45,663 nt of DNA, taken from NCBI GenBank assembly GCA_019115285.1, contig DXDU01000128.1:1-45663 (forward strand), written 5' to 3'. Below the pieces are notes generated by a model, which was given only the letters and a program-made list of their open reading frames with translations, did no database searches and was not told the origin of the DNA. This DNA comes from Candidatus Acutalibacter pullistercoris. GTDB taxonomy: Bacteria > Bacillota > Clostridia > Oscillospirales > Acutalibacteraceae. Numbering within the stretch: the first letter of the stretch is position 1; each line of letters starts with the position of its first letter. Below, in pieces: positions 1 to 45,663 of the stretch. A program made the position numbers and the translations under genes.

Positions 1-416
1 GCGAAGGCCTTGATGGCCAGCTCGAACCGCACCTGGTCGTTGCCCTTGCCGGTGCAGCCGTGGCAGATGGCGTCGGCGCCCTCTTTCTTGGCGATGTCCA
101 CGATGCCCTTGGCGATGATGGGCCGGGCAAAGGAGGTGCCCAGCAGGTACTTGTTCTCGTACACGGCCCCGGCCTTGACGGTGGGGTAGACGTAGTCCTG
201 GATGAACTCCTCTTTCAGGTCCAGCACGTACAGCTTGGAGGCCCCGGTCTTCTTGGCCTTTTCCTCCAGGCCGTCCAGCTCGGTGCCCTGGCCCACGTCG
301 CCGGAGACGGCGATGACCTCGCAGTTGTTGTAGTTCTCCTTCAGCCAGGGGATGATGATGGAGGTGTCCAGGCCGCCGGAGTAGGCCAGCACTACTTTTT
401 TGATCTCGTTTGCCAT
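1..416 (-). CDS. argG: Argininosuccinate synthase, N-terminal part (runs off the window start)
   Basis: Minus-strand translation begins [54 protein letters not shown], including the ATP-pyrophosphatase SGGLDTS motif typical of ArgG. Confidence 0.95.
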
Positions 417-485
417 AATTGGGTCCCTTCCTTATCTATGTGGTTGAAAGGGCTTCTCAGCAGCCCTTTCCCGTTTGCCAAGGCT

Positions 486-535
486 ATGATACACCCCCCG
501 GCGAAAAAATGCAAGGGGTTTTGCATAAATATTCA
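486..535 (-). promoter_or_regulatory. Predicted argG promoter (TTGCAT-N17-TATCAT) with ARG-box-like site TGAATATTTATGCA just upstream of the -35
   Basis: Minus strand: -10 TATCAT at 486-491, -35 TTGCAT at 509-514 (17 nt spacer). TGAATATTTATGCA at 522-535 differs at one position from TGAAT-N4-ATTCA. Confidence 0.5.
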
Positions 536-544
536 CGCTTTGTG

Positions 545-583
545 CAAAAAAGAGAACCAGGTTCCACCTTCTCCCCTGGTTCT
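545..583 (-). terminator. Rho-independent terminator downstream of the TVP38-family gene
   Basis: Stem AGAACCAGG/CCTGGTTCT followed on the minus strand by TCTCTTTTTT. Confidence 0.55.
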
Positions 584-683
584 GTGTGTTTTTTTGGCAT
601 TGCGCTAAACTTCGTGGGCGATTCTGGCCCCTGTCTCTCCCCCGGGAGCCGGGGGCGGCGGGTTTATTCACTTTATGCAGAAG

Positions 684-1391
684 TTATACATCCCGCTCCC
701 CCTGCTCCCGGCGCTGGTGCCGGCAGCGGATGGCCCGGTAGAGCAGCACCCCCAGGCCGCTGACCGCCGCCGTGGCCACAAAGACGATGACGGCAAACAG
801 GTACTCCTGGGTGCCCAGGGCATCGCCTCCAATGGTGGAGGTGACCACCGACGGGATGCGGGCCACCGTGGTGATGAGCAGCCACACCCGGAGCTTCATG
901 GGGGTCAGGCCCACCATATAAGTGAGCACGTCTTTGGGCGTGCCTGGGATGAAAAACAGCAGGAAGACAATGAACTCCAGCCGCCGGGCGTTCTGCAAAA
1001 ACTTCAGGGAGCGGATCTTCTCCTCCGCCACGAACAGGGTGACGAACTTCATGCCGTACTTCTTCACGATGAGGAAGATCACCCCGCTGGCGAGGGTGGT
1101 GGCCAAAAGGCACAGGGCGGTGCCCTCCAGCACCCCAAAGGCGTACCCCGCCCCGATCTCCAACGGCTCCCCGGGGATGATGGCCACGAACACCTGGAAC
1201 ATCATCATGCCCAGAAAGGCCAGGCGGCCGAAGACCCCGTGGCCGTCCACCCAGTCCCGGAACAGCTCCGGCTGGGAGACGAACTGGAGCATGGGCCGGC
1301 CCACGAACCAGAAGATCAGCCCCGTCACCCCCAGGGCCGCCCCCAGGCAGAGAAGGGCCACCTGTTTTTTCCGCCGCCGCTCCCGTTCCAT
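684..1391 (-). CDS. TVP38/TMEM64 family (SNARE-associated/DedA-like) membrane protein
   Basis: 235 aa with several hydrophobic segments and motifs PGEPLEIGAGYAFG and FFIPGTPKDVLTYMVGLTPM typical of TVP38/TMEM64 proteins. Confidence 0.85.
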   Translation of the reverse strand: MERERRRKKQVALLCLGAALGVTGLIFWFVGRPMLQFVSQPELFRDWVDGHGVFGRLAFLGMMMFQVFVAIIPGEPLEIGAGYAFGVLEGTALCLLATTLASGVIFLIVKKYGMKFVTLFVAEEKIRSLKFLQNARRLEFIVFLLFFIPGTPKDVLTYMVGLTPMKLRVWLLITTVARIPSVVTSTIGGDALGTQEYLFAVIVFVATAAVSGLGVLLYRAIRCRHQRREQGERDV

Positions 1392-1558
1392 GTCCCGTAC
1401 CGTTCCTTTCCCGCTTTCTCTTTTTTCTAGTATACCTCAGTATACCCCGGAAAGGTGTGAAAATCTTCAAAAATCTGTAAATTCTTTTCCAGAAAAAAGG
1501 CACGCCGCCCAGGGAGCAGGCGGCGCGCCGACAAAAGAAAGGAATGAAGAAAAGAGGA

Positions 1559-1936
1559 TTACGCGGTGCGGGTGATGTACTGACAGTACACGTACACGTT
1601 CTGGATCTTCTTGGCGGTGACCCCGTCGGCGGCCTCCACCTCCGGCTGGGTCTCCGAGGGGGTGATGTACAGCTTCACCACAATGGCGTCCTGGCCCACC
1701 CGCATCTTCCGGATGGGCTTGTAGGCGAAGTCCCGGGGCTCTATGCCCACAAAGTCGTGGAGCACCTGCTCCGTGGCCCGGTCGGTAAAGCACCGGAGGA
1801 TGTCCCCGGCGTCGTACATATCGATAATGGCCTTGGCCTCCTCAAAGCTCAGGTTGGTGGAGTGGTAGTCCCCCGCCCCGATGACGTACATGGTGCTGTT
1901 GTCCAAAAGCAGCAGCTGTTCTTTCTTTTCCGACAT
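1559..1936 (-). CDS. Divergent DUF1874/STIV-B116-like small protein (tentative)
   Basis: 125 aa. The pattern LSFEEAKAII...DILRCFTDRATEQVLHDFVGIE...IRKMRVGQDAIVVKLYIT...YITRTA resembles the DUF1874 layout (EEA, GHxxTAxxL, GI, N/RxxxxMxxGxxAIVFxL). Recalled pattern, not searched. Confidence 0.4.
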   Translation of the reverse strand: MSEKKEQLLLLDNSTMYVIGAGDYHSTNLSFEEAKAIIDMYDAGDILRCFTDRATEQVLHDFVGIEPRDFAYKPIRKMRVGQDAIVVKLYITPSETQPEVEAADGVTAKKIQNVYVYCQYITRTA

Positions 1937-2031
1937 GGCATACGCCCCCTTTGAATAGTTTCGTCAGGCTTCCTGCAAATCTCATTTGCTTTTAGGGAAC
2001 TATCCCAGAGAAACCCGCCGTCCTTGCAAGT

Positions 2032-2076
2032 AGTATAGCATTAAACTGCAAATTTGACAAGTCACTTTCCCATTTG
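2032..2076. promoter_or_regulatory. Divergent overlapping promoters sharing one -35 region
   Basis: Minus: TTGTCA (2055-2060), N17, TATACT (2032-2037). Plus: TTGACA (2054-2059), then about 17 nt, TTAAAA. Confidence 0.5.
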
Positions 2077-2165
2077 TTAAAAAATAAATTAGCGCCCCTT
2101 CCCCGGCGGGGCGTAAGGCCGGGGAGGAAAAAGGGAGAGACAGGGCAGAGGGGACAAAAGGAGAG

Positions 2166-2729
2166 ATGGACATGGAAGACCGGGAGATCGTAAAGCTGTT
2201 CTGGGAGCGCTCCCCCCAGGCGGTGGACGCCCTGGCGGAGGCCTACGGCCCGGACCTGCGGGCCCTGGCCCGGCGGCTGCTGGAGGACCCCCAGGACGTG
2301 GAGGAGTGCGTCAACGACGCCTACCTGGCCCTGTGGCAGGGGATCCCCCCGGCAAAGCCCGCTCCCCTGCTGCCCTACGCCCTGCGGGTGGTCCGGAACC
2401 TGTGCCTGAAGCGCAGGCGGTGGAACAGGGCGGGCAAGCGGCAAAGCGCCTTCGACCTGGCCTACGAGGAGCTGGAGGAGTGCCTGGGCGGCGGCGAGGG
2501 CCCGGAGGGCTCCCTGGACCTGGAGGAGCTGAAAGACGCCCTCAACTCGTTCCTTTCCCGGCTGTCCCACCGGGACCGGGTGCTGTTCCTGGGGCGCTAC
2601 TGGTACGGCAGCCCCTATAAGGAACTGGCCCAGCAAACGGGACTGACAGAAAACAACGCCATGGTCCGGGTCTCCCGGCTGCGGGAGAAACTCCGGGCCC
2701 ACCTGAAAAAGAAAGGGGTATTGGAATGA
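2166..2729 (+). CDS. Sigma-70 family (ECF-like) RNA polymerase sigma factor
   Basis: 187 aa. Region 2-like LARRLLEDPQDVEECVNDAYLALWQ and region 4-like LSHRDRVLFLGRYWYGSPYKELAQQTGLTENNAMVRVSRLREKLRAHL. Confidence 0.9.
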   Translation: MDMEDREIVKLFWERSPQAVDALAEAYGPDLRALARRLLEDPQDVEECVNDAYLALWQGIPPAKPAPLLPYALRVVRNLCLKRRRWNRAGKRQSAFDLAYEELEECLGGGEGPEGSLDLEELKDALNSFLSRLSHRDRVLFLGRYWYGSPYKELAQQTGLTENNAMVRVSRLREKLRAHLKKKGVLE

Positions 2730-4201
2730 ACGCCAAAGACTTGCTTCGCGCCATGAGCGACATCGACCCCAAGTACGTCCGGGAGGCCCAGCCCTGGGCC
2801 TCCCCGGTGAAGAAACTCACCCATCCGGTGTGGGCCGCGGCCGCCGCCCTGGTCCTCTGCCTGGGCCTGGGGGCAGGGGCCGCCCTGCTCCTCTCCCCGC
2901 CCCAAGCCCAGCCCATCCCAGCAGCTTCTGGGGAACGAGAACCAGCCCTGGCATTTGAACAGCTGGCTATGGGCGAGGAGAAGATCGTCCCCTTTGCCGG
3001 CACCTATGGCCCCGCCTATGCCCAGGCCAGCGCCGCGGCGGAAAATGAGGAGACCTATCGGGAACTGTCCCTAACCCGGGAACAGCTGGAGGCTCTCTGG
3101 AAGGGGAGTGCCCTCCCCTGGGACGGGATGAGCCTGGAGAACGTCACCCTGGACGCCACCGCCGCCTTTCAAGAGGGGGAACTGAGCCAGGTGTATATCG
3201 AGGCCCCGGACCTCTTTACCATCCAGCTGGTGTCCCAAGCTTACGCGGAAGCCTACGCCGCGGATTGGGCCCAGCAGGTAGAGGAGAGTTTCACCATTGC
3301 CAACAACTTGGTAGAGGGCACCCCGGTGGTGGCGGTGTCCTATGATGTCACCGCCCTGACCGATGGGAAAGAGGTGCCCCAGACCGACGCCCAGGCCCGC
3401 TTCGCCCTGGGGGAGGCCATCGTCACAGTGACCGCTTCCAGCAGCGAGATGGGTTTCCCCACCCAGGAAGGCGCGGAGGCTTTCGTAGCCCAGGTGGTGG
3501 ACCAGTGCCTGGCTGGGGGGATTGATTTGAACCGGATTCAAGCGCCGCAGGATGACGCAGACGCCACACTGGAATTTGTCCAGTGGGACGAAGCGGAATA
3601 TGAGACCTTGTTCCAGGAATGGGCCAACCGCTACGCAGCCGATGTAATCCAGCCCCAGGTGGTGGGCGAAAACGGCATCTACCGCACCCAGGACTTGTCC
3701 CTGGAGCAGGTAAAAGCCCTGTGGGGTGGTGACTTTCCCTGGGAGAGCAGCCATGAACTGCTCCAGAACCCCAGGGGCTACACCTACAATGCGGAAGACG
3801 GGGAACCCGTGTACGCCGTGGTAGAGATGGGCGGCGGGGATGTGGGATTTACCGTCAGCATTCTTCCCCAGGCGCCGCAAGGAGAATGGGGCAAAACCCT
3901 CACCGCTGCCCTGGAGCAGGCCAACGAGGAAGTAAACGCCGTGCCGGTGCTCACTAGCTTCGCCCAAGGCCCAGCCACAGTGAGCCAGCACACCCCCGAA
4001 GGGAACTCCACGGAAACGTACACCCACACCCGCTTTGAGGCCCTGTTCCAATGGGAGAACACCGGCTGCGTCATCCACGCGGAAGCCCACGTCAACGACA
4101 CCCAGTCCGACTTCTCCCCTCAGGACGCCAAAGACTTTGTGGAGCAGGTGGTGAAAGGGACGCTTACCGGCGGCATCGACCTGACACCGCTCCAACCCTG
4201 A
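2726..4201 (+). CDS. Putative anti-sigma/sensor protein: short cytoplasmic N-terminus, one TM segment, large extracytoplasmic region with two repeat domains
   Basis: ATGA overlap with the sigma factor; TM segment VWAAAAALVLCLGLGAGAALLL. Internal repeats: LSLTREQLEALWKGSALPWDG/LSLEQVKALWGGDFPWES and AEAFVAQVVDQCLAGGIDLNRIQ/AKDFVEQVVKGTLTGGIDLTPLQ. Confidence 0.7.
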   Translation: MNAKDLLRAMSDIDPKYVREAQPWASPVKKLTHPVWAAAAALVLCLGLGAGAALLLSPPQAQPIPAASGEREPALAFEQLAMGEEKIVPFAGTYGPAYAQASAAAENEETYRELSLTREQLEALWKGSALPWDGMSLENVTLDATAAFQEGELSQVYIEAPDLFTIQLVSQAYAEAYAADWAQQVEESFTIANNLVEGTPVVAVSYDVTALTDGKEVPQTDAQARFALGEAIVTVTASSSEMGFPTQEGAEAFVAQVVDQCLAGGIDLNRIQAPQDDADATLEFVQWDEAEYETLFQEWANRYAADVIQPQVVGENGIYRTQDLSLEQVKALWGGDFPWESSHELLQNPRGYTYNAEDGEPVYAVVEMGGGDVGFTVSILPQAPQGEWGKTLTAALEQANEEVNAVPVLTSFAQGPATVSQHTPEGNSTETYTHTRFEALFQWENTGCVIHAEAHVNDTQSDFSPQDAKDFVEQVVKGTLTGGIDLTPLQP

Positions 4202-4216
4202 CATGATGAAACGCAC

Positions 4217-4247
4217 AAAAGGGAGGCGCCAAGGCGCCTCCCTTTTT
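4217..4247. terminator. Bidirectional terminator between convergent genes
   Basis: Palindrome GGGAGGCGCC-AA-GGCGCCTCCC flanked by AAAA and TTTTT. Confidence 0.85.
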
Positions 4248-5491
4248 CAGTGCAGCTCGTAGTCTTTTACCAGGGCGTACAGGCGGCTGTCCACCTGGGC
4301 GGAGAGGCGCAGCCCTTCGGGGACGTACTCCTCTCCCGTCACCGCTCCCTCCTCCCGGAGCTTTGCCGCCAGTCCGCTTTTGGAAAAGGGCAGCAGCAGC
4401 TCTACGGGGAAGGTCTTCTCCGGCAGGTTCTCCTCAATGGCCTGGAGCAGTTCCTCCAGCCCCTCCCCCCGCAGCGCGCTGATGCGCACCGCCCCGGGGA
4501 GCCTGGGGGCCAGGTCCGGGTCCTGCACCGCGTCCCACTTGTTCAGCACCGGGATCATGGGGTGATCCCCCGCTCCCAGCTCCTCCAGCAGCTCCCGAGT
4601 GACCTGCAGGTGCTCCCCGGCCTCCGGGCTGGAGGCGTCGCACACGTTGAGCAGAATGTCCGCGGCGGCGGCCTGCTCCAAGGTGGACTTGAAGGCCTCC
4701 ACCAAATGGTGGGGCAGCCTGCGCAGCAGTCCCACCGTATCGATGAGCATCACCGTCTTCCCGCAGGGGAGCTTTAACGCCCGGGCGGTGGGATCCAGCG
4801 TGGCGAAGAGCTTGTCCTCCGCCAGCACCCCCGCCTGGGTCAGCTGGTTCATCAGGGTGGACTTCCCCGCGTTGGTGTAGCCCACCAGCGCCACGGTGAC
4901 CACCCCGTTCTTCTCCCGCCGGCGCTGGATCACCCCCCGGGCGGCCTCCACCTCCTGGAGCTGCTCCTTCAGGCTGCCGATGCGCCGCCGGATGTGCCGC
5001 CGGTCGGTCTCCAGCTTTGTCTCGCCGGGGCCCCGGGTGCCGATGCCGCCCCCCAGCCGGGACAGGGCCGCTCCCCGCCCGGTGAGCCGGGGCAGCAGGT
5101 ACTTCAGCTGGGCAAGCTCCACCTGGAGCTTGCCCTCCCGGCTCTTGGCCCGCAGGGCGAAGATGTCCAGGATCAAGGTGGTGCGGTCGATGACCCGCAC
5201 CCCGCAGATCTCCTCCAGGTTCCGGATTTGGGTGGGGGTCAGTTCCCGGTCGAAAATGACCAGGTCCAGCTCCTCCCGGCGCACCAGCTCCCCGGCCTCC
5301 TCCGCCATGCCCGAGCCCAGGCAGGTGGCGGTGTCCGGCGCCGGCCGCTTCTGGGTGAGGAAGAACGCCGCCTCCGCCCCGGCGCTGCGGGTCAGTTCCG
5401 CCAGCTCCGCCAAAGAGGCCTCCCCGTCGTATTCCCCTGTGTCCAGGCACACCAGCAGCGCCCGCTGGGGTTTTGTCTCATTTTCAAACAA
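4247..5491 (-). CDS. hflX: Ribosome-associated GTPase HflX
   Basis: 414 aa. GGIGTRGPGETKLETDRR, GYTNAGKSTLMNQLT, DTVGLLRRLPHHLVEAFKSTLEQAAAAD and NKWD. Confidence 0.95.
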   Translation of the reverse strand: MFENETKPQRALLVCLDTGEYDGEASLAELAELTRSAGAEAAFFLTQKRPAPDTATCLGSGMAEEAGELVRREELDLVIFDRELTPTQIRNLEEICGVRVIDRTTLILDIFALRAKSREGKLQVELAQLKYLLPRLTGRGAALSRLGGGIGTRGPGETKLETDRRHIRRRIGSLKEQLQEVEAARGVIQRRREKNGVVTVALVGYTNAGKSTLMNQLTQAGVLAEDKLFATLDPTARALKLPCGKTVMLIDTVGLLRRLPHHLVEAFKSTLEQAAAADILLNVCDASSPEAGEHLQVTRELLEELGAGDHPMIPVLNKWDAVQDPDLAPRLPGAVRISALRGEGLEELLQAIEENLPEKTFPVELLLPFSKSGLAAKLREEGAVTGEEYVPEGLRLSAQVDSRLYALVKDYELH

Positions 5492-5521
5492 CGCAGCCGC
5501 CTCCCCAAAGTTTCTCCCGGT

Positions 5522-5550
5522 ATTATACCAGAAGGGGCCCCGCCCGGCAA
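5522..5550 (-). promoter_or_regulatory. hflX promoter (TTGCCG-N17-TATAAT)
   Basis: Minus strand -35 at 5545-5550 and -10 TATAAT at 5522-5527. Confidence 0.6.
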
Positions 5551-5558
5551 CCCCGCCG

Positions 5559-5692
5559 CCCAGAAAAAGAGCCGCCCCCCAAGGAGCGGCCCTTTTCCCT
5601 TATTCCGTCTCTTCCCCCGTAAGGGTCAGCTCCCACGCCAGGTGCGCGGGAGCAGCCGGGACAGCGCTAGCCTGGTCTGGCCTTCCCCCGAG
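5559..5692 (-). pseudogene. Diverged partial copy of the XkdU-like gene 3' end plus terminator
   Basis: Parallels 5716-5846 nearly base for base. With a 1-nt frame correction it reads GQTRLALSRLLP.HLAWELTLTGEETE*, against GQARLALARLLPAHLAWELTLSGGETE* in the intact gene. Confidence 0.8.
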
Positions 5693-5754
5693 GCCGCCCC
5701 CGTGTCACCCTGAACCCAGAAAAAGAGCCGCCCCCCAAGGAGCGGCCCTTTTCC

Positions 5755-6294
5755 TTATTCTGTCTCTCCCCCCGAGAGGGTCAGCTCCCACGCCAGGTGA
5801 GCGGGCAGCAGCCGTGCCAGCGCCAGCCTGGCCTGGCCTTCCGTCACGTTCCCCAGCAGAGAGGCCGCCACCGCCAGGCCGCCGTCCTCTGTCTCTGTCA
5901 CCGTGCCTTGCAAACCGGCGGCAGGGAGCAGGCTCTCAAAGTCCTCTTTGGTGTGCAGGCCCCCGTGGGCCCCCAGCCCAGCCAGCAGCTCCCGGCGGCG
6001 GGTCTGGGCCTCCCCGGGGAGCACATCCCCCCACAGGAGCTTCTCCCATCGCTCCAGCCCAGGCCCCTGGGCGGTAGAGACGAACAGCTCCGCCAGCAGG
6101 TCCTCCAAAGCATCCTCCACCAGGGCGAACCCGGCGGCGTAGGCTGCCAGCTCTCCCTCCACCTGGGTGGAGCCGCCCAGGTCGTAGAGCCCGGTGGCCT
6201 CCAGCACCTGGGCCATGTGGGCCCCGGCGGAGATTCTCCCAACGCTTTGCGTCCCGCCGCTTCGCGGCTCAGCGGCCTGCGCCCGGGCCGTCAT
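5755..6294 (-). CDS. Phage tail/baseplate protein, XkdU-like (DUF2313-like)
   Basis: Directly follows the baseplate J gene with a TCAT (ATGA) overlap. ...GFALVEDALEDLLAELFVSTAQGPGLERWEKLLWG...RRRELLAGLGAHGGLHTKEDFESLL is typical of XkdU-type proteins. Confidence 0.65.
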   Translation of the reverse strand: MTARAQAAEPRSGGTQSVGRISAGAHMAQVLEATGLYDLGGSTQVEGELAAYAAGFALVEDALEDLLAELFVSTAQGPGLERWEKLLWGDVLPGEAQTRRRELLAGLGAHGGLHTKEDFESLLPAAGLQGTVTETEDGGLAVAASLLGNVTEGQARLALARLLPAHLAWELTLSGGETE

Positions 6295-7352
6295 GTGGCT
6301 TCTCCCAGGAGCACCGTGCCCAGCACAGGCAGCACTCCGTCCGTCCCGGCGATGTCCCGCATGTTGGCAGCGAAACTCAGCTTCTCCACCGCTGCCGCCT
6401 CCAGCAGCACCTGGGTCAGGTCTGTCAGGTACACCGGGTCCCCGATCTTCCGCTGGGCGAACCACGCCTCCAGGGCGGTTTCCATCACCTCCGCCGCCTG
6501 GGCGGCGTCCCCGCCGTTTTTCGGCTTGATGGTCCCGTACACGTTGACGGCGTAAGACACTGCGCTCTCCACCGAAACCGTCACCCCCAGCTCCCGCTGT
6601 GCCTGGATCAGGTCCTCCGCCTGCTGGAGCGCCGCCTCACTGGGAGCGGCCCCCTGGCCCCACAGGTACAGCCCCACCGTGCCGGGGCCGTCCTCCTGGG
6701 GCACCGCCTGGGCCAGGGTCACCCCCTCCACCGAGAGGGCCAGCTCCTCGTAAAAGCCGGCGGTGCCGCTGGCGGCCCGACGCGTCCAAGCCGCAAGGAT
6801 GCGCTCCCGGTAGCTGTCGTCCGGCTCCCGGTCCTCTCCCCCGGTAAAGGCCGCCTCGTTCACCACGTAGTCGATGCCGCTGACCGGGGTCACCAAGGTG
6901 TTGATGTACCCCGAGGCCGCGTTGCCCTGGGCGCCGCCCGCCACGGCCCTGGCGGGCACGTCCACCGTCAGCTCCCCGGCGGTGAGGGTCGCCTCCTCTG
7001 TGGTCTCGTACTCCACCGCCTCCTCCCCGCCGCTGGCCGCCACCGTCCCGGCGGGGATCACCAGGTTAAAATCCAGGGGCAGGTACCGGCTGAAGGTCAG
7101 CACCCCCGCCGCCTGTTTGGCCTCCCGGCGGGGCAGGCCCCGCTGGGCGCCGTGGAGGTCCAGCTCCTCCCCCCAGGCCGTCTGGGGGAAGGCCTGGCGG
7201 CCCAGCCACTCCAGCTCCCCTTCCAGCCGGAACAGCGCTCCCGCCAGCACCCGCAGCCGCAGCCCCAGGTCGGACACCGCCGTCACCTCCCGGCCCGTCT
7301 CCGCCCGGTAGGCCTCCTCCATCCTGGTCAAGATCCCTTGGTAGCTTTCCAT
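6291..7352 (-). CDS. Phage baseplate J-like protein (XkdT-like)
   Basis: Contains VIPAGTVAAS, ATEEATLTAGELTVDVPARAVAGGAQGNAASGYINTLVTPVSGIDYVVNEAAFTGGEDREPDDSYRERIL, the canonical baseplate_J pattern. Start set at MESYQGIL (7352). Confidence 0.92.
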   Translation of the reverse strand: MESYQGILTRMEEAYRAETGREVTAVSDLGLRLRVLAGALFRLEGELEWLGRQAFPQTAWGEELDLHGAQRGLPRREAKQAAGVLTFSRYLPLDFNLVIPAGTVAASGGEEAVEYETTEEATLTAGELTVDVPARAVAGGAQGNAASGYINTLVTPVSGIDYVVNEAAFTGGEDREPDDSYRERILAAWTRRAASGTAGFYEELALSVEGVTLAQAVPQEDGPGTVGLYLWGQGAAPSEAALQQAEDLIQAQRELGVTVSVESAVSYAVNVYGTIKPKNGGDAAQAAEVMETALEAWFAQRKIGDPVYLTDLTQVLLEAAAVEKLSFAANMRDIAGTDGVLPVLGTVLLGEAT

Positions 7353-7672
7353 ACCGTCACGCTCCCCTCTCCCAAAGGTGTTTGCAGGGTGAACACCACC
7401 CCGTCTTCCGTCTCCTGGGCGGAAACCGCCTGCACCCCCGGCAGGGACAGCAGCCCCTCGTTGGCCAGGGCCACCGCCCGCTCCAGGGCGTGCTCCTCCT
7501 CCCGGTCCCACAGGTAAAACCTGCTGCCCAGGGACCGGTCATAGGGCAGGCTCCCCTGCCTCATGGCGATGGCCATGGCCCCGTTCTGCAGCAGCTCTTC
7601 CAGGCCCTCCACCGTCTCCGGCAGGCCGGTGGGCCCCAGGGCCCAGTCCCCCTGCTCCCATTTCATGTCCAT
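7328..7672 (-). CDS. Phage protein XkdS-like (DUF2634/gpW-like baseplate wedge)
   Basis: 114 aa between gpV-like and baseplate J genes: GLPETVEGLEELLQNGAMAIAMRQGSLPYDRSLGSRFYLW. Confidence 0.6.
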   Translation of the reverse strand: MDMKWEQGDWALGPTGLPETVEGLEELLQNGAMAIAMRQGSLPYDRSLGSRFYLWDREEEHALERAVALANEGLLSLPGVQAVSAQETEDGVVFTLQTPLGEGSVTVWKATKGS

Positions 7673-7675
7673 GTG

Positions 7676-8005
7676 TCACTCCTCCTCTTTGGGCGGGAAC
7701 ACCTGCCCGTTGATGGTCACAGCGCCGTCCCGGCCCAGCAGGATCTCCGCGCCCCCCGCCGAGTACAGCCGGACCTCTCCCGGCTCCAGGGCGGTGTCCG
7801 GGGCGTTGGGCAGCCCGGCGCAGTAGCCGTCCAGCAACACCGCCTGCAAGCCCTGGGCGGCGGAGGAGGAAAACCCGTAGGGCAGCAGCTGCTGGGGGGA
7901 TCGGTACCGGCTCTCCCCCTGCACCGCGAAGCCGTTTTCCTGCTCTACCAGCCCCACCTGGACCTTGGCCCCCTGCCGGGGGAACAACCGCCTGGTCAGC
8001 CACAC
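7676..8005 (-). CDS. Phage baseplate assembly protein V/XkdR-like (GTG start inferred)
   Basis: Same frame as ORF 8314..7676. The product VWLTRRLFPRQGAKVQVGLVEQENGFAVQGESRY...VRLYSAGGAEILLGRDGAVTINGQVFP has a gp45/gpV-like C-terminal pattern and position. Confidence 0.5.
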   Translation of the reverse strand: MWLTRRLFPRQGAKVQVGLVEQENGFAVQGESRYRSPQQLLPYGFSSSAAQGLQAVLLDGYCAGLPNAPDTALEPGEVRLYSAGGAEILLGRDGAVTINGQVFPPKEEE

Positions 8006-8892
8006 GGGCCATCCCCCCTCTCCAGCACCGCCTGGGTCCGGGCCCCTTGCCGGTCCCACAGCCACCGGGCCTCCCGCACCGGGCAGTTCGCAAACTTTCC
8101 CAGCCCGGGGACCTCCACCCAGGCCTTGGCCCCCCGCAGGGGCCAGAAGCTCCCGGGGCACTCCACGGTGAGCTGCCAGCTCTCCCGCAGCCCCTGGGCC
8201 AGGGTCTCCTTGGGGTCCTCCCCGCTTTGGGAGCTGCAATACCGCCTGCGCTGTACCGCCGCGCCCTCCCGGCGGTAGGGGGTGTCGTAAGTCCCCCGAA
8301 AGCTCTGCTGCCACACTTCGCTCAGCTCCTTACAGGGTTTGAAAGAAAGCTCCCCCCAGGAGGCCGTGCCCAAGTCCACGGAAAAAGAGGGCAGGCCGTC
8401 GCAGCGCAGGGCCCCAGCCTCGTCCACATAGGGGACCGTGCCCAGCCACCCCCGGCAGAAGTCCTCCACCGCCTCCCAGCAGCTCATACCCTTTTCCACG
8501 GTGAGCTGTCCCTGCTTCTGAGACCAGTCCCCCACCACCCGGGAAAGCCCCAGGCCTTGCAGAACCAGCCGCTCCAGCTTTTCCAGAGAGGGCCGGGAGA
8601 GGGTCTCCGGCGGGGCCTCGCTGTCCAGGAGCAGTGCCTCCCCGCTGCGGCACACCAGTTCCGTCTCCCGGCCCTGGGGCCCCACCCGCAGGTTCTGCTC
8701 GTCCACCAGCCCCCAAAACACCCGCCGGCCCGAAAGCTCCACCGTCACCCGCACAAGCTCCGGCCACGCCTCCCCGGGGAACACCGCCTCCAGCAGGTCC
8801 GCCGGGGCCTCCCGGTCGTAGGTGAGCTCCGCCTCCCTGGGTTCCCCCAAACAAAGTGCGTTGCCCTTTCGGTCTGTCGCCCACACCTTCAT
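7996..8892 (-). CDS. Phage tail hub protein, XkdQ-like
   Basis: MKVWATDRKGNALCLGEPREAELTYDREAPADLLEAVFPGE..., position after the LysM protein, C-terminal TQAVLERG. Start chosen at 8892; the ORF is open further upstream. Confidence 0.6.
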   Translation of the reverse strand: MKVWATDRKGNALCLGEPREAELTYDREAPADLLEAVFPGEAWPELVRVTVELSGRRVFWGLVDEQNLRVGPQGRETELVCRSGEALLLDSEAPPETLSRPSLEKLERLVLQGLGLSRVVGDWSQKQGQLTVEKGMSCWEAVEDFCRGWLGTVPYVDEAGALRCDGLPSFSVDLGTASWGELSFKPCKELSEVWQQSFRGTYDTPYRREGAAVQRRRYCSSQSGEDPKETLAQGLRESWQLTVECPGSFWPLRGAKAWVEVPGLGKFANCPVREARWLWDRQGARTQAVLERGDGPCG

Positions 8893-9404
8893 GGAATCCA
8901 CACCTCCTGTCCTTCCTCCAGCACCGCCACGTCCCGTATCTGGGGATTGGCCCGGGCCAGGTCCTCCACTGTCTTGCCGTAGCGCCAGGCGTAGTCCCAA
9001 AGGCTCTCCCCCGCCAGGGCCTGGTGCCAGCCCCGGCCCTCGTAGGGGGCGGCGGCCCGGTACTCTGTAAAGCTGAATTTGTACCGCACCGGCCCGGCCC
9101 CCGGATCCCCCAGCAGGTCCAAGCCGTCCAGCACCGCCAAAAAGGGAGGCAGCCCAGGCAGCTGCAAACAGCCTGGCCCTCCTTTTCGGAACTCCTCCTC
9201 CAAGGCGGACCACTGTTCCCAGCGGTCCTCCCCGGCGAAGTACCCCTCCCCTCGGATCTTCCTCTTGGCCTGTCCCAGGTCTTCCAGGCGGCTGCCCCGA
9301 TAGGGCAGGGCCGTTTCCTCCACCCGGCGCTCCAGGGTGACAGACAAGGTGCTGGGGTTGTGCTTCCAGGCAAACGCCCGAAAGCGCATGGTCATCAGAT
9401 TCAT
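8889..9404 (-). CDS. Phage LysM-domain protein (XkdP-like)
   Basis: RFRAFAWKHNPSTLSVTLERR..., C-terminal LysM-like GRGWHQALAGESLWDYAWRYGKTVEDLARANPQIRDVAVLEEGQEVWIP. Start at 9404 preceded by AGGAGGAGAG. Confidence 0.7.
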   Translation of the reverse strand: MNLMTMRFRAFAWKHNPSTLSVTLERRVEETALPYRGSRLEDLGQAKRKIRGEGYFAGEDRWEQWSALEEEFRKGGPGCLQLPGLPPFLAVLDGLDLLGDPGAGPVRYKFSFTEYRAAAPYEGRGWHQALAGESLWDYAWRYGKTVEDLARANPQIRDVAVLEEGQEVWIP

Positions 9405-9414
9405 CTCTCTCCTC

Positions 9415-9492
9415 CTAACGCCTGGCGGGGTACCGCCTGCTGTCCCGCTCCAGCTCCCGGGAGATCTCCCGGGCCCGCTCCTGTCCTTCCAC
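9415..9492 (-). CDS. 25-aa micro-ORF (GTG start) at the possible deletion junction of the phage locus
   Basis: VEGQERAREISRELERDSRRYPARR, starting within the stop region of the upstream gene and ending at the RBS of the LysM gene. Confidence 0.3.
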   Translation of the reverse strand: MEGQERAREISRELERDSRRYPARR

Positions 9493-9495
9493 AGC

Positions 9496-10188
9496 TCATC
9501 CCTCCAGTCCGCTGCCGTCCTCCGCCGTCTCCCGGCGATAAGAGACAAACACGCCCCTATTCTCCCCGGGAGACAGCTCCTTCCACCGGCAGCCGGTGTA
9601 CGTCTCCGACCCCAGCACAGCGGTAAAGCTGGCCAGGTTCTCCCAGCCGGTCACGTCCACCCCCTCCAGGGTCACTTGGTACCGGGTCCGCTGCCCTGTC
9701 ACGGCGAAGGGCACATCCTCCCCCACCGCCCGCAGCTCTTCTCCCTCCTGGGTCATGGCGACGGTCCACCCCGCCGCCTGGCACTGCTTGCCCCCCAGGG
9801 TGATCTCCCCCTGGCTGACCCCTCCCACAAAGTCCAGACAGCAGGCGATGGTCCGCAGCCCCGTGTCCCTGTCCAGGGCCACGGCGCCCCGGCGCAGGCC
9901 GGAAAACCCGGCGGACAGCTCCCGGGCCGCCGCCTCCAGAGCCTCCAGGGCGGCCTCCCCGTCCTGGGGCTCCCCCGCCCTGGGGAGGAACAGGACAAAC
10001 TCCAGCGTCCCCTTCCACCGGGACCCCTCCAGCCGCTCTTCCTTCACCTGTCCCGTCACGGTGAGCTTCTCCACCCACCGCTTCCCCGGCTGGTTTCCCC
10101 AGGCCGGCAGCACCGCCCCCTGGGGCAGCTCCTCCTGCAGCTTCTCTGTCAGCTCCTCCAGCAGATCATTGGCCCGCACCGTTTTCAC
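9496..10188 (-). CDS. Phage minor/tail-terminator-position protein, apparently bipartite
   Basis: 230 aa. N-terminal half MKTVRANDLLEELTEKLQEELP...TLEFVLFLPRAG; C-terminal beta-rich half GEDVPFAVTGQRTRYQVTLEGVDVTGWENLASFTAVLGSETYTGCRW. Function inferred from position. Confidence 0.45.
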   Translation of the reverse strand: MKTVRANDLLEELTEKLQEELPQGAVLPAWGNQPGKRWVEKLTVTGQVKEERLEGSRWKGTLEFVLFLPRAGEPQDGEAALEALEAAARELSAGFSGLRRGAVALDRDTGLRTIACCLDFVGGVSQGEITLGGKQCQAAGWTVAMTQEGEELRAVGEDVPFAVTGQRTRYQVTLEGVDVTGWENLASFTAVLGSETYTGCRWKELSPGENRGVFVSYRRETAEDGSGLEG

Positions 10189-10507
10189 CTCCCTCCTCCC
10201 AGCGCTCCAGCAGCGCCCGCAGGCACAGCTGGCGTTGGTCCAGTGTCACAGCCTCCACCCGAAGCACCCGGTAGGTTTCCTCCCCCTGCCGCAGCAATTC
10301 CCCGCAGGCCAGCTCCTGGGCCCAGCCGGTGAACCAATACAGCGGCCGGGGCAGCCGACCCAGCTGGTGGAACAGTTCCTCCGTCAGGGCCTCCCCGCCG
10401 CCCCGGTCCGCCGCGATCAGCCCCCGGCCCTGGGTCTTCTCCCCCTGGGCCGTCTCCCGCTCCACCGGCAGAAAGTACCGGAACAGCCGTTTCGCCACGT
10501 CCTCCAT
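10166..10507 (-). CDS. Phage head-tail connector-position protein
   Basis: 113 aa ORF in the phage operon overlapping its downstream neighbour; assigned by position only. Confidence 0.4.
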   Translation of the reverse strand: MEDVAKRLFRYFLPVERETAQGEKTQGRGLIAADRGGGEALTEELFHQLGRLPRPLYWFTGWAQELACGELLRQGEETYRVLRVEAVTLDQRQLCLRALLERWEEGGENGAGQ

Positions 10508-10510
10508 GGC

Positions 10511-10879
10511 TCACACTCCTTTGCAGTAAAACTCCTGGGAGAGCAGAGCCGGCCCGCACAGCCGCTGCTGCTCCTCCGCCAGGGCCCGGGCCTTCTGCTC
10601 CCGTCCCGCCCAGTCGATCTTCACCTCCCCGGCGGTGAGGGCCTCCGGGGCCAGGGCCCCGTCGGCCAGCGTCAGCTGGTAAAAGGCCTTGGCCGCCGCC
10701 AGGCTGATCAACGCCTCCTCCCACTGGTCCGCCCTGGGGCCCGCCGCCGTCTCCACCCACTGGGCGCACTGGTGGCACAGCGCCTCCCACAGCGCCTGCC
10801 GGGCCTCCCCCGCCTGCTGGGGGTTCTCCCCGCAGTAGGTCAAAAACCGCTCCAGCACCTGTTCCCGATCCAGCTTCAT
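10511..10879 (-). CDS. Phage head-tail connector-position protein (XkdH/gp6-like position)
   Basis: 122 aa helical ORF immediately after the capsid gene; assigned by position only. Confidence 0.4.
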   Translation of the reverse strand: MKLDREQVLERFLTYCGENPQQAGEARQALWEALCHQCAQWVETAAGPRADQWEEALISLAAAKAFYQLTLADGALAPEALTAGEVKIDWAGREQKARALAEEQQRLCGPALLSQEFYCKGV

Positions 10880-10903
10880 CCTCTCAGCTCCCTCCTTTTC
10901 CTG

Positions 10904-10936
10904 CCAGAAAAAAGGAAAGGCGGGGCATCCCCGCCT
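10904..10936 (-). terminator. Hairpin plus T-run directly after the major capsid gene
   Basis: Minus strand GGCGGGG-ATG-CCCCGCC then TTTCCTTTTTT. Confidence 0.7.
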
Positions 10937-10949
10937 CCCCCGTCCTTTC

Positions 10950-11954
10950 TCAGGCCTCGGTGTACGTCAGCCCCTGGGCCGCCCCTTGGTAGATCCGGGC
11001 AAAGCCGGTGACCACAGAGATGGAAGCCCGGTCCAGCTGCCGGTCCATCAGCCGGTCGTAGTCGGTCTGGATCTCCCCGGCCTGCACCATCTCCAGGGCG
11101 CAGTTCTTGTCAAAGGCCAGGATCTTCTTCTCCTCCATCCCCGGCACGTGGAGGAGCTTGGCGCCCAGAGGCGTCACCAGCCGGCCGGTGCCCTGGAAGT
11201 TCATCCCCGCCTGGGCGTCCTTAAACTCGCTGATCTGCAGCAGCTTCTCCATGGCGGCGGTGCCGGCCACCACGGTGTTCAGGGTAAAGGGCGCCAGCTT
11301 CCCCCACAGGCCGATAAAGTCCCCGTAGTTGGGGGTGCCGGTGGCGCAGGTCACCCCGGGCTTGCTGCCGTCCCCGTTGAGCAGGGCGTCCACCGCGTCC
11401 AGCATCTGAGAGGCCGCCATCGAGGCGCCGATCTGCCGCAGGGCCACGGTGAGCAGGTCCAGCTTCTGGAACCGCAGGGCCTCGTAGCTGGTCATCAGCG
11501 TGCGTCCCCGCTTGCGCAGCTTCACCAGGCCGTCGTTGACCCGGATGGTGGTGGCAGGCAGCTGGGCCCCCTGGGCCACTGCCTTCAGGGGAGCGGTCTC
11601 CTCCCCCTCCACGGTGATGGTCCTGTAGTCCAGCCCGTCGATCTTGGTCACCGTGGCCACCATGTCCTTCAGCTGGTCGGCGGCCTCCATACCCTGGCCC
11701 ACCGCCCGGGCCACGTACTCTGGGAACAGGGCCGCGCTGGAGGAGCTCTGGAAGAACTTCTCCACCGGGTCAGAGCCGGGCCCGCTCACCCGGATGCCGA
11801 ACCGCTTGAGCTGCCGCTGGTAGGCGTCCAGGCCCTCCAAGGGGGTGCCCCGGTACTGCTCCGAGCTGTCCAGCCCCTCCAGCACCTGGGTAAAACTCTT
11901 GCCGGGGACGCCGTACATCCCCTTTTCCAACGTGAGATTCTCAAAATAAGCCAT
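10950..11954 (-). CDS. Phage major capsid protein (HK97-fold/XkdG-like)
   Basis: MAYFENLTLEKGMYGVPGKSFTQVLEGLDSSEQYRGTPLEGLDAYQRQLKRFGIRVSGPGSDPVEKFFQSSSSAALFPEYVARAVGQGME. Follows protease and decoration genes. Confidence 0.85.
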   Translation of the reverse strand: MAYFENLTLEKGMYGVPGKSFTQVLEGLDSSEQYRGTPLEGLDAYQRQLKRFGIRVSGPGSDPVEKFFQSSSSAALFPEYVARAVGQGMEAADQLKDMVATVTKIDGLDYRTITVEGEETAPLKAVAQGAQLPATTIRVNDGLVKLRKRGRTLMTSYEALRFQKLDLLTVALRQIGASMAASQMLDAVDALLNGDGSKPGVTCATGTPNYGDFIGLWGKLAPFTLNTVVAGTAAMEKLLQISEFKDAQAGMNFQGTGRLVTPLGAKLLHVPGMEEKKILAFDKNCALEMVQAGEIQTDYDRLMDRQLDRASISVVTGFARIYQGAAQGLTYTEA

Positions 11955-11974
11955 GCGCTTTCCCTCCTTTTTTC

Positions 11975-12319
11975 TCACAGGAACACACCGCAGCGCCCGG
12001 CGGCGGCGTCCACCCACACCACCAGGGCGTCACGGCCAGCCGCCGTCGCCTTCTCCAGCTCCCCGTCCGCGGAGGAAGCCACCGCCTGCCAGCCCACCGT
12101 CAGGGCGGTGTCGCAGGGGACTTCCACATACCCTGCCACCTGCACCGCGGCCAGGCCCTCCCCCAGGGAGGTCACCACCCCGGCGGGGATCTCCCCGTCT
12201 GCGGAACAGGGCCCCACCTGGCCGTTGGCGGTGAGTTTCACCAGGGCCCCGGCCTTCGTGCCGGCGGCTGCCTCAAAGCTGGCCACCACCGCGCCGATCT
12301 GCTCAAAACCTACCTTCAT
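11975..12319 (-). CDS. Phage head decoration-like protein (DUF2190/gpD-like)
   Basis: 114 aa, MKVGFEQIGAVVASFEAAAGTKAGALVKLTANGQVGPCSADGEIPAGVVTSLGEGLAAVQVAGYVEVPCD; sits between protease and capsid genes. Confidence 0.6.
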   Translation of the reverse strand: MKVGFEQIGAVVASFEAAAGTKAGALVKLTANGQVGPCSADGEIPAGVVTSLGEGLAAVQVAGYVEVPCDTALTVGWQAVASSADGELEKATAAGRDALVVWVDAAAGRCGVFL

Positions 12320-12337
12320 TCTGTTCTCCTCCTTTTC

Positions 12338-13225
12338 TCAGATCCTGTATTCCCCGTTGCTGTCAGGGCGTTTCTCCCGGTCCTCCGGCGCCAGCTGGGG
12401 CTTTAAGGGCATGGCCTCCTGCACCATGGCCTGATAGCTCTTTCCCAGCTGGGACAGCTCCCCGAGAGACAGCCCCCGCATGGCGGACTTCATCACACTG
12501 GCGGGCAGGTCCGGCTGGGCCAGGGCAGCGCACCGCAGCACGTCCCGCTCCAGGCTCTCCCGGTAGGCTTCCCCCCACCGGGCCTTCTCCTCCAGCTCCC
12601 GCACCCGCCGCTCCAGGGCAGCTTCCCGCTCCCCCTGGAGAAAGCTCTTGGTCACCCCGGCCTCCCGCTGGGCGGGCACCGCCACAAAAGAGCACTCGTA
12701 GGCGTCGGTGGGCTCCAGCAGCACCAGGTGGCCCAAGCCCTCCGGGTACTCCTTGCCCTTCTCATGGCCGCAGCGCTCTTTGCCGCACAGGCCGCAGACC
12801 TTCCGCTTCACGCTGCAGCTGACGCTCACCTCCTTGAGGATCCCGCTCTCGATGAGCTCGATGACCTCCCCGTTCCCCTGGGTCTTGGGCAGGTAAGCCC
12901 TGGCGGTGAGCTGTACGTACTCCTCTCCCGCCCGGGTCTTCCTGCCGGGCTCCCGGCGCAGGGCGGTGCGGTAGATCCTGGCGGTCTGGTTCACGCTCTT
13001 CTGCTCGTGGTCGAAGATGCAGGTCTTCCCCAAGAACAGCTCTCCCAAAGTCTCTAAGGCCTCCACGGAGAACCGCTCAAAGTCCCGGTCGATCTCGTTG
13101 TCGCACAGCGCCAGGGAGAAGGCGTACACCTCCTGTGGTCCGTACTCCCGCCGGGTGTACCGGTTGATCTCCCTCATCTCCTCCTGGTCCGGGACGGCGC
13201 TTTTCAGCACAGTTCCCTCTTTCAT
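12338..13225 (-). CDS. Phage prohead protease/XkdF-like protein
   Basis: ALCDNEIDRDFERFSVEALETLGELFLGKTCIFDHEQ, CGLCGKERCGHEKGKEY, EPTDAYECSFVAVPAQREAGVTKSF. Confidence 0.8.
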   Translation of the reverse strand: MKEGTVLKSAVPDQEEMREINRYTRREYGPQEVYAFSLALCDNEIDRDFERFSVEALETLGELFLGKTCIFDHEQKSVNQTARIYRTALRREPGRKTRAGEEYVQLTARAYLPKTQGNGEVIELIESGILKEVSVSCSVKRKVCGLCGKERCGHEKGKEYPEGLGHLVLLEPTDAYECSFVAVPAQREAGVTKSFLQGEREAALERRVRELEEKARWGEAYRESLERDVLRCAALAQPDLPASVMKSAMRGLSLGELSQLGKSYQAMVQEAMPLKPQLAPEDREKRPDSNGEYRI

Positions 13226-13232
13226 CTGTCAC

Positions 13233-14354
13233 TCACTCCCCTTTCTCAGCTTCCAGCTCCTGTTCCAGCTTCCTGGCCCTGGCGGTCAGGTACCTGGCGT
13301 TGGCGTGGTCCACCTCGTCCTGCATGGTGATCTCCTCCCACTCCACCTGGCACCCGGGCTCATAGCCCTCCAGCGCCAGCCACGTGTCGCAGATCTTCCG
13401 CACCACCGGGGTGAGCACCCGCCGGTAGGCGTCCAGCTCGCTGGTGAGCATGTCCGCCTGCTGGCTGCTCATCCGCTCCGTAGAGGACCAGGAAAGCCCC
13501 AGCAGGAAGGGGGGCACCCCCAGTTTTGCCACGATCTGCTCCAGCATCTGCCGCACCGGCACCTGGCTGTCCAGAATCTGGTTGTCCGCCCCAATGGCCC
13601 GAATGCTCACGTCCCCCACGGCGATAAAGTCGCAGGGCTCCCGGCTGTCCATGGCCTTCTTCCACTCTCTGGCCACCTGCTGGGCCCGCTCCCCCGCCGG
13701 TGTCCCGCCAAAGCCGTCGGGCTTGCAGGTCACGGCGAACTTCACGTTCCCCAGCCGCTGCCAGTTCACCCCCAGGGTCTCGTAGATCTGCAGCAGCACC
13801 CCGCTGACGAAGGGCAGCCCCCGCAGCACCGAGGTACCCCAGGGCTTCCCCGCCTCCGGGTTCAAAGCCGAGACCAGCAGCAGCTTGGGGAAGGGGCACT
13901 CCCTTCTTCCCCCCTGCTCCCGGACCCACACCTTCACCCCCAAGGGGCCGTCCTCCTCCAGATCCAGCTGGTCCAGCCCCGCGTTGTACAGGGCCCCGAT
14001 CTTCCCTCCCCGGAGCACCATCTCCCCCACGGCCGTGCCGTAGGTGAGCAGCTCCTCAAAGTAGATCCCCAGGAACTCTCCCGCTCCCGCCCCGGCCCCG
14101 TTGACCTGCACCGTGTCCAGGAACTCCTCCAGGCCCTCCTGGGCCCGGCTGTCCCGGCAGGTGACGTGAAAGTCCCCCAGCAGCCGGCGAAGCTTGTAGA
14201 GGGAGGCGTCGATGATGGGCACATTCTGCCGCAGGGCCCGGTAGAGCTCCCGCTCCCCCGCCCCCTGGGGCAGCCCCGCCCCCCAGCTGCGGGAAGCGGT
14301 CTGCACAGTCACCGCCTGGGAGCGGTCCCGCCTTCTCCAGTGAAACAACGCCAC
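13233..14354 (-). CDS. Phage portal protein (GTG start VALFHWRRRDRSQ; the track ORF extends to 14507)
   Basis: ...ELYRALRQNVPIIDASLYKLRRLLGDFHV...EELLTYGTAVGEMVLRGG...LLQIYETLGVNWQRLGNVKFAVTCKP...LGVPPFLLGLSWSSTERMSSQQADMLTSEL. GTG preceded by AGAGGTGAG. Confidence 0.85.
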   Translation of the reverse strand: MALFHWRRRDRSQAVTVQTASRSWGAGLPQGAGERELYRALRQNVPIIDASLYKLRRLLGDFHVTCRDSRAQEGLEEFLDTVQVNGAGAGAGEFLGIYFEELLTYGTAVGEMVLRGGKIGALYNAGLDQLDLEEDGPLGVKVWVREQGGRRECPFPKLLLVSALNPEAGKPWGTSVLRGLPFVSGVLLQIYETLGVNWQRLGNVKFAVTCKPDGFGGTPAGERAQQVAREWKKAMDSREPCDFIAVGDVSIRAIGADNQILDSQVPVRQMLEQIVAKLGVPPFLLGLSWSSTERMSSQQADMLTSELDAYRRVLTPVVRKICDTWLALEGYEPGCQVEWEEITMQDEVDHANARYLTARARKLEQELEAEKGE

Positions 14355-14430
14355 CTCACCTCTTTCCCTTTTCCTTCCATGGCTCTCTCCTTTCTGGGCG
14401 CCGCCCGTTTTCCTCCCCCTGGAAAAAGAG

Positions 14431-14460
14431 AAAAAGTTGCCCCGTACTAGGCAACTTTTC
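14431..14460. terminator. Strong hairpin in the leader of the phage operon
   Basis: AAAAGTTGCC-CCGTACTA-GGCAACTTTT, with T-rich sequence on both sides. Confidence 0.75.
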
Positions 14461-14548
14461 CCTCCCTTTTCAAAAAACGTCCTTATTTTTCCTCCCGACT
14501 TTTCCATTTCCCTTGTCTTACAAGTCTCTTACATCTCCCTTCCCCGTA

Positions 14549-14577
14549 TTGATTTCCCCCGTCCCGTCGTGTAAGAT
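14549..14577 (+). promoter_or_regulatory. Promoter for the TM2 gene pair (TTGATT-N17-TAAGAT)
   Basis: -35 at 14549-14554 and -10 at 14572-14577, upstream of the ATG at 14611. Confidence 0.55.
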
Positions 14578-14610
14578 ACAGATAAAGCAATCAGAAAGGA
14601 AGGTTCTGCC

Positions 14611-14943
14611 ATGGCAGACTACAACAATTACGACCGCGGCCCCAGCGGGACCCCTATGTACGACCCGCCCCAGTACCAGCCCCAGCCCGGCATGGCCCCG
14701 CCTCCCGGTTATCCTCAAAAAAGCCGCATGGCCGCCGGCATCCTGGCCATCCTCCTGGGGACGTACGGCGTCCACAGCTTCTATCTGGGCAACACCTCCC
14801 GGGGGCTGCTCCAGCTCCTTCTCACCCTGCTCACCTGCGGCATCGGCGCCCTGATCATGTTCATCTGGGGCGTGGTGGACGGCGTTCGGATCTTAGACGG
14901 CCGCATCAACATCGACGCCAACGGCGTCTACCTGAAAGACTGA
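14611..14943 (+). CDS. TM2 domain-containing protein
   Basis: KSRMAAGILAILLGTYGVHSFYLGNTSRGLLQLLLTLLTCGIGALIMFIWGVVDGVRIL is a canonical TM2 pattern. Confidence 0.9.
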   Translation: MADYNNYDRGPSGTPMYDPPQYQPQPGMAPPPGYPQKSRMAAGILAILLGTYGVHSFYLGNTSRGLLQLLLTLLTCGIGALIMFIWGVVDGVRILDGRINIDANGVYLKD

Positions 14944-14972
14944 CCCCATTTCCCGGGAAAGGAGCGCGCGCA

Positions 14973-15641
14973 ATGAACGAATTTGACACCCAGGAAGAGA
15001 AGGCCGGCAAGCCGGAGCCCTCTTCCGCCCCCCAGAACGAGCGGCAGGTCCCCCACCTGACCCTGGAAACAGACCTGCCCGAAGACCAGCCTAAGGAACA
15101 AGACCAGCATTTCCCCGGCTCCTCCGCCGGAGACTTCCACATGCCAGAGCCGCCCCAGGCTCCCCAGCCTCCCGGCTCCCAGCCCTACACAAACCAAGAG
15201 GCCTACCAGCAGTACCAGGCCCCGCCCCAGTACACCCAGCCGGACTACACCCAGTCCGCCCAGCCCCACCCGGACTACACCCAGCCCGGCTACGGAGGCT
15301 ACCAGCCTCCCCAGTACAGCCAGAGTTCCCCCTACGGCCAGCCCTACCAGCAGCCCTATTACCAGTACGTGCCCACCCCGCCTCCGGGCTATCACCAGAA
15401 GAGCCGCATGGCCGCCGGCCTGCTGGCCATCCTCCTGGGCGTCCTGGGCGTGCACAACTTCTACCTGGGCTTCACCTCCCGGGGGGTGGTGCAGCTGGTG
15501 GTGAGCCTGGTGGGGGGCATCCTCACCTGCGGCATGGCCACCCTGGCCGTGTGGATCTGGGCCTTCATCGAAGGCGTCCTGCTCCTCTCCGGCAGCCGCT
15601 CCCGCATGTTCGACGGCAACGGCGTCTCCCTCATCGACTGA
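14973..15641 (+). CDS. TM2 domain-containing protein with long P/Q/Y/S-rich N-terminal region
   Basis: C-terminal KSRMAAGLLAILLGVLGVHNFYLGFTSRGVVQLVVSLVGGILTCGMATLAVWIWAFIEGVLLL; N-terminal low complexity YTQPDYTQSAQPHPDYTQPGYGGYQPPQY. Confidence 0.9.
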   Translation: MNEFDTQEEKAGKPEPSSAPQNERQVPHLTLETDLPEDQPKEQDQHFPGSSAGDFHMPEPPQAPQPPGSQPYTNQEAYQQYQAPPQYTQPDYTQSAQPHPDYTQPGYGGYQPPQYSQSSPYGQPYQQPYYQYVPTPPPGYHQKSRMAAGLLAILLGVLGVHNFYLGFTSRGVVQLVVSLVGGILTCGMATLAVWIWAFIEGVLLLSGSRSRMFDGNGVSLID

Positions 15642-15655
15642 CCCAATGCAAGCAA

Positions 15656-15700
15656 AAACCCCGCCTGGCAGGATCTCTCCTCCCAAGCGGGGCTTTTTTA
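15656..15700 (+). terminator. Terminator after the TM2 pair
   Basis: CCCCGC...GCGGGG followed by CTTTTTTTATTTT. Confidence 0.75.
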
Positions 15701-15713
15701 TTTTATGCGATTG

Positions 15714-17000
15714 TTACCGCGCCGCCTTCTCCAGGGCCTGGTCCAGATCGGCCCAGATGTCCTGGGGGTTCTCAATGCCCACAGACAGCCGGATCAGGTC
15801 CGCGGGAACCCCGGCTTCCTTCAGCTGCTCGTCGCTCATCTGCCGGTGGGTGGTGCTGGCGGGGTGGAGCACACAGGTGCGCAGGTCCGCCACATGGGTG
15901 ACCACCGAAGCCATCTCCAGGCTGTCCATAAACTTGGTGGCGGCCTCCCGGCCCCCCTTCACCCCAAAGGACACCACGCCGCAGGTGCCGTGGGGCATGT
16001 ACTTCTGGGCCAGGGCGTGCTGGGGGCTGCTCTCCAGGCCGGGGTAGTCCACCCAGGCCACCCGGGGATCGGCCTCCAGGCGCTTGGCCATCTCCAAAGC
16101 GTTGGAGCAGTGCCGCTCCATGCGCAGGGCCAGGGTCTCCAGCCCCAGGTTTAAGAGGAACGCATTCATGGGCGCGGCCTGGGCCCCCAGGTCCCGCATG
16201 AGGTGGGTCCGGCACTTGGCGATGTACGCCGCCGCCCCAAAGTGCTGGGTGTACACAATGCCGTGGTAAGACTCATCCGGGGTGTTGAGCATGGGGAACT
16301 TCCCGTTGTCCCAGTCAAACTTCCCAGAATCCACAATGACGCCCCCCACCTGCACGGCGTGGCCGTCCATGTACTTGGTGGTGGAGTGGGTGACGATGTC
16401 CGCCCCGAACTCCATGGGCCGGCAGTTCATGGGGGTAGGGAAGGTGTTGTCCACAATCAGCGGCACCCCTTGCTCGTGGGCCGCCTGGGCGAAGACCTCC
16501 AGGTCCGCCACCGCCAGAGAGGGGTTGGAAAGGGTCTCGGCGAACACCGCCCGGGTGTTGGGCCGCATGGCCGCCCGCAGCTCCTCCAAAGAGGCGTCGG
16601 GGGCCACGAAGGTGGTCTCGATGCCCATCTCCTTCATGGTCTTGTAAAACAGGTTGAAGGTCCCCCCGTAAATGGCGCTGGAGCTCACCACGTGGAAGCC
16701 CGCGGGGCAGATGTTCAGCACCGCCATGAGGTTGGCGGCCTGGCCGGAAGAGGTGAGCACAGCGCCCACGCCCCCTTCCAGGGCGGCGATCTTTTTCTCC
16801 ACCACGTCCAGCGTGGGGTTGCCCAGCCGGGTGTAGAAGAACCCGTCCTTCTCCAGGTCGAACAGGGCCCCCATCTCCTGAGAGCTCTCATACACATAAG
16901 TCGTGCTCTGCACGATAGGCGCCACCCGGGGCTCGCCGTTTTTCGGCTGGTACCCGGCGTGGATGCAAAGCGTGTCCAGATTCCGTTTCTCCATTGTCAC
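15714..17000 (-). CDS. metY: O-acetylhomoserine aminocarboxypropyltransferase/cysteine synthase family
   Basis: DTLCIHAGYQPKNGEPRVAPIVQSTTY, EGGVGAVLTSSGQAANLMA, THSTTKYMDGHAVQVGGVIVDSGKFDW: Cys/Met metabolism PLP enzyme of OAH sulfhydrylase type. Confidence 0.92.
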   Translation of the reverse strand: MTMEKRNLDTLCIHAGYQPKNGEPRVAPIVQSTTYVYESSQEMGALFDLEKDGFFYTRLGNPTLDVVEKKIAALEGGVGAVLTSSGQAANLMAVLNICPAGFHVVSSSAIYGGTFNLFYKTMKEMGIETTFVAPDASLEELRAAMRPNTRAVFAETLSNPSLAVADLEVFAQAAHEQGVPLIVDNTFPTPMNCRPMEFGADIVTHSTTKYMDGHAVQVGGVIVDSGKFDWDNGKFPMLNTPDESYHGIVYTQHFGAAAYIAKCRTHLMRDLGAQAAPMNAFLLNLGLETLALRMERHCSNALEMAKRLEADPRVAWVDYPGLESSPQHALAQKYMPHGTCGVVSFGVKGGREAATKFMDSLEMASVVTHVADLRTCVLHPASTTHRQMSDEQLKEAGVPADLIRLSVGIENPQDIWADLDQALEKAAR

Positions 17001-17037
17001 TCGTCCTTTCCATTTCAGATCCGTCCCCCAAGTTTCC

Positions 17038-17514
17038 TCAGGCGAACAGTCCTCTCAGCCAGTTGGCGGCCCAGTCGGCCCCGTACACCACCAGCATGAT
17101 GAGCAAAATAAAGCCGAACACCGAGACGATCTGCACCAGGATCCGCTTCTTCCGGGGCATTTCCTCAAAGTCCTCCGCCCCGGCGCTGCGCTCCTCATCC
17201 AGCGTCTCCTTCAGGCGGGCGGAGACAGACTTCCCCGCCTCATAGTCCTTCCAGCGCACCAGCACCATCCGGTCCGTGGGGAGCACATCGCTGTCGTACA
17301 GGTACGAGATTCTCCCCCCGTCAAAGGGCTTCATCTCATAGACAATCCCCTCCCGGTCAAATTCCTCCCCCAGGCGCTGGGCGGCGTACTGATCGGCCTT
17401 GTGCAGCAGCACCAGGTCCTCCCCGTCCACCTGCCGCAGCTTCCCGCTTTTGCAGTTGGGGCACTTGGCGGTGGCGTCGGGGCAGACGCCGTGGCATTTG
17501 GCGCAGTAGAGCAT
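17038..17514 (-). CDS. Zinc-ribbon protein with C-terminal TM segment, unknown function
   Basis: MLYCAKCHGVCPDATAKCPNCKSGKLRQVDGEDLVLLHKADQYAAQRL...ILVQIVSVFGFILLIMLVVYGADWAANWL. Confidence 0.7.
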   Translation of the reverse strand: MLYCAKCHGVCPDATAKCPNCKSGKLRQVDGEDLVLLHKADQYAAQRLGEEFDREGIVYEMKPFDGGRISYLYDSDVLPTDRMVLVRWKDYEAGKSVSARLKETLDEERSAGAEDFEEMPRKKRILVQIVSVFGFILLIMLVVYGADWAANWLRGLFA

Positions 17515-17624
17515 GGTCTCCCCTCTTTTCTTTCCCAAATTCCGCAGCCTCCATCCCGGGGCCGCGCTTTTCTTATCATACCCCAAAACAGGGGAGATGT
17601 AAAGCAAGAAGTTTCCCCCCGCCC

Positions 17625-17653
17625 TTGCCTTTTGGGGCGGCAGCCGGTATAAT
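17625..17653 (+). promoter_or_regulatory. Promoter TTGCCT-N17-TATAAT for the downstream hypothetical gene
   Basis: Exact 17-nt spacer and perfect -10. Confidence 0.6.
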
Positions 17654-17701
17654 GGACTTGAATGAGATTCCGCGCCGTTCTGGCGCGACAGGGGGGTTGT
17701 G

Positions 17702-18249
17702 TTGTGGGGATATTAGACGATGACGATTTGATGGAAATTGCGCAACTTGTAGAAGAAGCAAATAAGTTTAAGCCGCAGGAACTCAACGAGGCCAATGTCC
17801 AGGCCATCTTCAATCGGTGCATCGCCAAGGAGGGAACACCGGAGGACCAGTGCTTCAACAGCATTTTGTTTTCCCGCCTGCGGGGGTACAGCCCCGACGC
17901 GGAGCGCATCGTTGTGTTCGACCGGGAAAAGATGCTGGCCAACAAGAATAATATTCAATACCTCTATGGTCAGTTGAAGAATGTCCATGCTGGGAACGAC
18001 ACCTTGCAGATCAACGAGGCATTCCTCTCCTATTCCGGCACGCACTGGACGACTAACAAGGGCGTTCTGCTGGAATTTTTGTATTTGGGTGCCGCAGTTA
18101 CTGACTATCAGTTTGTTCGTATTTTTGACAGCAAAACGAACTCCACCAAGTTAAATATGAATAACATCACCCCCACCCTCTCCCAGAAAGACCCGGCGTT
18201 CCCGGCGTGGTGGGAGGCCCACAAGGGCGAGTGGGAGGAGCCCAAGTAA
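17702..18249 (+). CDS. Hypothetical protein, lower-GC codon usage
   Basis: VGILDDDDLMEIAQLVEEANKFKPQELNEANVQAIFNRCIAKEGTPEDQCFNSILFSRLRGYSP...; GTG start chosen inside ORF 17662..18249. No family recognised. Confidence 0.65.
18167..18243 (+). repeat. Repeat copy A (coding, C-terminus of the hypothetical protein)
   Basis: TLSQKDPAFPAWWEAHKGEWEEPK; parallels copy B at about 18479-18556. Confidence 0.75.
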
Positions 18250-18308
18250 CCGCCCCTCTTTTCCCGTTGCGGGCGTCCCGTTTTGACGATCCAGAGACAA
18301 CAAAACAG

Positions 18309-18351
18309 GCCCCAGGTCTGACCGGCAGTACCGGCCCGACCTGGGGCTTTT
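18309..18351 (+). terminator. Rho-independent terminator
   Basis: GCCCCAGGTC...GACCTGGGGC followed by TTTT, with nested ACCGG/CCGGC. Confidence 0.8.
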
Positions 18352-18478
18352 GTCAGGGCTCCGTGTGGTTGAGTTTGGTGGTAGTGTGGTGTAAACCGGC
18401 GGGGAATACGCTGGAAAGCCCTGCATTGCCAGGCGTTGGGAGTCCTGTGTGACCAGCCTGATAGATTACAACCGCTGC

Positions 18479-18556
18479 GCTCCCACCCTCTCCCCCAAAG
18501 GCCCCAACTCCCCCGCCTGGCGGGCATCCCACAAGGGCGAGTGGGAGCATCCCAAA
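18479..18556 (+). repeat. Repeat copy B, outside any credible gene
   Basis: TLSPKGPNSPAWRASHKGEWEHPK in one frame; ends carry inverted GCTCCCAC/GTGGGAGC. Confidence 0.75.
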
Positions 18557-18557
18557 C

Positions 18558-18597
18558 GAAAAGGGCGCACCCAGCAGGTCGGGCGTGCCCTTTTCTG
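18558..18597. terminator. Terminator downstream of dpaB
   Basis: GAAAAGGGCGCACCC-AGCAGGTC-GGGCGTGCCCTTTTC. Confidence 0.75.
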
Positions 18598-18601
18598 TCC
18601 C

Positions 18602-19189
18602 TCAGCCCTGGGGGCCGGAGGGCGGCAAAAACACCGGCTGCAGCTGCCGCCCTTCCAAGGCCGCCTCCACCGCCTCCCCCACCAGGGAAAAATCCCCCAC
18701 CAAGGAGGTGGGCTTCCCCTGGGGGTCGTCCTGCCGCAGGGGCACAAAGAACACCCCTCTGGTGTTCAGCAGCCGCCCCAAACTCTGGGCCGAGCCCCCC
18801 AGGGCGTCGTTGGTGGCCAGGCACACCACCACCGGCAGCCTGGCCCGCAGGCAGGACTTGGCCGCCATGGTCACCGCCGTGTCGGTAATTCCCCAGGCCA
18901 GCTTGGAAAGGGTGTTCCCCGTGCAGGGGCAGATCACCAAAGCATCCACAAGCCTTTCAGGCCCCCACGGCTCCACCTGGGGGATGGTGTGGGCCGCCTC
19001 TCTGCCGCACAGCCCCTCCACCCGTGCCACCCAGTCCCTGGCCCGTCCAAAGCGGGTGTCCGTGGCGTAGGCGTTCTCCGAAAACACCGGCAGAATCTCA
19101 TACCGCTCCCCCAGCCGCTCCAGCTGTGCCACTCCCTTCTCCAAGGTGCAGAATGACCCGCACATGGCAAATCCTATGGTCCTCTTCAC
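18602..19189 (-). CDS. dpaB: Dipicolinate synthase subunit B (SpoVFB)
   Basis: GFAMCGSFCTLEKGVAQLERL...ICPCTGNTLSKLAWGITDTAVTMAAKSCLRARLPVVVCLATNDALGGSAQSLGRLLNTR. Confidence 0.92.
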   Translation of the reverse strand: MKRTIGFAMCGSFCTLEKGVAQLERLGERYEILPVFSENAYATDTRFGRARDWVARVEGLCGREAAHTIPQVEPWGPERLVDALVICPCTGNTLSKLAWGITDTAVTMAAKSCLRARLPVVVCLATNDALGGSAQSLGRLLNTRGVFFVPLRQDDPQGKPTSLVGDFSLVGEAVEAALEGRQLQPVFLPPSGPQG

Positions 19190-20052
19190 CGCGCATCGTT
19201 CCTTTCTTCCCGAAGGGCCCCGCCCTTCTCCATCAGCTCAAGTACAGCCTGCCGGGTCAGCTCCGCCGCCGCTTCCGGGGAAAACCGCCCGGGCAGCCCC
19301 GGACCGTCCACCACCCGCAGCCCCAGCTCCCCGGCAGCCTCCCTGTCAATCCCTCCCGGCGCCGAGGCCAGCTCCACCAGCAAAGTCCCCGGCCGCTGGC
19401 TTCCCAGCGTCTCCCGGGTGAGCACCCTGGCCGGCACCGTGTTGAAGATCACTTCATACCCCTCTTCCAGCGGCCCAAAGCCCAGCGCCCCGCACCCCAA
19501 AGAGACCAGCTCCTCCCGGGCCTCTCTCCTTCTGGCGCAGCAGTCCACCCGGGCCCCCAGCCCCCGGAGCACCAAACACAACGCTTTTCCCACGTTCCCG
19601 TACCCCGTCACCAGCACCCGGGAGCCTCCCAGCCGCCCCGGGTGCTCCAAAATGGCCAGGGCCGCCGCGGCCTCCGCCGTCAAATACCCGTTCCCCACCA
19701 GGAACCCTGGCTCCTGGCCGTAGTCCCAAACCTCTGCCAGGCTCCAAAAGGGGGAGGTCCGCTCCAAAGCGGCCTTGCCCCCGGCGAACACCCGCTTCCC
19801 CCGCCACCGCCTGGCGAAGCCGTCGTCCAAAGCCACTTCCCGCCCCCACAGGGGAGCGTGCAGCGTCTTCCCGTCCCTGGTGACAGGACAGGGCAGGATC
19901 ACTATCCCGCACTCCCCCGCCGCCTCCAGGGGAAGGGACCCTTCCCCCAGGCAGCAGGCCGTCACCTTCCAGCCGTCCTCCCGAAGCTTCTCCGCCAGGA
20001 TCTCCTGCCTTCTGTCGCCCCCCACCACAGCCACTGTGCGTGCCACAGCCAT
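19186..20052 (-). CDS. dpaA: Dipicolinate synthase subunit A (SpoVFA)
   Basis: VAVVGGDRRQEILAEKLREDGWKV...VTGYGNVGKALCLVLRGLGARVDCCARR...YEVIFNTVPARVL...LVELASAPGGID; ATGA overlap with dpaB. Exact start uncertain. Confidence 0.92.
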   Translation of the reverse strand: MAVARTVAVVGGDRRQEILAEKLREDGWKVTACCLGEGSLPLEAAGECGIVILPCPVTRDGKTLHAPLWGREVALDDGFARRWRGKRVFAGGKAALERTSPFWSLAEVWDYGQEPGFLVGNGYLTAEAAAALAILEHPGRLGGSRVLVTGYGNVGKALCLVLRGLGARVDCCARRREAREELVSLGCGALGFGPLEEGYEVIFNTVPARVLTRETLGSQRPGTLLVELASAPGGIDREAAGELGLRVVDGPGLPGRFSPEAAAELTRQAVLELMEKGGALREERNDAR

Positions 20053-20260
20053 CCCTCCTTCCCCGGGCTTTCCCCGGAGTACTCCCATACTATGGGCCCG
20101 CTCCCCTGTTGGTGCGCCAAAACTCCCGGAAAAATCCTCCAAATTTGTGGGCCTTTTCCCATTTTCCAAATTGGGTATTTATTTTGTTCCCGGATGGCAG
20201 TATAATAGAAAAGTATGGAACCACCCAATCATTGCGATCAGATCGAGGAGGTCTCGGTTT

Positions 20261-21646
20261 ATGGAACAGAACAGCAATCTGCTGGACCGGATCAAGAGGC
20301 TGCACTTTGTGGGGATCGGGGGCTCTGGCATGTGCCCCATGGCGGAGATCCTCCACCACCAGGGCTATGTCCTCACCGGCTCCGATATCAACGAATCCGA
20401 CACCCTGCAGCGCATCCGGGGCTACGGCATCCCGGTGGCCATGGGCCACAGGGCGGAGAACATCGGCGACGCCCAGTGCGTGGTGTACACCGCCGCCTGC
20501 AAAAAGGACAACCCCGAGCTGGTAGCCGCCCGGGAAAAGGGCATCCCCACCTTAGAACGGGCGGAGATGCTGGGCCTGCTCACCAAGCGCTTCAAGCGCT
20601 GCGTGGCGGTGTCCGGCACCCACGGCAAAACCACCACCACCGCCATGCTCACTCAGATCTTCCTAGAAGGCGGCCTGGATCCCAGCGCTATCATCGGGGG
20701 TAAGCTTCCCCTTCTGGGGGCCAACTCCCGGGTGGGCCACAGCGAGACCATGGTGTGCGAGGCCTGCGAGTACGTGGACTCCTTCCTCCACATCCACCCG
20801 GCGGTGGCGGTGATTCTGAACATCGACGCGGACCACCTGGACTACTTCAAGACCGTGGACAACATCGTCAAGTCCTTCCACCAGTTCGCCACCCAGACTT
20901 CCCAGCTCATCGTGGTCAACGGGGACAACGAAAAGGCCATGGAGTCCGTCCGGGGCCTGACCAACGCCAGAATCGTCACCTTCGGCATGAAGGACACCAA
21001 CGACTACTACCCCACCGAGATGAACGAGGAGGACACCGCCTGCGAGGACTTCACCCTCACTTGCCACGGGGAGAAGCTGGGCCGGGTCAACCTCATCGTC
21101 CCCGGGGAGCACAACATGATGAACGCCGTGGCAGCCGCCGCTGCCGCCCACGCCCTGGGGGTGGCCCCAGAGGCCATCTGCTCCGCCCTGGGCAAGTTCT
21201 CCGGCGTCCACCGCCGGTTCGAGGTCCTGGGCAAGTTCGAGGGCGTCACCGTGGCCGACGACTTCGCCCACCACCCCACCGAGCTCACCGCCGTGCTCAA
21301 CTCCGCGGTGCGTATGGGCTACCGCCAGGTGTGGGCCGTGTTCCAGCCCCACACCTATTCCCGGACCTACAACCTGCTGGAGGACTTCGCCAAAGCCTTG
21401 TCCATCCCCCACCACCTGGTGATGACCGAGATCCTGGCGGTGCGTGAGGAGAACAAGTGGAACATCCACACCAGCGACCTGGCGGCGAAGATCCCCGGCA
21501 GCGTCTGGTTCGACTCCTTCGAGAAGATCGCCGGCTACGTCATGGAGCACGCCCAGCCCGGCGACCTGATCCTCACCCTGGGGGGCGGCGACATCTACAA
21601 GTGCGCCAACCTGATTGTGGAAAAGTACAAGGCCCGGGAGCAGTGA
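20261..21646 (+). CDS. murC: UDP-N-acetylmuramate--L-alanine ligase
   Basis: LHFVGIGGSGMCPMAEILHHQGY..., VSGTHGKTTTTAMLTQI, VADDFAHHPTEL. ATG at 20261 with GAGGAGG upstream. Confidence 0.96.
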   Translation: MEQNSNLLDRIKRLHFVGIGGSGMCPMAEILHHQGYVLTGSDINESDTLQRIRGYGIPVAMGHRAENIGDAQCVVYTAACKKDNPELVAAREKGIPTLERAEMLGLLTKRFKRCVAVSGTHGKTTTTAMLTQIFLEGGLDPSAIIGGKLPLLGANSRVGHSETMVCEACEYVDSFLHIHPAVAVILNIDADHLDYFKTVDNIVKSFHQFATQTSQLIVVNGDNEKAMESVRGLTNARIVTFGMKDTNDYYPTEMNEEDTACEDFTLTCHGEKLGRVNLIVPGEHNMMNAVAAAAAAHALGVAPEAICSALGKFSGVHRRFEVLGKFEGVTVADDFAHHPTELTAVLNSAVRMGYRQVWAVFQPHTYSRTYNLLEDFAKALSIPHHLVMTEILAVREENKWNIHTSDLAAKIPGSVWFDSFEKIAGYVMEHAQPGDLILTLGGGDIYKCANLIVEKYKAREQ

Positions 21647-21649
21647 CCC

Positions 21650-22039
21650 ATGGTCACCGAAGACTACATTCTGCGCATGATCCAGGACCTGGGCCGGATG
21701 CTGGCCCGTCTCCTGCACAGCGGCGCCCTAGAGCCGGAGGCCTTGTCCCTCCCCCTGGAAGAGACTGAGCCCGCCGTTCTCCCCCTGCTGGAGGAGCTGC
21801 GCCGCCAGTGCGACCTGGGGCAGATCAACCAAGCGGAGGACCGCCTCTTTGCGGAAGTGGACTTCTCCGACCCGGCCACCCTCCCCACGGTGCTGGGTTT
21901 CTACCAGTACCTGAACCACTACACCGACCGCCAGCTGGAATCCTGGGACTACTCCCGGGAAGAGATCTTCGACGGCCTGCGGGACTGCGCCGTCTGCTAC
22001 GGCGCCGACCCCCAGCTGGCAGAGGCTTTCCGCCCCTGA
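21650..22039 (+). CDS. DUF6483-like conserved hypothetical protein
   Basis: MVTEDYILRMIQDLGRMLARLLHSG...; a small helical protein next to murC. Confidence 0.55.
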   Translation: MVTEDYILRMIQDLGRMLARLLHSGALEPEALSLPLEETEPAVLPLLEELRRQCDLGQINQAEDRLFAEVDFSDPATLPTVLGFYQYLNHYTDRQLESWDYSREEIFDGLRDCAVCYGADPQLAEAFRP

Positions 22040-22056
22040 CGGGAGAAAGGAAGCGT

Positions 22057-22863
22057 ATGATCAAAGCCTTGTTTTTCGACGTGGACGGCACCTTGCTGGA
22101 CCACAGCCCAGAGGGAGGCAGCCGCATGCCGGACTCCACCCGGCGCTCCCTCCGCCTGGTGGGGGAGAAAGGCATCTTCTCCTTTGTGGCCAGCGGCCGC
22201 ATCCCCAGCTGGGTCACCTTCTTGGGGGACCTGTACCCCTTCGACGGCTACCTCAGCGTCAACGGCCAGTACGCCATAGACCGTTCCGGCCAGGTCCTGT
22301 ACCAGTCCCCCCACTGCCCGGAGGACATCCTCCAGCTGGTGGAGCTGGTCCGCCAGGACCCCTTCCCCTGCCTGATCATCGAGGAGAAGGAATGCTTCTC
22401 CGTGGCCCCCTCCCCCCTCATCGACCAGCACTTCGCCTGGGCCAGCCTTCCCCCGCCCCCGGTCTACGACCCCGCCCGGCTCCGGGACCACCCCGTCCTC
22501 CAGTTCTGCCTGTACATGACGAAGGAGGAAGGCGCCCGGCGCCTGGCCCCCCTCCAGCACGTGGAGATCACCTCCGCCGGCGGCGAGATCCTGGACGTGA
22601 TCCCCAAAGGCGGCGGCAAAGAGGTGGGCATCGCCGCCGTGGCCCAGCGCTTCGGCTGGAAGCGGGAGGAGATCATGGTCTTCGGCGACGGGGACAACGA
22701 CTGCCGCATGCTCTCCTGGGCGGGCACCGGCGTGGCCCTGGGCAACGGCACCCCCGCCGCCAAAGCCGCCGCGGACTACGTCACCGCCCCCATCGGAGAA
22801 GACGGCATCCAGAAAGCCCTCCTCCACTTCGGCCTCCTCACCCCGAAAGATCTTACTACATAA
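22057..22863 (+). CDS. HAD-superfamily (Cof-type) hydrolase
   Basis: MIKALFFDVDGTLLDHSPEG..., VFGDGDNDCRMLSWAGTGVALGNGTPAAKAAADYVT. Confidence 0.93.
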   Translation: MIKALFFDVDGTLLDHSPEGGSRMPDSTRRSLRLVGEKGIFSFVASGRIPSWVTFLGDLYPFDGYLSVNGQYAIDRSGQVLYQSPHCPEDILQLVELVRQDPFPCLIIEEKECFSVAPSPLIDQHFAWASLPPPPVYDPARLRDHPVLQFCLYMTKEEGARRLAPLQHVEITSAGGEILDVIPKGGGKEVGIAAVAQRFGWKREEIMVFGDGDNDCRMLSWAGTGVALGNGTPAAKAAADYVTAPIGEDGIQKALLHFGLLTPKDLTT

Positions 22864-22891
22864 AAAAAGCCCCCTCGGGGCTTTTTCTTTT
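22842..22891 (+). repeat. 3' end of HAD gene plus terminator, copy 1
   Basis: CCGAAAGATCTTACTACATAAAAAAAGCCCCCTCGGGGCTTTTTCTT. Confidence 0.85.
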
Positions 22892-23150
22892 TCCCAACAC
22901 ACCCAGCGCCTTTCCTTGATCGGCCCTCCCTTGCCGCCCAAAAAGCGTTTTGCAGCTGTTTTTTCGAACGAGCTAGCCAAATTATTAACTTATGTAAACT
23001 AGCTCCGAATGCCCAGACACACCCGGCCACGTTCGTGTTTTATGTTAACTTGTCCAACCTCTCTTGCAGCTAGCAGCCGCCTTGCAGCCGTTTTTTCCGG
23101 CCGGATTCACCCCACGCAGTCTTATGTAAACTTAATCCAGCTCCCCCTCT

Positions 23151-23209
23151 GCCACCTCACCCCAGAAGATCTTGCTACATAACAGAAAGCCCCTCGGGGC
23201 TTTTTCTTC
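23151..23209 (+). repeat. 3' end of HAD gene plus terminator, diverged copy 2 in intergenic DNA
   Basis: CTCACCCCAGAAGATCTTGCTACATAACAGAAAGCCCCTCGGGGCTTTTTCTT encodes LTPEDLAT*, against LTPKDLTT* in the gene. Confidence 0.85.
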
Positions 23210-23221
23210 CCTTCACGCCTA

Positions 23222-23258
23222 CAAAAAAGCGGGCCCTTTTCCAGGGTCCGCTTTCGCT
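23222..23258 (-). terminator. Terminator downstream of the MreB-like gene
   Basis: AAAAAAGCGGGCCCTTTTCCAGGGTCCGCTTT imperfect hairpin with T-run on the minus strand. Confidence 0.6.
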
Positions 23259-23266
23259 TTGCTCGA

Positions 23267-24292
23267 TCAGGTGTACGCCACCAGGGGGTTGAGCTTCCCA
23301 TGCCCCCGGCTGTCGATCTTGTCGATGTACTTGATGGCCTTCCCGGCCCCCAGCACCACACAGTTCTCCGGGTTGTCGAAGGTGACCACCGGGATCTTGG
23401 TCTTTTTCGAGAGCAGGGTGGAGAACCCATACAGGCTTGCCGACCCGCCGGTGAGATAGATCCCGTCGGTGAAGATGTCCGCCAGCAGCTCCGGCGGGGT
23501 CTCTTCCAGAGTCTCCTGCACCGTGCGCACAATGGAGATAGCCGGCTCGATCAATGCCTCGATCATCTCGTCAGAGTTCATCACCACCGTCTCCGGCAAG
23601 CCGGTCATGGCGTGGCGTCCCTTGAGCAGGAAGGTCTCCAGCTTCTTCCTGGGGTAGGCGCAGCCAATGGCGATCTTGGCCTCCTCCGCCATCCTGTCCC
23701 CAATGAGAAGGTTGAACTTCTTGCGCACGTACTTCACAATGGCGTCGTTAAAGTTGGCCCCGGCAATGTGGGTAGAGTTGGCGATGGCAATGCCGTTTAG
23801 GGAGATCACCGCCATGTCGGCGGCCCCCTCGCCAATGTCCACGATCATGGTGCCGTGGGGCTCGGCGATGTCCACCCCCGCGCCGATGGCCGCCGCCACC
23901 GGCTCCTCGATCAGGCACACCTTCCGCACTCCCGCCGCAGTGATGGCGTCCACCACCGCCCGCTTCTCCACCTCGGTAATGCCGCAGGGGACGCTGACCA
24001 CCACCCGGGGCATAAACATCCGGCTGCCGCTGACCTGCTTTAAATAGTGGCTGATCAGCAGCTCCGCCATGGAGAAGTCGGAGATGACCCCGTTATTCAA
24101 GGGGCGGCACACGGTGATCCGGTCCGAGGTGCGCCCCAGCATGTCGTAGGCTTCCGACCCAATGGCGATCACTTCGTCGGTGGCGTTGTCCACCGCCAGA
24201 ATAGAGGGCTCGCTGAGGACGATGCCCTTCCCGTCCAGATAGATCTTAAACCGGGAGGTCCCCAGGTCAATGGCAATATCCGTTCCGATCAT
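23267..24292 (-). CDS. MreB/Mbl-family actin-like protein
   Basis: MIGTDIAIDLGTSRFKIYLDGKGIVLSEPSILAV...PLNNGVISDFSMAELLISHYL...LIEEPVAAAIGAGVDIAEPHGTMIVDIGEGAADMAVISL...YLTGGSASLYGF. Confidence 0.88.
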   Translation of the reverse strand: MIGTDIAIDLGTSRFKIYLDGKGIVLSEPSILAVDNATDEVIAIGSEAYDMLGRTSDRITVCRPLNNGVISDFSMAELLISHYLKQVSGSRMFMPRVVVSVPCGITEVEKRAVVDAITAAGVRKVCLIEEPVAAAIGAGVDIAEPHGTMIVDIGEGAADMAVISLNGIAIANSTHIAGANFNDAIVKYVRKKFNLLIGDRMAEEAKIAIGCAYPRKKLETFLLKGRHAMTGLPETVVMNSDEMIEALIEPAISIVRTVQETLEETPPELLADIFTDGIYLTGGSASLYGFSTLLSKKTKIPVVTFDNPENCVVLGAGKAIKYIDKIDSRGHGKLNPLVAYT

Positions 24293-24344
24293 GCTTCACC
24301 TCATCCTATCGTCGCGCAGAATCTCCTAAAGGGGCGCTCCTTTT

Positions 24345-24373
24345 ATTATACAGCTTCTCCCCGCCTTTTTCAA
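24345..24373 (-). promoter_or_regulatory. Promoter of the MreB-like gene (TTGAAA-N17-TATAAT)
   Basis: -35 at 24368-24373 and -10 at 24345-24350 on the minus strand. Confidence 0.65.
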
Positions 24374-24389
24374 CAGGGGAAATGCTTCC

Positions 24390-24418
24390 TTGCCTTTTCT
24401 TTCCCAGCGTGCTATAGT
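24390..24418 (+). promoter_or_regulatory. Promoter of the GNAT gene (TTGCCT-N17-TATAGT)
   Basis: 17-nt spacing, upstream of the AAAGGAGG RBS. Confidence 0.6.
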
Positions 24419-24449
24419 AAAGACAATTTTTCACAAAGGAGGAAGCTGC

Positions 24450-25004
24450 ATGACATCCTTTCCCCAGTCCTTCCAGGGCAAGACCCAAACCTTTACCCTC
24501 CGCCTGCCCCAGGTAGAGGACGCCGCTGCTCTTATCGCCTACATGGAGGTCATCGACCGGGAGACCACCTTCCTGTCCCGAGAGCCCGGGGAGTTCGCCC
24601 AGAACGTCACCCTGGAAAAGGAGCAGGCCTTCCTCCGCTCCTGCCTGGAGGACGAGGGCCAGCTGTTCCTCATCGCCTTCGACGAAGCTGGCTCCATCGC
24701 CGCCACCTGCAACTGTTCGTCCATGGCCCACCGGCAGCGCTACCGCCACCGGGCGGAGCTGGCCATCTCCGTCAAACAGGCCTACTGGCGCCAGGGCCTG
24801 GGCCGCCGGATGATGGAGCTGCTGGAGGCTTGGGCCAAAACCCACGGCGTCGAAAAGCTCTCCCTGGAGGTGGACACCCAGAACACCCGGGCCATCGGCC
24901 TGTACCTGCGCCAGGGCTTCACCGTAGAGGGCACCCTGCGCCACGCCGCCAAACTGGCCGGCGGCTCCTACCGGGACTACTACGCCATGGCCAAATTCCT
25001 GTAA
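24450..25004 (+). CDS. GNAT-family N-acetyltransferase
   Basis: AELAISVKQAYWRQGLGRRMMELLEAWAKTHGVEKLSLEVDTQNTRAIGLYLRQGFTVEGTLRHAAKLAGGSYRDYYAMAKFL. Confidence 0.92.
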   Translation: MTSFPQSFQGKTQTFTLRLPQVEDAAALIAYMEVIDRETTFLSREPGEFAQNVTLEKEQAFLRSCLEDEGQLFLIAFDEAGSIAATCNCSSMAHRQRYRHRAELAISVKQAYWRQGLGRRMMELLEAWAKTHGVEKLSLEVDTQNTRAIGLYLRQGFTVEGTLRHAAKLAGGSYRDYYAMAKFL

Positions 25005-25036
25005 CTCCCCCGCCGCCCCCACCCGGGCGGCTTTTT

Positions 25037-27251
25037 TTATTCCTCCTCCCTTGTAAGGAAGTATTTCAGCCCCGTATAGCGCCGGGTCTTTCTGTCGTTT
25101 TCTATCATGGCGGCCAGCACCTCCCGCCGGCCCACCAGGATCAGCAGCTGCTTGGCCCGGGTGACCCCGGTGTACAGCAGGTTCCGGTAGCACAGCTGGG
25201 CGGGCACCCGCAGCAAGGGCATCACCACCGCGGTGAACTCGTTGCCCTGGCTCTTGTGCACGGTGACGGCGTACGCCGGCTCCAGCTCCGAGGCGGCGTG
25301 GTCGAAGTCGTACAGCACGTTCTTGTCATCGATGCGCACCTCGATGGCCCCCGCAGCCCGGTCAATGCGGGTGACAACCCCCATGTCCCCGTTGAAGACC
25401 CCTTCCCCGCTGGTGTCGTCATCCTTGGTCCAGGGGAGCTTATAGTCGTTCTTCACCTGCATCACCTTGTCCCCCAGGCGAAACAAGTTCCCCCGGATCT
25501 TCACCTCCGCCTTGCCCTTTTCCGGGGGATTGACCGCCTCCCGCAGGAGCTTGTTCAGCTCTCCCGTCCCCAGTTCCCCCTTCCGCCCGGGGCACAGCAC
25601 CTGGATGTCCGACACACTGGAGTACCCGTAGCTTCTGGGCAGCCGCTGGGCGCACAGGGACACAATGAGCCGGGCCGCCTGCTCCGGGTCCTCCTGGGGC
25701 AGGAAGAAGAAATCGCTGTCGTGCCGGCGCAGCTCAGGCAGGTGCCCCTCCACAATCCGGTGGGCGCTGAGTACAATCAGGCTCTCCTGGGACTGCCGGA
25801 AAATCTCCTTGAGCTCCACCGTGGGGAACAGCCCGGAGGCCATCAGGTCCCCCAGCACGTTGCCCGCCCCCACGCTGGGCAGCTGGTCCTTGTCCCCCAC
25901 CAGGATCAGCCTGCAGGACAGGGGCAGGGCCCGCAGCACGCTCTCAAACACATAGGCGTCCACCATGGACAGCTCGTCGATGACCAAGCAGTCGCACTCC
26001 AGGGGATTGCGCTCGTTTCTGGTGAACACCGGCCGGTCCTGCTCGTCCCAGTCCACCTGGAGCATCCGGTGGATGGTCTTGGCCTCCTCCCCGGTGAGCT
26101 CGCTCATGCGCTTGGCCGCCCGGCCGGTGGGCGCCGCCAGAAACACCTTCTCCCCCGCCTCCTTCAGCAGGTGGATGATGGCGTTGAGGGTGGTAGTCTT
26201 GCCGGTGCCGGGCCCGCCGGTGAGCAGCAGCACGCCTTGCTCCATGGCCGCCCGGATGGCCTCCTTCTGCTTGTCCGCGTAGCGGATGCCCCGCTCCTCC
26301 TCAATCTCCCGGATCTTCACATCCGCCCCGCCCAGAGGGTTGGGGGGCATGCGGAGCATGGCCTTCATCCTGGCGGCGATGTAAGACTCGCACAGGTGCT
26401 GCTGCTGCAAGAAGAGAAAGGTCTTTCCCCCGATCTCCTCCCGCCCCAGGGACAGGTTCTCGCACAGCTGGTAGATGGCGTCCTCCACCAGCTCCGGCTC
26501 CACCTGGAGGGTGGCGGCCGCCGCGGCCCGAAGCTTGTCCTGGGGCAGGCAGGTGTGGCCGTTGTCCAGGTTGTGCCGGAGCACGTACAGCACCCCGGCC
26601 TGCAGCCGCCCCCAGTCGTCCCGGGGCTTCTCCACCGACTCCGCGATGCTGTCCGCCACGGGAAAGCTCAGCCCGATCTCCGGGTCGCACAGGCAGTAGG
26701 GGTCCTCCTGGATGCAGCTCACTGACTGGTTGCCGTACTGCTTCCACACCAGCACCGCCGACTCCGGGGACACCCCGTACCCCCCTAAAAAGGTCATCAG
26801 CTCCCGGATGCCGTACACCCGGTTGAGCTCCGCCCCGATCTCCCTGGCCTTTTCCAGGGTGATGCCCTTCACCTGGGCCAGCCGCTCCGGCTCCTGCTCC
26901 ATCACTTCCAGCGACTTGGCCCCGAAGGTCTGTATGATCCTCCTGGCCATGGCGGGGCCCACGCCCTTCACCGCCCCGGAGGAAAGGTACTTGAGCATGG
27001 CCGCGGTGGTGGCGGGCCTGGCCCGGTCGAAGGCCTGGGCCATAAACTGCTCCCCGTAGGTGGGGTGCTCTCCCCAGGTGCCGTACACCCGCAGCTCCTC
27101 CCCCTCGCTCACAAAGGGGAAGGCCCCCACCACCGTCACCAGGTCCCCCTGGGGCGTGGCCAGCTGCAGCACCGTGTATTGGTTTTTCTCGTTGTGGTAC
27201 TGCACCTCTTCCACCGCCCCGGTGAGTTCCAACAGTCCCTGTTCCTCCAAG
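25037..27251 (-). CDS. recD2: RecD2-type ATP-dependent DNA helicase (start approximate; ORF open to 27331)
   Basis: LTGGPGTGKTTTLNAIIHLLKEAGEKVFLAAPTGRAAKRMSELTGEEAKTIHRML, VIDELSMVDAYVFESVLRALP, AVTVHKSQGNEFTAVVMPL. A TTG near 27250 follows AAAAGGAGG. Confidence 0.93.
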
Positions 27252-27267
27252 TCAGCCGTCCTCCTTT

Positions 27268-27639
27268 TCAGGCGTTCTCGCCCTCTTCTTCCGCGCTCTC
27301 TATATGATACACCAGATCTTCCCGTTTGCAAACCACCAAACCCGGGTACTGCAAAGAAAGGTACCGGCAGATCCGCTCCACCTCTGGGTCCTCCTCCCGG
27401 TTCAGGCAGATCAGCCTGCAGGGCCCTTCCAGGTCAAGCCACCGCAGCCGCTCGGCCCCGGCCCGCACCGCAGCCTCGCAGTCCTCCGGCCCCTGGGGCG
27501 CCACCACCAGGGCGAAGGCCCGCCTGGTGTCCGGCTTCCTCCACCAAAAGGCGATGACCCGCCCCAGCTCCGTCACCCCGAACACCATGAGCACCGCGCA
27601 CACCACGCACATCACTGTCTCCACAGGGCTCACCTCCAC
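27268..27639 (-). CDS. Small membrane-anchored hypothetical protein
   Basis: 123 aa, N-terminal TM VETVMCVVCAVLMVFGVTELGRVIAFWW, immediately upstream of recD2. Confidence 0.6.
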   Translation of the reverse strand: MEVSPVETVMCVVCAVLMVFGVTELGRVIAFWWRKPDTRRAFALVVAPQGPEDCEAAVRAGAERLRWLDLEGPCRLICLNREEDPEVERICRYLSLQYPGLVVCKREDLVYHIESAEEEGENA

Positions 27640-27682
27640 CCTATCCTATGGAGGCCCCACCCCGCCGGTACCTTGTCCCCTG

Positions 27683-27715
27683 CAAAAAGCCCCTTTCCCG
27701 CAGCGGGAAAGGGGC
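27683..27715 (-). terminator. metK terminator
   Basis: Near-perfect palindrome GCCCCTTTCCCGC-A-GCGGGAAAGGGGC with TTTTTGC on the minus strand. Confidence 0.8.
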
Positions 27716-27726
27716 GCCCCAAGGGC

Positions 27727-28902
27727 TTATTGCACCGCGTTCAGCAGCTCTTCCACCCGGTCGGTGTTCTCCCAGGGCACGCCCAGGTCCTCCCGGCCCA
27801 TGTGGCCGTAGGCCGCCAACTGCCGGTAGATGGGCCGCCGCAGGTCCAGGGTGTTGATGATAGCCGTGGGCCGCAGGTCGAAGACCTGCTGCACCGCCTG
27901 GGCCAGCTTCTCGTCAGACACCGTCCCCGTGCCGAAGGTGTCCACCATAATGGACACAGGCCGGGCCACCCCGATGGCGTAGGCCAGCTCCACCTCGCAG
28001 CGACGGGCCAGCCCCGCCGCCACAATGTTCTTGGCCACCCACCGGGCGGCGTAGGCCGCGGACCGGTCCACCTTGGTGGGGTCCTTGCCGGAGAAGCACC
28101 CGCCCCCGTGGCGGCCGTACCCACCATAGGTGTCCACAATGATCTTCCGCCCGGTCAGGCCGGAGTCCCCCACAGGCCCGCCGATGACGAACCGCCCTGT
28201 GGGGTTGATGTAGATCCTGGTCTGCTGGTCCACAAGCTCTGCGGGCACCACCGGCCGGATCACGTACTTTACCATGTCCTTCTTCAGCTTGTCCAGCTTC
28301 ACGTCCTCGTCGTGCTGGGTGGAGATCACAATGGCGTCGATGCGCTTGACCTGCTCCCCGTCGTACTCCACGGTGACCTGGGTCTTCCCGTCGGGCCGCA
28401 GGTACTTCAGGGTGCCGTCCTTGCGCACCTGGGCCAGCTGCCGGGCCAGCTTGTGAGACAGGGAAATGGCCAGGGGCATGTACTCCGGGGTCTCGTCGCA
28501 GGCGTAGCCGAACATCATGCCCTGGTCCCCGGCGCCGGTCAGGCTGTTCTCGTCAGTCTCCCCGTTCTTGGCCTCCAGGGACTGGTTCACCCCCATGGCG
28601 ATGTCCGGGCTCTGGGTGTTGATGGAGGTGAGCACCCCGCAGGTGTTGCCGTCAAAGCCGCACTTGGGGTCGTTGTAGCCGATGTCGTTGACCACCTGCC
28701 GCACAATGCCGGGAATGTCCACATAACAAGAGGTGGTGATCTCCCCCATCACGTGGATGACCCCTGTGGTAGCCGTGGTCTCGCAGGCCACGTGGGCCTC
28801 CGGGTCCTTCTCCAGGATGGCGTCCAGAATGGCGTCGGACACCTGGTCGCAGATTTTGTCAGGATGACCTTCCGTCACGGATTCCGAAGTAAACAATTTC
28901 AT
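27727..28902 (-). CDS. metK: S-adenosylmethionine synthetase
   Basis: [74 protein letters not shown]. Confidence 0.97.
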
Positions 28903-28939
28903 AAGGCAAACTCCTTTCGTGTGATGTCATCTCCCTAAA

Positions 28940-29092
28940 AAGAAAAGGACCGCTCGAAAAACGAGGGTCCCAAAAACCTCATCTTTCGGTTCTCACCGCA
29001 GGAATTGGCACCTTGCTTCCAGAAGATCGCTCAACTGTTCCGCAGGTTGCCGGGCATCACAGGGCCTGTCCCTCCGCCTCTCTTGATAAGGA
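28940..29092 (-). ncRNA. SAM-I (S-box) riboswitch and transcription terminator upstream of metK
   Basis: Minus strand CTTATCAAGAGAGGCGGAGGGACAGGCCCTGTGATGCCCGGCAACCTGCGG...AAGGTGCCAATTCCTGCGG...GAACCGAAAGATGAG followed by hairpin GGACCCTCGTTTTTCGAGCGGTCC-TTTTCTTTTT. Confidence 0.96.
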
Positions 29093-29116
29093 GATATTCA
29101 CTTTGTCAAGAAGGGA

Positions 29117-29144
29117 GTATACCACACTCCCCGCCCCTTGTCAA
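29117..29144 (-). promoter_or_regulatory. metK promoter (TTGACA-N16-TATACT)
   Basis: -35 at 29139-29144 and -10 at 29117-29122, just upstream of the riboswitch. Confidence 0.75.
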
Positions 29145-29157
29145 TGGGCAAAGCGCC

Positions 29158-29628
29158 TTACTTGTGGTACCTGGTGTTCCCCAAAATTTGGAACCCCCGG
29201 TAAATCTGCTCGCAGAGCATCACCCGGGCCAGCTGGTGGGGGAACGTCATGGGGGACATGGAGATGCCCTCCCCCGCCAGCTTCACCCTGTCCGCCAGCC
29301 CGTATGAGCTGCCGATGACGAAGCTCACCTGCCCCGGGTAGTCCATGGCCTTGCCCAAGAGCTTCCCAAGCCCCGGGGAGTCCAGCTGCCGCCCCTCGAT
29401 GCAAAGGGGATAGACCACCCCCGCCGCCTTTTCCAGCAGGGCGGCCCCCTCCTTCTCCAGCGCCGCCTTGATCTCCCCCGGGGAGGGGTCCTGGGGCAGC
29501 CGGGCCTCCGGCAGCTCCAAGATCTCCAGCCTGCAGAAGGCCCCCAGCCGCTTCTCATACTCCGCCACGGCCTCCCGCCAGTAGCGCTCCTTCAGCTTTC
29601 CCACACAGAGGATCTTCACCCCCAGCAC
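29158..29628 (-). CDS. rlmH: 23S rRNA (pseudouridine1915-N3)-methyltransferase
   Basis: VKILCVGKLKERYWREAVAEYEKRL...VSFVIGSSYGLADRVKLAGEGISMSPMTFPHQLARVMLCEQIYRGFQILGNTRYHK. Confidence 0.96.
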   Translation of the reverse strand: MLGVKILCVGKLKERYWREAVAEYEKRLGAFCRLEILELPEARLPQDPSPGEIKAALEKEGAALLEKAAGVVYPLCIEGRQLDSPGLGKLLGKAMDYPGQVSFVIGSSYGLADRVKLAGEGISMSPMTFPHQLARVMLCEQIYRGFQILGNTRYHK

Positions 29629-29642
29629 AGCCTCTCCCTCCT

Positions 29643-30425
29643 TTAAAACAAAAATGACTTCCCTGTCCTGTTCTCCGGGGGAGCGGTCTTAAGCAGGAAG
29701 TCCACCTCCGGCACGTACCCCGCCTGGACCAGCGCCCCCAAAGCCGCCTGGTAAGCCAGGTCCGGGGTGTTGTTCTCGTGGCTCAGGTGGGCCAGCAAAA
29801 ACCGCCTGGTGCCCGCCCCCAGCAGCCGGGGGAGCAGCCCGGCGCAGTCCTCGTTGGAGAGATGCCCCCGCTCCGACAAGATCCGCCGCTTCAGCGGCAG
29901 GGGGTAGCCCCCCAGCCGCAGCATCTCCTTGTCGTGGTTGGATTCCACCACCGCCAGGTCCGCGCCCCACAGCCCTTCCAGAGTCTCCTCCAGCAGGGTC
30001 CCCGTGTCTGTGGCCAGGGCGAAGACCCTGCCGTCCCCGGTGCGCAGCCGGTACCCGGTGGGCTGGGCGCTGTCGTGGCTCAGAGGGAAGGACCACACCT
30101 GCATCCCCCCAAGCTCCATGCCCTGTTCCACAGGCCGCAGGGTAAGCCCCGCCAGACTCTGGCGCAAGACCTCCAAAGTCCCCTGGGAGCCATACACCGG
30201 CAGCCCGAATTTCTTGGCGAACACCCGCAGCCCCGCCACGTGGTCGCTGTGCTCGTGGGTGACCAGCACCCCCTCCACCGCCAGAGGGTCTATGCCGCAC
30301 AGCCGCAGCATCCCCTCCAGCTGTTTGGCGCTGCGCCCCGCGTCGATGAGCACCCCCCGGGACCTGTTCCCCACGTAATAGCTGTTTCCTGCGCTGCCGG
30401 AAAACAGCGGGCAAAGCCTGGCCAT
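29643..30425 (-). CDS. MBL-fold metallohydrolase (YycJ/WalJ-like)
   Basis: PLFSGSAGNSYYVGNRSRGVLIDAGRSAKQLEGML...VLVTHEHSDHVAGLRVFAKKFGLPVY...ESNHDKEMLRLGGYP...LSHENNTPDLA. Confidence 0.9.
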   Translation of the reverse strand: MARLCPLFSGSAGNSYYVGNRSRGVLIDAGRSAKQLEGMLRLCGIDPLAVEGVLVTHEHSDHVAGLRVFAKKFGLPVYGSQGTLEVLRQSLAGLTLRPVEQGMELGGMQVWSFPLSHDSAQPTGYRLRTGDGRVFALATDTGTLLEETLEGLWGADLAVVESNHDKEMLRLGGYPLPLKRRILSERGHLSNEDCAGLLPRLLGAGTRRFLLAHLSHENNTPDLAYQAALGALVQAGYVPEVDFLLKTAPPENRTGKSFLF

Positions 30426-30465
30426 ATCTGCTCCTTTCCAGAGGGGCGTCCCCTCCCAAACGGCG

Positions 30466-30500
30466 AAAAGAAAGGAGCCTTTCCGGCTCCCTTTCTTTTT
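30466..30500 (-). terminator. murA terminator
   Basis: AGAAAGGAGCC-TTTCC-GGCTCCCTTTCTTTTT. Confidence 0.75.
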
Positions 30501-31791
30501 ATCCTACGTTTTCCGGGGCTTCCTCGCTGAGATCCTGCCGCCGGTAAATGTCCGCTCCCAGCTGCACCAGCTTCTCCACGATGTTCTCGTAGCCCCGCTC
30601 GATATACTTCACGTCCTCCACCTGGGTGGTGCCTTCCGCCACCAGCCCGGCGATGACCATAGCCGCGCCGGCCCGCAGGTCCAGGGCCCGCACCGGGGCG
30701 CCCTTCAGGTGGTCCACCCCTTCCACAATGGCCACTTTCCCGTCCACGGTGATCTGGGCGCCCATGCGCCGCAGCTCTCCCACGTACTTAAAGCGGTTGC
30801 CTTCCCACACGCTCTCGTTGACCATGCTGGTGCCCCGGGCAATGGCCAGCAGCGCCGTGATCTGCGGCTGCATGTCCGTGGGGAAACCGGGATGGGGCTG
30901 GGTCTTCACGTTGCACTTGCGCAGGGGCTTGTCGCACACCACCCGCACGGTGTCGTCCCCCTCTTCCACGGTGACGCCCATCTCCTCCAGCTTGGCCGAG
31001 ATGGACTCCAGGTGCTTGGGGGTCACGTTCCGCACCGTCACATCCCCGCCGGTGGCCGCCGCGGCCACCATGTAGGTGCCCGCCTCGATCTGGTCCGGGA
31101 TGATGGAGTAGGTGCAGCCCCGCAGCTTCTGCACCCCGTGAATCTTAATGGTATCCGTGCCGGCGCCCCGGATGTCGGCGCCCATGGTGTTCAAAAAGTT
31201 GGCCAGGTCCACGATATGGGGCTCCCGGGCGGCGTTCTCAATCACCGTCAGCCCCCGGGCCTTCACAGCGGCCAGGATGATATTCATAGTGGCTCCCACG
31301 GTCACCACATCCAGGTAGATGTTGGCCCCGTGAAGCTCCTCCTGGGCGGTGACGGCGATCATGCCGTTGTCCAGGCTGTAATCGCAGCCCAATGCCGCGA
31401 AGCCCTTCAGGTGCTGGTCGATGGGCCGCACGCCGAAGTTGCACCCGCCCGGCAGCGGCACGGCGGCCTTGTGGTACCGGCCCAGCAGCGCCCCCAAAAA
31501 GTAGTACGAAGCCCGGATCCTCCTGGCCACGTCGGCGTCCACCGTGTCGGTGCTCACCGGCCGGGGGTCAATCTCCACCGTGTGCCGGTCCAGATAGTCC
31601 ACCCTGGCCCCCATGCTGTCCATAATGTACAGCAGGGTCTTCACGTCAGAGATGTCCGGCAGGTTCTCCAAGCGGCAGGGGGCGTCCGCCAGAATCACCG
31701 CGGGGATGATGGCCACCGCGGCGTTCTTCGCCCCGCTGATATTCACTTCGCCGGTCAGGCGGTTCCCGCCTTTGATCACGTATTTATCCAA
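30499..31791 (-). CDS. murA: UDP-N-acetylglucosamine 1-carboxyvinyltransferase (TTG start likely)
   Basis: DKYVIKGGNRLTGEVNISGAKNAAVAIIPA...; TTG start after AGGAAG. ORF open upstream to 31896. Confidence 0.95.
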   Translation of the reverse strand: MDKYVIKGGNRLTGEVNISGAKNAAVAIIPAVILADAPCRLENLPDISDVKTLLYIMDSMGARVDYLDRHTVEIDPRPVSTDTVDADVARRIRASYYFLGALLGRYHKAAVPLPGGCNFGVRPIDQHLKGFAALGCDYSLDNGMIAVTAQEELHGANIYLDVVTVGATMNIILAAVKARGLTVIENAAREPHIVDLANFLNTMGADIRGAGTDTIKIHGVQKLRGCTYSIIPDQIEAGTYMVAAAATGGDVTVRNVTPKHLESISAKLEEMGVTVEEGDDTVRVVCDKPLRKCNVKTQPHPGFPTDMQPQITALLAIARGTSMVNESVWEGNRFKYVGELRRMGAQITVDGKVAIVEGVDHLKGAPVRALDLRAGAAMVIAGLVAEGTTQVEDVKYIERGYENIVEKLVQLGADIYRRQDLSEEAPENVG

Positions 31792-31884
31792 AATTACACT
31801 TCCTAACGGCGTATTTCCAGGCCCTCCCAGAGAGGGCGTCGTCGATCCCGTTTGGTTGACAAAACTAGTATTTGACTGTTGCTT

Positions 31885-31913
31885 ATCATAATACATCCCC
31901 CGGGAAAAGTCAA
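31885..31913 (-). promoter_or_regulatory. murA promoter (TTGACT-N17-TATGAT)
   Basis: -35 at 31908-31913 and -10 at 31885-31890. Confidence 0.65.
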
Positions 31914-31995
31914 TACAGAGCCGCCCTTCTCCCAGTTGACAAAACCAATTTCTGCCGCCTATGTGAAAAACCGCGGGATACCGACAAAGAGGACC

Positions 31996-32688
31996 TTATT
32001 TTTTCTTCCCGAAGATCACCGGCTTCTCCTCGCCCCGCAGCAGCCGCCCGATGTTGGAGCGGTGCTTGACGAGCACCGTCACCCCCACGAACAGGGCCGC
32101 CGCCGTCACGAACAGCAGCACCCACAGCGGCGCCCCGTCCCGGCGGTAAGAGAGGAAAAAGGTGAGGAGGAAGGCGTACACCGGGTAGGTGGCCGCGCTG
32201 ACCACAGAGGCCAGGGACACAATGCGCTTCCAGATAAAGACCACCGCGAAGGTGAGCAGCACCAGCAGGAACACCCGCCAGTCCGTCAGGGCGATCATGG
32301 CGGCGGAGGTCACCACCCCCTTGCCCCCCCGGAAACCGTAAAACACCGGGAAGATGTGCCCCAGCACGCAGGCCACTCCGGCCACGTACTTGCCCACACT
32401 GTAAAGCTCCGGGGTGACCCCGGCCCCCAGCTGTCCCGCCAGGGCCAGAAAAGCCTGGGACAGCAGCACCGCCGCCACGCACTTGAGGAAATCCCCGGCG
32501 AAGGTCAGCGCCGCGGGGACCTTCCCCACAGACCGGAGCACGTTTGTCATGCCCGCGTTGCCGCTGCCGTATTCGCGAATGTCCTCCTTGTTCTTGAAAA
32601 ACCAAGTGAGGATGATGGACCAGTTCACGCTGCCCAGCAGATACCCTGCCACAGCAGCCAGTGCCATTGCCAAAATCGTCGTTGCCAT
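31996..32688 (-). CDS. plsY: Glycerol-3-phosphate acyltransferase PlsY
   Basis: GYLLGSVNWSIILTWFFKNKEDIREYGSGNAGMTNVLRSVGK...GHIFPVFYGFRGGKGVVTSAAM. Confidence 0.95.
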   Translation of the reverse strand: MATTILAMALAAVAGYLLGSVNWSIILTWFFKNKEDIREYGSGNAGMTNVLRSVGKVPAALTFAGDFLKCVAAVLLSQAFLALAGQLGAGVTPELYSVGKYVAGVACVLGHIFPVFYGFRGGKGVVTSAAMIALTDWRVFLLVLLTFAVVFIWKRIVSLASVVSAATYPVYAFLLTFFLSYRRDGAPLWVLLFVTAAALFVGVTVLVKHRSNIGRLLRGEEKPVIFGKKK

Positions 32689-32724
32689 ACCGCTCAAACC
32701 GCCTTTCGTCCCCCGCCGGGGCTG

Positions 32725-34050
32725 TTATTTTTTCTCTCCCCGCTCCCGGATTACCATCCGCACCGGGGTGCCCTCCAACCCAAAGTTCTCCCGGATCCTG
32801 TTCTCCAGATACCGCTGGTAGGAGTAGTGGAAGAGCTCGTGGTCGTTGCAGAAGCATACGAAGGTAGGGGGCTTGGTAGAAGCCTGGGTCATGTAGTAGA
32901 TCTTCAGCCGCCGGCCCTTGTCGGTGGGAGGCTGCACCCGGGCGGTGGCCCGGGCCAGAATGTCGTTGAGGGTGCCGGTGGTCACCCGCATGGCGTTGTT
33001 GGCCGCCGCCTGGCAGATGAGCTGGAACATCTTGTCCAGCCGCTGCCCCGTCTTGGCGGAGATGAACAGGATGGGCGCGTAGGACATGAAGGAGAAGTCC
33101 TCCTCTAGCTTTTTGCGCATCTCGGCCATGGTGTTAGTGTCCTTCTCCACGGCGTCCCACTTGTTCACGCAGATGACGCAGCCCTTCCCGGCCTCGTGGG
33201 CGATGCCCGCCACTTTCGAGTCCTGCTCCGTAAAGCCCACCTGGGCGTCGATGAGGATCAGGCACACGTCCGCCCGCTCCACGGCCATCTCCGCCCGCAG
33301 GTTGCTGTAGTGCTCGATGGCGTCCTCCACCCGGCTCTTCCGCCGCAGCCCGGCGGTGTCGATGAAGGTAAAGGTGCCATACTCGTTCTGAATGGTGGTG
33401 TCCACCGCGTCCCGGGTGGTTCCGGCAATGTCCGAGACAATGCACCGGTTCTCCCCGGCCACCTTGTTCACCAGAGAGGACTTCCCCACGTTGGGCTTGC
33501 CGATCACCGCCACCTTGATGGCGTCCCCCTCTTCCTCTTCCTCCTCCTGGGGCGGCAGCAGCTCCACCACCCGGTCCAGCAGGTCCCCCGTGCCGTGGCC
33601 GTGAACGGACGACACCATCACCGGGTCTCCCAGCCCCAGGTTGTAGAACTCGTAAAACTCGGCGGGAGGTTCCCCCACCGTGTCGCACTTGTTGACGCAC
33701 AGCACCACCGGCACGCCGCTTTTCAGCAGAAGGCTGGCCACGTCCTGGTCGGTGGCGGTCACCCCGCTGCGGATGTCCGTCACCAGGATGATGGCGGCGG
33801 CGGAGTCAATGGCGATCTGGGCCTGCTCCCGCATCTGGCTGAGGATCACATCCTTGGAGGCGGGCTCGATGCCCCCGGTGTCCACCAGGGAGAAGGTGCG
33901 GCCGCACCACTCCCCCTCCCCGAAGATCCTGTCCCGGGTGACGCCGGGGGTGTCCTCCACAATGGACAGCCGCTGCCCCACGATCTTATTGAACAGTGTG
34001 GACTTGCCCACGTTGGGCCGCCCCACAATGGCCACGATTGGCTTCGCCAT
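32725..34050 (-). CDS. der: Ribosome biogenesis GTPase Der (EngA)
   Basis: Two G domains: VAIVGRPNVGKSTLFNKIVGQR and VAVIGKPNVGKSSLVNKVAGENR; C-terminal KH-like end. Confidence 0.97.
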   Translation of the reverse strand: MAKPIVAIVGRPNVGKSTLFNKIVGQRLSIVEDTPGVTRDRIFGEGEWCGRTFSLVDTGGIEPASKDVILSQMREQAQIAIDSAAAIILVTDIRSGVTATDQDVASLLLKSGVPVVLCVNKCDTVGEPPAEFYEFYNLGLGDPVMVSSVHGHGTGDLLDRVVELLPPQEEEEEEGDAIKVAVIGKPNVGKSSLVNKVAGENRCIVSDIAGTTRDAVDTTIQNEYGTFTFIDTAGLRRKSRVEDAIEHYSNLRAEMAVERADVCLILIDAQVGFTEQDSKVAGIAHEAGKGCVICVNKWDAVEKDTNTMAEMRKKLEEDFSFMSYAPILFISAKTGQRLDKMFQLICQAAANNAMRVTTGTLNDILARATARVQPPTDKGRRLKIYYMTQASTKPPTFVCFCNDHELFHYSYQRYLENRIRENFGLEGTPVRMVIRERGEKK

Positions 34051-34098
34051 AGTATCACCGATCCTTTCTCTGTCAAACTCCCCTGGGAGGCCCGCCGG

Positions 34099-35460
34099 TC
34101 ACCGGTGCTCCCAGCTGCCCTCGTAGGGGTTGTACCCCGGGGTCTCCGGCTCTGGCAGGCCCCAGATGGCCCGCACCAAAGCCTCCCCGGTGTTCCCCAC
34201 CCGCCGGCAGGGGACCCCTAATTTCGAGGAGAGCTCCTCCAGGGTCACGTCGTCCAAAAACACGTCCTCCCCGGCCCGCATCATGTTGGTGGCCAGCAGC
34301 ACCTGGTCCCCCAGGTCCCGGCCCCCCAGCTGCCGGAGCAAATCCCGCCCGGTGAGCAGCCCGGTGACGTTCACCGTGCCCCCGAAGAAATCGTTCTTCA
34401 CCGGAACCACTTCGATGGACCTATTATGGCATTTCCGGCGGCATCCGTCAAGCAAGGCATCCAGGAAAGGGTACGCCCCTTCCCCGGTGGGGATGGTCAC
34501 TTTGCTTTTCCCCTCCAGTTCCGGCAGGTCCAGGTCCTCCAGGGCCCAGTCCACCTCGTCCTGAAGGTTCCGCAGCATCCCCACCCCGTTCTCGATCTGG
34601 GGGAAGTCCTCGTAAAACTCCAGGGGCGGGATCTCCCTGCCCGCCAGCAGGTAAAACTCGTCAGAGGGGTACACCGTCCTGGCGCCCCGCTCCCTTTTCC
34701 ACCGGTCTCCCCAGCGCTCCAAGAGCTCCAAAGCCTCCCCGGCGGTCTCCCGAGTAAAAGGGACCAGGGGGTACAGCCCTTCCCGGTACCGGGTCAGGCC
34801 CACAGGCACGCAGGCCACGCTGAGCAGCCCCTCCCCCAGCTCCCAGAACTTCTGGAGGGTGTACTCCAAGGCCTCCCCGTCGTTCAGCCCCGGGCACAGC
34901 ACAATCTGGCAGTTCAGGCGGATTCCCCCCTGGGCCAGCCGGTACAGGTGCCGCAGGGAGTCGCCGGCAAAGCGGTTGCCCATCATCTTGCACCGCAGCT
35001 GGGGGTCCATGGTGTGCACTGACACGTTGATGGGGCTGATGCGCATCTGCAGGATCCTGTCGATCTCCCTGTCGTCGATGTTGGTCAGGGTGATGTAGTT
35101 CCCGAACAGGAAGGAGAGCCTGTCGTCGTCGTCCTTAAAGTACAGCGTCTCCCGCATCCCCCGGGGCAGCTGGTCAATAAAGCAGAACACGCACTTGTTC
35201 CGGCAGGAGCGCTGCTTGTCCATCAGGTAGCTGTCAAACTCCAGCCCCAAAGAGGCGTACTGGGGCTTCATCAGCTCCACCTGCAGGGGCTCTCCCTCCC
35301 GGGTGAGCTCCACCCGCAGCTCCTTTTCCGTCTCGAAGAACCGGTAGTCCAGCACGTCCCCGATCTCATGGCCGTTGATGGCCACCAGCTCGTCCCCCGG
35401 CTGTATGCCCAGCCGCTGGGCCCGGCTGCCCAGCTCCACCCCCGTGATCCTCACCGCCAT
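34099..35460 (-). CDS. DUF512 protein with N-terminal PDZ-like domain and radical-SAM-like cysteines
   Basis: GSRAQRLGIQPGDELVAINGHEIGDVLDYRFFE..., CRNKCVFCFIDQLPRGMRETLYFKDDDDRLSFLFGNYITLTN. Confidence 0.92.
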   Translation of the reverse strand: MAVRITGVELGSRAQRLGIQPGDELVAINGHEIGDVLDYRFFETEKELRVELTREGEPLQVELMKPQYASLGLEFDSYLMDKQRSCRNKCVFCFIDQLPRGMRETLYFKDDDDRLSFLFGNYITLTNIDDREIDRILQMRISPINVSVHTMDPQLRCKMMGNRFAGDSLRHLYRLAQGGIRLNCQIVLCPGLNDGEALEYTLQKFWELGEGLLSVACVPVGLTRYREGLYPLVPFTRETAGEALELLERWGDRWKRERGARTVYPSDEFYLLAGREIPPLEFYEDFPQIENGVGMLRNLQDEVDWALEDLDLPELEGKSKVTIPTGEGAYPFLDALLDGCRRKCHNRSIEVVPVKNDFFGGTVNVTGLLTGRDLLRQLGGRDLGDQVLLATNMMRAGEDVFLDDVTLEELSSKLGVPCRRVGNTGEALVRAIWGLPEPETPGYNPYEGSWEHR

Positions 35461-35492
35461 AGCCTGCTCCTTTCCGGGGCATCCCCCTAGAT

Positions 35493-35523
35493 GAAAAATA
35501 GGGAACGCTTTTGGCGTTCCCTA
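35493..35523 (-). terminator. rpmF terminator
   Basis: TAGGGAACGC-CAAAA-GCGTTCCCTATTTTTC on the minus strand. Confidence 0.8.
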
Positions 35524-35550
35524 CCTTAGTGCTTCCTCGTGTCAGGCGCC

Positions 35551-35733
35551 TTACGCGTCCTTCTTCACAACGGCCCGGCCATTGTAATAGCCGCAGTTGC
35601 CGCACACTCTGTGAGGTGTCTTATACTCCCCACACTGGGGGCACTTCATCAACGCGGGAGCCTGCAGCTTCCACACGTTAGAACGTCTCTTGTTCTGTCT
35701 CGCGCTGGATACCTTACCCTTGGGTACTGCCAT
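35551..35733 (-). CDS. rpmF: 50S ribosomal protein L32
   Basis: MAVPKGKVSSARQNKRRSNVWKLQAPALMKCPQCGEYKTPHRVCGNCGYYNGR. Confidence 0.97.
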   Translation of the reverse strand: MAVPKGKVSSARQNKRRSNVWKLQAPALMKCPQCGEYKTPHRVCGNCGYYNGRAVVKKDA

Positions 35734-35788
35734 GGTTGCACCTCCTCACTGTCTCAGTCAAACTCAAAATGCCGCAAGCACGGCTTTT

Positions 35789-36289
35789 TTAACGATCTTC
35801 CAGCAACTGCCGCAACGCCGCCAGTCTGGGGTCGCCCTCCTGCCGCTGGCAGGAGCACTCCTCCCGGTTCCGGTTTTTCCCGCACACGGGGCACAGCCCC
35901 TTGCAGTCCGGCTTGCACAGGAATTTGCTGGGCATGTCCAGCAGGATGTCCTCGGTGAGCAGCCCGTCAAGATCCAGCCGCTCCTCCGGCGCCACGATGA
36001 GATCCTCGTCCTCGCCGCTCACAAGCTCCCGCACCACTGTGTGGGAGAACCTGGGCGAAAACTCCCGGGTCACCAGGTCGCAGCACCTGTCGCATGGCAT
36101 CGTCACCGAAAAGTCCAGCTCCGCCTCCACCAGCACAGAGCCAGCGAAGCTTTGCAGCCGGGCCCGGACCTTCACCGGCGCACAAAACGGCTTGACACCG
36201 TCCAATTCCACTTCCGAAAGGTCCATCTCATAGGCCAGTTCCCTCTCCCATCGGTCAGAGAGAAAGGCCTGTCTCAAATCGATTACCAT
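35789..36289 (-). CDS. YceD family (DUF177) protein
   Basis: Immediately upstream of rpmF; CDRCCDLVTREFSP...EERLDLDGLLTEDILLDMPSKFLCKPDCKGLCPVCGKNRN. Confidence 0.93.
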   Translation of the reverse strand: MVIDLRQAFLSDRWERELAYEMDLSEVELDGVKPFCAPVKVRARLQSFAGSVLVEAELDFSVTMPCDRCCDLVTREFSPRFSHTVVRELVSGEDEDLIVAPEERLDLDGLLTEDILLDMPSKFLCKPDCKGLCPVCGKNRNREECSCQRQEGDPRLAALRQLLEDR

Positions 36290-36390
36290 ACTTCCACCTT
36301 CATGCCGTACTGATATATTATAATGACCGCTCCCCCGTTTGTCAAGCCCTTTTCCAGGTTTTCTCCCCCCGGAAAAACAGCCATCTCCGC

Positions 36391-36425
36391 AGAAAAAAGG
36401 GCGGCGCCCGGCCGCCCTTTCTCTG
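36391..36425 (-). terminator. Terminator of the P-loop gene
   Basis: AAAAAAGGGCGGCGCCCGGCCGCCCTTTCT hairpin. Confidence 0.7.
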
Positions 36426-36444
36426 GAAAAACCCCAGGGGCTTC

Positions 36445-36858
36445 TTACTTCAGCACGTACTCGGTCACAGACTGGGGCAGCTCCTCGTCCGCCGCGGAGA
36501 TGGACAGCACGAAGTTGGCCTCCACCGTGTCGCTCAGCCGCTTGAGCTCCTCCACCAGGGGCGCCAGGACCTCAGGGCCGGTGCCGGCGATCTTCAGGGT
36601 GGAGTCCACGAAAATGTCGGTGACGTCGTAATTCCCGGCGCAGATGCCGGCCAGGAAGCCGTACAGGCCCTTGCCCCCTTGCACATCATAGGAGTCGATG
36701 TCGATGAGGCGGGCGGCGTGGGAGATGTCGTAGGTCAGCTTCAGGCCTTTCTCCACCACCACAACGTTGCCGTTGGAGTTCTTCACGGCCTCGTTGGCCA
36801 TCTCGATGAGCTTCTTGGTCTTGCCGGAACCTTTCTTACCAGTCAAAAGAGTGATCAT
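36445..36858 (-). CDS. Small P-loop protein of unknown function
   Basis: MITLLTGKKGSGKTKKLIEMANEAVKNSNGNVVVVEKG carries a clear Walker A; 137 aa total. Confidence 0.75.
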   Translation of the reverse strand: MITLLTGKKGSGKTKKLIEMANEAVKNSNGNVVVVEKGLKLTYDISHAARLIDIDSYDVQGGKGLYGFLAGICAGNYDVTDIFVDSTLKIAGTGPEVLAPLVEELKRLSDTVEANFVLSISAADEELPQSVTEYVLK

Positions 36859-36941
36859 GTTGCAACTCTCCTTTATTTTTTATGATGTTCCGCCCCTGGC
36901 GCCGTTCTCCCAAAGGCGAATCGCGCTGGATGGATGGCAGG

Positions 36942-38282
36942 TCAGCGGGCCAGCCGGGCCTCCAAAGAGGCCTTGGCCTCCTCGTAGCCGGGCTTGCCCA
37001 GCAGGGCGAACATGTTCTTCTTGTAGCTCTCCACGCCGGGCTGGTTAAAGGGGTTGACCCCCAGCATGTAGCCGGAGATGGCGCAGGCCTTCTCGAAGAA
37101 GTAGATGAGCTGCCCCAGGGTGTCCTCAGAGAAATCGGTGGCGTGCAGCACCACGTTGGGAACGCCGCCGTCGTTGTGGGCCAGCACCGTGCCCTCAAAG
37201 GCCTTCTCGTTGACGAAGGCCATGGTCCGGCCCTCCAGGTAGTTCAGGCCGTCCACGTCGGTGGGGTCCTTGCCCAGGGTGATCTCATGCTTGGGGGTGT
37301 CGATGACCACCACGGTCTCGAACAGGGTGCGCCGGCCGTCCTGGATGTACTGCCCCAGGGAGTGCAGGTCGGTGGAGAAGATGACAGAGGCGGGGAACAG
37401 GCCCTTCTGGTCCTTGCCCTCGCTCTCGCCGAAGAGCTGCTTCCACCACTCGTTCATCATGGCGTAGCAGGGCTCGTAGCTGACCATGACCTCGGTGCAC
37501 TTGCCCTTGTTGTAGAGGATGTTCCGGATGGCGGCGTACTTGTAGCAGTCGTTCTCCTGGATGTCCTCGCTGCAGTAGGCGTGCATGGCCTTGCGGGCGC
37601 CGGCCATCAGGGCGTCGATGTCCGCCCCGGCCACGGCGATGGGCAGCAGGCCCACGGCGGTGAGCACGGAGAAGCGGCCGCCCACGTTGTCGGGCACCAC
37701 AAAGGTCTCGTAGCCCTCTTTGTCCGCCAGCTGCTTCAAAGTGCCCTTGGCCTTGTCGGTGGTGCAGAAGATGCGCTCCCTGGCCCCCTCCTTGCCGTAC
37801 TTCTTCTCCAGCAGCTCCCGGAAGACCCGGAAGGCGATGGCGGGCTCGGTGGTGGTGCCGGACTTGGAGATCATGTTGATGGAGACGTCTTTCCCCTCAC
37901 AGATCTCCACCAGCTCCTGCAGGGCGGTGGAGCTGATGCTGTTCCCGGTGAAGTAAATGGCCGGGGTGTCCTTGCGCAGGTCGTTGTACTTTTCAGACTT
38001 CAAAAACTCAATGGCAGCCCGGGCCCCCAGATAAGACCCGCCGATGCCGATGACCACGAACACGTCGGAATTGCCCTGGACCTTCCTGGCCGCGGCCTTG
38101 ATCCTGGCGAACTCCTCCTTGTCATAGTCCTCGGGCAGGGTGGTCCACCCCAGGAAATCGCTGCCCGCGCCCTCTCCGGACTGGAGCAGCTGGTGAGCGG
38201 CGCTCACCTGGCGCTGGATCTCCTGGTACTCGTGGTCGTTCACAAAGCCCTTCAGATATCTGTCTTCCAATTTCAGCGGCAT
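36942..38282 (-). CDS. pgi: Glucose-6-phosphate isomerase
   Basis: [66 protein letters not shown]. Confidence 0.96.
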
Positions 38283-38454
38283 AACTTAAGACCTCCTGTT
38301 TTTTGGGCAGGGCAGGAATTTTGGGGAAATCTTCCCGCCCTCCGGTCTCCCGTTTCTTCTTTGTGTTTCTATTCTACAATAGTTCGGCGGAATTTGCAAG
38401 TTTGCATTGTCCCCAGAGAGAAGAAATTTCCCCCGGAGGTCTTCCCCCTCCCGG

Positions 38455-39588
38455 CTACAGGGTGAACAGGGCCCGGCCCAGAGCCAAAAACGCCGCTCCA
38501 AAGGTCACCGCCTCCACTCCTTCTTTCGCGATGATGGGCACCTGGGCCACCGTCTCCCCCGCCACCTGGCACAAAATCCGCCCCAGCTCCTGGCCCTGTT
38601 CCACCGGGGCTTTTACCGGCTCCAGCTGGACCACCGTCTCCACCTGGGCATCCTCTCCTGCCGTGAGCAGCAGGCTGGGCATCTCCCCGGCGGCCACTTC
38701 CACCGTCTGGGCCATGCCCCCCTCTACCGCCGCCGGCCCCAAATAAGGAGCCTCCGGGGTCAAAGTCTTCCAACCGGCAAAGCCGTAGTCCAGCAAAGCC
38801 TTGGCGTCCTGGAACCGCAGGTCCGTAGACTCCGCCCCCAGCACCACGGCGATGAGCTCCATCCCCTCCCGCTGGGCCGTGGCGGAGATGCAGCTCCCCG
38901 CCTGGCCGGTGGTGCCCGTCTTCAGCCCGGTAATGCCCTGGTAAGAGCGGATGAGCTTGTTGGTGTTCACCAGCTGGGTCTCCCCGTTTCGCACAGAGTC
39001 CATCCAGGTCAGGGTGTAGTCCCGTATCTTCTCATGGGCCAGCAGGGCCCGGCTCATCACCGCCACGTCGTAGGCGCTGGTCAGGTGGCCCTCCTCGTCC
39101 AGGCCGTTGCAGTTTTTGAACACCGTGTCCTCCATGCCCAGCTCCCCGGCCCGCTCATTCATTCTGGCCACAAAGGCCTCCTCGCTGCCTGAGACCGCCT
39201 CCGCCAGCACCACCGCGGCGTCGTTGGCGCTCATGATCACCGTGGCCTTGAGCAGGTCGTCCACAGTCATCTGCTCCCCCTCCTCCAGCCAGATGTCCGA
39301 CCCGCCCATGGAGGCTGCGTGGGCCGAGGCTGTCAGCTCCTGGTCCAGAGAGAGCTTCCCCGCCTCCAGGGCCTCAAAGGTCAGCAGCAATGTCATCACC
39401 TTGGTGATGGAGGCGCAGGCCCGGCGGTCGTGGGCTCCCTTCTCAAACAGCACCTGCCCGGTGGAGGCCTCCATCAGCACAGCGGCCGGCGCGGTGACCG
39501 CCACCTGGGCCCCCTGGGCAGAGACCCCCGGCAGGGCCAGGACCGCCCCCAGCGCCAATGCCAGGGCCTTTCTCCCGATCCGTCTCAT
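38455..39588 (-). CDS. D-alanyl-D-alanine carboxypeptidase (PBP5/DacF-like)
   Basis: RRACASITKVMTLLLTFEALEAGKLSLD, IMSANDAAVVLAE, ITGLKTGTTGQAGSCISATAQREGMELIAVVLGA; signal peptide at the N-terminus. Confidence 0.93.
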   Translation of the reverse strand: MRRIGRKALALALGAVLALPGVSAQGAQVAVTAPAAVLMEASTGQVLFEKGAHDRRACASITKVMTLLLTFEALEAGKLSLDQELTASAHAASMGGSDIWLEEGEQMTVDDLLKATVIMSANDAAVVLAEAVSGSEEAFVARMNERAGELGMEDTVFKNCNGLDEEGHLTSAYDVAVMSRALLAHEKIRDYTLTWMDSVRNGETQLVNTNKLIRSYQGITGLKTGTTGQAGSCISATAQREGMELIAVVLGAESTDLRFQDAKALLDYGFAGWKTLTPEAPYLGPAAVEGGMAQTVEVAAGEMPSLLLTAGEDAQVETVVQLEPVKAPVEQGQELGRILCQVAGETVAQVPIIAKEGVEAVTFGAAFLALGRALFTL

Positions 39589-39843
39589 AGGAACGCTCCT
39601 TTCCATGCTCTTGGAAAAGCATATGCGGGGAAAAGGGGCCTTACGACAGAGGCACCGCCCCCCGGCGAGACGTTCTCCCTTCGCCCGTCGGACCATTTCC
39701 CCGGCAGCGGCCCAGCAGCGCCCTGCACAGAAAAACAGCGCCCAGGCCTCACGCCCGAGCGCTCTTTCTCAATTGTTCTTTTCAAACACGCCCCACAGGG
39801 CGAAGGCCAGACCAGCCTCGGTGCAAAAAGCAATCCACAGTCC

Positions 39844-41073
39844 TCACACAGCCCGCGCCGCCTTTTTGACCCGCAAGTACGCCCCTGGCTGCACCTCCAG
39901 GTCCGTCTTCCAGTAGACGGTCATCTCCGCGTGGGGGGCCTTTTCAATGGGCTCCCAGTCCCCGTTTTTCAGCTGGTCCAGCCTAGCCAGCACCGGCTCT
40001 CTCCCCGGCTGGAGGATGTCTACCTCCTGCCCGGCGAAGAACCTGTTCCGCTGGGTCAGGCGCAGATAGTCTCCTTCTCGGCCCTGGCAGATGGCCACCA
40101 GCTCGTAATTCCTGGTGTACTGTCCCCGATCGGGCATCTCCCCCGGCTCGTCCCCAAAGTAGAACCCGGTGGAGTACGTCCGGTGGCTGATCTTCTCTGT
40201 CTCCTCCAAAATGGAGGCCGGCAGCTCCTCCTCTGGGTGCTCAGAGAAGAAGTCGATGGCCCGGCGGTAGGCCTGGGTCACGCAGGCCACGTAGTAAGCA
40301 GACTTGGCCCGGCCCTCCAGCTTCAGGCTGGAGATTCCCGCCTCCATCATGGCGGGGATGTGCTGGATCATCCGCATGTCGTTTGAGTTGAAGATGTACG
40401 TCCCCCGCTCCTCCTGGAAGATCTCGAATTCCCGCTGGGGCCGCTCCTTCTCCACCAGGGTGTACTCCCAGCGGCAGGGCTGGGCGCACTGCCCCCGGTT
40501 GGCGTCCCGCCCGGTGAGGTAGTTGGAGAGCAAGCACCGCCCGGAAAAGGACACGCACATAGAGCCGTGGGCGAAGGCCTCCAGCTCCAGCCGGGGGTCC
40601 ACCTTCTCCCGGATCTCCCGGATCTCCGATAAGGGCACCTCCCGGGCCAGCACCACCCGGCTGGCCCCCAGTTCGAAGCAGGCCTGGGCAGCGGCGTAGT
40701 TCACCACGCCGAACTGGGTGGAGATGTGCCGCTCCACCTGGGGCGCGTGCTTCTTGGCCAGGGCCATCACCCCCAGGTCCGACAGGATGAACCCGTCCAC
40801 CCCCGCCTCCTGGCAGAACTTGAGGAAGGGTACCATCTCAGGCAGCTCCTGGTTCCTGGGCAGGGTGTTGCAGGTGACGTACACCTTCACCCCCCGCCGG
40901 TGGCATAGGGCCACCCCTTCCTCCAGCTCCTGGCAGGAGAAGTTGGCCGGTGCGGAGCGCATCCCGAAGTTCTTGCCCCCCAGGTACACCGCGTCCGCGC
41001 CGTAGTCCACCGCGGCCCGCAGCCGCTCCATGTCTCCCGCCGGGGCCAGCAGCTCCGGTTTTCTCCGCTCCAT
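39844..41073 (-). CDS. Peptidase U32 family protein
   Basis: ELLAPAGDMERLRAAVDYGADAVYLGGKNFGMRSAPANFS, FAHGSMCVSFSGRCLLSNYLTGRDANRGQCAQPCRWEY. Confidence 0.94.
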   Translation of the reverse strand: MERRKPELLAPAGDMERLRAAVDYGADAVYLGGKNFGMRSAPANFSCQELEEGVALCHRRGVKVYVTCNTLPRNQELPEMVPFLKFCQEAGVDGFILSDLGVMALAKKHAPQVERHISTQFGVVNYAAAQACFELGASRVVLAREVPLSEIREIREKVDPRLELEAFAHGSMCVSFSGRCLLSNYLTGRDANRGQCAQPCRWEYTLVEKERPQREFEIFQEERGTYIFNSNDMRMIQHIPAMMEAGISSLKLEGRAKSAYYVACVTQAYRRAIDFFSEHPEEELPASILEETEKISHRTYSTGFYFGDEPGEMPDRGQYTRNYELVAICQGREGDYLRLTQRNRFFAGQEVDILQPGREPVLARLDQLKNGDWEPIEKAPHAEMTVYWKTDLEVQPGAYLRVKKAARAV

Positions 41074-42374
41074 CAGTCCAGACCGGCCAGCTGCCGGTTG
41101 TACATGTGGTCGTACTCATTGCTGGCGTAGTAGGCCGTGCCGTCGGCGGCGTGGCAGAAGTACAGGTACGAAGACCCCTCCGCCGAGGGCTTCAGCGCCG
41201 CCATAATGGCGTCCATGCCCGGGTTGCTGATGGGCCCGGGGGGCAGCCCCTGGAGTTCGTAGGTGTTGTAGTTGCCGTAGGACAAGGCCCCGGTCTCCGG
41301 CACCGCCGCGGCGTTGCGGTAGGGGTAGAACATGGTGGAGTCGCACCCCAGGGTGTAGATGCCCGCCTCGGCGCCCCAGTCCAGACGGTTGTGGAGCACC
41401 GCGGACACCATGTACATGTCGCTGGCGTTGGCGGCCTCGTTCTGGATGATGGACGCCAGGTTGATCACCTGGTCCATGGTCATGCCCGAGGCGTTGATCT
41501 GCTCCCGGATGTCCTCGCTCATCTTCTCGTGGAAGTTGTTGAGCATCTTGCCGATGACCATATCCAGGTCGTCGTTTTTATAGAAGGTGTAGGTGTCGGG
41601 GAAGAGATAGCCCTCCAACGCGTAGTACCGGCCGCTCACATCCCCGATCTGGGCCACTTCCTCGTAGTTTGTAAAGTCCCCGGAATTTACATAGTCCAGG
41701 AACTCCTGGGCGTCGCAGACCTCGTTTTTCTCCAGCTCCGCGGCGATCTCCAGCACGTTATAGCCCTCGGGGATGGTGACATTCACCTCTTCCAGGATCA
41801 CGTTGCCGCTTTGCAGGGTGTTGATCAGGTCCTCGTAGTCCAGGTTGGTGGCCAGGGTGTAGTCCCCCGTGTCGATCAGGTCAAAGTCCGCCTGGTCCAT
41901 GCTCTTCACCTTACAGTACAGGCTGAAGAACTGGGGCTGGTCGATGGCCCCGCTGTCGTAGAGGAGCTGGGCCAGCTGGTCCACGTCGGTGATCCCCGTG
42001 TCGGGGATGGTCACGGTGGTGGTGCCCTCCGGCCGCCCCACCGCCAAAAAGTCGTTAGAGCCCTTGATCAGGTAGCTTGCCAGGGTCAGGGACACCAGCA
42101 CCACCATGCACAGCCACACCAGGGAGAAGATCCGCTTGTTCTTCCTGGCCTTAAGCTTGTCCCGCTTTTTGTGGGCCTTGGCCTCCTCCCGGCGCTCCTT
42201 TTCCGTCATGTACCCCTTGTCGCTGCCGGGGCCGCCCCCATAGGGGGACTGGGCCTTTCTCCGGCCGGGGACGTTTAGCTGGCCGGTGGCCAGGTCCTTC
42301 TCGTCGATCTGCAGCTGGAACCGCTCCTGGGCCGGCTGCCCGCTGTTCCCGCCGCGCTCCTGTCTGTCGTTCAT
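41073..42374 (-). CDS. mltG: Endolytic transglycosylase MltG
   Basis: VTIPEGYNVLEIAAELEKNEVC, LEGYLFPDTYTFYKNDDLDMVIGKMLNNF, LASIIQNEA, LPPGPISNPGMDAIMAALKP. Confidence 0.94.
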   Translation of the reverse strand: MNDRQERGGNSGQPAQERFQLQIDEKDLATGQLNVPGRRKAQSPYGGGPGSDKGYMTEKERREEAKAHKKRDKLKARKNKRIFSLVWLCMVVLVSLTLASYLIKGSNDFLAVGRPEGTTTVTIPDTGITDVDQLAQLLYDSGAIDQPQFFSLYCKVKSMDQADFDLIDTGDYTLATNLDYEDLINTLQSGNVILEEVNVTIPEGYNVLEIAAELEKNEVCDAQEFLDYVNSGDFTNYEEVAQIGDVSGRYYALEGYLFPDTYTFYKNDDLDMVIGKMLNNFHEKMSEDIREQINASGMTMDQVINLASIIQNEAANASDMYMVSAVLHNRLDWGAEAGIYTLGCDSTMFYPYRNAAAVPETGALSYGNYNTYELQGLPPGPISNPGMDAIMAALKPSAEGSSYLYFCHAADGTAYYASNEYDHMYNRQLAGLD

Positions 42375-42979
42375 AACGCACCATCCTTTCCGGGGCAACG
42401 CCCCTGTGGGAGGCAGAAAATCGTTTCCTCCTCCGTCACCACCAGAGCCACGCTCCGGTCATGTTCCTCTCCCGGCAGCCTGGGGACCAGCAGATCCCCG
42501 AAGCAAAGCCCCGCCGCCGGCAGGGGATAGGCCGCCAAAAAGCGGTCGTAATATCCTTTTCCGTAACCCAGCCGCCGCCCCTGCCGGTCAAAGCACAGGC
42601 CGGGAACCAGACACAGCGCCCTGTTCCCAGGCCGCCATCTCTCACACCGCTGGGGGTCCGGCTCCTGCAAGCCAAACCGCCCGGGGAGCAGCTCTCCCCT
42701 CTCCCGGACCCGGAAGAAGCCCATGGCCCCTTCCCCGTCCAAGCACCGGGGGGCGAACACGCCTTTCCCCAGCTGCCAGGCCCTGTCCAGCAGGGCCCAG
42801 GTGTCCGGCTCGCTGCCGTTACTCAGGTACAGCAAGATCTCCTCCGCCTTCTGGAACAGCTCCAGCGCCTCCACCCGGCGGGCGATCTCCCCGCTCTTGG
42901 CCTCCCGCCCCGGCAGGTCCTGCCGCCGGCGCCGGAAGCTCTTTCGCAGAGCGGCCTTTTCCTCGCTCAGTCCTGCCAC
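42371..42979 (-). CDS. 5-formyltetrahydrofolate cyclo-ligase (GTG start)
   Basis: LSEEKAALRKSFRRRRQDL...VPGLCFDRQGRRLGYGKGYYDRFLA; overlaps the stop of the upstream PfpI-family gene. Confidence 0.88.
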   Translation of the reverse strand: MAGLSEEKAALRKSFRRRRQDLPGREAKSGEIARRVEALELFQKAEEILLYLSNGSEPDTWALLDRAWQLGKGVFAPRCLDGEGAMGFFRVRERGELLPGRFGLQEPDPQRCERWRPGNRALCLVPGLCFDRQGRRLGYGKGYYDRFLAAYPLPAAGLCFGDLLVPRLPGEEHDRSVALVVTEEETIFCLPQGRCPGKDGAL

Positions 42980-43515
42980 TGTATGCCGGCCCGCAGCTCC
43001 TGGGCCTTCTCCCGGGAGACCAGGGCCTCCACCAACGCCAGGCCGAACTGGGTTGCCACCCCCATGCCCCGGCCGGTGAGGAACTGCCCGTCCCGGACCA
43101 CATACGCCTCGGAGAGCAGGGCCCCGCCCTCTTCCAGATCCTTCTGGAAGCTGGGGAAGGCCGTGGCCTTTTTCCCTTTCAAAAGCCCCTTGTGGGCCAG
43201 GATGGAGGGCGCCGCGCAAATGGCGGAGACCAAAGCCCCTCGCTCCACGCACCGGTCGATGCAGGCCTGCACCGCCGGGGAGGCCTCCAGGTTGTGGGTG
43301 CCGGGCAGCCCTCCGGGGAGCATCATGGCCTCCAGGCTCTCCGGGTCCACGTCCTCCGCGGCCAGGTCGGCCTTCACCGCAATGCCGTGGGAGCCGGTGA
43401 CTTCCATCCCCGTCACCCCCGCCAGCTTCACCGTCAGCCCCGCCCGGCGCATGAGATCCACCGGGGCCAGGGCCTCCACTTCCTCAAAACCGTCCGCCAA
43501 AAACACGACGACCAT
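42967..43515 (-). CDS. DJ-1/PfpI family protein
   Basis: MVVVFLADGFEEVEALAPVDLMRRAGLTVKLAGV...MMLPGGLPGTHNL...VSAICAAPSILAHKGLLKGKKATAFP. Confidence 0.94.
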   Translation of the reverse strand: MVVVFLADGFEEVEALAPVDLMRRAGLTVKLAGVTGMEVTGSHGIAVKADLAAEDVDPESLEAMMLPGGLPGTHNLEASPAVQACIDRCVERGALVSAICAAPSILAHKGLLKGKKATAFPSFQKDLEEGGALLSEAYVVRDGQFLTGRGMGVATQFGLALVEALVSREKAQELRAGIQWQD

Positions 43516-43532
43516 AGAAAACCATCCTTTCC

Positions 43533-43718
43533 TCAAGAAAAGCCGTACCGTATCACGTAATAGATCACATAAAACCAACTGAGCAGGCCGTGGACGATGG
43601 CCCAGCCCACCGAGTGCCAGTTGCAGTAACTGATAACCACGGCAAGCACACTGCCAAAGCTGACGCCCTTCCAAACGGTCTTTTGTACGACAGAGCGTCT
43701 TTTCTCCTGCTCCTCCAT
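43533..43718 (-). CDS. 61-aa small membrane protein
   Basis: MEEQEKRRSVVQKTVWKGVSFGSVLAVVISYCNWHSVGWAIVHGLLSWFYVIYYVIRYGFS; fits tightly between tmk and the PfpI-family gene. Confidence 0.65.
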   Translation of the reverse strand: MEEQEKRRSVVQKTVWKGVSFGSVLAVVISYCNWHSVGWAIVHGLLSWFYVIYYVIRYGFS

Positions 43719-43736
43719 AGGGGGCTCTCCTCTCTC

Positions 43737-44405
43737 TCAATAATTGATCAGCAAAGGCTCCACTGCCTCCGCCACCGCTCGGCGGATGTCCTCCACCGGC
43801 AGTGGCTCGCCCCCGTTTTCGCAGGAGATCACTTTCCACCCCAGCCTCTCCCCGGCGAACCGGGCGCACTCCCGGCAGGACCGGAGAAACTCCAGGTGGC
43901 TTTCGTGGATGTCCTTCTTCCCGCTGTCCCCCTGGTACCGGGAGAGCAGCAGCTTCTGAGAGATCTCAATGGGCATATCCAGATAGAGGACCGCGTCCGG
44001 CCGGGGGATGCCCAGCTTTTCATACTCCAGATCCTCCACCCAGGCAAGGTACTGCCCCCACTGCTCCCGGGGGAGCTTTCCCATCTGGTACACCAGGTTG
44101 GAGGTGGCGTACCTGTCGCAGAGAATCAGCGTCCCCGCCTGGTAGTCCTTCTTCCAGTCCTTCTGGTAGCTGGCGTACCGGTCCACGGCGTAGAACGTGC
44201 TGGCGGCCCAGGCGTTCACGTCCTCTGGGTCCGTGCCAAACTCTCCCCCCAGGTACATTTTCACCAGCGCGGAGGAAGGGGACTGGTAATCGGGAAACGT
44301 CACCTGCCGCACCGGGATCCCCCGGTCCTCCAGCCCCTGGCGGAGCAGCCCGGTCTGGGTCCCCTTGCCGCTGCCGTCCAGGCCTTCCAGCACCACTAGG
44401 GCCAT
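43737..44405 (-). CDS. tmk: dTMP (thymidylate) kinase
   Basis: LVVLEGLDGSGKGTQTGLLRQGLEDRG, LCDRYATSNLVYQ, DAVLYLDMPIEIS. Confidence 0.93.
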   Translation of the reverse strand: MALVVLEGLDGSGKGTQTGLLRQGLEDRGIPVRQVTFPDYQSPSSALVKMYLGGEFGTDPEDVNAWAASTFYAVDRYASYQKDWKKDYQAGTLILCDRYATSNLVYQMGKLPREQWGQYLAWVEDLEYEKLGIPRPDAVLYLDMPIEISQKLLLSRYQGDSGKKDIHESHLEFLRSCRECARFAGERLGWKVISCENGGEPLPVEDIRRAVAEAVEPLLINY

Positions 44406-44427
44406 GGTCCCTTTTCCCCCTTTTCTC

Positions 44428-45186
44428 TCACAGATCTTTGTAGTACTCCCGCACCTGGGCGGCCTTGCCGCAGCTCATCTTCCCCTCGGGACAGGGCCCG
44501 GACAGGCAGGGCGGCCCCGCCTTCTGGAAGAGATGGGGCGCCACGGCCTTCACTTCTTTCAGCATCTCCACCGCCAGCGCCCGAATCTCCCACTGGGCCC
44601 GGTTGCAGCACCGGTGGGCGAAAAAGTTCATCAGTTCCCTGGCGTTCATGGTGCACATCATCTTGGTGGCGCAGGCGTTGGGCAGCACGAACCGGGCGTC
44701 CTCAATGGCCTGCTTCTCCGCTTTCCGGCTGGCGGACTGCTCGTCCTCTCCCGCCGCCAGCAGCTCCTTCTTGTGGGCCTCCTGGAGCACCGCCGTCAGG
44801 TTCTCATAGTGGCGCTGGTCCTCCTCCATGGCCCGCAGGAACTCCTCCTTGGCCTCCGGGATCTTCTCAATCTCCGGGGGCAGCACAAACTCGAAGGCCT
44901 TCTCCTTCACGTACCGCTGGCTCTGCACGCTGTACGAGGCGATGCGGTGCCGGGTAATCTGGGCCAGCAGCGACCGGGACACCCCCTCGATGCCAAAGGT
45001 AAAGCTGGCGTGCTCGATGGGGCTCTGGTGGCCGATGGAGCTGAGCATGTCCAGAAAGGAGGCGGTCTTCTCCTCCGTCAGCCCCTCCAGCACCGTGTCG
45101 ATGTCCGCCGCGGCGTAGCACAGCTTGGCAGCGGCCGCCACCGTCTTTTCCGGCTGGGGGGTGTAGGCCAGAAGTTTCACTTGCAT
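44428..45186 (-). CDS. thyX: Flavin-dependent thymidylate synthase ThyX
   Basis: HQSPIEHASFTFGIEGVSRSLLAQITRHRIASYSVQSQRYV contains the ThyX motif RHRxxSxxxxSxR; C-terminal cysteine-rich tail CLSGPCPEGKMSCG. Confidence 0.96.
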   Translation of the reverse strand: MQVKLLAYTPQPEKTVAAAAKLCYAAADIDTVLEGLTEEKTASFLDMLSSIGHQSPIEHASFTFGIEGVSRSLLAQITRHRIASYSVQSQRYVKEKAFEFVLPPEIEKIPEAKEEFLRAMEEDQRHYENLTAVLQEAHKKELLAAGEDEQSASRKAEKQAIEDARFVLPNACATKMMCTMNARELMNFFAHRCCNRAQWEIRALAVEMLKEVKAVAPHLFQKAGPPCLSGPCPEGKMSCGKAAQVREYYKDL

Positions 45187-45374
45187 AGTCCCCCGTCTCC
45201 TTTCCATAGTCGCTCTATATTATACCAAAGATCCGCCACTCCCACAAGCCCTAGTTTTCCCCCAGCCCCCACCATTTCTCACACATCCGCGGGAGATCCC
45301 CGCAAAAACCGCCAGGCCCCCCTTCCAGCGACGCCCTCTCACTCCTCCCAGCGACCCACACCCCTTCCGCCCCC

Positions 45375-45430
45375 CGCCGCCCTCCTTCCCCCATAAAAAA
45401 CCGCCCCAAGGCCAAGCCCCGTGGGGCAGC
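45375..45430 (-). repeat. Terminator-like repeat, copy 1
   Basis: CCTCCTTCCCCCATAAAAAACCGCCCCAAGGCCAAGCCCCGTGGGGCAGCG. Confidence 0.8.
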
Positions 45431-45549
45431 GCTTCCCCTTTTTATCTCCGAGAAACGCGTCCCTCTCCCACGCCCCTCTCCCGGCGACTCTCACCTTTCC
45501 CCACCCCTCAGCGAAGGAGCGTCCCTCTCTTTGACTCACTTCCCCCACC

Positions 45550-45603
45550 AGCCCTCCTTCCCCCATAAAAAAACCGCCCCAGGGCCAAGCCCCGGGGCAG
45601 CGT
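45550..45603 (-). terminator. Terminator of the gene entering from the right edge (repeat copy 2)
   Basis: CCTCCTTCCCCCATAAAAAAACCGCCCCAGGGCCAAGCCCCGGGGCAGCG; hairpin followed by TTTTTTTATGG on the minus strand. Confidence 0.8.
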
Positions 45604-45663
45604 TTACTCTTCCTCTTCTTTTGTAAACCCGATCAGGTCTCCCTCGTCCTCCAGGGCTTGGGT
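45604..45663 (-). CDS. C-terminal fragment of an unidentified protein (runs off the window)
   Basis: Minus-strand frame ends ...QALEDEGDLIGFTKEEEE* immediately before the terminator. Confidence 0.4.
   Translation of the reverse strand, partial: TQALEDEGDLIGFTKEEEE

Follow-up and report, generated by a model that had tools for sequence, protein, structure and literature searches.

PBSX, the defective prophage of Bacillus subtilis, packages host DNA and retains a terminase, sheath, tube, tape measure, fibres, lysis genes and regulators; RcGTA and the other alphaproteobacterial GTAs come from a different phage ancestor, encode their own terminase and have demonstrated gene transfer. For the FpGTA I and FpGTA II elements of Faecalibacterium prausnitzii (Borodovich et al. 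2026, PMC12946183), a compact chromosomal operon, near-ubiquitous in the genus, runs TerS-TerL-portal-scaffold-capsid and then continues into tail genes, and FpGTA I encloses 8–9 kb of host DNA in ~40 nm particles whose tails are not visible. The same study reported GTA-like packaging in Oscillospiraceae and Ruminococcus, where it assigned no operon (PMC12946183). The window analysed here, a 45,663-nt contig of Candidatus Acutalibacter pullistercoris, contains a module that can be likened to FpGTA I by organisation, not by protein sequence, given the same head order and the lack of integrase and replication genes. It differs in having no TerS-TerL, holin, endolysin or fibre gene, and in carrying its baseplate genes within the same operon, whereas those of FpGTA occupy a second one. 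FpGTA particles have a very short or invisible tail, a feature that the module's predicted particle would share. The TerS-TerL-portal-scaffold-capsid order, complete in relatives such as Ruminococcus albus (L246, L250), is represented in the window by portal, XkdF-like protein, decoration protein and capsid. The module also follows the PBSX order (portal-protease-capsid-XkdH/I/J-P-Q-R-S-T-U), but lacks the remaining PBSX parts, and of the sheath, tube and tape measure of a contractile element only a terminator-fused tube domain is found. Like RcGTA, it is a selected particle operon of phage origin that has been passed on vertically; with encapsulins it shares a host-kept capsid of phage ancestry.

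The module comprises 13 tightly packed, intact ORFs on the minus strand, running from 14348 to 5755 without a frameshift and with ATGA-type overlaps at P/Q and T/U. Several starts lie later than those of the longest ORFs (portal, TTG at 14348; P, 9404; Q, 8892; T, 7352; U, 6294). The flanks were identified by Pfam as divergent TM2 genes (14611–14943 and 14973–15641) on one side and hflX (4247..5491, minus strand) on the other. This packing, and the location between hflX and TM2 genes, are as the original prediction had described them. The head genes begin with the portal (13233..14348; phrog_30703, E 2e-118), whose TTG start was set by congener comparison, followed by a probable prohead protease/scaffold of 295 aa at the XkdF position (12338..13225; phrog_16951, 9e-93, and a weak head-maturation-protease match); the model of the latter combines a beta domain with C-terminal helices, and its top Foldseek matches, which are weak, are herpesvirus assemblins. 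Downstream lie a decoration/minor head protein (11975..12319; phrog_4588, 3e-14), the major capsid protein (10950..11954; phrog_3922, 6e-81; Pfam Phage_capsid_4, 7e-12), a head–tail connector at the XkdH position (10511..10879), whose profile is present in 40/40 family loci, and a head-completion/stopper-like protein at the XkdI position (10166..10507; stopper-position profile). The 230-aa product of 9496..10188 fuses a tail terminator with a tube domain, as judged from profiles for both (the tube part being phrog_27038); its AlphaFold model (pLDDT 88.6) is best matched in Foldseek by the lambda gpU terminator and phage connector complexes. The baseplate genes encode an XkdP-like hub/tube initiator (8889..9404; Pfam LysM 1e-6, DNA_circ_N 3e-6), an XkdQ-like hub (7996..8892; phrog_177, 7e-13), a gpV/XkdR-like spike protein of uncertain start, assigned by position and profile (7676..8005; phrog_25991, 3e-4), a gp25/XkdS-like wedge (7328..7672; phrog_120, phrog_43), a Baseplate_J/XkdT wedge (6291..7352; PF04865, 1e-50) and a Mu gp48/XkdU-like wedge (5755..6294; PF10076, 7e-6; phrog_203). 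All of these genes are on the minus strand. Pfam and PHROG family matches revealed no terminase, sheath, tape measure, fibre, holin, lysis gene or integrase in the module stretch, and no replication genes lie alongside the module in the window or its relatives; both thus present a phage-derived structural cluster free of integration and replication functions, as in a GTA. The predicted absence of terminase and of anything fibre- or lysis-like was therefore borne out, whereas the supposed loss of the entire K–O block holds for sheath and tape measure only: the block is not wholly gone, because the tube domain sits fused to the tail terminator.

A homologue of the capsid was found in 112 of the 200 family genomes (79/135 genera), one per genome, as well as in 109/249 genomes of a second family and in 71/394 order-wide. 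Matches beyond the order are only weak; three were examined and resemble ordinary prophages, two of them with ~1,770-aa tape measures. No isolated phage carries the module's capsid or portal at >30% identity, and three faecal ‘Bacteriophage sp.’ matches that were checked proved to be host chromosome pieces bearing the module. Synteny is also kept, with hflX immediately downstream of the module in many genera, and module distances track hflX distances (Mantel r 0.73–0.82; 0/2000 permutations). Homology, synteny and single copy are thereby shown, and indicate a phage-derived, vertically inherited operon spread across the order. In relatives without P–U, a second baseplate operon was sought and rejected, since Baseplate_J was not found in the five genomes checked or in several reduced genomes of a second family.

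Extreme GC3 bias made counting-method dN/dS misleading, and a codon model was therefore used. Where dS was measurable (it is saturated for many pairs), omega was 0.04–0.08 for head genes and 0.03–0.08 for baseplate genes, close to the 0.03–0.06 of hflX. Values of 0.04–0.08 were also obtained for terminase-less pairs, e.g. L084–L158 and, for the head genes, the window and L150. The head and baseplate genes of the window clade are thus intact and under purifying selection, and the module, as GTAs do, combines such selection with a long history of vertical descent at a conserved place in the chromosome. Domestication, which the original prediction had proposed, is strongly supported because the module is order-wide, single-copy, conserved in site and under purifying selection; the opposing possibility of a strain-specific prophage remnant is rejected on the capsid homologues across the family, a second family and the order and on congruence with hflX.

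TerS-TerL lies directly upstream of the portal in 39/40 fetched family loci (Terminase_6N 2e-15, Terminase_2 5e-13), whereas in the window's genus TerL is present only in L151, L155 and L157 and is absent from 15 loci, the window and 14 congeners, which retain the remaining module. In those three congeners TerS-TerL occupies the site that in the window is a ~80-bp spacer (14349..14429, minus strand) between a leader hairpin and the portal. Relatives carry TerS-TerL at the same locus; the operon is therefore a conserved GTA-like one from which the terminase was deleted in the window's genus, once or twice. No break separates TM2 from portal in the window or in the 14 further congeneric loci, so that an assembly gap concealing the terminase, as had been considered, is rejected. 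Searches for this TerL family found no homologue elsewhere in seven terminase-less genomes (90–99% complete) or in the window species' own genome (87% complete), which argues against relocation of the terminase in most terminase-less genomes. The 12 terminase-less loci of the window clade are monophyletic, and the deletion is old, being common to about a dozen species. A short putative fibre-like gene is also missing from this clade. Some relatives hold fibre, sheath and separate tube genes at the same locus, and sheath and tube occur in other families. The original view, that PBSX genes had been pared to a clean subset by selection, is accordingly only half right, in that the genes are conserved and selected but relatives carry more of them in place; the alternative of a full prophage in relatives and a recent deletion here is correct as to their terminase, but the deletion is old and the relatives have no full prophage. 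At the gene level, the loci form a series of reduction from short contractile tail to sheath-less to terminase-less. The module is a candidate operon, order-wide and largely unrecognised, for the GTA-like DNA packaging recently observed in Ruminococcus and gut Oscillospiraceae. Sister species that differ in having the terminase have the rest of the particle in common; this natural experiment makes it testable whether selection on such particles concerns gene transfer at all.

Among the products originally offered, a GTA-like particle fits best. An encapsulin-like compartment, with a cargo gene and no portal, is unsupported, as there is no cargo gene and the operon retains portal, protease, connectors and baseplate alike; a contractile tailocin or eCIS, with sheath and no head, would show the opposite pattern. 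We consider it likely that the module encodes a domesticated GTA-family particle that, in the window clade, no longer encodes DNA packaging. The ancestral operon would have packaged DNA with its own TerS-TerL; following their deletion in the window's genus, and the loss of the putative fibre in the window clade, the head and baseplate genes would have been held intact by purifying selection. The particle may comprise a small capsid, its protease and portal, connectors, a tube reduced to a short ring, and a baseplate that lacks a sheath. It may still be made and released through lysis of some cells, either DNA-free and acting as a protein particle or filled by a terminase in trans; that no lysis gene is linked to the module speaks against this reading. 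Because the motor was deleted yet the rest is intact and under selection, the particle is probably still useful for something other than packaging its own DNA. That it remains a working GTA, with packaging supplied in trans by a resident prophage's terminase or by one from another family, is doubtful: the head genes, including the portal, are strongly constrained, distant terminases occur in congeners G205, G201, G202 and G125, and FpGTA genes are divided between two loci (PMC12946183), but this family's own TerL is absent from the seven near-complete terminase-less genomes noted above.

Slow decay of an operon made dispensable by terminase loss is compatible with modules that are in pieces in congeners G203, G208 and G224 and absent in G214, G216, G222 and G226, as it is with the missing fibre-like gene and with amino-acid change, which when scaled to hflX is slightly greater between terminase-less loci than between those with terminase. 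However, the 13 intact frames, the low omega of terminase-less pairs and the survival of the operon in about a dozen species since a single loss render this reading unlikely. An ordinary defective PBSX-like prophage, caught at one site without domestication, would account for the PBSX-like families and gene order, but is highly improbable, and already disfavoured by the evidence of vertical inheritance, given one copy per genome, the same neighbours across genera, the congruence with hflX and the lack of integrase, replication genes and phage relatives. Within the preferred GTA-family reading, we tentatively suggest a DNA-free protein particle, its capsid, portal and sheath-less baseplate kept for killing, signalling or protein delivery and controlled by the conserved leader hairpin.

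This terminator-like hairpin (AAAAGTTGCC..GGCAACTTTTT; 14430..14461, minus strand), located before the first module gene, matches no family in Rfam. Under strict criteria it was found in 11/17 congeneric loci, compared to 0 in 20 shuffles, and it covaries, with compensatory changes at 6/12 pairs. At the other end, the sequence contains an intrinsic terminator that closes the module (5720..5752, minus strand) and a second copy of it at 5564–5596.

The module consists of 13 minus-strand genes (14348 to 5755) lying between divergent TM2 genes and hflX (4247–5491), all intact, as the original prediction of a closely packed PBSX-type head and baseplate subset had held. Profile searches matched a portal, a protease/scaffold candidate, a decoration protein, the major capsid protein, and baseplate proteins (LysM/DNA_circ_N hub, second hub, gp25-like, Baseplate_J and Mu gp48-like), and also bore out the predicted gaps, finding no terminase, sheath, tape measure, fibre, integrase or lysis gene among the module genes. 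The supposed loss of the whole XkdK–O block stands for sheath and tape measure and fails for the tube: the minus-strand 230-aa gene at 9496–10188 is, on its predicted structure, a fusion of tail terminator and tube domain, with a lambda gpU-like fold in its N-terminal half (AlphaFold pLDDT 88.6) and a match to the tube-position family phrog_27038 in its second half. The XkdF-position protein (295 aa) is likely a protease/scaffold, since the model has a beta domain and C-terminal helices, and herpesvirus assemblins are its top, though weak, structural matches. Directly before hflX, the 3′ end of gene U is tandemly duplicated with its terminator (5560–5790; terminator copies at 5720–5752 and 5564–5596, 156 bp apart).

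Comparison of 20-kb loci from 40 genomes of the window's family gave the order TerS–TerL–portal–F–(decoration)–capsid–H–I–J–P–Q–R–S–T–U, where letters denote PBSX Xkd positions and P–U the baseplate genes. Small and large terminase (Terminase_2 and Terminase_6N in Pfam) occur in 39 of the 40, the sole exception being the congeneric locus L084, so the window's module has lost them, and the predicted domesticated subset is not clean in this respect. P–U are absent from five family loci; L112, L114, L116, L120 and L122 hold head genes only, with Baseplate_J nowhere in those genomes. Many family loci carry, 3′ of U, a ~160-residue gene with a tail-fibre-like N-terminal start and only weak library matches, which we read as a putative tail fibre. 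A sheath (Phage_sheath_1C) is present in L106 and L118, and most loci of another family have a sheath, a separate tube gene and a small ORF replacing the tape measure. Sheath and tube without a long tape measure, seen in L106, L118, L197–L200, L203–L205, L209, L211 and L212, apparently specify very short contractile tails. Ruminococcus-type loci are cut down to TerS–TerL–portal–F–capsid–H–Q. Tail loss across the module family is stepwise, from short contractile to sheath-less, a direction that we infer from phage ancestry. One locus of another family (L198) has a holin-like ORF directly after U (1193–1636), which suggests that lysis genes once belonged to the ancestral operon.

Within the window's genus the capsid occurs in 22 of 29 genomes, and loci with flanking sequence show two divergent TM2 genes and then the module, followed in many species by hflX. 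TerS–TerL lie between TM2 and portal, where the window lacks them, in L151, L155 and L157, which form one clade; the window and 14 other congeneric loci lack both genes. The window belongs to a monophyletic clade of 12, and the pattern needs no more than one or two losses. Searches with a TerL profile of the module family found no match in the window species' own genome (87% complete) or in seven terminase-less genomes (90–99% complete); a few other congeneric genomes hold distant terminases, presumably prophage genes. The fibre-like gene is missing in the window's clade and kept in the other terminase-less clade. In L167 (genome G208, contig C16) capsid gene pieces lie ~126 kb apart, suggesting rearrangement through the module.

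The module is far from strain-specific. Exactly one capsid homologue was found in each of 112 of 200 family genomes (79 of 135 genera; 99 of 157 high-quality genomes), and homologues, nearly always single, in 71 of 394 genomes order-wide; a second family had them in 109 of 249. In a class-wide sample, matches beyond the order were weak, and three such loci resemble ordinary prophages; in two of them the tape measure runs to ~1,770 residues. Named genomes covered by the scan included Ruminococcus albus 8 and KH2T6. Phage searches found the capsid or portal in no isolated phage; near matches among viral records were unannotated faecal 'Bacteriophage sp.' scaffolds. The three checked, L368 (MT835508), L369 (MT835769) and L370 (MT835952), are host chromosome with the module, bearing beside it what we take to be genes for a ribosomal protein, secY or recG, among others. 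Many ~10-kb IMG/VR entries look like the module alone called as virus.

In many other genera, too, the module is followed directly by hflX, and across 21 loci portal, capsid, F, T and Q distances track hflX distances (Mantel r 0.73–0.82; 0 of 2000 permutations reached the observed r). Because hflX is a linked gene, this test by itself is compatible with joint transfer of the segment, which is unlikely because the neighbouring genes recur from genus to genus and the module is single-copy.

Extreme GC3 makes counting methods underestimate dS; omega was taken from a codon model with F3x4 frequencies, for terminase-less pairs with estimable dS. Values were purifying rather than neutral (head genes 0.04–0.08, baseplate genes 0.03–0.08, hflX 0.03–0.06), and omega = 1 was rejected in each such pair. 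For the window versus L150, head omega was 0.071 (dS 1.6) and hflX 0.052; several baseplate comparisons are saturated, this one among them (dS 9), and count for little. The terminase-less module is thus still under selection, though broken or lost in some congeners; the predicted domestication is strongly supported by order-wide occurrence, single copy, conserved site and purifying selection.

In Faecalibacterium, FpGTA operon I encodes TerS, TerL, portal, scaffold, capsid and tail genes, and operon II baseplate, fibre and lysis genes; its particles (~40 nm, without visible tails) carry 8–9 kb of host DNA, and GTA-like packaging also occurs in Oscillospiraceae and Ruminococcus, with no operon assigned there (Borodovich et al. 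2026, PMC12946183). The module family shares this gene organisation, which makes it a strong candidate for that operon. The window's module is a terminase-less derivative of this GTA-like family; we stop short of classing it as a GTA, since it lacks the terminase, a defining GTA feature. We favour a particle that is still made and retained, whether DNA-free or filled in trans. Slow decay, to which the modules in pieces or lost in some congeners would point, is countered by the selection in terminase-less pairs.

Upstream of the first module gene, on the side of the divergent TM2 genes, a terminator-like hairpin (14430–14461) may act as a leader attenuator. Under strict criteria it recurs in 11 of the 17 congeneric loci and in 15 of the 58 others, whereas neither 20 dinucleotide shuffles nor windows taken within the module yield any; Rfam gave no match. 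Across 20 sequences drawn from two families, 97% of cells are paired and compensatory changes occur at 6 of 12 pairs; this covariation count is biased upward because the sequences were chosen for forming inverted repeats. A role as TM2 terminator is ruled out, TM2 being transcribed away from it. Upstream of the TM2 gene lies a direct repeat, TGTAAG-N5-TGTAAG (14517–14533), with related repeats at the same place in congeners, which we take to resemble a WalR/PhoP-type box.
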